From: Antennarius striatus
Taxonomy: Eukaryota; Chordata; Actinopteri; Lophiiformes; Antennariidae
NCBI RefSeq assembly: GCF_040054535.1
Contig: NC_090796.1
Location: 9,353,501-9,417,500 of the forward strand
Length of the DNA stretch: 64,000 bases
Direction of reading: 5' to 3'
Under the pieces are notes generated by a model. It was not told the DNA's origin and did not search any database. It saw only the letters and a list, made by a program, of their open reading frames with translations. Each line of letters opens with the position of its first letter. Positions within the stretch are counted from its first letter, which is position 1. A program made the translations under genes and the position numbers. Below are positions 1-64,000 of the stretch, piece after piece.

Positions 1-355
1 GCATGCACACACCCACCTCACTAATACACTAGGTTAAAGGCATCAGGAGAATTCTTCACAAACATGTGTCTCTGTCACTCACCCGACCACACAACACAGT
101 CGCTTGTGTTTCCACTGTGTCCTCTGTGTTCACGACACACGGCTGGCAAACTGCTCTCTCTTTCTCCCTGGAGATGGGAGCATAGATTGTATATTCCTGA
201 TCTAACTGCAGCTTTTTCATTGTGGATTTACTTATTATTTTCTGATCAAATTTATTGATTATTTGTGTTTTTAGGGGAGGAAACAAGATTAAGACATTTA
301 TTTGGTATTGATCAAAGGTTCTGCAGAGGTCTCTCAGTTGTGCAAGTCTTCTGAT
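1..355. other. 5' flank of the hrc-like gene
   Basis: No coding exon was recognised. The stretch presumably holds the promoter and 5' UTR of the acidic-protein gene that begins at 356. An in-frame ATG-less extension upstream of 356 is open but does not look like protein, and the hydrophobic signal peptide begins only at the ATG at 356. Confidence 0.4.
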
Positions 356-2570
356 ATGGCTGCTTCAAAATGTTGGATAATGGGGCTCCTGCTGCTCCTC
401 CTGTGCCCATTCCAGCTCCCCCACGCTGATGTCGTAAGTGACCAGGAAACAGCTGAAGAAGAATTCCACGACAAAATTCTTGAGGAGCTTGTAGATCAGG
501 GGAATGAAAATTATGAACATGGAGAGGAAGAGGAACACATAGCAACAGAGAAAGGTGAAGAAAATGGGGAGGAATTAAAACATATACATGAGGCAGGAGA
601 AGAAGAAGAACAGGATGAGGCTGCTGAAGAAGAGAAGGATGATGAGGAAGAGGAAGAGGAAGAGGAGAACTTTGTTGAGGAGGATGAAGTTGAAGAGAAA
701 CTTGCTGAGGAGGCCAAGGATGCCGAGGAAGAGGAGCTGGAGACGGAAGAGGAGGCTTCTGAAGACGAAGATAATGTGGGGGAAGAAGATGCAGAGGAAG
801 AGGAGATAGCAATGGAAGAAGAGCCTACTGCAGAAGAGATGCAGGAAGAAGAAGAAGCTGCTGATGAGGATGAGGAGGAAGAAACTGCAAGGGACGAAGA
901 GGATGATGATGCAAATGAAGAAGGGGCAGATGAGGCAAATGAAGAGGAGGAGGAGGAGGAGGAGGAGGAGGAGGAGGAGGAGGAGAATGATGATATGGGG
1001 GACAAAGAGGAGAACGTGGAGGATGAGGATGAGGATGACGAGGAAGATGACGAAGAGCATGAGGAGGAAGAGGAAGAGGAGGAGAAAAATGATGATGAGG
1101 AGGAGGAGGACGATGAGGAGGAGAGGGATGATGATGTGGAGGATGAGGATGAGGACACGGACGAGGAGGCCGTGGATGAGGCAGCAGAGGAAGAGGAGCT
1201 AACTGAGGAAGAGGAAGTTGATGATGCTGAGCAGGGAGAGGAAGATGATATTGCTGAGGATGACTCAGATGAAGAGGAAGCAGCAGAAGAAGATGGTATT
1301 CTCATTCTTTGACATGTTGTGCTGTTATTATGTTTATTCCCATTATTTATGGGTCTGTATCAATCAAACTGACTGCGATCACATGAATCCTTCTGACTCA
1401 ACTTGGCTGCATGAACTCCGTCACACATTTCAGTCCTGAAATAGACCCGTTAATGCATGTGGTCACTGGCAACAGCAGCATCTCACCATTCATGCCCTGT
1501 ATTGAACCAGTGCGGCTATTCTGAGACACTACAGCAGGTAATGAACAAACCCTTTGAGAGACAAAGTCCTCAAGTCATAATGGGAGTCACTGAAACACAT
1601 ATTTCACATACAAATGAGAGAATCTTGTGTATTTATTGTATGTGGACAACAAAATCCTCTTCTTCCATTGAGGGCAAGGCAGTCCAGTTGGACACAGAAG
1701 TCTCTATCTGTATCACAATCGTCACCCTCATGGTGTTGCACCAGGAAAAAGTCACTATCATCCTAGAGTTATGTGGTCACAATCAACTATCTAGTGTACA
1801 AAATATGTAATTTAACACTGTTTCTGACCCAACTCAAACCGTTAGGCCTCTGTATTTGTTGACACATACAAAATACTTCAGTGCCATCAGCCACTATGAT
1901 CTGTGGGCCCTCAAATGTAATTTAACTCTGAAAATCTAAACAGATGCTGAACATAGTGACGAAACAGAGGACCAAGACGACACAAATGAATTTGAGGCTG
2001 TGGCTGACGTGTTGCAGTTCCGTCCGGGATCTTGGTGTAGCGTTTGCTCCATCTGTGAGGTAAAAAGTAGAGCAAGGTGCCCAGTTTATCCATAGACTGT
2101 TTTTATTCAAATCACTTTTTGACCATATTGTAACAATACTGTAACATTGTTCCAATTTAAGCCATTTGCCATAAAAGCGTCCTGTAAAAGTTGAATGATT
2201 AATTATATTTATCCTCCTCAGCACTGCTCTAGTAGTTGTGAGAACTGTCCCTGTGAAGAGGGAGATGAGTCAGATCACTGCGACGATTGTGAAGTAAGAA
2301 TGTCCACTATTCAAAATACTGTAATAATACACACTGGAAGCAGAGACCATCTCCATTTCTATCCTTTTTCCCCCCAGGGATGTTCATCCTGCTATATTTG
2401 CCCCATATTGTGCAACACAATTTGCACACCAGGTAAATCCTGATAATGATTTCGTGCATATGCCATTGTTGATTTATTTTTTTGTCACTTTTGGCTTTCT
2501 AAGCATTTATTTGTCTTACTCTAATCTAGGTGGTCTTGTTGATGAACTAACTGTGTCCCTGTTTCAGTAA
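356..2570 (+). CDS. hrc: Histidine-rich calcium-binding protein (HRC)/aspolin-like acidic protein
   Basis: Five exons (356-1295, 1944-2059, 2222-2293, 2378-2432, 2530-2570) join in frame to 407 codons. The start at 356 was chosen because a signal peptide (MAASKCWIMGLLLLLLCPFQ) begins there. Residues about 56-313 are an almost uninterrupted Glu/Asp tract. The last four exons give a Cys-rich tail with CSVCSICEHCSSSCENCPC followed by a second Cys cluster ending CNTICTPGG. That tail matches the C-terminus of HRC, the sarcoplasmic-reticulum luminal Ca2+-buffering protein that works with triadin and SERCA; fish relatives include the acidic aspolins. By inference it is a high-capacity, low-affinity Ca2+ binder in the muscle SR lumen. 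Oddities are that the repeat region is Glu-rich with few histidines, and that the frame stops at VSLFQ, slightly earlier than I recall for mammalian HRC. A poly(A) signal lies 22 bases past the stop. Confidence 0.78.
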
Positions 2571-2591
2571 GCATTTCTCATTTTTTTTACA

Positions 2592-2597
2592 AATAAA
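2592..2597 (+). promoter_or_regulatory. Poly(A) signal of the hrc-like gene
   Basis: An AATAAA hexamer lies just past the stop codon at 2568-2570. It supports ending the gene here, although such hexamers are frequent in AT-rich DNA. Confidence 0.4.
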
Positions 2598-3111
2598 ATA
2601 TTTAATTTGTTGCTGCAGCAGCATCCTCATTCAGTGACAGTGGAAAACTTGTTGACTTACCTGTGTCATGGACTTGGTTTTTCAGAACTGTGTCATCTCT
2701 ACTGTAAGGAACGTTTGACACCACAGGATGGTGACGTGATGTGCTGCATTCAGGACTGGAGCTGTCTGACTGGAAATACCTCTGAAGCAACATGAGCACC
2801 GACACAGGAGCTTGTCATGAACCTAACAGCTGACAGACAAAAAAGAAAAGAAAAATGATTTGGTTTTAATGTTTTATGTTACCTAGCAATGAGAGATGAA
2901 ACATATTAGTCATCATCTATTTTCTGTATATCTTCAAAACAAAAAGACATGAGACATTGACAATAATATGACACTATAAATCTTTTTTTAATCAGGATGA
3001 CTGCAGCAGTTAAATCAAGTAATTTGGTTCAAATTCAACTGACAGGTGTTTAATTTATGACAACCAGCCCTTCCTTCAGCAACGCCTTTTAATAATCTAC
3101 AACAACAATGC

Positions 3112-3745
3112 ACTACTTAGACAAAAGTATTCAGACACAGCTGACTGGTGATTGCCAGATAATCTGTGCTGAAAAAGAACTTTTCTGTAAGAACAGGTTA
3201 TTCTGAAGGGCTCAATGAATTCATTTGTTGTAACATAGTTTTGATGTGAATGTCAGATTATGAAATATCTTCCTTGCTAGATGCTCCTCAGTCAACTGCA
3301 CGTAGTTTTACTGAGGAGGAGACGAATTTAGAAACAATAGCAATCAACCATAAAGTGGCAAACCATGTGAAGTCACAGAGCAGTCATTGGGTTCATGAAA
3401 ACCTCTCAATTCTATTGACTCGAAAACCTCTTCAAGCACTAACTTTGGGACTAATTTTGGGTAAACCCTTTTCTGACGCCTCTCGTGTGGAAGAACTTGG
3501 CTGCCCTGCCCTGATCCCTCACCTCAACCCCACCAAACACCTTTGGAATGACCCGGAATGGAGATTGTGAGCCAGGTTTTCTTGCCCAGCATCAGTGCCT
3601 AACCTCACAAATGCTCTTCTGGATGAATGATCAGAAATCTACACTCACTTGTCTTGTTGAAAGACGTTCTAGAACAGCAGGAGTGGTGCCAGCTGTAAAA
3701 AGAACAAAAGGATTCTAAAATAGTGCCTCTGGACTCAGAAATATG
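3112..3745 (+). mobile_element. Decayed Tc1/mariner-like DNA transposon fragment
   Basis: The stretch starts near 'acaaaagtattcagacac' and keeps the remains of a transposase frame, including LNPTKHLWNDPEWRL. That resembles the conserved 'DLNPIEHLW' end of Tc1 transposases. It is followed by 'cctcacaaatgctctt', a phrase common in Tc1-derived fish repeats. Multiple frame breaks show it is inactive. Confidence 0.55.
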
Positions 3746-4424
3746 TGTTCCTGTAGGTATGAGGGCGAGTTGTCACAAAACTTCCGTCCATTCTGTCTGT
3801 CGACTGCATATGAAGCTGAAAAATCTGGTGAGGAGGAGCGACCAAGGTTAATATACTGAAGGAGACGAGTAAATTGCAACCTTTCCCAATAATAAACTGG
3901 GTTTACATGGGAAAAGTGTCTTTTTTTTCTTTAGCAAAGTGAAAGAGGGCTATGCAAGACAATCCAAACATAGAATAGAATTTCCTTAAAACTGGGATTG
4001 GCAAGAGACAATATAAAGATAAACACTGTGCAAAGCATATACATTATATCCTGATTTTTCTGCCCCAAAACATTTTCACTCTGTAACTTTCTATAAAGAA
4101 ATAACCCTTGTATTTCCTCTGCCAAGAAGACAATGTTTTTTACTGGCAGTGGTTTGCTTATCTCTCTGTGAGCAGGATTCCTGACTTCTTATACTAACGC
4201 ACGAAACTCAGGAGCAGGTTTGGGTGCATGACGGAAGAACACATTTAGTGATCCTCACTGTTGTCATGCTTTAACATTTCTATGTTTCAGTCTACTACAC
4301 TGCCTGACGTATTAATGTGAGATTGGCACGAAGCCAGGAAGAACTATTCTGGTTTGCCTGAAAAGGATGTTCATTGCTACTTATTGAATTTGAATATACA
4401 GTGTAGGTATATTCCACGATGCGC

Positions 4425-4535
4425 TGCCAACTTGTCCGGACCCTATCCCAGTCAGCTGGGTTAGGCTACAGCAACTGTCATGACTTGCTAAAGCAGAGGA
4501 AGTGGTAGAGAAAATGAAAGAATGAATGAATAAAT
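4425..4535 (+). repeat. Short dispersed fish repeat (SINE-like tail)
   Basis: The segment has 'ctatcccagtcagctggg' followed by a GAATGAATGAATAAA tail. This layout is typical of a common short interspersed repeat of fish genomes and recurs in diverged form near 17.3, 18.5 and 59.5 kb. Confidence 0.45.
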
Positions 4536-7468
4536 TCTTTTATATCATTTTAACAGTAAAATTTATTCTGGATTATGACTCAGATTCAAGCATCTTTTTT
4601 TCCTGACCATCAAATTGTGTAACATAAAGGGAAAAATCAATTAATTTCTTTTGCTTCCTTTATTTACTGAGTGATAGACTGAGGGTTATGGTAAAGTGGC
4701 CCTTAGAACGTATCAGAAGGGAATCGGAGTGTTATGCTACATGTCTGACTAATCAGGACTCCTCATGTATTTTCTATCTTGGCTATTATGGTAGTTGCTC
4801 GCACCTAAAGGTCTTACCATGTTTCAATGAAAAACAAGTCCTTATTTATTTGTCATTGAGGCTCGATCATTAAGGAGGAAAATCTTTTCTGTTCCTTGTT
4901 TAATAAACAAAGACAGAACCAGGTCTGTGCCAGGGACGGTTTGACCTTTTGGTGTCCCGGCCAGCTGAATTTCAGAAATGAAAAGAAAAACTTAAATAAA
5001 TATGAATATACTGTATATATATGACAGAGGTCAGGTGAGGCCTCTATACAAAGATTTAATACCTTTATGTGTCTTTTGTGAGTCATACACTTTTGAATCT
5101 AGAAAAATAATCAAGATGCCATTTCAATCCAGTTATTATCTACAGAGCCTGTCCCAGGTATTAAGTGTGTGTGCGTGTGTGATTGACAAGAATTTCAATA
5201 GAACTGGAAAATAAGGTGTGGTTTCCAAAAGGCTACTGAAGATGAGCAATAAAACCTGTTTTGTTAGCGCAATTAGGGAGTAACGCACACACGTCAACAT
5301 AATAGCTATTTTAACAAACTGTACTTGACCAAATAAAAAGACAGAATGGTACTTTATGTGAAACTACAACTACCAAATTAGACCCTGTGATTTAAAAAAA
5401 AAAATTGTTTTCATTTGAATCACAGTTGATTTTTGTGCATAATATAAAGGTGTATGTTTAACAGGCAAATATTAGAGTAGTCTACTACAATTCAAGTATA
5501 TACTGTATATCGACTACTATTTTCCACAAAATGCTCACCTATCAAAAATAAAATGCTGTACTATAAATCAAAACAATATAATAAAATACTAATGGAAAGG
5601 GATAAGTTGAGTCCATGACAGCCATATTGTTAGCCATGTGTTCCATAGCTCTGGAACATCGAAACACAAAAACTGCACCCAAGACTTTTCCCTGACTTTA
5701 CGGGTACCTCCATTAAAACGGAAGCAGATAATCGCTCTAGAAGACAAGCAGTGAAGCCAGGAGTTGTTGTGTGAAGGAGTATCTTGAAAATAACAATTTC
5801 TTTTTCAGTTTCTCAGATGTATCCTAATTAAAAGCATATGCTACCTGCATTTCCTGTTTAAAAACAATATATAATGTGACTGTAAGAAATGTTAATGTAA
5901 ATTTATTTTTCTTATCAGGGTAGTGGTTTTGTGCATTTCTCTTAACAAGAGAATGCACATCACAACAGTTATTGGAAGTTGAAAAAATTGCAGCATGTAC
6001 CATCTTCCCTTTACCTTCACCAATGCTAGTTGACCCTTGTTTTTGTGTTCAGAGCGCAAATTATTGCTTTTGGTTTTTTAGTGTCTGGTTTGGGATTTTA
6101 TCTCTCCTTTCTCTTGGGCAGGACAGTGGCTTTAAGGTGGAATACTGATCTTTCAGTGTTGGTTTTTAGAGTGAAAGTAGCCAAATGAAGCAGAAGAGAT
6201 GGAGGGAAACCAGGACACCAGACACTACTGGTGAGCCCCCCAGGAATGATATGGGAATATGAACCCCAAAGAAGGAGGGTACACTCATATCCCAATGAAG
6301 GGCATACAACTACCAAATTAAATCTACTGCTGTTGAAAATCGCAATAAACCCGTCAAATGTCACAACCATTCTTAAGCTTCAATGGATGATGGCGACGCA
6401 CATCCTACAATGCAGTTCACAAGAAATAACAGCAAATGCTGGTTATTGATTAATTATTGATTAATTATTATTTGCCAGTTCATAATCAATTGAATATAAA
6501 CCAACCTATATAAAGATGGAAATATATAGGTAACATTTAAGAAGGCCATCCTAAGCACTCTCGTCTTTGCTTCATGTCTTGTTTTGTCTCCCTGTTGATT
6601 TCCCCTCATTGTTTTTACCTGACTTAAATTGTCTGCTCCTCCCTGTGTCACCTGTCAATCACTGTCTCGTCACTCTGTGTTTGGTCCCTGTGAGTCGTTG
6701 TGCCCACCATCAGTTCATTGTTTAGTTATCTGTTTTGTCCGCATGTCTGCTCCTGGGTTTTTCAGGTAAGTCTTTTTCCATGATGTGTTTTCTTTGTGTT
6801 TAAATGATTTTTGGATTGTGGATGGAACTCCATGCCTGTACTCTTAGTTTTATTAATATACTCTAGTTCCGTGTAATATTGCCCTAGTTTTGTCTGTGGT
6901 TGGGTCCTGTATTTTGAATTACACAAAACAGTTTGAGAAGAAGTAACATGCACAACTGTAGGTATATGTAGCTGCTGTAATTATTAAATATGAATTCATG
7001 GCAAAAGGTAAGATTGTGAAAAAATATGCTTCCATAGAAGTTAAAATAGTTTCTTTTTTTTTAATCAGTAAACCAAAAATAATTATTTGTATGAACTTTC
7101 AAGGGTTAAAGTTAAACTGAGACGTACTTCTTCACCTTTATTTTGGGAAAGTTTTCCAAATGTAAAGCAGGGTGCTGGCTATTTCCATTGTGTAGACAAC
7201 CTTTATGTTGTACCAGATGGTTTGTTTGCTCTAAACACCAGTATTGTGGTTGCTCTGTCCTGAAGAAAGGCCTGTCATCACGTTACATGTAACGCTGTAC
7301 CAATTTTATTGTTGTATACACAATGTACCCCCCACCCCTAATGCCTGTCCCTATTCCTTTATATCATTGACTTCATACATACTGGGGCATTTTGACACTT
7401 GTTGGCTTTGGATTTATTGGAAGGGGACACATATTTTTAATGTGATTTTTTTTCTTCGTTTTTTTTAG

Positions 7469-7498
7469 GCCCTTAGGACTTCACACCTGGACAACAAG
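7469..7498 (+). other. Possible 5' UTR exon of the tandem carbonic anhydrase
   Basis: A 30-base segment is bounded by a strong polypyrimidine tract plus AG on the left and AAG|GTAGGA on the right. The next acceptor-like site (CCTCCTGAAG) directly precedes the ATG at 7946. This would make a non-coding exon spliced to the first coding exon. Inference from splice signals only. Confidence 0.3.
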
Positions 7499-7945
7499 GT
7501 AGGAAATTGTTACAAATATTTACAAACAATAGTAAAAGCATCATATTCTAAATACTACAGTAAGGTAACATGATATCAGCTGCAAAATCAAAAATATTTA
7601 CAACAAATTAGCATCAAAATTTTTAATGACAGCTTCTATTATAGTCTGAAACAACAGTTTTATTTAGTGTGCAGGTCAGTGAAGCAGCTTAGGTGAAATG
7701 AGTGGATGTGTCAGTGGTTGACCGTGTTCGGTGTTTAATGATAGCACAGAATTCCCTTGAGATTTTTTTGAATCGTTAACATGGAGAAAACTTTTGTTTG
7801 AAATAGCAGCTGCACACGACTGATGCCTGTCTTGAGTTGTGTCCTCGTTTTCAACATAATGTAACATCAGAGTGATTGTTAAATGACAGTAAATTCAAGT
7901 ATATGTGTATATATGAGTGGTAACAAGCTTTGTTTCCTCCTGAAG

Positions 7946-10900
7946 ATGCAACTCTTCTCCCTTCTGCTGGGCCTCAGTCTTGGAGCTGTGGTAGTACGTG
8001 GTGAGGAAATGGTTCTACTTAACAGACACTAAACATTCATGTTCTTGCCCTAGTTTTACACTTATCATTCTTATCAGGCAAGGGGCATAAAATGCTATTA
8101 TTTAGGAAGTGAAAAACCTGTTTTCTCAATTTTAAACCCAATTAAATATAGTAAATACAATGTTTTAACTATTTCTGATACTTGATTTACATCAAATAGG
8201 GATAAACGATGCAAGATAAAAGCGTGAATACCCCCCCCCCCCAACATCGTACATCATTTAAGCGACATTATTTGTTGTATTAATATTCTTCATGGTTGCT
8301 AGCTAACAAGTTGAAAAACCAATGGAATAGGAGAAAAAAGTAGGAAATTTTGTTTTTTTAATTTGAATTAAAATTTAACTTAGTAATTTATAATTAATTT
8401 AATAGTTTAAATTTTTAAATTTAAAAACCAAATGGCATTTTAATGGTGATGAGAACAAGGAGTATCAAATTGGTCGCAAGCCTAAGGACTGAAAACCGCC
8501 TGTCTTTACATGTTGAACCTTAAATATTTATCCATACAATAACAAATTCTCGTAACTGCAGTGGTATAAAAATTGTTCACGGGACCTGTCTCAGTTTGCT
8601 ATGCGCGAGAGGTATACTGTACAACACTCCTGATGGCAAAAGCTCATCCTGGGGTAAAAGTTTGATGAAATTAAGTGCATTTCCCTTAAATGTAGAGAAG
8701 AATAAAATTGCATGAAATGTGCACACAAATTCTTAAGTCTTAACTACGGGCCATCAGTAACTTTATTGTTAAATTCCATTTACAATAATTCTTATACAGG
8801 GAATTTGTTCATTACATAATGATAATAAAGCCGTGTTTTTTACATGTCATGCCCTGCAGCGGTCACAGTATCTTGGCTGTATTTCTGTTTCAGCTGCCGA
8901 CAGTCCATGGTGCTACATTGGCTGCAGTAAGTAAAGACATGTCTGACCTGTTGATTCATCTGGACCAAAGGGTTCAGAGTTCGTATTAAGAGCACGTCTG
9001 CTGTTTATAGGCAACACTCCGGCTCACTGGAAAGACCTGCCTGGTTCTTTCTGTGGAGAAAATAAACAATCACCTATAAATATAAATACCAGCAACGTTA
9101 AGATTGACCACAACCTGCCAAACTTCAGCTTCCTCAACTTCAGCTCTCAGCACGTCATCAAGTCCTTCATAAACAATGGGCATACAGGTACACAAAGTGA
9201 GGCGGTTGATTTACTGTTCATTTTGAGTTCAACATTTTTTTCATTTGGGGCAGGCTACAAAGGGCAAGAAAGTAGGATCTGTGCTGATCATACAGTATAT
9301 GGTTTTCTCTTAATTATAAATACATGATTTTCAACATTTCAGCAAAATTCATATTGGAGGAAAATGAAGTCGAATTGAGTGGAGGTGGTCTCAATGGCAC
9401 ATATTCTTCACTTCAGTTTCACTTTCATTGGGGTGATACAGTACTTCATCCAGGCTCAGAGCACAAGATGGATGGAAAACGATATCCAATGGAGGTACAT
9501 CGTCTGTCATTGGCATTTTGAATGAGCAACATGGATCTTTTTTCTCTGTTTTACGTTGCTTCTAATCTATTTGCAGATGCACATAGTCAGTATCAAGAAA
9601 GGTCTCACCACAGCGGAAGCCCTCAACTCAAAAACGGGAATTGCTGCTCTTGGATTTTTGATAAATGTGTGTCCTATACAATAGAAATGAGTTATGATTT
9701 CCCCCTTGAATAGCATGACTGAATGTAGGAGTGACTGTCAAACTACAGTAATTTGCACACCATGAAAATTATATCGCAAGTGTTAGAATGTCTTCTCCCC
9801 AAAGGGAACAGAGGATGGAGATCCCTCGAGTCCGTGGAGTAAGCTCACATCTTACCTGACAAACACTGAAGGTACAAGATAAACAGTTCTGCTTCAGTGA
9901 GAGATATGATTTGTTGCATGAGAAAATGTTGCTGTACAGAAAGCCAAGGCTTAAACACTACACATTATACATTTTCAGCACCATGTCAATGACATTCTAT
10001 CACTTAACCGTGAAGCTGAGGATTACACCTTTATCAGAGCCTGAAAATTTTTGCCTTAGGACATACCCTGTCAACCTACTGTTCAAATGCCACTGTGACT
10101 GGTATCTGACTGCCAAAAGACTACGTGAGACGACAATGGCGTGACTCGTCTAGGGTTGACTGATGTTTGTCATTCCTGTTCTCAGACAGATCATTGGTGT
10201 TTTAGAGCTTTCCTAACAGACTGCAAAAAAGTATGGCCATGTGCTTAAAAAGTGTGTTTGTGTATAAAAATACTATATATATTGCTGTGTGTCTGATGTC
10301 TTCTCAGATGTTGAAGTGACAATAAACCATAACATCTCTATTGATGATCTGATTGGTAATGTGGACCGCACTAAGTTCTATCGATACATGGGATCCCTCA
10401 CCACTCCGAACTGCAGCGAAGCAGTTGTGTGGACAGTCTTTCAAGAACCAATCATCATTCACGAAAGTCTGGTGAGTCGGACATGTGGGACATCTTTGTT
10501 TTGCAGGATGAGAGGAGTAAAGGCTTAGTTTATTGTTCAAACAAATCAAAGAAAATACCCAATACTATAGAATAACAGAACCAGCCAAGTGGTGCGAGTA
10601 AAGGCTAGCTCAGGTAACTTACATTCTGCAGTCAGTATTCTCATAGTAACCTATCACATGACAGTGAATGCAGGATCATGACCCTATTATGCAACTTCCT
10701 CCTGCTTCAGATTTTCAGCTCATTGTTTACCTTTAGATCTTGCAAGGGTTTGATTTTAACTCACTTGTTAATGTTTTTAAACAATCATGAGTACCAAGAA
10801 AACTAGAAAAAGCATCAGATTAATGTCATTGATAATTATTTCAATGCCCACTACCTGTAGTAATTAAGTCAACAGATTCAGGTAGTTCATAGGGCAAAGT

Positions 10901-13900
10901 CTAATCATTATACTTGTGTTGAAAGAACAGACAAGGTTGGCACAGTAATTTGAAATTTTCTTGTGTACTCTTTGTAAATAATTGTTCAGTACAGCTTATT
11001 TCATGATCTGACTGAACTGAATCTTGGGACAAAACACAGGATGGGAAACTTTGTCCTTGTTTCCATTTTCATCTAGATAAGGACATGATGGCAAGGTTTG
11101 GGTACATAATGGGGCGAGCTGGTTTCTAGTTTGATCATCTGTGATAAGGGTGTTTTTCTATGAGATGTAACAACAAACAAAAAAGTTGCACAAGCTGCAT
11201 GGGATGTATGAAATGACAAACATTTGAGTAACTTGTGACTGTAGATTGACAGGCAATCTTTCTCCATCTTATCAATTTGACAGCTTTCACCACTCAGATG
11301 CACTTGTCTGCAGGTGCCCTGTTCTCTGGTCTGTACAGTGGCTTGGCAGGTGGATGACTATCTCAAGCATTAAGAAAAATTAGAAATATGTTTGTTCACA
11401 CAGATAGTATTTCAGGATGTCATCTTGGTTTCAGCCAGCTCTTTAAAAAATAAATAAATCACCATATAGTTGTGATTTTGAAATGTACTTTATGAAGATG
11501 ACTGGTTTTCACCCCAAACAAGTTTCTTACACCAAATCGAGTCAAAAATGTGAAACTGAAGCGCACACCTTTTCTTGTGCCCATGTATTTTATTACTTCT
11601 ATTTATATCTACCACCTACACTTGGTTGTGGATCCATTAAACTTGACTGTTAATCAATGATGAACTCAATTGATTTTTTTTTACACTGTTTACAGAGGAT
11701 TGGGATCAGCAACATATTTTTAGATAACCTTCTATGTTTCCTGATAATGCATGACAAATTAACACCATACCTAAGTGACGTCAGTTGAGTGTGTAACTAA
11801 CTACACGTCATGGGCATCTGTAACATCTTCCTCATTTCTGTTAAACCACTCAAACTGTTTCATAACTCTATGATTCACTAACTACACGGTCATTGGACAT
11901 AAAAAAAAAACTACAGGATTTTCTGTAAAAGCAAATTTATAAAAACAAATTTCAATTATTTGCACGCCCCTCAGCACCGACTTAGATGAAACTGAATATA
12001 CTGTAGATAGGACAACATGCTAATATTAACTATGAAATGTTTAGCAACCACTGGATTCTGTCATATTTTAAGTCGATGTTAAAATCAGGAGGAATCCACC
12101 ATATTTCCAAGGTGATGGTGTGTTTTGTTTGGATGTTTGTCAGTATATAGTGAGTCAGATTGAGATAGTCAGTGGTTGTAACAAATGTATGAGTACAACA
12201 CATATTTATGAGAGATTTCTATTGACGATGGTAGTTTTTTAAATAATGAAGGCAACGCCTCCTATGATGCTACACTATTTGCATCTCATGACATAACCTC
12301 CATATTGAGCATTCACACTGTTAACACACATAAAGATGACATCAGGTTGGGACCAATCCCGACACCAAGCTTCCACAAGTGTTTGGTTTGAGTAATCATC
12401 ACAGGTAACGGGCGTCCACACCCAAAACTCCTTCAGTCCACAATCCCCCTCCGCTGCAGCCACATCTAGTTGTGCATTCGTAACTAGAATATTATCTTAG
12501 CAGCACTATCACAATGGCAGATTTTTTTTAATCAATGCTTTTTCTTCTCTTTTTAGATTAAAATGTTTCCCAACAAGACAGGGCATACCAATATTTTCCG
12601 GCCTGTGCAAAAGCTGAACGAACGCCAAGTATATGCCTCCCCTGCAACCACAACCAGTGAGTCGGAAAATCACTAGAGCAAGATCCTAAATATTTAGCAT
12701 GTTATATATGTATTGACACATGACCTATTTTTTTAGTTCATGAATGGTGTTATGATGACAGCTGTGGTAAGTGATTATATACAAATCAGATGATGACTGG
12801 ACATTTTCCACTGTTAATGGGATTTGGAGTTGATTTTCTCTGCCCTCAGAATTTAGTCCATCGAAATGGCACCTTCTGCCTCATTCCTTCTGCAATGACA
12901 AACGCCAGTCACCCATCAATATCGAGACGGAAAGTGTTGTGACGGATGAGCATCTCAGCGCTTTCACCTTCAATAGATTTAACGACAAAAAGGCATTTGG
13001 GAATGTCACTAACACGGGCCACACAGGTTTGAGTCTTCTCTTATATCACAGGCTGTTAGGGTTGTTTTTTTGGGTTTTTTTGAGAACTGTATTTTTAGTA
13101 ACGGTCAAGGGATTAACAACTGATTTCTCAGTTAGTTGTCAAAACATCAACAGTTTCAATAACTAATTTTTAGTTTCAAGCTCAGTGCCCTCTCAAATAT
13201 GGTATCATACTGCATTTATCTGACAAATGTAACTTTGCCAAACAAATGTAAGTGTTTGTGTTAAATGGAAAAAGGATTGCACACTATGGTGATCCCTAAC
13301 GGGGCCAGCCGAAAGGAAGTTAAGCATGTGAACATTTTAGAGCTTTTTCACTTTATCTTGTCCTCACCCACCTCCCAGTGAAGTGTAAGTTGAAGGAGGG
13401 AGTGTGGCTCTCAGATGGTGGACTGGGACACAGATACAATACCATACAGCTTCACTTCCACTGGGGTTCTTCATCACAAGTCTCGAACGGCTCAGAGCAC
13501 TTAGTGGATTCACAAAGATACCCAATGGAGGTAGGTATACATATTAAAATATGGTATGGTTCCTGTGAAAGCATTTTCAGTGTATATGGTCTGTCTTTGT
13601 GTCATTGCGCAGATGCACATTCTGAGCCTGAGGGCCGATTTACAGTTGAAGGATGCACTGAATGAAGACAATGGCCTGGCAGTTCTGGCATTCTTTATTG
13701 AGGTAACATTTAGTGAGACATCTCACATATGTCCATAGTTCTGGTTCAGAATCCACACTTCGTGTCCTAACTGTGAATAGGTTTAAGGGGCTAGTGTGCT
13801 CACATTGGGAAAAGTAATGCAATAATTATTTACACAATTTTTCTTAGAAGAAAAAAATAATCCAGTTGTATTTACTGTGTACTTAAAAAACACTGCTCTT

Positions 13901-15420
13901 CACTAACATGGTGCTAAAAAAAACACAAAAAGGATATACTCAGCTACTAAGGACAAAATATTGCAACCTAATGTTGAAAAAATATCCAGTTACAATTAAA
14001 GAAGAAAAAATGTTGCATGCTCCAAGTTTTTATGGCAGTTTTAAGTCTCAATTTTAGATCAACTTTCTAAAAAGAAAGTTAAAAAGTCAAGTTTTCTATT
14101 TTTGTCTTTGTAATGAACATTTTAAATCATAACACTGAATATAATTCCCCAACATATTGGAAACATGATGTAACAGGTGAAGAGAAAACATCAAGCTGAC
14201 AGCTTGATTTTCAACACTTGGTGTGACATTATTTGCTGTCACATTCCAGCCTTTAATCCAGCTGCCCTAGATAGGTGAGAATGTTGCATTCTCTATCTGC
14301 TGTCTTTCATCAATGAGTTGGTGCTCCTCTCTGCAGGGCTTGAGAGGTGTTATTATTTTCTTTGTCTTAAGGACAGGATGTACAGTTTAGCAGATTCTTT
14401 TGTCACTTCACAAGTACAAAAATGTTTATACTTTTGGTATTACCAAGTACGGGTAGATCCAAGAATGTATTTTGCAGCTTTATAAACTGTAGAAATGAGA
14501 ACACACAAATCTTCTGCACTTACTTTATAATTTTACAATCCATTTTATTTGAAGGAAACATGTATCTTTATCTCTACTAACTTTCTTGCAATTGACTTTT
14601 CTGAACTCCAAGGCAAACAATGAAGCCAAAAGCAGCGAAGATTCAGAGCAGCAAGACGTAAGTGACTTATCTGTCTAAACCTGCAGACTCTTGTTTCTCC
14701 ATGGTCAAATGTCTCTTAATCATTCAATGTGCTTACCTCTAGACAAATCAATCAGATATGGAAGCATGGAAAAAACTAACAAACTATTTTTCAGCTATTC
14801 AAAATATCAGTAAGCTAAACGTCTTCTGTACATAATTTATAAACGACGACAAGAGGACACACAAATATGTCACATCTTGTATATTTTTGCTTCCATTCAG
14901 GCTCTGAAGTTGAAATTACTGACGATATCTCTATTGATGACTTGATTGGTAACGTGAACCGAAACGATTACTACCGCTACAACGGCTCCCTAACCACCCC
15001 AACATGTAATGAAGTGGTTGTTTGGACAGTCTTCAAAGAGCCTATCAAAGTGGACAAAAACCTGGTATGTTACTTTTTCTTGGTGCTGGTTATTTTCAGC
15101 TTTAATGAAAGTCAAACAATCATCCTGGAATGAAATCCAAGTGGCACTTGGGTATTTTGTTTGTGACTTTTTGTGTTCAGTCAAAGTGAAAAATACATCT
15201 GCAGTCTGTTGTAAGTGATCATTTAAATTTTCTTCAACACCCCCAGATGATGATGTTCCCGAATAAGGCAGGATATGAGGATGTGTTTCGACCCAAACAA
15301 TCACTTCATAGCAGGATAGTCTACTCCTCCAAAAAATCAGGCTGCAGTGGCCCCCACTCAGTCTCACTGTTCCTGCTGCTGACTCTGACGTCATCCAGTT
15401 TGCTTCGGCTGGGTGAATAG
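7946..15420 (+). CDS. Tandem two-domain, GPI-type alpha-carbonic anhydrase (CA4/CA15-like)
   Basis: Sixteen exons join in frame to 578 codons: 7946-8000, 8894-8926, 9011-9187, 9343-9494, 9577-9666, 9805-9871, 10308-10471, 12557-12656, 12737-12766, 12850-13026, 13379-13530, 13613-13702, 14613-14657, 14743-14809, 14901-15064, 15247-15420. A signal peptide (residues 1-18) precedes domain 1 (about 19-279) and domain 2 (about 280-555); a hydrophobic end (about 556-578) suggests a GPI anchor. Each domain keeps the zinc histidines (H115, H117, H141; H374, H376, H401), gate Glu (E128; E388), Thr199 equivalent (T223; T498), proton-shuttle His (H87; H347) and the CA4-type disulfide pair (C44-C227; C304-C502). 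Both should hydrate CO2 at the outer membrane face. Unit 2 has no signal peptide or start of its own, so two separate genes are unlikely. Family assignment is strong; the two-domain transcript is inferred from splice signals and phase. Confidence 0.85.
10472..12556 (+). other. Long intron 7 of the tandem carbonic anhydrase gene
   Basis: The 2.1-kb intron separates the Thr199-bearing exon of domain 1 from its last exon. No coding exon, repeat tail or RNA gene was recognised; the other introns of this gene are all shorter. Confidence 0.6.
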
Positions 15421-15441
15421 CGTATTGGAACGGCTATAAAC

Positions 15442-15447
15442 AATAAA
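15442..15447 (+). promoter_or_regulatory. Poly(A) signal of the tandem carbonic anhydrase
   Basis: AATAAA lies 22 bases past the stop. A second copy at 15702-15707 could serve a longer 3' UTR. Confidence 0.5.
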
Positions 15448-16429
15448 GTACACTGCACTAATTATTTTAGCTGTCTTGCACTGTGTACATAATTATATTT
15501 TTTAGCAAAATGTTTGTAAAGTAGGGAGGATGTTTTTTCTTTTTCTCTTACCTACACAGAATCTTAGTATGTAATTACTGTTTTAATCAAGACACTGGGA
15601 AGTTGGATTTCCAATAAGGGCCTCTGTCCACTGTGTAGCATGTGGCATTTTGTACAGCTAAGTTGGGAGTTTTAAAGTGGTTACTGCTTGGTCAAGTGTG
15701 CAATAAAATGTTGAATGTAATCATCTACAATCAAGTGATTAAAGATATCTATGATTAACTCCCAATTACAGTTGTCTACATAGAACAAAAATAAATTTAT
15801 TATTGCAATATGAGGGTTTCTGTCTTTGTATTGGTGGGGGAACACATTATTTTAACGACTGAAAACAAATTAACTATGAAGTTTCACTTTTTTAGCCATT
15901 CAGTTCCAGAAACTTCATACCTGCCCTTTAAAATAATATGCACCACTATTATTGAATCAGTCCACATCAGTGATCAATGGGGGAGGAAGATAGAAATAAA
16001 AAAGCCACTTTTGTTTGGTGTAATTATAGATTTATGCAGGCCTAAAACGGTGTCTGTATTTTGGTATTAGTTAGGTTCTTCAAACAAAACCTGGGCTGAA
16101 AAAAAACCCCATTGGCATTGAAATGTGTTCATTTAAAGACTTAATTTGACACTGAAGAAACTAATAAAATCCCAGATATATAGATTGTTGTTGTTTTTTT
16201 AGTCTAATTGTTTTCTGTAATTTGGTGTTTTCATTCTCATTCCTCCTTTTTTGTCATTGTACTTTTTTTGATAGTGTAAATCTATGATGCATTTGTATTT
16301 ATTACTTCATATTTACTGTGAATTCACATTTGGAAATGATGCTCAAAGTCCGTATATATCATGTACCACATTAGTTGGATATTTAAACTGAATTTCTATT
16401 TGGTTTCCAGCAGAATCCTGTTTTTTTAA

Positions 16430-17310
16430 GTATTACATTACAAAGATATACTTTACTGATCCAAAACTTTAAAATGCACATGTTGCATCAGCATTCAAGA
16501 CATAAAAACTTAAGAATGATGAAACCAAGAAGAGTAAAATTAAGAATATTACATAAAATAAGGAAGATATACTCATAGTATATACAGTATTACAGATGTA
16601 CAAGAAGTGTGTAAAGTGAAATATACAGACAAGTTACTAATAAATATGAAATGTGAAATATTATTGTCCAACCAGTCTGCTGGTGGGACTGGTGATAAGT
16701 CATTCCACTGACTTATCAGTTATCCATGATGGATAACAGTTCGTCCTCTCCACCCCAGCCTCCACAGTACCCAGTCTGCAGCCGACCACGGAGCCAGCCT
16801 TCCTGATCAGCTTGTTGAGTCTGTTGGTATCACAACGCTGCTCTTCCATCAGACCACCACAAAGAAGAGAACGCTGGCCGTAACAGACTGTTAGAACATC
16901 TCCAACATCCCGCTGCACACATTGACGGATCTCAGCTTCCTCAGGAAGTAGAGTCTGCTCATCCCTTTTTTATAGACATCGTCAGTGATTCACACCCAAA
17001 TACTTGTAGTCCTCTACAAGTATTTTGGGAGGACTACAAAATACTTGTAGTCCTCCCAGAATGCACAGTAACTTTGAAGGGCTCCTCTTCTTCCTGAAGT
17101 CCACCATTATTTTTCTGGTCTTGTTGACATTCAGCCTCAGGTGATTGTGGCTAGCCTACTCCACAAAGTCATCCATCACGACACTGTACTCCCCTTCCCT
17201 CTCCTCACTTTTTCACCACACAACAGTCGAGTTATCAGAAAATTTCTGCAGGTGTTGTACTGAAAGTCCGTTGTTTATAAGGTGAAAGGAAAGGGGACAG
17301 TCCCCTGCAG
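16430..17310 (-). mobile_element. Decayed CR1/Rex1-type LINE 3' portion, reverse strand
   Basis: Reverse-strand translation gives LRLNVNKTRKIMVDFRKK, then YKKGMSRLYFLRKLRS, then RLNKLIRKAGSVVG. These are successive motifs of the C-terminal part of a fish non-LTR reverse transcriptase, and the same motifs appear in the open element at 59.8-61.7 kb. Frame breaks and a local duplication near 17.0 kb show it is dead. Confidence 0.75.
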
Positions 17311-17324
17311 AACTCCTGTATTAA

Positions 17325-17510
17325 CTCATTCATTCATTCATTTTCCAACCCACTTAATCCGCTAACGCAGGTCGCGGGGTAGCCAGTGCCTATCCTGGCA
17401 GTCTCAGGGCGTGAGGCGGGGGACACTCCGGGCACGACGCCAGTGTACCGCGGAGCCACACAGAAACAAACAATCATTCACACACACACTCACTCCTATG
17501 GTCAATTATT
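17325..17510 (+). repeat. Dispersed fish repeat
   Basis: The block runs 'cattcattttccaaccc', 'ggtcgcggggtagcc', 'gggcgtgaggcgggg', 'gcggagccacacag', then a CA-rich end. This order is familiar from a widespread fish short repeat. No coding content. Confidence 0.5.
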
Positions 17511-17949
17511 CACAAACAATATTTAAAGAAATTGTGATGACAAATATCTGGACAGTCGTATTTCCTCATTTCTCAGGTAAGTTAAAACAACATGCTTGTT
17601 ACCTTTTGAAAAAGATTCACATGCTTTTGTATGTTCTTCCACGTTCAGATGTATTGGACTTACAAGACATACCTCAGCAACCACTTCATGCCGAAATCAT
17701 CCCAGAACCTGTTATTATTTATTATGTCACTCAAAATGAACTCTTCACAAAGGGCTAAGGCTGTATTTAGAACTTCTGGAAAGTAGGATGTGCAAATGTG
17801 AGACCAAATGACACATAGGTGAACTCTGTTTGTCATTGTTGTCATTTAGGTCAACATTGGATCATTCAGAAGTCATCAGTGAACTCCTGGAGTTGTTTAG
17901 CTGAGCTGAGAGAACAGGAGGCTAATACTTCTGTACATCCTACTTTTCA

Positions 17950-18131
17950 GTTTTTTATTTGTAAACACAATATAAAATGATGAATACATTTGGTTCCACT
18001 TCACGATTGTGTCTCACATGTTGTTGATTCATGAAAAATATTTTCAGTTTGTTTTCTTTAAGTTTGAAGCCTGAAATGTGGCAAAATGTCAAAAAGTTCT
18101 TGTGGGGGGCCAATACTTTCGCAAGGCACTG
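17950..18131 (-). mobile_element. Truncated Tc1/mariner-type MITE copy
   Basis: It is closely similar, in inverted orientation, to the complete copy at 21349-21564. It ends in 'actttcgcaaggcactg' followed by TA. The opposite terminal repeat is missing. Confidence 0.7.
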
Positions 18132-18294
18132 TAGGCTGACAATGCAGGCATGCAGACTTTAGGAACATCCAGTGTATGAGTCTACAATATGTCACATTTC
18201 TTCTGGTGTTAGCTATCCTTGTGTGCTCTCAGCTACAAAATCCAAACATAAATTGTTCAGTCGTCAAATAGATTGCTACCTTATTTAGGACTCT

Positions 18295-18585
18295 CACTTA
18301 TAATTCTACAACTCAGTCTCCTGTGCAGGCTCAATAGCAGAGTTTGCATGTTCACCCCATTTCTGCGTGGGTTTTCTCCTGGTTTCCGACTTCCTCCCAT
18401 CTCCAAAAACATGTGCTGGTTGTCTGTGTCTCTGTGTGGCTCTGCGGTGCACTGGCCTCACACCTGGAGTTTCCCCCACCTCACGCCCTAAGCCAGCTGG
18501 GATATGCTCCAGCTCCCCGTGACCCGTGACAGCAGATAAAGCGGTAACAGAAAATGAATGGATGGATGGATGAAAGGATGGACTA
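18295..18585 (+). repeat. Dispersed fish repeat with (GGAT)n-type end
   Basis: It contains 'gagtttgcatgttc', 'gtgggttttctcctgg', 'agctgggatatgctccagc' and ends in 'aatgaatggatggatgg'. These are hallmarks of a very common short repeat of teleost genomes. The short frames inside it are not genes. Confidence 0.6.
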
Positions 18586-20063
18586 ATATGCTATGGTTTC
18601 ATATTTGGTATTTAATGTTATTGAATATGTGAAACTAGACTAAAATCATACAACAAAAGTAATTTTTTTAAAAAAAGCTCCTCTCTCTACTAAGTACTCA
18701 TGACATTTATGGTGTCAATAGAAAATTCTAGGCACACTGAAGGTCACTTATAACAAGCAACTGAGACCTTGAAGTCATTATGGAAAATTAAACTGATATT
18801 TCATATCTTGGGATTTCTTTTCTGAAAACATCTGGGTCATATCATGCCCTGCAAAACACCCAAAGAATTAGAGATTAAGGCATTTGTGGATTTGCTTTTC
18901 AAAGATTTAACCTCTGACCGTACATAAAACAATCAGAGTCGATGAGTCATTGGAATATGCGTAGCTAGGATTCTTAGTGGATCTTGCAGCTCAGAATGCA
19001 GAATTGTGAGTGTCACACAGGCTAGGGGGTTTGTCTTTGAAGTCTTAGAGAACCAGATTTTTAAGGTTATTAAAAATAATTTAGACTGTTGCCACACGGG
19101 TGCTGTCATTTTGGGTACGCCCAAGAGGCTTTTCAGATTCAAGCAATCAGTTAGCTGTCAATAAGTCAATGAGAGCAAAATGGAACCCTCCAGGAGATTT
19201 TAAATCTCCCTCCAGGAAAGATTGAAAGTAACACCTATGTGTTCATTTCAATCTGAGAGATTGAAAGTAACACATACACTAATCCGCAATAACATGCTAA
19301 CCAACTTGCAATCTTCCCATATTTTATCCTTCCCCAGGACAGAGTTGTAGCTGTACCTGTAAACACCAAATTAACAAACAATTTCATCTCCTTACCCTCT
19401 TGGTATTTCCAATAGTTAGGACACTTTTAAGTTGGTCTACAAGTCAAACATTTATTGAACAATGATCACACGTCACACTCTCGTAGAAAACATGAAATTC
19501 ACAGTTTTATTCGGTTAACTTCGTTTACCGTATTAGACGAGACAGACGGCATCACCTCTCAAAAAACACACAGACATCCGGTTTCACATGTGTCCTTCAG
19601 TTTCACACAGCCAATCTGGTAGGATGCGTCCACATACATGTCTCCTTTAACAAAGAAGAGAGCCACCAAGAGAAATATGAGATTGCAATAGGATTTCAAA
19701 AGGAATTGGAAATACCTAACCAACTAAAAATACATGTAATGAATTAGTGAATAAAAATAAGATGAGATGAATCCACTGATTGTTTATACCTTCTGTGTAT
19801 ACCTCATGTGAAAGAAAATCTTCCTGGAATTTGGTTGGGAGTCCTGGTGTCAACTATAAAAGAAACTGAAAATGAGTGCTGTTTGTAACCTGAGTCAAAG
19901 GTGACAGTCAAAATGTGGTTGCCAAAATAGTTTGTGCACTCTGAGAAATAGACGCTACAGTTTGCTATTGTTTCCTCTGCTATTCTAATATCTTACAACA
20001 TGGCTCATTTGTTATGGACAAAAAATTCCCTGTATGTCAACGGATTTATTAAATTGACCAGTT

Positions 20064-20093
20064 GAACTTTCTCATTTTTTAATGAGAAAGTTC
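20064..20093. repeat. Perfect 13-bp hairpin
   Basis: GAACTTTCTCATT and its exact reverse complement are separated by four T residues. Function unknown. Confidence 0.6.
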
Positions 20094-20329
20094 ACTAAAT
20101 TACTCCGTTGAATTAATTGACAGACTCTGCTTGAATAATTAACACGTCACAAATGTCATGGGACTATCAACATTCTTTCGTCAGTGCCAATGGTGTCAAG
20201 CTCGAGGAGCCGAAATTCAAGACATGGCCTTGAATTGCAAGTCTAATAGTCATTAAATTTATTGTTCCTACAATATTTTAATCTGAAGTTGTGAATTTGA
20301 TTATAACTGCTTTTCTCTTAATAAAATGG

Positions 20330-20600
20330 ATTGGTGATTCAGCTGATCCGAGTTCGATACATGTGCTGTGGTCAATGCTGAGGCAGAGGTTTGAGGATGA
20401 TGGACGTCCACAGACTGAACAGACTGATCCGCAGGGCTGGGGACTTTGTCTCCTCATTCTAACAGTGATGCAGTGAGAAGGAGGAGGGATGGAAGTGGAC
20501 ACAAAAAACTTTACATACCTGTATCAACTGGTTCTTTCTGGAGCAGTGCAACTGTGACAAAAGAACTCTTTCCCCCTCAATAACATACACTGATTCTCTT
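20330..20600 (+). mobile_element. Decayed LINE fragment (CR1/Rex1 type)
   Basis: Bases around 20409-20440 read RLNRLIRRAGD in one frame, the same motif that ends the reverse transcriptase of the Rex1-like element at 61 kb. Surrounding sequence is frame-broken. Confidence 0.55.
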
Positions 20601-20615
20601 TATCTGGTCATATTC

Positions 20616-20665
20616 TCTTTGAGAATATATCTGAAGATGGAGCTCTTCAGACATATTCTCAAAGA
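20616..20665. repeat. Near-perfect 22-bp hairpin
   Basis: The arms at 20616-20637 and 20644-20665 pair over 22 positions with one G/T wobble, across a 6-base loop. It could be a short palindromic transposon relic or a small-RNA-like stem. Confidence 0.6.
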
Positions 20666-21348
20666 TTGGAATATTGATTCCACAGGCAAAAAAAAAAATC
20701 AGACAGCAAAAGTAGGCCACAAAAATTTTTAAGAGTCTTCAAACGAATGACAAATTTTAGATTTCCCACACACGCACCATCCCTTGGGTCTGGGCCAAAT
20801 GATTGCTCAGATCATACTTTCAAAACTTTTATTTTTAGAGATACATTCTTGGGATTTCTGTCACAGGCACACAGAAACTTCTTTTTTCCTGTTCTCGTTG
20901 TCAAATGAACTAATCTATGTTCTACAGGGTTGGTTCTGGAATGTTTTCATTTGTTTTCCTTCAAGCCAAATACAAATTACCAACACAAATTCTGTAATTG
21001 CATAGCAATCCAGATTGTTCAGTTAAGAGTTGCTGCTCATATTAAAAACTGTCCATGAGAAAGGTGCACAAATGAGCTGGTGGTATGTGGGCGGACAACT
21101 TATGACACACTCTGTTTTATGGGTTCAAGTAATGAGACTATATCTCGACCTAGGGGAGCAGTCCCACTATGAATATACCAAGTCTTTGGAACAAAGTTCA
21201 TAAGATTATCAGATGTTGATTTTCAAATAATATTTGTGATTTAACTGAAATCATACACTTTCTGCTTTTGTCACTTGTTATTGAACTAGCTGTCAAAAAA
21301 TGTGATTCATATAGAACATACCACAAACTTGGTGTTCAAGAGTACATA

Positions 21349-21564
21349 CAGTGCCTTGCGAAAGTATTAGCCCCACACAAGAACTTTTTTGACATTTTGC
21401 CACATTTCAGGCTTCAAACTTAAAGAAAACAAACTGAAAATATTATTCATGAATCAACAACATGTGAGACACAATCGTGAAGTGGAACCAAATTTATTCA
21501 ACATTTTATATTGTGTTTACAACTAAAAAAAGGTTTGCGTGGCCAATACTTTCGTAAGGCACTG
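21349..21564 (+). mobile_element. Complete Tc1/mariner-type MITE
   Basis: The 216-bp element starts CAGTGCCTTGCGAAAG and ends CTTTCGTAAGGCACTG. These terminal inverted repeats differ at one position and are flanked on both sides by TA, the Tc1/mariner target-site duplication. It has no transposase frame, so it would move only with a helper. Confidence 0.8.
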
Positions 21565-21784
21565 TATGACATCACACTTTCAGCTTCAGATATCGGGTTC
21601 TGTGTGGACACAGTGAGCAAACCATGATGTAATGTCGCCAATTTTACGCGTAAAATCAAGACTGGCACATTTCTGTTCTAGTTAATGCAAAACTTCCTTG
21701 TGCAAAAAGAGACGATAACCTATCAGTCGATCCTCCATAGGACATTTTTTCGGGGAGGTTAAAGTAAAGTCAGATAGAGGCGGT

Positions 21785-21863
21785 GTAAGAGAGCCAATAA
21801 ATAGGAGGATGAGGCTCCTCAGCAGTGAATACAGAGCGGAGCGGAGCGGCAGGTGCGCAAAAG
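21785..21863 (+). promoter_or_regulatory. Promoter and non-coding first exon of the single-domain carbonic anhydrase
   Basis: A CCAAT box (21794-21798) runs into a TATA-like AATAAATAGG. About 25 bases on is GC-richer DNA ending in GCAAAAG|GTAAGG, a strong splice donor at 21863/21864. The coding exon at 22335 is directly preceded by a T-rich acceptor, so a 5' UTR intron is likely. Inference from signals. Confidence 0.5.
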
Positions 21864-22135
21864 GTAAGGCGTCGCTATTTGGATCAATCATCTGCGCGAA
21901 AAGAAGAACTGCTGGAAAGAAAAGCTCCCATTGATCAATTAATCAATTTCTATGTTGTAAAGTATTAATTCATTGATTCATTTGAATACAACTGGTAAGC
22001 TCTGTTTAAGGTGAGACTTTAAATCATTTGTTCTAACGATTGAAATTGGCAGCATTTAATTAGTTGTGCCGAATCCAAACACACTGTCATCAACTATACG
22101 TAAGAATCGGTTTTATTTTGCTGTTTGTTTTTTTT

Positions 22136-22188
22136 CGTGTGTGTGTGCGTGTGTGCGTGTGTGTGCGTGTGTGTGTGCGTGTGTGTTT
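22136..22188 (+). repeat. Interrupted (GT)n microsatellite
   Basis: GT dinucleotides are interspersed with GC units inside the probable 5' UTR intron of the carbonic anhydrase gene. Confidence 0.8.
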
Positions 22189-22334
22189 CACACTTTCATT
22201 CATTTAATTGTTTAACGAGTAGGACATTTTCTTGCTTGACATTTAGTATGGCCGGCCGATTTGTTAACTGCGCAAAAATATCATATTAGTATTTTATCTT
22301 TCGTGTGTTTTTATTTATTTGTTTGTTTTTTTAG

Positions 22335-24476
22335 ATGAAGTTGCTTGTTGCTGCAGTAGGCTTACTTGCCTTGTGCGTCCACCCGAATGCAGCAAGTAAT
22401 TCAACCGGTAATTCAACCTTTTTCATCTTGGATGCGTAGTGATTGAACTACCAAATTGTTGCTGCCATGAGAATTTGAGTAACTTCTGTCTTTTTTTATT
22501 TATTTTTTTTAGAATGGTGCTATCATGATCCAGCATGCAGTGAGTAATCCCTGTTTAACTTCCTATGACCACGATCTCTTGCTGAGTATTTGAACCTTTG
22601 TCTTCTTTTCCTTAGATGACACCACATGGCCAACTCTCTTTCCTTCGTTTTGCAATGGCAATCGGCAGTCTCCCATAAACATCAACAGCTCAGACACCAC
22701 AGTCAACGACAACCTGACTGAAATCATGATTACGAACTCCAGTGTGAACGGCTTTCTGGATAAGATCGAGAATACCGGCAGGACAAGTGAGTGCTGGGCG
22801 TCTGCAAACACGGTCCCAGATTCAATTTTAGGCGTCTTGGGCAATGGACAATAATTTTCTTTTAAAATTGTGTAATTTCTCTGCAAATTTTATTTATCTC
22901 ATGGTTAATTATCATCTCTGAGATGCATCATAGACAGGAAAGTGCACACCTTTTACTTTTTGGACGTCCTAAAATGATGCATAATACAGATTGTATGCTT
23001 CTCCTGTTCACATTTAATTTGAATTTCCTTTTTTTTTTTAAACCTCTACAGTTAAAGTCAAATTTAGAAAAGGAATTGAGTTTCACGGAGGAGACCTAAC
23101 TGAGAGTTATGAGGCCCTGCAGTTCCATTTGCACTGGGGTAATAGAACTTCGGTGCCTGGTTCCGAGCACACTGTGAATGGCATTCGCTATCCAGGGGAG
23201 GTACTACATTCTATTGTTCATGTTGAGATTTAATTACGAGGTTTTGTTTTTTTTTCGATACAACGGGTCTTTATTCAACTGAGGATGTTTTTTTTTGTTT
23301 TTTTTTAACCACAGATGCACATAGTAACTATTAAGAAATCTCTTAATGGAAATACGTCTTTAGGAACAACAATCTCTGATGGATTTGCTGCTTTTGGCTT
23401 CTTCATTGAGGTAAGAAAAAGACAAAACAAAAATAATGCCATTAAAATTGTCCGTCATAATATTTCATATATCAACCACGGCTTTAAGTAGTTGATAGAT
23501 GACATCCAGGCCAAATAAAAGTTAAATAAGAATATAAATGAAAATTTCTTTTTTTTTTTTTTTTTTTTAAATAAACGTGCTTTTAAAAATCAAATCTTTC
23601 TTTATTTCTTTCGTTCGGTCTTTCTTTCTTTTTTTAGGAGTCGACAAGTTCATCTGCATTATCTGACAGCTGGAGAACCTTGTTAAACGACCTGAGCAAC
23701 ATCTCGTTTTGTGGTGAGGACATTGGAAAAGGGATTGGATTGTGTTTGACAAAATATATTCTTAAGCATCACAAAATCCAAACTATAGTGAACAAATTTC
23801 AAGCAATTATGAGAGGGTAGCGCAATGCTTATTCATGTACAAATTTATTTTCCTTAATATAACCAAATATGCAGAAAATTGTTAGTAATTTGTCCTTGAG
23901 AAATCTTAGATGTGCTGCCCTTTCATAATTTGAAATATGGTGATTTTTTCCCCCAAACTTGTCAATATTGGCTGCAGTCTGTTCAGAGGTCATATTTCTC
24001 TCCTCAGACACATCTATCGCTGCACCTTCTGGAGTCTCACTGGATGATCTCATCCAAGGGGTGAATCGCTCCAGCTATTACCGCTACCTAGGCTCGCTAA
24101 CCACCCCAAATTGCTTTGAATCTGTGGTTTGGACTGTGTTCAAAGAACCAATCGGCCTCAGCAGTGATGTGGTGAGCTTTTGGTATCTTTTTTTTCACAA
24201 TGATGCAACTACATAGTCAGAAAAGTCAATATAATTTTTTTCAACACTGTTTCTCACAGCTAACATGCTCCAATATTTTGTCTCCAGATTGATCTTTTCA
24301 GCACCTTATACATTGGCGCCAATGCTTCATCACCTTTAATGATCAATGTCTACAGAGGCATCCAGGACCTGGCCCTGACTGTCACAACACAGCGGGAGGC
24401 CACGGAAAGCTCTGCCTCCATGATCTTCTACTCTCTAGGGCTTATTGCCCTCAGCCTTTTTGTGTCCTGGAGTTAG
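22335..24476 (+). CDS. GPI-type alpha-carbonic anhydrase (CA4/CA15-like), single domain
   Basis: Eight exons (22335-22407, 22513-22539, 22616-22786, 23052-23200, 23315-23410, 23638-23713, 24008-24171, 24288-24476) join in frame to 314 codons. It has a signal peptide ([15 protein letters not shown]...), one alpha-CA domain and a hydrophobic C-terminus ([19 protein letters not shown]) suggesting a GPI anchor. Zinc ligands H116, H118 and H142, gate E129, T229 (Thr199 equivalent) and the C46/C233 disulfide pair are present. It should catalyse CO2 hydration at the cell surface. The residue equivalent to proton-shuttle His64 is Arg89 (NTGRT instead of NNGHT), so turnover may be slower or use another shuttle. 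Splice phases, and the 164-base exon 7, match the tandem gene upstream, so the two are probably tandem duplicates. CA4 and CA15 cannot be separated by eye. Confidence 0.92.
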
Positions 24477-25525
24477 GACTCAAAAAAGTTAAACTTGTTG
24501 CTAGTGTCAACAATATATGGTTATTCTGGCACTTCATTTATTGCCTTTTCTGAGTGATTTGTCAAAATTACATCTAGCCATATTTGCTAACACTTAAATG
24601 AAGTATGCACAGAACAAATCATCAGTGCTCTCAAATCAGCATAGAGACCTTTTCTCAATAAGCTAATCTGATCGTTAACATTGCGGTACCTTAGGAGCTC
24701 TCCAACTTGGCTCTTTATATTAACACTATTATAATGAAGTTGTTCAAATTTGCATGATATCTCACTTATACATATGTTGACCATCATATGATTTATTCTT
24801 TGGTTATGATTTTCTATGAGGAATCAGAATTTAAGCTCTGGTAGGCATGCTAGCACTTGTAGCATACATGATTATCCATTACAAGCAGGAGAATTTGACT
24901 TTTTGGTTTGCAGTATGAAAATGTCTAGATATAAGTCATCTGGATCCATGTGCCTAAACTGCTTTCAGATCCCTTGAGATGGCATGCATTTGCACTAATA
25001 ATGTACGTGGAAGTGAGAATAAGGTAAATGAAGTATTGAGAATCTAGAATTATGTATTTCAGTGTTTAGTTGATGTTGACACATATCCATTAAGGATGTT
25101 CTTCCCAATAGATTTTCATATTTGATTCATTTTTGTAATTTAATTTGTTTTTATGTTGTCATCATCAAAGAAGATAGAAACTATCATGTCATGTAGCCAC
25201 ATTGTCAGGTTGAACACTCCACAATATGCCTTGTACTGCCTCTTGTCTTCATGAAGGACCGATGTCTCATTGAGAGTCAAATGAAAACCATTATGTATCA
25301 CAATGGCAGAGATTACATGCTGGCATTAGTCCTCTGTTGCACTACTTGCATGTAACAAACCTGGAGCCTCACGATTTTGTTAAATGTATCATTAATTATA
25401 TGATTTTATGTCTACCTGTTCTTCAGCTGTCTTACTTTGACTGTACACAAGTACATACATTCCTGGATAACATAGATATTATGACAATAACAATAATAAT
25501 AACAATAATTATTATTATATACACA

Positions 25526-25526
25526 G

Positions 25527-25557
<31 letters not shown>

Positions 25558-25592
25558 TATATATATACAGTGTGTGTATATATATATATATA

Positions 25593-25685
<93 letters not shown>

Positions 25686-25690
25686 TGTAT
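25526..25690. repeat. (TA)n microsatellite with embedded CA/TG palindrome
   Basis: Long AT dinucleotide runs flank a short CACACAC...GTGTGTG inverted segment. Open frames of alternating Ile-Tyr over it are artefacts. Confidence 0.9.
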
Positions 25691-27069
25691 ATATAAAAGT
25701 GCCATTGCAAGTTGGCACTTAATTGAGTAAGACACTTGAGCAAGATGTGGCCCTTCAATTTGCCATCATAGTTCACATTAGATGACGTAAAACCCTCATA
25801 TATACAAAATGCATTTATTATTTTACAAATGCTGCCCTTTAATTCTGACTCTAAGTCTTTGCACTAAAATTAATATATACGAGGACACAATGGTCTGTCA
25901 CTGGGACATGTGCCACATGTAGCTCGCTTAAATAATATCCCTCTTAGGGAATAGAATAAATACTCCAGTCACAACATCCTTGAACAGCTTGAATGTGATG
26001 TGAATAAACGATTCAATGTTTAACTAGATCAGAAGAAGTTGGGGCCTTTGAAATAAGCATACACAACTTTACCTGCAAAGCTCCAGCAAGTGAATCGTTT
26101 TAGTATTACGAGTCTGTCTGATTGTTAAATCAGGACTTTTGTTTCTCCTGACAGTGAGAAAACTGCGCCAACAGTCCCAGAATCCAGACAACCAGTATAT
26201 CAGCACAAATATGCTCATCCTGTACTGAGTTCATTCCCTTCCCCACACTTGACTAAGATGAGAATCTGACATTGAAAAGGTTGAGGCGTTAAGATCACAA
26301 TCAGTGTTCTGGACTGAACACAAGGGTTTGTCGCATGAGAATGATGAGTATGCACATCTATTCAGTTGAATGGTTGAGATTTTCACAAACATGAAGTGTC
26401 AAACATGTGAACCGCATGATAAGCAACAGGGCAGTCGTGAAGGCGCTGAGATCAAACGATAGTGTTTTTTTTTTCTTATCAGATTGTGCGGGTAGGGTGG
26501 GGGTGGACTTTTGCTTGGGTCTTATGGGTGAGATTCAGGTGAGTCACACCTCTTGAAGCAGAATTCACCTTGTAGCCAGGAACAAGAAAGCTATACATGT
26601 ATGTAAGATTTTGTAATATTCATAAAAACACATTAATATTTCTTTTACATATCTCCACCTACATTGCTGTATGTCATAACTTTAACATAAGTAGATCTAA
26701 ACTAACCTGAGGACGATATTGCAACACCAGTGAAATTCCAGAACATTATAGAGCTCAAACGTGAAATGATTTAGTGAACTGCTTCTTAAGAGCGGCACCA
26801 AAAGCATCACAGTGACAGATTTTTTTTTTTAAATAATAAAAATGCAAGTACAAAAAATACATTAAACTCTACATGATATCAGTTAACATCACCGTAAGAG
26901 GACTAAAATGACAGGAAAAGCTTGACGGATATCATTAAATGTGACACTGCTTCAGGCTTTCTTAAGTCATTTTGAACAGCTGTATTATTTATATATTTTT
27001 GAGTCAACAGGGATTCCTGTCATTTCAAAAGCTCAAGTGTAGTTGTCACCAATCCTGCTAAACTCTTTT

Positions 27070-28000
27070 TTTCAACTCTTCGCAAGTGAATGATTTATTG
27101 CAAACCTTGGATTGTATTACTTCTTACAGCTCAACCAGGACAAAACAGAAGTACTTGTCATCGGTCCTGAAGCACACAGAGAAAAACTTAATTTAAAACT
27201 CAAAGCCCTGGCTTTTAAGACATCTGAGCAGGTAAAAAACCTAGGTGCTATTCTAGATTCTAAATTGAATTTTAATGCTCATATCAAAAGTACAGTTAAG
27301 AGTGGATTTTATCATCTAAAGAATATTGCCAGGGTAAGACCATTTTTTATCTCAAACCAACACAGAGACACTAATGCATGCTTTTATTACTTGTAGAATT
27401 GTTTACTGCAACGCTCTTCTTTCTGGTCTCTCCAAAAAAAGCTACTCCATTACAACATCTCCAAAACTGTGACGAGTTCAGAAAGAGAGCTCACGTTACA
27501 CCAATTTAAAGTCTCTGCACTGGTTACCTATATGCTTCAGAATTGATTTTAAGATCCTTATAATGGTTTTTAAATCTCTTAATGGTCCTGGTCCTAATTA
27601 TTTATCTGATTTGCTTTTAACATATACACCCTCTAGATCTCTCAGGTCGTCAATCACTGCCCTTTTAATTACTCCAAAAGTTTTAACCAAAACATATGGC
27701 GAGGCCTCCTTTTACCACTGCGGCCCACGTTTGTGGAACAGTTTGCCTGAGGACCTGAGGAAAACAGAGTTTGTGGACATTTTCAAAAGCAAACTCAAGA
27801 CCCACCTTTTTAACTTGGCTTTTAACTAAAAATGTATATATCTATTTATTTATTTACTTTTTTCTTTAAATTACTACTTTTAACCTTTTAGTTTATCTTG
27901 TGTGTGTGTGTTGGGGATGACTGTTTTTATATTGTTTTTATGTAAAGCACTTTGGGCTACTCACTTTGTATGTAAAGCGCTTTATAAATAAAGTTTGATT
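27070..28000 (+). mobile_element. L2/Maui-like non-LTR retrotransposon, 3' end
   Basis: Two out-of-frame pieces of one reverse-transcriptase C-terminus are visible. The first contains LNQDKTEVLVIGPE and LGAILDSKLNFNAHI (27.12-27.40 kb). The second runs from FKSLNGPGPNYLSDLLL to LWNSLPEDLRKTEFVDIFKS (27.56-27.83 kb). The tail 'aaagcgctttataaataaag' near 27975 is a typical 3' end of this LINE group. It is 5' truncated and frameshifted, hence inactive. Confidence 0.8.
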
Positions 28001-28611
28001 GAATGATTAAAACAACAGTTTTGAGCATAAGCATAATTAATCAACAGAAACAGTGACTTCTCACTTTGATTATTTTCATTTTTTTAAAAATAATTTACAA
28101 GAACAACACTTGATCCATTATAATTTTGTAAAGAAATCATACAAAACTACAGGTCCTCCTTTCTGTTTGAACTCTACCTATCTATGAATGAATGTATTTT
28201 AAAAATATAAGCTGATAAAGAAGCTGACATTTGCACTAAAGTATGTTGGCCTCACTATGAGGGAGCGGCCTGCGTGCCGGATTTCTGTCTTAAATTTCCA
28301 TGCATTCTCATTTAGGGGCTGTGTGTAATACAATCCTTACTGCAGGAAAAGGAGTGGCACAATTCTATAGTAAGACAGGGGAAGAACAAAACTCACCTCA
28401 GCCACATGGGCTGTTAAGGTAATATTTACTGAAGGATGAACCTAATATTAAAGTAATACAAGTATTTAAGTTGGATTGCTATACTTTACTATATGTTATA
28501 TGAGAGCAGCTAATTGGCTGCAATGGAAGATGAGTTTTTAAGAGCTTTTGCCACCCTCCAGTTGAGTAAGAGGGATAGTACAAAAGCAACCTGAAGTTGG
28601 GTCTCTATTTT

Positions 28612-31600
28612 CTAATAAACAGCCACCAACAGAAGAAAGAGAATGAAAGTGAGCCAGCTACTTCTGAGGAAAGAAGATGAACCCTTTAAGTCACAGCTGC
28701 ACTCCTTTGGGAGTCGAGGATTGACTGTGTTGGGGGGCGCAGAGGGAGCCGGACATCTGAGCCAGTCCACAGCGATGGATCGAGGAGTAACTACTTCTTG
28801 ATTTAGTCCTCCATTTTTCAGTACCCAGTAAAGGTTGTCCTTGAAGAAGTAGGCATCTCCTAAAGAGTAAGAGCAGATCTTTAATTGCATCGTGATTAAA
28901 TCGTTATAAACTCAGTGACAAAAAGGTAGTAATAAGAGCAACAGAGTGGAATAATTCCATTAGCTGCTCAACATGTCAAGAGGGAAATTCTATCTGTCCT
29001 GTGTAGCTGAAGCCAAAAAAATGATCGCGCTTAAGTATGATCTGTAGTCTATAATTATGTGAGACAGGTTTGATGTTTTGGCTTCCCTTTGTTTATGACT
29101 AAGTGTATGGTATGTTGTCATTCAAGCTGGAGAGTTGATTCACAACATTTCCTTTTCACATTTTTCTATCTTCTCTCTTCTCTTTATTTGAAAACGCTTT
29201 ATACTTCTCTGGCTACTTGTTCAAGCCTCTCGAAAAATGCCCTAACCTTAAAATAAACACATTTAATACTGATCTCACAACATATTCAGCCCTCAGACTG
29301 CAATATTACCTTCTCCCCAGCTGATGATGTCATCCATATGGGACGGTACTCCAGCCCAGAGGCTGTTGTCTCGCGGGTAACCTGAATCTGGCTGCCTATT
29401 CACGTGTTCGCTAGTGTGACTCTCGTCAAATCTCCAAAATTCTCCCCCGCTGAAGAGGTACGTTTTCCCGTTGTGGGCCCAGATGAAAGCTGCCTCCACA
29501 CTTTCCACCAGTGCTCCAAACTTGCTCCGCATCCCCCATTCAGCGAGGGGTCGGGGGTAATTGGGCATGGCCACTGTGTCTTTGAAGACCCAGTACTGAG
29601 ATCCTGGATATATGGAGGAAAGTTTGAGGGGGAAATTGTTTGTGCAGGAATTTTGTAAGGTTCACAAAGTTTGCAAAACGATAACATCAGATGATAAATG
29701 TCTCACCGGTTCAACATGATGATTGATAATTGGTTAAATATAAATAGTCTTTACATTTCATTTATTACTCTTGCTGATGAGGCAGTAAAATAGCTGGTAT
29801 AATAAAATAAATCCTCTACACAAATAAGATAATTGCACAGTCATGATTTTTTGCACATTCATGATTTTTTGCACATTAGACACACTGTACAACTGTTTAT
29901 ATTATTTTTATGATTATTATTTATTACACCATACTGATACAATCACTCAAAATGACAGGAGTCATAAGCAGAGGATCATGTCCCTCACCAACGAAGAAGA
30001 TGATGTGACTGTCAGTCTTCCGCTCATACACAGCATCAATCTTACTCATTCCAGGAGGAAAGCCAGTCCAAAAGTTTTGAATTAGAGCCGGCCTGAGGGA
30101 CACTAAAGACCCGTCTCGTTTCGTTCTCCAGAAGTGTGCATCTTTCAGAGTAAGACACGATATATTCATATATTCAGGAACAATGTAGATGTTGTGAAGA
30201 ACAAGTCTCACATAAAAAATAAGACATTTAACATGAGCTTAGATTCTGAAGTTCATTTTGTGTTAGTTCTACCTTTAAAGAAGAAGACCTCTCCCCTGAT
30301 ATTTGCCACAGCATCAAAGCCTCCCTGACATCGCTCATGGAATGTGGGATCAGAACTGTGACAGACAAGTCATTGCCAAAACTCAAAAAGTCATCACTAG
30401 TGCATACAAAGAGATTTATCTGTCTGCATTCTCCTGAAAGCACACTAAGGATGTTCACTGTATAAATGACAATGACAAGAGCTTATTGTCTGGATAGATG
30501 TGTAGTGGTTTCAGCTTTTCTCTTGCTCTACTCACAGCTGTGTTGGTCTGGCGGGAGGGGGTCTGGGTAAACCCGGCAGGTCAGGATCAACACCACCTGG
30601 TGGCCCCCCATCTTTCACACCTATGATGAAATGGTGACAACAAGAAGCACAGAAGTGGAAATCAAAGCCGAATGAACAACCCAGCTTACTCTCTTATTTC
30701 TTATAGTTAATTATGATCATTACTATTTCAAGACATCTTTTTTCTTTACTAGGACTTTAATAAACCATATAAGCTATAAATTAACAATGATCATGTTTAC
30801 CTGACAGTAACAATTTCATATGATATGAAAAGTGATATCACAAGAAAGGAACGTGGGGAGACTTTGAAATGTACTGGAGACAGGAAAAACTGGACTGATC
30901 TGTCCGATGGTTTCTGCCAACATTCATTCATGGGTCCTAATCATCAGTTTAAAAATCATCGTGCTTTCTGACTGAAAATGCTTTGCTCTAACGATGTTCC
31001 CATGAGCTTGAGCTGCAACTGATTCTATTTCAAGTATGAAATTGTGCTGTCTGAAAAGGCTTACTGTTGTGTTACTTTTCAAAAACTTCAATCAGTGCTA
31101 CCAAGACAATACAATGTGAAATACAGTAGGCAGGAACACGACAGATGACATTTTATTCATGTTTCACATTTCATTAACTCTGAACTGTGTTCACCGTAGT
31201 TCATACTGAATACATGAATTCATGAATCCATTCAGGTGGATGGAAGGACGGTTAGACAGACAGATAGACAGACAGACAGATAGATAGATAGGTTACTGAC
31301 CATAGAGCTGCTGAATGGCCATCTTGTCGTCCAGATCCAGCTTGAAGTTGGCGATGTTTTCCACAGGCCCCTGGTAATAAGGCCTCATGATGGACGGATC
31401 AGAGGAGGAGTGGGACAGGCCCAGCGCATGGCCGAACTCATGCACTGCAACTGTGAACAAATCAGTGCTGCCGCCATCACCTGAGGATGTGTGAAGCAAA
31501 AGTGTTATACGGTCACATAAATGATTAGAAATCTAGAGTGTGAGCTCACGGTATGAGCAAAGAACTGGCTTTCATTTTTATGATTCCCAGACTTCATTTT

Positions 31601-34600
31601 GCAATCAGTCTTCAATCCATCATAAAACCATTAATGACGATTTCATATTTATATTGGTCATATACTGTACCTCCATAACTCCAGCTCTCATGATCATCAA
31701 AATGTGTGTCACCGGCCACTTCATCCCTGCCTGGAAAGAAAGCGTGGGCCAGGGTGCCACCCGGCCCATCAAAAGGGTACCCGTCATCATGAAGCAAGCG
31801 ATCAAAAGACACTCTGATGTCCCCTCCAGTGGCCACTCCCTGGTGGTCGCTTGGCAGCTGACGGAAGATCAGCGGGGCTGCGTCGCTCCAAGCTTTGAAG
31901 GCATGACTAAGAAGTCTGTCCACCAAATTATTAGACAGGCTGGGGGAGAAGGAAGGCGATGGGTAGCTGTGGACACTTCAGAGAAGAATATGTTTAATTA
32001 GAATAAAGATGCATTTTTAATGATCCACTAAATCTGTTCACTATACTCTTCTAGACAATCCCTGTTGTTGTTGTTTTTTATGTTATCATTGTAAAGGCAA
32101 CATGGTTTTCTGTGACATAAAAGTTCTTCAGCTTTCTTCAGTGGTTATTTTCAAATTGTTTCTGGAGATACCAAGTTAGTGAATTAGCTAATATATTAGA
32201 TTTTTTATTATGCAAGTGTTATGGGGAAAAAAACCCTAAATGAAAAATCCTACTAACAAGTGTGACTTGTGTTGCTAAATAATGGGAACATTGATGGTTA
32301 TTTCAAATCGATAGCTTATTCCCCATCTAGTGGCTGCAGACTGTACGTAAGGTTTTAACTAGCTGTGAATAGACCCATGATGTGTCTGCTGTAGTCCTGC
32401 TCTGGTGAAAAAAGAAATGCCCAGCTGTTCCGCTGGCTTCATGTCGTTCAACTTTTTTGTTCTTGTCCCTGTGTTTTTTTTAATTACATAATTGCCTTGT
32501 TGTTGAAAGACACTCTACAAATAAACAGTTGTAAATGTAAAAGGTTCTTCTTTTCAGTTCCACCGAAGTCATGGTCTTCACTGTGCAAACCTCGATTTCT
32601 CAATCGTTAATCCAAGGAAAAATGAATAAAATGACACAACCAATTCCAGTTGAAGAAAAGGAGCAGCTCTTCGTTGGTTCTTTTAAACATATTTCTGGTC
32701 TCATTGATTGATTGAAAATCAGAGCTACATTGTCAAAATACAGCCTAAATTTGCTAACTGCTGCAGTGGTAAAAGAAACGCATGATAACAGTTAGTGACA
32801 CATAAAGGGAAGAAACACACACAGTGTCATGTGACAGGAAACACACCTCCATGTGAGGTCTTTCTTGTGCCACTTAAGGCCTGACAAAGCATATCGTCTC
32901 CTCCGTCTTCTTCTCCTTAGCATGTCTCCACTCCCAACAATATCCGGAAGGGAGCAGCGTGGTGTGGACATGAGTTTGAGGGTTTCACTGTCTGGATGAA
33001 GTTAATCATAGTTTAACGAGAGCAATGGCGCCTCACACAGCAGCCAGAACAATTTAACTCAATATAAACATGCCACATTTTACTGATTGATCTAAGTTTG
33101 AGGTTGTTACCGAGAATTCCAGTTTCCTGAACCCCCCCAAATCGCTGCATGACACGAATGGCTTTCTCAAGCCCATCTTTGGTCTGCAGTTTGCTTGTGT
33201 GTGGGTCAGGCGGAGGAAGATAGCCATACCTGCTCAACCAATCCTGGGCAAAAACACAAGGCACACCTATTAAACAACTTGAGTGAAAGCGACTTCTTCA
33301 AGATTGATTTTTCCGAGATATAACAGACGACAAAACATGACTGGGATGACATTTTAGTGAATGTGCCAAACCAAAAATAAGTTCTCATCTTAGGAATGAT
33401 GGACTTCGAGTCTGACAACCTCACATAGATACTTTGCTTTTGTTGTCTGACTGTAACTGCGTAAACATCTTCCACAGACTTGTGAGAAAGTACATCTGTG
33501 ACTCAGGCACAGACGGCTGCCAGACAGACTAGACATTATCCAGAACTCGTGCAGGTCCATAAAGATTACTACTGCACTCTATGCTGAAGGGGGGACAGGC
33601 TAATTACACACAGTGTATTTTCTCAAGTTGGTAATCATTGAAGGTTCACGAGGAATAAGGCACAGAAACTACCCAAAGACAATTTGTAAATAGACACAGA
33701 GGTTACTCACAATGGTAGGCTACATTTATTTCCTTGTTAATATGATGAAATCTTTTGTGAGTCACAATGGGTGTTAAAGCAAATGTTTGCCAGTTACTTA
33801 CAATAAAAAGCATAGAACATGTAAAGAATACATTGCAATTCAAAACAACAATGAATAAGACAGTTGTGGTGTTGTTCACGTCAATCACATTTACAGAAAT
33901 CAAAACCATTTACTTGATAGTGAGTTTGAAACAACCTGTCACAATGCCTCCACCTTCTGCTGTGGTTGCAGGAAGGATAAGGTGTTGGCTCACATAAAAC
34001 CGTCTTTCTGTGGGTTTTACACTGCAAAAAAAATATCCTCCACAGATTGTCTCATATTCTGCACAATACTTGTACTTGATCTTTAAAAATTCACTGTTTT
34101 ATGAAACATTTAAAAAATTTTGACAGGTAAAATTTTGCAAAATCAATTCACCTTATATCTGTGAATAAAGAAACCACATTAGTTCACATGGAAATGTGTT
34201 TAACTGCACTCATACACTAAAGGCCTCCTACAGGATGCAAACTCATCATGATAACTTTTATGATGATGGAAGTGAAACCAGACATTTTCCTGACAAACAT
34301 GACAAACAGATGTTCATACATGTGAAATTTCACCAAAAAATTGGCAGTATTGCACTTTTTGAGGAAGTGTGTGGGTGAAGTAGGCATGGAGATTTCCAAA
34401 CTCAGTTCCCTCTCGTGATTTGACCTTTTTGATGATTACAAATGCTGAACTCATTCATGTGTCTTCAATGCAAAGATTATATTTATTCTGCATTAAACAT
34501 CTACAGTAAATGCACAAAAGGATACACTGAGATTATTTTTCCATCTCATGTTTTAATTGAATGTTTTAATTCACTATTACTATATTCATTTACTTCTTCT

Positions 34601-35215
34601 CTGTTTTATGTTCTTCTTCCTCTTTTTTCTTCTTATTCCATTAAGGGGGGGCTCCCCTGGGGTTATACCCCTACATATAAACCTCAGGAGTTTCTTTGCC
34701 TCATGTGCATCAGGAGCTCTTTGTCATTAAGGCTCTGGAGGCTACAACTTCCTGCTCATAAGCATGATGTCAATAAAAGCTTTGAGCATCAAATTCCAAC
34801 TCAATAAAAAAAATCTTATGCAAGCATGCAAAGTAATTTTTAACCAAAAAGGAATCACTGTGACATTCACAGGCTGTGTATTTGTTTTCTTTCTTTTTTT
34901 TAATTAACATTGCTGGTATTTAAAATGCCTCACATAAATTAAAATAAAGGTTAGAGCATCTGGTAAGTTCATCATATCTAAAAACAAAGCAAGCTTTCCC
35001 TTGATTTTTAAATGAAAACGGATTTCTTTTTGCTTTATATTATTATTTATCACATTGCATTATTTTAGTAGATAATGGAATAAAAATTTTATCAAGTTAC
35101 ATATTAAATGTCAACTTAGATAAACACTCACCACTGCTCTACTGTACTGGTCGGGTTGTGTTGATGCACCCCCGCTTAAGATCAAAGCCATCAATAGAAA
35201 CAGACCCAACTCCAT
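28612..35215 (-). CDS. mmp25: Matrix metalloproteinase 25 (MT6-MMP), GPI-type
   Basis: Ten reverse-strand exons (35215-35132, 33243-33111, 32991-32847, 31975-31671, 31480-31301, 30620-30536, 30355-30273, 30141-29989, 29603-29310, 28859-28612) join in frame to 569 codons; human MMP25 is about the same length. Order: signal peptide, propeptide with [11 protein letters not shown] and cysteine switch PRCSLPD (C85), eight consecutive Arg (98-105) as furin site before YALSG, catalytic domain with [11 protein letters not shown] (236-246) and Met-turn SIMRP, Pro-rich hinge, hemopexin repeats closed by C320-C523, and a Cys-containing stem plus hydrophobic tail as in GPI-anchored MT-MMPs. It cleaves extracellular matrix and surface proteins; mammalian MMP25 is prominent in leukocytes. 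The VGSGDMLRR...RYALSG junction fits MMP25 better than MMP17. Which teleost copy (a or b) is undecided. Confidence 0.93.
31255..31291. repeat. (GACA/GATA)n microsatellite
   Basis: A short run of GACA then GATA units lies immediately beside the donor of the zinc-motif exon of mmp25. Confidence 0.8.
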
Positions 35216-35643
35216 TCCAATCACTGGAAGGGAAAAAGATCCTCCGTTATTATCAGAACAGTTGAGAGGAATCAAAGTTGGTCCTCTGTTCTATACTAGC
35301 AGTTTCATCCAGAACAAGACTACTGAAGCAGAGCGCACCGCTGTCTGTCCTCTGGACCACCCTCGTCCCTCTGGAGCCTCTCTTGGGTCTAGGCTGGGCT
35401 GATCGATCGGTCAACTCTGCGCGTCTGGCTGCCCTCCAATCGGTCGCTTCCCGTCATCCGCCCTCGATGCATCAGTCAGATTCAGAAGGAGGGGCCGCGG
35501 GTTCCCTCAGGTGCAAAGGAAACCGTGAAGAGACTCCGATATGTTGATGATGAGTTCCTCAATTTACTGACGACCTGACACTCGTGGAAGCCCAGAAGCC
35601 ACGCATAAGACGAAAAAAGAGAAAAAGGATGAAATATACCATG

Positions 35644-35644
<1 letters not shown>

Positions 35645-35695
<51 letters not shown>

Positions 35696-35725
35696 AACGA
35701 TCTTCTTCTTCTTCTTCTTCTTCTT
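35645..35725. repeat. (GAT)n then (CTT)n trinucleotide repeats
   Basis: About 50 bases of GAT units are followed after a short gap by CTT units. Poly-Ser and poly-Ile frames over it are artefacts. Confidence 0.85.
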
Positions 35726-35971
35726 GACAAAAGACCTAAATAACTTTAGGAACATCTAGTGTCACAAAAATGTCCTGTGCACTTTAGTTGACGATCAACT
35801 CACTCTTGCAAATTTCCTGATATGATGCACTGATTTTTAAATTGTATTTCTTTTTATTGGTTTTTACTATTTTTGAAGCACTTTAGCACTTTCATCTAAT
35901 GTAAAATTGTAAAATGTTTGAGTGCAATTAAAGTGTTTTTGCAAAAATAAAAAAAATCTTCTTCTTCTTCT

Positions 35972-35972
35972 A

Positions 35973-36030
<58 letters not shown>
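35972..36030. repeat. (ATT)n trinucleotide repeat
   Basis: A pure ATT run directly downstream of a short CTT run. Confidence 0.9.
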
Positions 36031-39000
36031 GTCGTACATATATTATGAAGGGATGTAGAGACACACCTGTCAGCTGTTGTTTTCAAATGTTTTTAATATA
36101 CAGTACATATACTATGTGTGTATATATATGAATTGGTTGTAGCTCTATATGAAAACTAAATTGAGTGATAATTGCAAAGATCTGGTTATAGTTTTGCCCC
36201 AGTTCTTGTATCTAACCAAGGAAAAACTCGGTGTTAACGGCCAGGAGACTAGGGACCTGGTGACGACTGGAGCCCTTTACAGTCTTGAACACACAAAGAG
36301 AAATCGACTGATGTCGTTGTTAGAATAATGAATGGGCTCAGTTTCTGGAGGAGGATGTCGTCTGTTTCAACTTCAACCCCACTGAAAGCCTGTGGGTCTG
36401 GGTGAGTGATAACAGTTTGAACGCCCTCAATACTGTATTGGTGGATAAGATTTTCAACTGTTTTTAACCCTCCTCTCAGTTATACACAACACTAACACAA
36501 TGCATTTGATGGGGCTGCATTTAACTGGAGTAGACTGATATCTCACATAACATCTTAGAGTCCCATTATACTTATGGGTTTTTCTCTCAGCAAACTACCA
36601 CCGGTGTTATCTTTCCCTCCCCAGCCTCAGCATCTGCCGTCTTTAATTTTTATCCATCCTCAGGGGGATCAAGTGAGTCATGCCATTAGCCTATTTGCTG
36701 CTCTGCTAATGGTCATCCAGTTTCCATCATGTCCACTTTCTCCTCCTGCACTAGTGGAACAGATGAGAATCCTTTAGCTGGTCAGTATTTAGCATTGATA
36801 ATGGTGGGTTGGCTTAGCATCATCATTTTAGGGTTATATTAGTGTGAGTTTCCATCTTATTGACGATCATTTCTCTTAAGATAGACTGCTTCAGTATCTC
36901 AAACCTGCAGTAGTTATTTGTGGCCCCTTGATGGCGGCATGAAGCAAGATGTAAACTAAATTTTTTGTTACTTTTGAAGTCAGTTTCTTTGGATAATGGA
37001 AAAAAATTACCCATTTAAACATCCTGATAATATCAGCAAGCACTGATGGCCATTAATGAACCAACTATTAACCAATGTGTTTTGACTAGCTACACAAAAG
37101 TTATGATATTTGTCTTTTAAGAGAATTAATTACATTTAAACAGCTATTCACTATAATACATAAGCCCTTCAGGAAATTGCTATGAAACACTGAAAACAAA
37201 GACTTTGATTTTATATTCATGACACATTTATTTTCATTAAAGGGATCCAAGGTCTTCACAAAAGGGTTGACACTTGGTAGCTATACAGTACTAACACAAC
37301 ACACAACATCAACAGAAACAACACAGAGGACTTTTGTGAACAAGTGAAAAGTCAAATAAATAAGAGTTGAAAGACATTTCATATGAGTTTCAACTGAGAT
37401 GCGTCAACAAAAACAATAAAAAGAGGAAAGTGAGCAGAAGTTAAAACTCTGCAAAACACAGTAACAATTTTGTACAATACTCAGTTTTATTTCTGCAAGT
37501 GGCTGATTGTCTGTAGCAAATTGGTTTGGTCATGCACAGTTAATAATATTTTTTTGTTTTAAAAAAAATCACAGTTTTTTCCATTTTTATCCCCTAGACC
37601 TCCGTTTTTGATTGTCAGGCTCACAAAAAGTGCTTGTATTTGATTTTCTCATTAGACATCCGGTTTCTGTTTGATGTGTAATGATGTGTGATTGTCATTG
37701 GCTGTTGGATATAATTCCTGTATAAAATATAAGTAATGTACAAAAAATAATCCCTGCCACTGTAATTTGAATAACTGCAAATTGTGTGATGGAATTTCCT
37801 CTCTTTCATGATGGTTCTGTGTACTCAAACTCAAATGAACTTTTCAAACCTGAAGAGAATTGATTTATTGCACATTTTGGCCTACATATGTTTAATTGTA
37901 ATGATGTCACAGTTTCAAGTTAAGTCCATATTGACATGGTGCATATCTAATAATATATTTGAACAAATGGAATGTGTGTTTTGAGGTTGATTTGAGCACA
38001 AAAAAATGCTACATTCTTCCCTCCAATAATATCTGACAATATTCCACAGTTATTTTTCATCATACACAGATGTCTGTACAAAAATATGCAGTATAAGTCT
38101 TAATGTAATGTTGATTCCAGGGTTCGACGGGGTGCATTTTAAATGTTACTTCTTTCTTTTTTAAGTCTTAGTACAAGTGATTGTCGTAAGCAAGTTTAAA
38201 ATACGTCACAGTATCCTCACTATACCTCCTGGAACAGGTTCACTATGCCCGCATCACTGGGCTGCTCAAGTGACAAGGACGTGTGGTTACGCTTTGTAAT
38301 TCAGACAGCTGCTGATATTTACTTAGTACCACTGACTCACATTGAAACATTTCTGTGAGCACTTATACAGTACTAACAATTCTATTTACTCAGCACACAG
38401 GAGCCAATGGCTTAATGGACATTTGAAGGCTTCAAATACTCTGCATTAAAAAGCTTTTCTATTTTTTAGTAACTATATTTGAGAACACCTCAATTTTCGC
38501 TGAGAGCTCAAAGTAAACTCTGGGTTTCTTTTGTTTTGTTTTATAAAACTTTATGAACTCGATTCAAATACGAACTCTTCTGCCAAACTGTTCAACAATG
38601 ATTCTTAAAATATGCGCAACAAAATAATGGTACAACTTTTGAAAGAATTGCTACTAATTCTGACTGTCAAGTAATAAAATATGCAGTCATTTTTACAGTA
38701 GAGTGTAATTTTGGTAAAATTCTGGTCCTAATCCTAATTCTAGTTTAACATTAAACACACTTCAAAATGACAAAGACCTTAGATTAAATTAAATATATAT
38801 TAAGAAAACAACCTAACCTGATAGTACTAAGTAAATACCAGTTTAACCAGAATACTCTCAAGTGCAATCAAAATGGCTCTTGGCTGAATTTGTAAACATT
38901 TAATGTATTTTGGGGTCTACAAGTCATCCTGGCCCCTCCACAGATTAATCTTGTGCTTCCTTAAAACCTGTTTGGCCCCCAAGATTGTTTTCTCAACACA

Positions 39001-39074
39001 TGCCTGTTTTTTTGTTTTTTTTCTGTTGTTGTTGTTGCTGCTGCTGCTGCTGGTTGTCATCGATTGTCTTGTGT

Positions 39075-42485
<3,411 letters not shown>

Positions 42486-43602
42486 ACTACAAGTGTCCAA
42501 ACCAACATGAAGAGAAATAAATGAGTCCTGTCCTGTGTGTGACTGCCTCTGTTTACTGTCACCTTTGGCTGCGCTCTCCCTCAGTCCTCTGGTCCTTCCT
42601 GAAGAGGGGTGGGGATGGGGGGGGGTGGCAAGAGAAGAAGGAGGGGTTCATATCGCATGAGTTCACACATGGTCGGCATTGTGGTGAATTAGCTTCATGA
42701 TGACAGACAGAAATGGAGTTACTTACATGTCTGCTGTCGTAACGTGTGTGTGTTATACATTGGAATGCTAGTATACCACAGGGAGTTAAGATACATTAGA
42801 ACCCACTCTGAGAGCTACGACATTTATTATGCTACTTGCTTTTAGCTGTCTCTGCCGATGAACCTGAGCGTGCACACACACACACGCATGTGCAGAAAGA
42901 CACTACATCTCTATGTAGTCACAACCTGGCATTGCAAACACACTGAAGCTTCATGAACAGGATCGCCACAAAACATTAACTTTCAGTATGAAGTGCGCTT
43001 TTATAACTTAAATATTTTTATCTGTGTGTCAGATATCAACCAAAGCTTTTTTGTTAATTATCCTTCATCTTTTATTCCCATTAATGCACAATTTCCTTCT
43101 TTAGAGAACAGAAGAGGAATGTAAGCATATGCCAATAAGCCACATCACACAAACCGCTGCGACAGCATAATGTCAAAGGTCAAGCTTCATTCATTTGAAC
43201 AAAACAACCCCACTAAGACAATTTATGCATTACTCTGTTGTTGATTTCCAGAAATAATGAAGTTGTTGTCAATACCAAAGCCTTGAAGAAAGTCCATATT
43301 AAAGATGCGATTTCCGCACATGCAGATGGAAATGCCACAAAGTCAAGATTTTTGCAAACTTACCAAGTATCCAGGAGAAATGATGTGGGGGTCCTGTGTG
43401 TTACTTTCCTCCTCTGTGGACCTTTATTCCCCTGGTCCCCCCTTGTCCCTTGTTCTCCAGCTTTATTGACAATGGTGTGTGTGTGTAAATGAGAGAGAAG
43501 GAGAGGGATGGAGAGAGTTAGACAGGGTGAGAGAGAGTGAAAGTGGGAAAGGGGGGGGCTACGGAGAGAAATGCGTCTGCGGGCACTCTTGTCCTCCAAG
43601 CA

Positions 43603-43603
<1 letters not shown>

Positions 43604-43671
<68 letters not shown>

Positions 43672-43677
43672 CTGAGG

Positions 43678-43710
<33 letters not shown>

Positions 43711-43735
43711 TGAGGGTGAGGGAGAGAGAGAGGGA
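43604..43735. repeat. (GA)n microsatellite
   Basis: About 65 bases of pure GA, then two more GA runs separated by GTGAGG units. Poly-Leu/Ser frames on the other strand are artefacts. Confidence 0.95.
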
Positions 43736-44396
43736 GCCACCGAGGGGTGACAAAGTGAGTCAACATCAGTGTCAAGTTTGAACTTAATGCCAGCAAGAGG
43801 AGGAGGGGAGGCCGAGAGAGTGGAGCATAAAGTACAGATAATGGAGAGATAGTAGATGATGAATAGATGATAGAATTCAATGTTAACCATAAATTTCGCA
43901 TCAATATTGAGTTTGATTAGGGGTTTTTTTGTTATTGTTGCACAAACATATGTGGAACCAGACTAAAGATTAAACAACACGTTCAATACATTTTTATCCG
44001 TCCTGGTTAAGATACTTGGAAGATTTGTTTTACAACTTCAGTAAAGCTGTGTCCACATCCATTTATTATTAGCAGCTGATGTAACCTGTAACAGAGGGAA
44101 AAGATTTGGACGAACAAATATTATTGTTTATGATGACAACAACCACAAAAACAACATCAATGACAATGATAGTGATGAGGATGATATAATAATTAATGAT
44201 AATGATGATGATGTAGTAATAATTATTAACAACAACATCAACAACAACATTAATAATGATAATAATGATGATAATAATAATTATAATAATAATAATAATA
44301 TATTGTTATATATTTGGGCAACAAAAGATGTTTTGATGAAACAAAGCATTATTATATGATGACTGATCTTTGAATGTATTTTGTTTTTCACTGTTA

Positions 44397-44508
<112 letters not shown>

Positions 44509-45234
44509 TTATTCACTCTTATATTTGTTATTCCCTCTTATAACAAAACATGCACCATGACAACATTTATGTAATGCAAACAAACTGTATTTCATGGTTA
44601 CAACGAGAAGTGATTATTTTAAAGTTTGTTTGAGAGACATATATGATAAATACTGTATGTTTAAAAATCAGAGAAAATTAAGATGCTGAGAAAGGTCAAA
44701 TCCCATAAAATTTTTTAATGTTTGGTCATTGATAAAACGTAAATAACTTGTGTATGGCCAGTGGAAGATTGTGTTTAAAGACAGCCTGTGTTCGATTTTG
44801 AAAATCACTGTTTTCGAGTTAAACTACTGACATCTGTCTTGATGCCTTCTTTCACAGAATATTCCATTAAACAATAGAAAATTCCAAGTGATGTCGTTTA
44901 ATTGCTTCCTTTTTTTGTCAGTCAGTATGATATCCCAATAGTTTAAAAAAGTCACATTCACATTTTATATTTTTTTTAAATAAAATGGATGAATCAATGA
45001 AATGCTCAAAACGGTGGCAGATTAATCTTCTGTCAACTCTTTTTTTCTTAGCGTCAGCTTCTTTTCATTAGCAGCTATTCGATATTGTGCTTATATGGAC
45101 TGCGTCACTCAATACTTTAAACTGCACTCCAGGCATGCAGTGACACAATTCATTATTTACCACAAGGGCTCAAAATGCAGTTTGGTAACAGGTCCTCCTA
45201 TAGTACCAATGTATTTTTAAAAAAAATGTATTTT

Positions 45235-45290
45235 ATATACTGATTATAATCCCCGCAGGGAAATTAGAAGCACACTCTAGTTAGTCTACC
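45235..45290 (-). mobile_element. Short LINE 3'-tail relic
   Basis: The reverse strand reads AATTTCCCTGCGGGGAT, a phrase typical of the extreme 3' end of Rex1-type elements. Only the tail is recognisable. Confidence 0.35.
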
Positions 45291-46284
45291 TCTACCTTAC
45301 CATCTACCTCACTACAATGGCATTGTCATCCTGCTCTATTGCAGTGGTCTTTGACCTGTGGAACAATAAACAAAGACGTTGTCTGTCCCAGAACAGGTTA
45401 TAGTTGCACAGAACATGAACCATTCTCATGTAAAGTGGAAGTAATGACGCAGGTATGACGGTTTGTATGGTGGAGTCAAAGAGCAACAGACTAGAACCGG
45501 GCTTTAAATATATCTTTTCAGTGCATGAAGGGAGAAAAGAGGAAAGAGATGGAAGATGGAAGTGGGGAAGCAGAGGAGAGAGATAGAGAGAGTGAGGAGG
45601 AAGTATGTGACTTTGGGGTGGGTGCAGGGGCTTAGGGATGGGGAGGGTGCCAGCTTGTTTTATTTCCGGTTGACAAGACTTTGCGCTCCCTTTCTCTCTG
45701 TCGCTCCCTCTCTCTTTCATACTATGCTATTCTTTCTCAGCTGCCCCCATTGCTATGCCCCCCCACCACCACCCCCCGTTCTCTGTTACTTTCTTCCAAG
45801 ATGTGCCTCAGAGAAAGGAAAGGACTTGACAAGTTCAAAGGTAAAAGGAGTAAAACCAACAGCGGAAGAAACATTCAGATCGGTTATAAGAAGTTCAAGT
45901 ACCAAAAAAGTAGTAAAAGTAACAAGATAACAGCTGGATGTACTTTATGTATACTCATTACTCAAAACATCATGTTAATCATATAATTTAGTTATTAATA
46001 TAATGAAACAGTATCTTAGAATGTATTTGAAGCAATTAATGGAATATTGGAATTTTTTTCTGCAGTACTACAAGATATCATGTATTTTGTGAAAATCAAA
46101 ATTGCAGAAGCACCTCATGATTATATTGGTAAAAGAAATGTAGTGGAGTAACAAATTACAGTACTTACCTGTAATATTTAATGTGATAGAAGTACAATGT
46201 AAGACAATGGAAGTACTGTGTATGAGTACCTGAGAAAAGGTGATCTGAAGCTCCTTGAAAACAGAGTCTGTGTCAAAGATATGT

Positions 46285-46509
<225 letters not shown>

Positions 46510-46686
46510 TCAATAACAAAACAAACCCTAAAAGGATGACACAGACAAACGCCCAACCACCCCTAAACCCCACACACCCTCATATCTCACTTTCTTTTTC
46601 TAGCTGGTTACCCTTTTGTTTTGCCTTTATTCAGAAATCATGTTTGCATCTTACTGTGTTCCAGTTGTTGGAATGTGGCATAACCT

Positions 46687-46712
46687 ATGTGATCTCTATG
46701 TGCTGAGTGTAG

Positions 46713-46801
<89 letters not shown>
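46687..46801. repeat. (TG)n microsatellite with duplicated flank, copy 2
   Basis: About 43 TG units follow the same 'tatgtgctgagtgtagta' flank as copy 1. Confidence 0.95.
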
Positions 46802-46802
<1 letters not shown>

Positions 46803-46916
46803 TGAATGTGCGTGTGTGAGAGAGGGTGAGGGAGACGACCGCGTGCTTCACTGCAAAGATTCATGTAGCTCCAGGACATGCATTTTTTTAGTGCATCTTG
46901 TTAGTTCATTCCTGTC

Positions 46917-46929
46917 ACCTCTCTCTCTC

Positions 46930-46972
<43 letters not shown>
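46917..46972. repeat. (CT)n microsatellite
   Basis: CT dinucleotides with a few CCCT interruptions. Confidence 0.9.
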
Positions 46973-46975
<3 letters not shown>

Positions 46976-48160
46976 GCTTGCTTTTTTCAGTGCTGAAGGG
47001 GGGATGGGGAAGGGGTGGTGGACGTGGCTGAAAGGGGAGGAAAGTGGGGGTGGTGGTGGTGGTGGAGGCAGTCACCATGGCTACAATGCCATGACAAATA
47101 TTCATCAAGTTGTTAAAATAAAAACAAACGGGAGTGCATTATAATTGCTCTTACTGGCTGCATCCTATAATGCATTCATATATTATGAGTGAGGGGAGCA
47201 GAATTACAGGGACTTGCACACAAAATGACATCTCCAGTTATTAAAAAAGTGATTATCAGCTGACCTGCAGGCAAACACATATGTGATACATGGTTTCAAG
47301 GTAAGTGTGTACAACTTTATTTTTCTTTTACCTGTTATTGGATTTCCCTGTGAGTATTTTTGTGAGTCTTCTCCTTCTCTTTGTCCCTCCATCTCTCGCT
47401 CTTCCTCTACTGTTGTGTAGCCCCAGGCGATACTGTGATGTGTCCTCCCTCTGTCCCTCCCTCCCTCCCTCCCTCTCCCTCTCCCTCTCTCTCTGTCCCT
47501 GTCACCTTCAATTGCTCTGTGAAACTAGACACACTGCCTGGGGCAGCGAGTCAGGAAGGGTGGGAGGGGTAGAGGGAGGGAGGGAACAGAGGAAAAGAGA
47601 GAAGGAAAAAGAGAGACAGCTTTATGGACAGACAGAAGAATTAAACATTTGGTGTCACGAAAAAAAAAGAACCACATTGGATAACCACAGGCCAGATGTA
47701 TGGCACCCTGAAAAACCCCCAAACAAAACCAGTGTTGACTCTCAAATTGTCTTATGGTGGAATATAATCAATACATGTACACTTTTAAAGTTTTCCCACC
47801 TTTGAGATGGGGTTTTGTTTTATTACTACACGTCTCACAACCAGTGTGTTCCACCAATTCCCAATTAATTGTGTTTGGGCTAGTCTTATCTTGCTTTTTC
47901 TCTAACCCGTTTGACAGGTTTATATTTACCGGCCATGTAAAAACAGGAACATGGAACACAGCATGTAGTCAGTGCAATCTGTTTCAGTTAAAGCAAGTGC
48001 TAAAGCTTGGTACCCTATGAATTATGGTATTAGTCTTTATTTATATAACATTAACATAATAATATTTCTCAGAAGGATGTAAACTTAGCCTTTTTTTTAA
48101 ACATTTAAAAAAAACATTTTAACATGTTTTGGTGACAGCAAATAATTATTGAGAGTAAAG

Positions 48161-48345
<185 letters not shown>

Positions 48346-48383
48346 AGAGCAATGAACAGAAATTTACAGTATAAACAGGTATC

Positions 48384-48389
<6 letters not shown>

Positions 48390-48459
<70 letters not shown>

Positions 48460-48500
48460 TAGATACACACACACACACATATAAATATGTGTGTGTATAT
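48390..48500. repeat. Compound (TA)n(CA)n microsatellite
   Basis: TA units pass into CA units, a short AATTAGATA break, then CA and GT/TA again. Confidence 0.9.
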
Positions 48501-49031
48501 ATATTATATAGATCTTCTTTTTTCTTTTTAATGCATACGTGTCCAAAGTATTCCATGAAAATATGAATGGAATAATGACCAACAGACTTCAATTTCACGG
48601 AGACGAGAAGCGGTGACGGACCTGTCTCCAAAAAATACAGAAACTAGGATTTGTTTGTAATCATGTCCCTTGATTTCATTGGCTCAGCTGGACTACGAGG
48701 GCGGGACAAAGGATTTGATTGGGTGTAGGTGGCGCACACAGGTAACCCGCTCCTGGTGACAACCTGGAACCTTATTCCTTCCTGGAAGGAGTTCGTTGGG
48801 AAATTTAGTCGACGGTAAATCACTCGAAGAAGTGATTTTATCGATTAGTAGTAATTTGTTGTTTACTTCTTCTATCCCACTGCCACTAGTCCAAATAAGG
48901 CCTACCAGTAGAAGTGGAGAGGTGGAACTAACGGTGTGGAAAGAATTTACCTGATGATTTACATGTCATAGATAATCATTGGCTCTGTGGTAGACGATTT
49001 TTAGGTGATAACTGCTGCGACTTTACGCGGA

Positions 49032-52000
49032 ATGTCGCTAAATTCAAAATTCCCCACCATTTTTCTCTGCGTGATGGGTGAGTATGATCCGTTTATCCCT
49101 CCTGTCTCCTCCCTTCTTTTGTCGTTTGTTCGGTTCTTTGTCCACCTGTAAAACACAGATACCTGGGATCAGATTGCCCACTAAACCGGTTTCAAATTGT
49201 ACAAAAAAAGTCAAATTGCCACGGTTACAGTTAATCAGAAATGTAATTTCTACTGTATTTCAGGTGTTTTGGCCTCCTCCGCTCAAAAATGTGGCCGACC
49301 ACCGCTACAGCTGAACAGGATTGTGGGTGGGATGGACGCCATGGATGGGGCCTGGCCCTGGCAGGTGGATGTACAGGTGTGTTCCTCAGCAGGGCTTCAG
49401 CTCTAATCCTGTAGTTATACCCCAAAGTACAGTTCTGCAACACTTGATGTACATTAGATTTATCGGCAAAATATTTAGATATTTACAGTTTAAATTTCAA
49501 TAGTACAATAGATTTTTATTCTCTATTCTATTACTGACAATTGCAGTCTCACAATAAGCTGACCCACAATAACCTCCAGTAGCGCAAATCAGGTTTTGGG
49601 ATGCTGTGTTTTGGAACGACGAAACAATACGATGTTTGTATGATTGTGGATCAGTAGCATGTCTGCTGGAAGAAGAAGAGCGAAGCTCGAAAGAACACCG
49701 TGCCTACAGTGTCTCAGTGATGCCTTTGAGCTGCTTTACATCCTCACTTGAGAAACCCACAGCATGTAAGAGCATAAGAGGGATTCTGTCAAGTATCAGG
49801 ACATCCTAGGAGAAAATACTTCACCTTCTGTGAAGGACAAAAAGAGAAACTGTACATTCCTATCAGACAATGATCCCAAATATAAATATACCTAGGGTGG
49901 GTTTCAGAAGAATCAATGGAACGTTCAGATGAGGCCGTCATAATGGCCAAAACTGAATATTATTGATGTTCTGTAGTTGATTTGTTTTAGGAAGGTGGTC
50001 GCAGCACCTGAACCCTGGAACATTCCAGAACTGGAGGCTTTTGCCCCTGAGGAATGGGCTACAATTTTGTCTTATATGGGGAAAGCACTTGCAATACTTT
50101 TGTTGAGCCATTTAAAAATTTTAAAACACAGTGTGACTGAACAATGCTCCTTCCAGCTGCATGTGTGTTGAGGTGTAGTCCAGGTCTGGTGTATGAAACT
50201 GACCTGCTGATGGAGGGCTTTGCTTGTGATGCAGAGATGACTCACATTTTTACGCCCCTCTGCTTTCAGACACAGACTTCTGGTCATATCTGTGGAGCCT
50301 CTATCATCACAGAGAAGTGGGTTCTATCAGCCGCTCATTGTTTCCCGAAGTAAGACAATGCTCCTCATGTAATAAATCAGCAAGCGAAGTCACGTGTAAG
50401 CTCAATTCCACAGGCACCGTGCTTCGATTATGATCCATGATGCTCAAATCACATGATTGAAATTCTTAAATACCTAAATTTTGTAGAAGCCCTTCAGGAA
50501 AATCAGTCTCTTCAAGGAGAATGTGATGAATTGTCTTTTTCATCTTAGATATTTAATAAATGCAGCCCCATCGTTTTTTATATCTGACTGATATTTTATA
50601 ACTTCTCAATTTCTCACAATTTGTCACAAAATCTTGAGGACCGTTCCTCATCAATGTGATTCACTGACGTTCAGATCGCTGTGTGAGGGCCAGAATGTGC
50701 TGAACTTAAACTGCATGTGAACAAGACCTTTTTACTTTCACAGGAATGTGGTTAATCTTAAACTCATTATACAGAGCATGCGCAGGGCATAGAGACATTC
50801 TGGTCCCCTTTGTCGCTATAAAACGGAAGGCTCTCACATTTCCAGTTAGGCAGCAGGTTTCATTCACCATCTGTTTGCTTTCAGTCCATCTGATGTGAGT
50901 TCGTACATCATCTACGCTGGCCGGTACCAACTGAATGGACTCAACTTGCACGAGTCAAGTCACAGGATTAGAAAGGTGGTGATTCCAGAAGGCTATGTGG
51001 AACCTCACAGGGGGGGCGATCTGGCGTTGGTGGAGCTGTCCAGCCCAGTAACTTGGTCAGATTATGTCAGTCCCATCTGTTTGCCCTCCTCTGGCACCCT
51101 GTTCCCAGCTGGCATGCCATGCTATGTTACCGGCTGGGGTAACATTCGTGATAACGGTAAGGCTTCCTCTCATTGTGTTAGCATGTATGGAGAATGCTTT
51201 TACTCGTCAATTTAAAGTTTTACATAACTCTTAAAGCCCAATTCATTTTCTGTCTGACATGCTAATAAGGGAATAATTTATCCTTTGTATTTATGTGAAA
51301 GATAAGAACATCAACAATGTTGTGTACTTTTTCTTAGGGGCATTTTTATTAATTTTAAAATTTTGTATGCTTTGAATCATACAGCAGAGATATCATCAAA
51401 GGAGTGGGGGGGTTTTGGGGGGGGGTTACCACAGATGTTATATCTACAGTATATTTCAGTGTGTAAATGGAGTTGCTACACAAAGAATGCTAGAAAAAGT
51501 ACCAATTCAAATAATTAAAACTGCAATTTTTTGATCCCACAGACATCACACCATAATAGCGTATAGTCTGTTGCTCTATATTGCTCACAATATAGATTGA
51601 GTTTTCCGATAAAGATATGTAGACCGATTTAACATGTAGTGCAGCAGACCAAATTTAAACATTTCCCAATCAATGGAACATAAGTTTTCTCAAACCGTTG
51701 ATCGAATAGTGAACTCCCGTGTTCACTAACTGCAGTGGTTCCAATAAGTCTAGAATAAAGGTAAATTACCCTTTATATTAAACGTTAGAGGCCAAGGTAA
51801 TTATACTGAGTAGTAGCTCTACTTCATTTCTAAAATTTTTTTTTTTTTTAACTTTTCCATGTAAAGTTGGTTTTAAGGTGACTGAACATTTATCACCTTC
51901 TCTATAACATTTATCCAAAACAATGAATTTTTCAATGAGAGAACATCTTGCAAGGGAATCTTTTCAATCATACTAGGTTGAATGAATTCTAATCAAATTT

Positions 52001-52625
52001 TTTCATGTTCTGTCTTCTCCTCAGTCCCTCTGCCAGGAGTTGGGACTCTGCAGGAAGTTCAAGTGCCAATCATTTCCCAGAGTTCATGCCAGGCGATGTA
52101 CCAGTTGAACCCAGTCGAACAGGTGGACATCCTGTTTGACATGATCTGTGCTGGACTCCAGGAGGGCGGCAAGGACTCCTGCCAGGTACTATTGGCTCAG
52201 CTGTTTTACATTGCTTTGTTTACATGGAACACCACTCACTTGCATAGAAGAATCAAACAGTAAGCACGACTCAAACTGAAACCATGCTGCAATCCATCAT
52301 CTAGGTTGGAACGCTTTCATTTTAGTACCTCAGAGTGGTTGAGGTTGAATGTGTGTTTGTGTCATCTTTTCAGGGTGATTCAGGAGGACCCCTCGTCTGC
52401 AAGATGGTAAATGGGACCTGGGTGCAGGCTGGGGTGGTGAGCTTCGGACTGGACTGTGCTCGTGAAAATCAACCAGGTGTTTATACCAGACTTACCAGCT
52501 ACTCAGACTTCATCAAAAGCACTGTGCCCGGGATCCAGCTGTTTGGGAGAGCTAATCGGAACTGGTATGAGATGACTGCTGTGCTGTACAGTTGTCTGTC
52601 AACTCTAGTGATCCTATTTCACTGA
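49032..52625 (+). CDS. Trypsin-like membrane-anchored serine protease (prostasin/testisin/PRSS27 type)
   Basis: Six exons (49032-49077, 49264-49376, 50270-50349, 50885-51156, 52025-52185, 52374-52625) join in frame to 307 codons. A short signal peptide and propeptide containing CGRPP (C25) precede the activation site R34|IVGG. The catalytic triad is H76 (AAHC), D125 (GGDLALVEL) and S227 (GDSGGP). D221 at the base of the S1 pocket, with the PGVY glycine, predicts cleavage after Arg or Lys. After the S1A domain a 38-residue tail ends in a hydrophobic stretch ([15 protein letters not shown]), as in the GPI- or membrane-anchored proteases prostasin and testisin. Mammalian relatives activate epithelial Na+ channels and process surface proteins. 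The gene is convergent with mapk7 and near vkorc1; human PRSS8 also lies close to VKORC1, which favours a prostasin-like identity, but I cannot fix orthology by eye. Confidence 0.9.
49600..50140 (+). mobile_element. Decayed DNA-transposon fragment (Tc1-like) in protease intron 2
   Basis: The phrases 'cagacaatgatcccaaa' and 'tgaggaatgggctacaattt' recall the transposase region and 3' part of Tc1-derived fish elements. All frames are broken. Weak, by-eye assignment. Confidence 0.4.
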
Positions 52626-53257
52626 TAAGACAGAAAATTTTGAAGTGCGATGCCAAATCAGTTAAGATCAATTGCATTTGCAAAATTAAAACTAGAAAAG
52701 AGTGCCTGAATTGTACGTGAAGAAATATTGATGCAATGTAATATAACTATGCTTTTTAAAAATTCGTCCTTTATGAGCATCGATTCAAAGTAGTTTGTAG
52801 GTTGTATTTTAAAAAAGAATGAGTTAAATAAACTGCGTTTTGTATTTGAATTAAATTGTTACTTTCATTCTTAAAATCAAATCAGTGCTCAGTTCAACAT
52901 CTGATATTTGGGGTTGGATATCTTCTTGTGGGTACTCAAACTTCAGTGATGCTTTAAAGGTATCATGAAATCTTTTTTTTCCATTTGTAGACATCAGAAA
53001 TGCTAATTATTGAATTCTTACTTTAAGCATGTCTTAAAGTTTTAAGGTAATTTTGAGTCATTATTGAAGAAGAGACAGGTGATGACACAGCTTTCTTTAC
53101 TATAAAGAAATGTCTTAATGGTAAAAGAGACTGCTTTTTAGTGCCAATTACAAAAAAACAAGCTTTTAAATTACCTTGATCTGTCAAGATTTATATGCTA
53201 AAAAAAGAACAGTTACACAAATCCAAGTGTTATCTTATAAATCCCAGGGAGGGAGCG
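52626..53257. other. Short convergent spacer between the protease gene and mapk7
   Basis: Only about 630 bases separate the two stop codons, so the two 3' UTRs must share or abut here. Nothing else was seen. Confidence 0.6.
52827..52832 (+). promoter_or_regulatory. Poly(A) signal of the serine protease gene
   Basis: AATAAA about 200 bases past the stop codon, before the convergent mapk7 gene. Confidence 0.5.
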
Positions 53258-59290
<6,033 letters not shown>

Positions 59291-59504
59291 CATCAATTAT
59301 GTCTTTGCTCGGTCAAAAAAAAAAATGAATAGAAAAAAAAATTGTCTGGATTTAAACCTTCATATATTTTCTTTTTGTATATAATGTATTTTTTTATATG
59401 TTTCATGGTATTTGTTATATGATATCTAGAATTGGTCACGCTAAACCAACTGTAGGTATGACTGTGAGTGAATGTTTGTCTGAATGAATTGGGGACTTGT
59501 TAAG

Positions 59505-59615
59505 AATGGACAGTACCCCACCCTCCAGCCCGACGTCAGCTGGGACAGACTCCAGCTCATACCCGTGTCCCGGATTCGGATAAGTGGATGAAGACTGAAT
59601 GAAGAAAGAAGAAAT
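59505..59615 (+). repeat. Short dispersed fish repeat tail
   Basis: 'gtcagctgggacagactccagc' style text followed by 'ggataagtggatgaaga', a diverged copy of the repeat type seen near 18.5 kb. Confidence 0.5.
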
Positions 59616-59713
59616 TGAAAGAATAAATGGTATACAACTAATGTCTAAAAAGAACTCGATACACTAACCCCTCATAACGCAGGCGTAAAAAGCAATAAAA
59701 ATATTTTTTTATA

Positions 59714-59714
<1 letters not shown>

Positions 59715-59778
<64 letters not shown>
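59715..59778. repeat. (TA)n microsatellite
   Basis: Pure TA run about 50 bases left of the LINE. Confidence 0.95.
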
Positions 59779-59782
<4 letters not shown>

Positions 59783-59931
59783 TAAAGTAATTAAGAATAG
59801 CCCTCCATTTAGCCCTCCAATAGCCCTCCCTCCACGGGAGGCTCCGTCCCTACAAGGCGGCTGGACCAGATAAGGTCTCCCCAAGACTCCTCCGAGCCTG
59901 TGCTTCGGAACTAGGGGACCCCCTGCAACAA

Positions 59932-61233
59932 TTGTTCAACCTCAGTCTGCGGCTGGGGAGGGTCCCGTCACTGTGGAAGACCTCCTGCATTGTCCCTGTA
60001 CCCAAGAAAGGACGCCCTACTGAGCTCAACGACCACAGACCGGTCGCTCTTACCTCCCACGTAATGAAGACCCTAGAGCGACTGGTCCTGGAGCTCATGC
60101 GTCCACAGGTGCAGGGTGCTATGGACCCTCTCCAGTTTGCCTATCAGGCCAAGGTTGGGGTTGACGATGCTGTCATGTACCTCCTCCACCGCACACTCTC
60201 CTACCTGGACGCCGGGGGCTGTGCCGTCAGAGTGCTCTTCTTCGACTTTTCGAGTGCCTTCAACACCATCCAGCCCCAGCTCCTGCAGGATAAACTGACC
60301 TCCATGGCTGTGGACCCCTACCTCGTGAGCTGGATTACGGACTACCTAACGGACAGACCCCAGTACGTCCGTATGGGGGACTGCTTGTCTTCTATGGTGA
60401 CCAGCAGCACGGGGGCGCCACAGGGGACCGTTCTATCCCCCATTCTCTTCACCCTCTACACATCAGACTTCAAGCACAACTCGGATACATGCCACATACA
60501 GAAGTACTCCGATGACACCGCGATAGTGGCATGTATCCGGGAGGGTGATGAGGGGGGGTACAGGGCATTGGTGGCTGACTTCGTGGAGTGGTGCCAACAG
60601 AACCAGCTCCAGCTCAACGTCTCCAAGACAAAGGAGATGGTTCTGGATTTCCGGCGGGCACCTCCCTCTCCACAGCCGGTGATCATCAATGGCAGTGAGG
60701 TGGAGGTGGTAGAAAACTATAAGTACCTGGGACTGCAGCTAGACAGCAGACTGGACTGGTCACTCAACTCCAACTGTGTGTACAAGAAGGGGCAGAGCAG
60801 GATGTACTTCCTAAGGAGGCTGGCCTCCTTCAACATCTGTCCTAAGCTCCTTTTCATGTTCTATCAGTCCGTAGTCTCCAGTGTGCTGTCATACGCCATT
60901 GTGTGTTGGGGTGGGGGGGCCAGGAAAAGAGATATGGACCGTCTGAACAGACTCATCCGCAGAGCGGGCTCAGTGGTCGGGCTGAGCCTGGACTCTGTGG
61001 ATATGCTTCTGGAGAGCAGGACCATGTCTAAAATTAAGGCCATCATGAACAACACCAGGCACCCCCTACACACCACCTTCTCCCAGCAGAGAAGCACCTT
61101 CAGCGGCAGACTGCTGTCACACAGCGCCTCCACAGAGAGGCTGAGGTCCTCCTTCGTGCCCCGTGCCATCAGGGGGTACAATGACTCTCTCAGGAGGAGC
61201 GGGGGGGAGGTGGCGAGGTCAGCACGGGGTTGA
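59932..61233 (+). CDS. LINE reverse transcriptase (C-terminal part of ORF2)
   Basis: A 433-codon frame without interruption, also open further upstream to about 59830. Motifs, numbering from the ATG at 59932: FFDFSSAFNTI (catalytic Asp at 105), GAPQGTVLSPILFTLYTSDF (161-180) and YSDD (192-195, the YxDD active site), then a thumb/connection region with LQLNVSKTKEMVLDFRR and DRLNRLIRRAGSVVGL. It copies element RNA at a nicked target. The ATG is internal to the original ORF2, which was truncated on insertion, so it is a transposon fragment rather than a host gene. Confidence 0.9.
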   Translation: MFNLSLRLGRVPSLWKTSCIVPVPKKGRPTELNDHRPVALTSHVMKTLERLVLELMRPQVQGAMDPLQFAYQAKVGVDDAVMYLLHRTLSYLDAGGCAVRVLFFDFSSAFNTIQPQLLQDKLTSMAVDPYLVSWITDYLTDRPQYVRMGDCLSSMVTSSTGAPQGTVLSPILFTLYTSDFKHNSDTCHIQKYSDDTAIVACIREGDEGGYRALVADFVEWCQQNQLQLNVSKTKEMVLDFRRAPPSPQPVIINGSEVEVVENYKYLGLQLDSRLDWSLNSNCVYKKGQSRMYFLRRLASFNICPKLLFMFYQSVVSSVLSYAIVCWGGGARKRDMDRLNRLIRRAGSVVGLSLDSVDMLLESRTMSKIKAIMNNTRHPLHTTFSQQRSTFSGRLLSHSASTERLRSSFVPRAIRGYNDSLRRSGGEVARSARG

Positions 61234-61277
61234 AAATGGATTTAATTTAATTTAATTTAAATTTAATTTTATACTGT

Positions 61278-61278
<1 letters not shown>

Positions 61279-61323
<45 letters not shown>
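61279..61323. repeat. (TA)n run in the LINE 3' UTR
   Basis: Pure AT dinucleotides inside the AT-rich tail of the LINE. Confidence 0.9.
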
Positions 61324-61328
<5 letters not shown>

Positions 61329-61631
61329 TATTTATTTATTTTTATACTGTTTTTATATTTTAATTCAATTTTATACTGTTTAGATTTTATTTTATACTGT
61401 TTATATTTTAATACTGTAATATTTTTAAATTTTATACTGTTTATAATTTTAGTTATAGTTTAGTATATAAGTCCTGTTAGTGCTGCATGTGCCTGTCTGT
61501 TAGTGTAATGTATGTCTTGTGGTATGTCCTGTGATGTCAGTGTTTCCTTTTCTCCTGGTGTTTATCCAGTATTATTTGTTAAGTAATGCCTGAGCAGTGG
61601 ATATATGCAATTTCCTCCGGGATTAATAAAG

Positions 61632-61742
<111 letters not shown>

Positions 61743-61984
61743 TTACAGTTGTGATAATAAGTAGTGTGCATAGTAACCACTTATCAGTTACAATACTGCC
61801 TTCTTCCATAAATGATGAGGCACATTAGGCATGCGTTCAAACATCGGTTTGTGCAGAAATTGCGTACCATATTGAGGGTTATGTTGTGTGTACTGTACGT
61901 CATGAACGGTGAAGAATTTAGCATTTCCCTGTAAACCTGAAGTCCGGAGTAAATATTTCTCTGGCTGTCTCAAAAGCTGGATCC

Positions 61985-62177
61985 CTGCTATCCAATCAGA
62001 GACAGCGACCAGAAATACAGCAGGCCAATCAAATGCAAGAATCTGACTTTTAACACGTCGCCCAAAGTGAACTTTGGTGAGGAAACAACCGGGATCAGAC
62101 CGGTATAATTCATCTAAGATCGCAGGAGTCCTATAAATTAATTTGCAGGTGTCCTACAAGTGTACCCTCAAACAGTA
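61985..62177 (+). promoter_or_regulatory. vkorc1 promoter and 5' UTR
   Basis: Two CCAAT boxes (61992-61996 and 62025-62029) lie about 150-185 bases upstream of the start codon, in a GC-richer interval. No TATA box in a convincing position. Confidence 0.5.
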
Positions 62178-63636
62178 ATGGCATTTCCGAAATGGGAGCG
62201 AAAAGCACGCATATTTCTGTGCATTTTCGGTTTATTTCTGTCTGTTTACGCGCTTCACGTCGAGCTGTCCCGAGAGAGAAACCCAGATTACAGGGCGCTG
62301 TGCGATCTGGGGGAGTCAGTGAGCTGCTCCAAAGTTTTTACCTCCAGGTATGTCCCTGAATTCCACACCTAGGTTTGTCGGCTGAATCGTCCGGACCAGA
62401 CCTCAATGTATTCCCGAGTAACGACCGAATCTTCCAGGTTCTAAGGTTGGCTTGTAAGATGTTAGTGTTCGTTGCAGGTCCGGCCCAGTTCACTGCCACG
62501 TGTTAAAGTCCAACAAAAATACTTCACTAAGACTATAAAACTTTACCACCACACATTAAAAAAAAAAAGTGACATTCCTGTGACATTCTCTCTAGAGTTT
62601 CTGTGGTTAACTGTAAATGCGTATATGTTTATGTTTGCACCGTTTATTTTTACACTGTTTATGTTTACACTGTTACTTTTACATTGTTTACGCTGTGTAT
62701 TACAACACACATAATGCTGCCACAATAAAGAAACGTTTCTGACGGATATCTTTATAGTTTTATAGTGCTGCTGTTTTTTTATATAATTATCTCATTGCAC
62801 TACTTTTTTATATTGTACATTTCTGTTCATTGTATATTTTAGTGATAGTGTTGGTTTTCTGAGTCTGATTTTTGCTCTTTTCACTCTGCATGTCCTTTTG
62901 TACCAATGCTGCTCTATGTGCCTCTAATTGCCTCTGAGGACAAATAAAGATTTTTGAATTGAATTGATTATTCTTACTATTACTATCATCATCATCATCT
63001 TCACTTTCATCTTGTAGAATTTTGTAGTTCTTACAGTTTTCAACCTTTACTCTAACTTTATTTTCTGTCAAAATGTGTTGTTCTGACATGTTTCTCTGGG
63101 ATTTTTTGTGGCAGATGGGGACGTGGCTTTGGTTTGCTCCAGTTCGTTGTTGCCCAAGACAGCCCTCTGAACCAGCCCAACAGTGTGCTCGGCATCATAT
63201 TTTATTCTCTGCAGATGGGCCTTGGTACATCTACTATTGTCTTCTTCAAATTACAGACTACTGCCTGATGTTTCTAGCCAAAATACTTCAAATTGGCTGG
63301 CGCAGTATTTAGGCTAAATTCTGTATTACTTCATCTTTAAATTAAATTTAATCAGATATAGCATGTTTATCAAATATTTCCTGTTTCTTGTTTTTTATTG
63401 ATGGATTGTTTGTGTTTATTGCAGGACTGTCTGTATCCAAAAGAGCTGCACTGTTTTTAGTGTTTTCCTCCTGGGTGTCAGTTGCTGGTTCCATCTACCT
63501 TGCATCAATTCTGGCCTTTGTTCTGGGGGATTTCTGCATGGTCTGCGTGTCAACATATGTTGTAAACTTTGCATTGCTGTTCACCAATGTGAAGCGAAGG
63601 ACAGCAATTGAGGGAATGAAAGAGAAGGCTGGATAA
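62178..63636 (+). CDS. vkorc1: Vitamin K epoxide reductase complex subunit 1
   Basis: Three exons (62178-62347, 63115-63224, 63425-63636) join in frame to 163 codons, the same length as human VKORC1. It is a four-helix ER membrane enzyme that reduces vitamin K epoxide and quinone so that gamma-carboxylase can modify clotting and bone proteins. The luminal loop cysteines C42 and C50 (human C43/C51) are present, as is the active-site CMVC (C131/C134) and the TY motif (Y138, human Y139, a warfarin-contact position). [18 protein letters not shown] fits VKORC1, not the paralogue VKORC1L1. I start at the ATG at 62178 (MAFPKWERK), not at an upstream in-frame GTG. A Rex1-like LINE ends about 440 bases upstream. 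Confidence 0.95.
62590..62975 (+). mobile_element. LINE 3'-tail relic in vkorc1 intron 1
   Basis: 'tgcctctgaggacaaataaag' followed by 'ttgaattgaattg' is a typical 3' end of a fish non-LTR element. The sequence before it, rich in 'tgtttac' units, carries no frame. Confidence 0.5.
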
Positions 63637-64000
63637 AATGTGACATGTGAAATTTAACAACAATTTTGTCTGCTGAGCTGGCGCCGCACTGGATTTGAAA
63701 TAAAAATGATCTCCTACAGTAATGTGCTTACACCTGTAAAGACTTTTGAATGAAGCAAAACTGGAAGTGCATGTCAGACGTCTAAGATAATTGTAAGTAC
63801 AAGTGAAAAAAGAGCAGTCATTTTGTATATGCTTGTGTGTTTTGACAGCTTTACACATAAATAAAGCCTCACCTGTTGTGGGTTTCTCCTCAGTTTGTGA
63901 TGACAGCAAAGATCACATAAGTGGACAAATGCTGTTCTGCTGGAAAGTTGCAAGCAGCAAAGCAAAGTTGCACAATTCTAGCCAGAAGCTTTGGTAGTGA
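63637..64000 (+). other. 3' UTR and downstream flank of vkorc1
   Basis: A poly(A) signal AATAAA lies at 63699-63704, 63 bases past the stop. No gene was seen in the remaining 300 bases. Confidence 0.55.

Follow-up and report, generated by a model that had tools for sequence, protein, structure and literature searches.

The closest counterpart, in layout, of the gene described here is an isoform of fish CA4, named CA4C in a figure legend, which a 2021 study of gill transcriptomes reports to contain "two consecutive CA domains" (PMC7918649). According to the passages of that study that concern this isoform, the carbonic anhydrase (CA) sequences were predicted from sequence assemblies of 14 Eupercaria species, CA4C is gill-specific in the icefish Chionodraco hamatus, where it is expressed at less than 5% of what the two main isoforms reach, and its duplication is regarded as recent and unique to Eupercaria; the tree, as described there, adds human CAs and teleost CA-related proteins, but CA4 genes from other fishes are not among the additions (PMC7918649). 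A second enzyme of this type is the DDCA of a giant clam (gigas), a gill protein of 601 aa with a signal peptide (residues 1-22) and two alpha-CA domains. In the relevant parts of its description, DDCA is said to resemble membrane-associated CAs (CA4, CA9 and CA15 for the first domain, CA4 for the second), and it has a predicted GPI site at Ala576 near the C-terminus and two predicted transmembrane stretches, one of them within domain 1, while phosphoinositol phospholipase C is cited as not releasing tgCA (PMC5879104). The same source mentions a double-domain CA, with two CA domains in one chain, from the alga Dunaliella salina (PMC5879104). No twin-domain CA was found in passages of a review of zebrafish CAs (PMC9032886) or of a paper on lizard CA IV (PMC10465503). 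A preliminary description of the locus knew of no double-CA chain established in a vertebrate; this can no longer be maintained, as CA4C is already known from Eupercaria transcripts (PMC7918649), and the gene reported here is a further example of a layout already known in fish rather than the first.

The gene is located at positions 7946-15420 (plus strand) of a window of 64,000 nucleotides of the Antennarius striatus genome, to which all coordinates below refer. Rebuilt from the raw sequence, its 16 exons exhibit GT/AG borders and matching phases and yield 1737 bases, i.e. 578 amino acids and a stop codon, which bears out the 578-codon frame proposed previously, with the reservation that exon 13 is doubtful. 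The encoded chain comprises one signal-peptide start, two full alpha-CA domains and one C-terminal hydrophobic tail of the GPI type. The twin-domain arrangement is therefore real and well formed, and the frame, the Pfam matches, the catalytic residues and the hydropathy all support the earlier view of one gene that encodes one chain with two catalytic domains, of the membrane-tethered type. We consider it highly probable that the gene arose by fusion of two CA IV-like genes that stood in tandem, and that it is of the same kind as the twin-domain CA4C of other fishes, the likeness to CA4C being judged from layout.

Exon 1 (7946-8000) contains the start codon and the signal peptide and ends in phase 1, and exon 2 (8894-8926) encodes the N-terminal Cys pair (WCYIGC). 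Domain 1 is encoded by exons 3 (9011-9187; QSPINI, the His64 equivalent in NNGH and the Cys23 equivalent), 4 (9343-9494; the zinc ligands of HFH and the glutamate of SEH), 5 (9577-9666; MHIV, with the third zinc ligand), 6 (9805-9871) and 7 (10308-10471; SLTTPNC), and by exon 8 (12557-12656), which contains the end of the domain and the linker (ASPATTT). Exon 8 is the homolog of a last exon, yet it ends at a donor site and lacks the GPI tail. The two units are separated by an intron of 80 bases (12657-12736) that is devoid of a polyA signal and in which read-through from exon 8 would reach a stop codon at 12674-12676. Unit 2 begins with exon 9 (12737-12766; HEWCYDDSC), the equivalent of the second exon, which is entered in phase 1, and its catalytic domain follows in exons 10 (12850-13026; QSPINI and the His64 equivalent in NTGH), 11 (13379-13530; HFH and SEH), 12 (13613-13702; MHIL, with the third zinc ligand), 14 (14743-14809; the counterpart of exon 6), 15 (14901-15064; SLTTPTC) and 16 (15247-15420; the end of the domain, the GPI-type hydrophobic tail and the stop codon). 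Exon 13 (14613-14657) is a doubtful or optional cassette of 15 residues. A polyA signal, AATAAA (15442-15447), starts 22 bases past the final stop.

The whole chain matches the Pfam family PF00194 in two stretches with E = 7.6e-139, far beyond chance, and the halves taken separately score 238.0 bits (unit 1) and 231.8 bits (unit 2) against a cut-off of 27, each over positions 2-253 of the 254 in the model. The closest solved structure for both halves is CA IV (1znc, the human enzyme; unit 1, E = 4.2e-43; unit 2, E = 2.9e-36), with the near-identical CA IV entry 5ipz ranking just ahead of 1znc for unit 1. Aligned to CA IV, both halves retain the zinc-ligand motif (HFHW here vs HLHW in CA IV), SEH, MHI, SLTTP and the proton-shuttle position in NxGH. 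The three zinc histidines, the gate glutamate, the Thr199 equivalent, the shuttle histidine and the disulfide cysteines, all previously asserted for both domains, are present in both. Each half possesses four cysteines of the CA IV type (the WCY motif with a second Cys nearby at the N-terminus, and Cys at the main-disulfide positions), and unit 2 contains two further cysteines, at residues 351 and 554. Unit 1 has IAALGF where CA IV has IAVLAF, and unit 2 has MHIL where CA IV has MHIV; substitutions of this sort in the CO2 pocket are tolerated. There are 13 N-glycosylation sequons along the chain, eight in unit 1 and five in unit 2.

The signal peptide and the GPI-type tail were judged from hydropathy alone, with a single-domain CA gene 7 kb downstream (22335-24476, plus strand; eight exons, 314 aa, with a signal peptide and a hydrophobic tail of its own) as the local control. 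The best 15-residue mean hydropathy is 0.36 at the end of unit 1, compared to 1.93 in the tail of unit 2 and 2.29 in that of the neighbor, and the value at the start of the chain (2.51), together with that of its tail, matches the earlier claim of one signal peptide and one GPI-type end. The features that characterize the GPI-linked CA IV group, namely the signal peptide and the C-terminal hydrophobic tail, are thus recognized here by hydropathy only, and the anchoring itself is predicted; the tail ends in the charged RLGE, which counts against the GPI reading.

Splice sites were scored with a consensus matrix, for which a level of 5 was taken as the reference. The donors range from 3.5 to 10.1 and the acceptors before exons 2-16 from 4.0 to 15.5; 11 of the 15 donors and 13 of the 15 acceptors reach at least 5, a level that, over the whole window, is attained by 6.9% of the GT and 8.9% of the AG dinucleotides. 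The splice signals, described initially as good, are therefore fair overall, but they are uneven, as four donors fall below 5 (3.5 after exon 10, 4.3 after exon 14, 4.5 after exon 6 and 4.8 after exon 3), and so do two acceptors (4.0 for exon 14 and 4.7 for exon 13). The 80-base joining intron has only a moderate donor (6.9) and a moderate acceptor (5.4), which counts against the fusion model. As for exon 13, its 45 bases (15 aa) are matched neither in unit 1 nor in the neighboring CA gene, the direct join of exon 12 to exon 14 keeps the frame (563 aa), and removal of the cassette improves the Pfam match of unit 2 by 11.7 bits (231.8 with it, 243.5 without). Because of this, a gene of 15 exons and 563 aa is no less likely than one of 16 exons and 578 aa, and exon 13 may be optional or no exon at all.

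We propose that two adjacent members of the GPI-linked CA IV family lost the parts that lay between them: the first gene would have lost its tail and polyA site, and the second its promoter and signal-peptide exon. Exon 8 of the first gene would then be spliced to exon 9, which in the second gene corresponds to the ordinary second exon, with both borders in phase 1, so that the frame would continue. Most likely, the single signal peptide would direct the product into the ER for secretion, and the mature protein would consist of two disulfide-braced, zinc-bound catalytic domains connected by a linker of about 10 residues (ASPATTTIHE) and held by one C-terminal GPI anchor on the outer face of the cell, which would place two sites of CO2/HCO3- interconversion on each anchor. 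What is seen directly is an open fused gene structure with intact domains and catalytic residues and with no separate 5' or 3' ends, save for one weak 5' candidate. The splicing of the 80-base intron in A. striatus, the attachment of GPI, the activity of both sites and a role at the surface of gill cells are inferred. Service to a high local CO2/HCO3- flux may be the role of the enzyme, and among the sites proposed for it the gill is favored, because CA4C is described as gill-specific in C. hamatus (PMC7918649).

The exon phases also admit a more elaborate reading, in which one gene with modular splicing gives rise to the twin chain, to a form with unit 2 only (exon 1 joined to exon 9), and to a form of unit 1 with the tail of unit 2 (exon 7 joined to exon 16). 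Both skips stay in frame and would give single-domain products of 317 aa and 303 aa, near the 314 aa of the neighbor; however, the kept phases can be explained by descent alone, and we regard this reading as unlikely, albeit the least unlikely of the alternatives to plain fusion. Slightly less probable still is a splice-selectable enzyme, with the locus making twin, unit-1-only and unit-2-only GPI-linked forms, perhaps switching the exon 13 cassette as well, and so setting one or two sites per anchor according to tissue. What makes the skip forms possible is that the ancestral intron phases survive in both of the genes that fused.

The junction itself bears on whether the locus is one gene or two. 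Exons 8 and 9 join in phase 1, which is the phase of the ordinary join between exons 1 and 2, and unit 2 opens at the family's second-exon equivalent, with no signal-peptide exon; no in-frame Met of unit 2 precedes residue 398, which lies beyond its first two zinc ligands. Two separate tandem genes would demand that exon 8 is read through to give unit 1 its end, as a secreted enzyme, and that unit 2 has a first exon of its own. The read-through does provide a short in-frame end, SESENH, followed by the stop at 12674-12676, but neither AATAAA nor ATTAAA occurs 3' of exon 8 before 13543, which lies in intron 11, well inside unit 2; the motifs at 11449, 11453 and 11636 are in intron 7, and a transcript that used them would stop short of exon 8. 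A start codon and signal peptide belonging to unit 2 alone, named beforehand as the observation that would speak for two genes, were looked for between the units (10472-12736) among stretches of 36-149 bases that run from ATG to a donor of at least 3 in phase 1. Six candidates were obtained, none as hydrophobic as the controls (best hydropathy 1.29 vs 2.27 and 2.98), and the best of them, a weak candidate at 11298-11349 with a donor of 6.3 in phase 1, sits in intron 7, so that its transcript would have to skip exon 8. The missing strong first exon is modest evidence for fusion, because, of 16 background stretches taken from the window (2265 bases each), nine contain one to four candidates with hydropathy of at least 2 and seven contain none. 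A scan of the junction for bacterial promoters and terminators was empty; these are bacterial models and have no bearing on a fish gene. With twin-domain transcripts known from other fishes, according to the account of CA4C (PMC7918649), we find it very improbable that the locus comprises two independent genes. The predicted phase-1 join over the 80-base intron, together with the missing inner ends, is the mark of a tandem-gene fusion. Least probable of all is the loss, during assembly, of DNA between two ordinary genes: five of the 11 different contigs among those listed have round sizes, as scaffolding may leave, but a random loss is unlikely to leave a phase-matched donor and acceptor and an intron of ordinary length, and the same architecture is described in the transcriptomes of other fishes (PMC7918649, in its passages on CA4C).

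Units 1 and 2 are identical at 123 of 258 aligned residues (48%), with pS of 0.756 (saturated) and pN of 0.364. Because synonymous sites are saturated at this value of pN, the duplication is old, and purifying selection has maintained both halves for most of the time since; selection before and after the fusion cannot be told apart, and the age of the fusion cannot be read from one genome. DNA repeats of at least 30 bases between the units fall into only two families, of 162 and 45 bases with 70% and 80% identity, and there is therefore no sign of a recent copy. The exon order and phases of the neighboring CA gene match those of the twin gene, exon 13 aside. In that CA IV-like neighbor Arg replaces the proton-shuttle His (NTGRT), so the enzyme may be slower or may use another shuttle. 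In a tree, unit 1, unit 2 and the neighbor group together (97/93), with a branching order among the three that the tree does not resolve, and the cluster falls on the CA IV side of the tree, which also contains three paralogs from the genome (support 81/89, not starred). The tree took 12 of the 15 CA loci fetched from the genome, two of them with three pieces and not four; the C6 locus (incomplete) and the C16 and second C18 loci (distant by eye) were left out. None of the 15 fetched loci, which comprise the matches and a few kb of flanking DNA, shows a second strong set of CA exons. They come from a list of at least 71 matches, and outside them lie matches on C5 near 11.58 Mb and near 24.2 Mb and on C21 near 2.4 Mb.

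Several other features of the window were noted, most of them by eye. On the minus strand, long open frames at 54697-58164 resemble a protein kinase of the ERK5-type MAP kinase kind, and open frames at 29296-31977 resemble exons of a hemopexin-repeat matrix metalloproteinase. On the plus strand, there is a long open frame similar to a LINE reverse transcriptase (59824-61230) and a fragment similar to an exon of a trypsin-like serine protease (50850-51212). In an open frame at 293-1309 (plus strand), the start is signal-like and leads into a very long run rich in Glu.

Among the known systems, CA IV (1znc) shares with the chain described here the N-terminal WCY motif and the catalytic residues, but it is a single-domain enzyme. 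The double-domain CA of Dunaliella salina, which is of the alpha class, also has two domains in one chain, although it belongs to a distant lineage and is likened here by description. CA4C is the nearest parallel, being CA4-like, with two consecutive CA domains, and one of several CA4-like genes in its genome (PMC7918649); it is described as membrane-bound. However, its duplication is called recent, whereas the halves of the A. striatus gene are 48% identical with saturated synonymous sites, and its account (section 2.5 and other passages) gives no gene structure (PMC7918649). What our analysis adds is the genomic anatomy, i.e. the exon phases, the 80-base joining intron, the single-domain neighbor and the old divergence of the halves, which shows where the two genes joined and which parts were lost, with both catalytic sites intact-looking, and opens simple tests of whether two sites per anchor alter the turnover of CO2/HCO3- at the gill surface. 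The giant clam DDCA has a similar plan, but it is a mollusc protein with a linker longer than that of the fish chain (domains at 43-285 and 315-564; PMC5879104, in its passages on the domains). The fusions in the giant clam and in fish were probably independent, and the similar plan of the clam gill enzyme suggests that such a fusion arose more than once.
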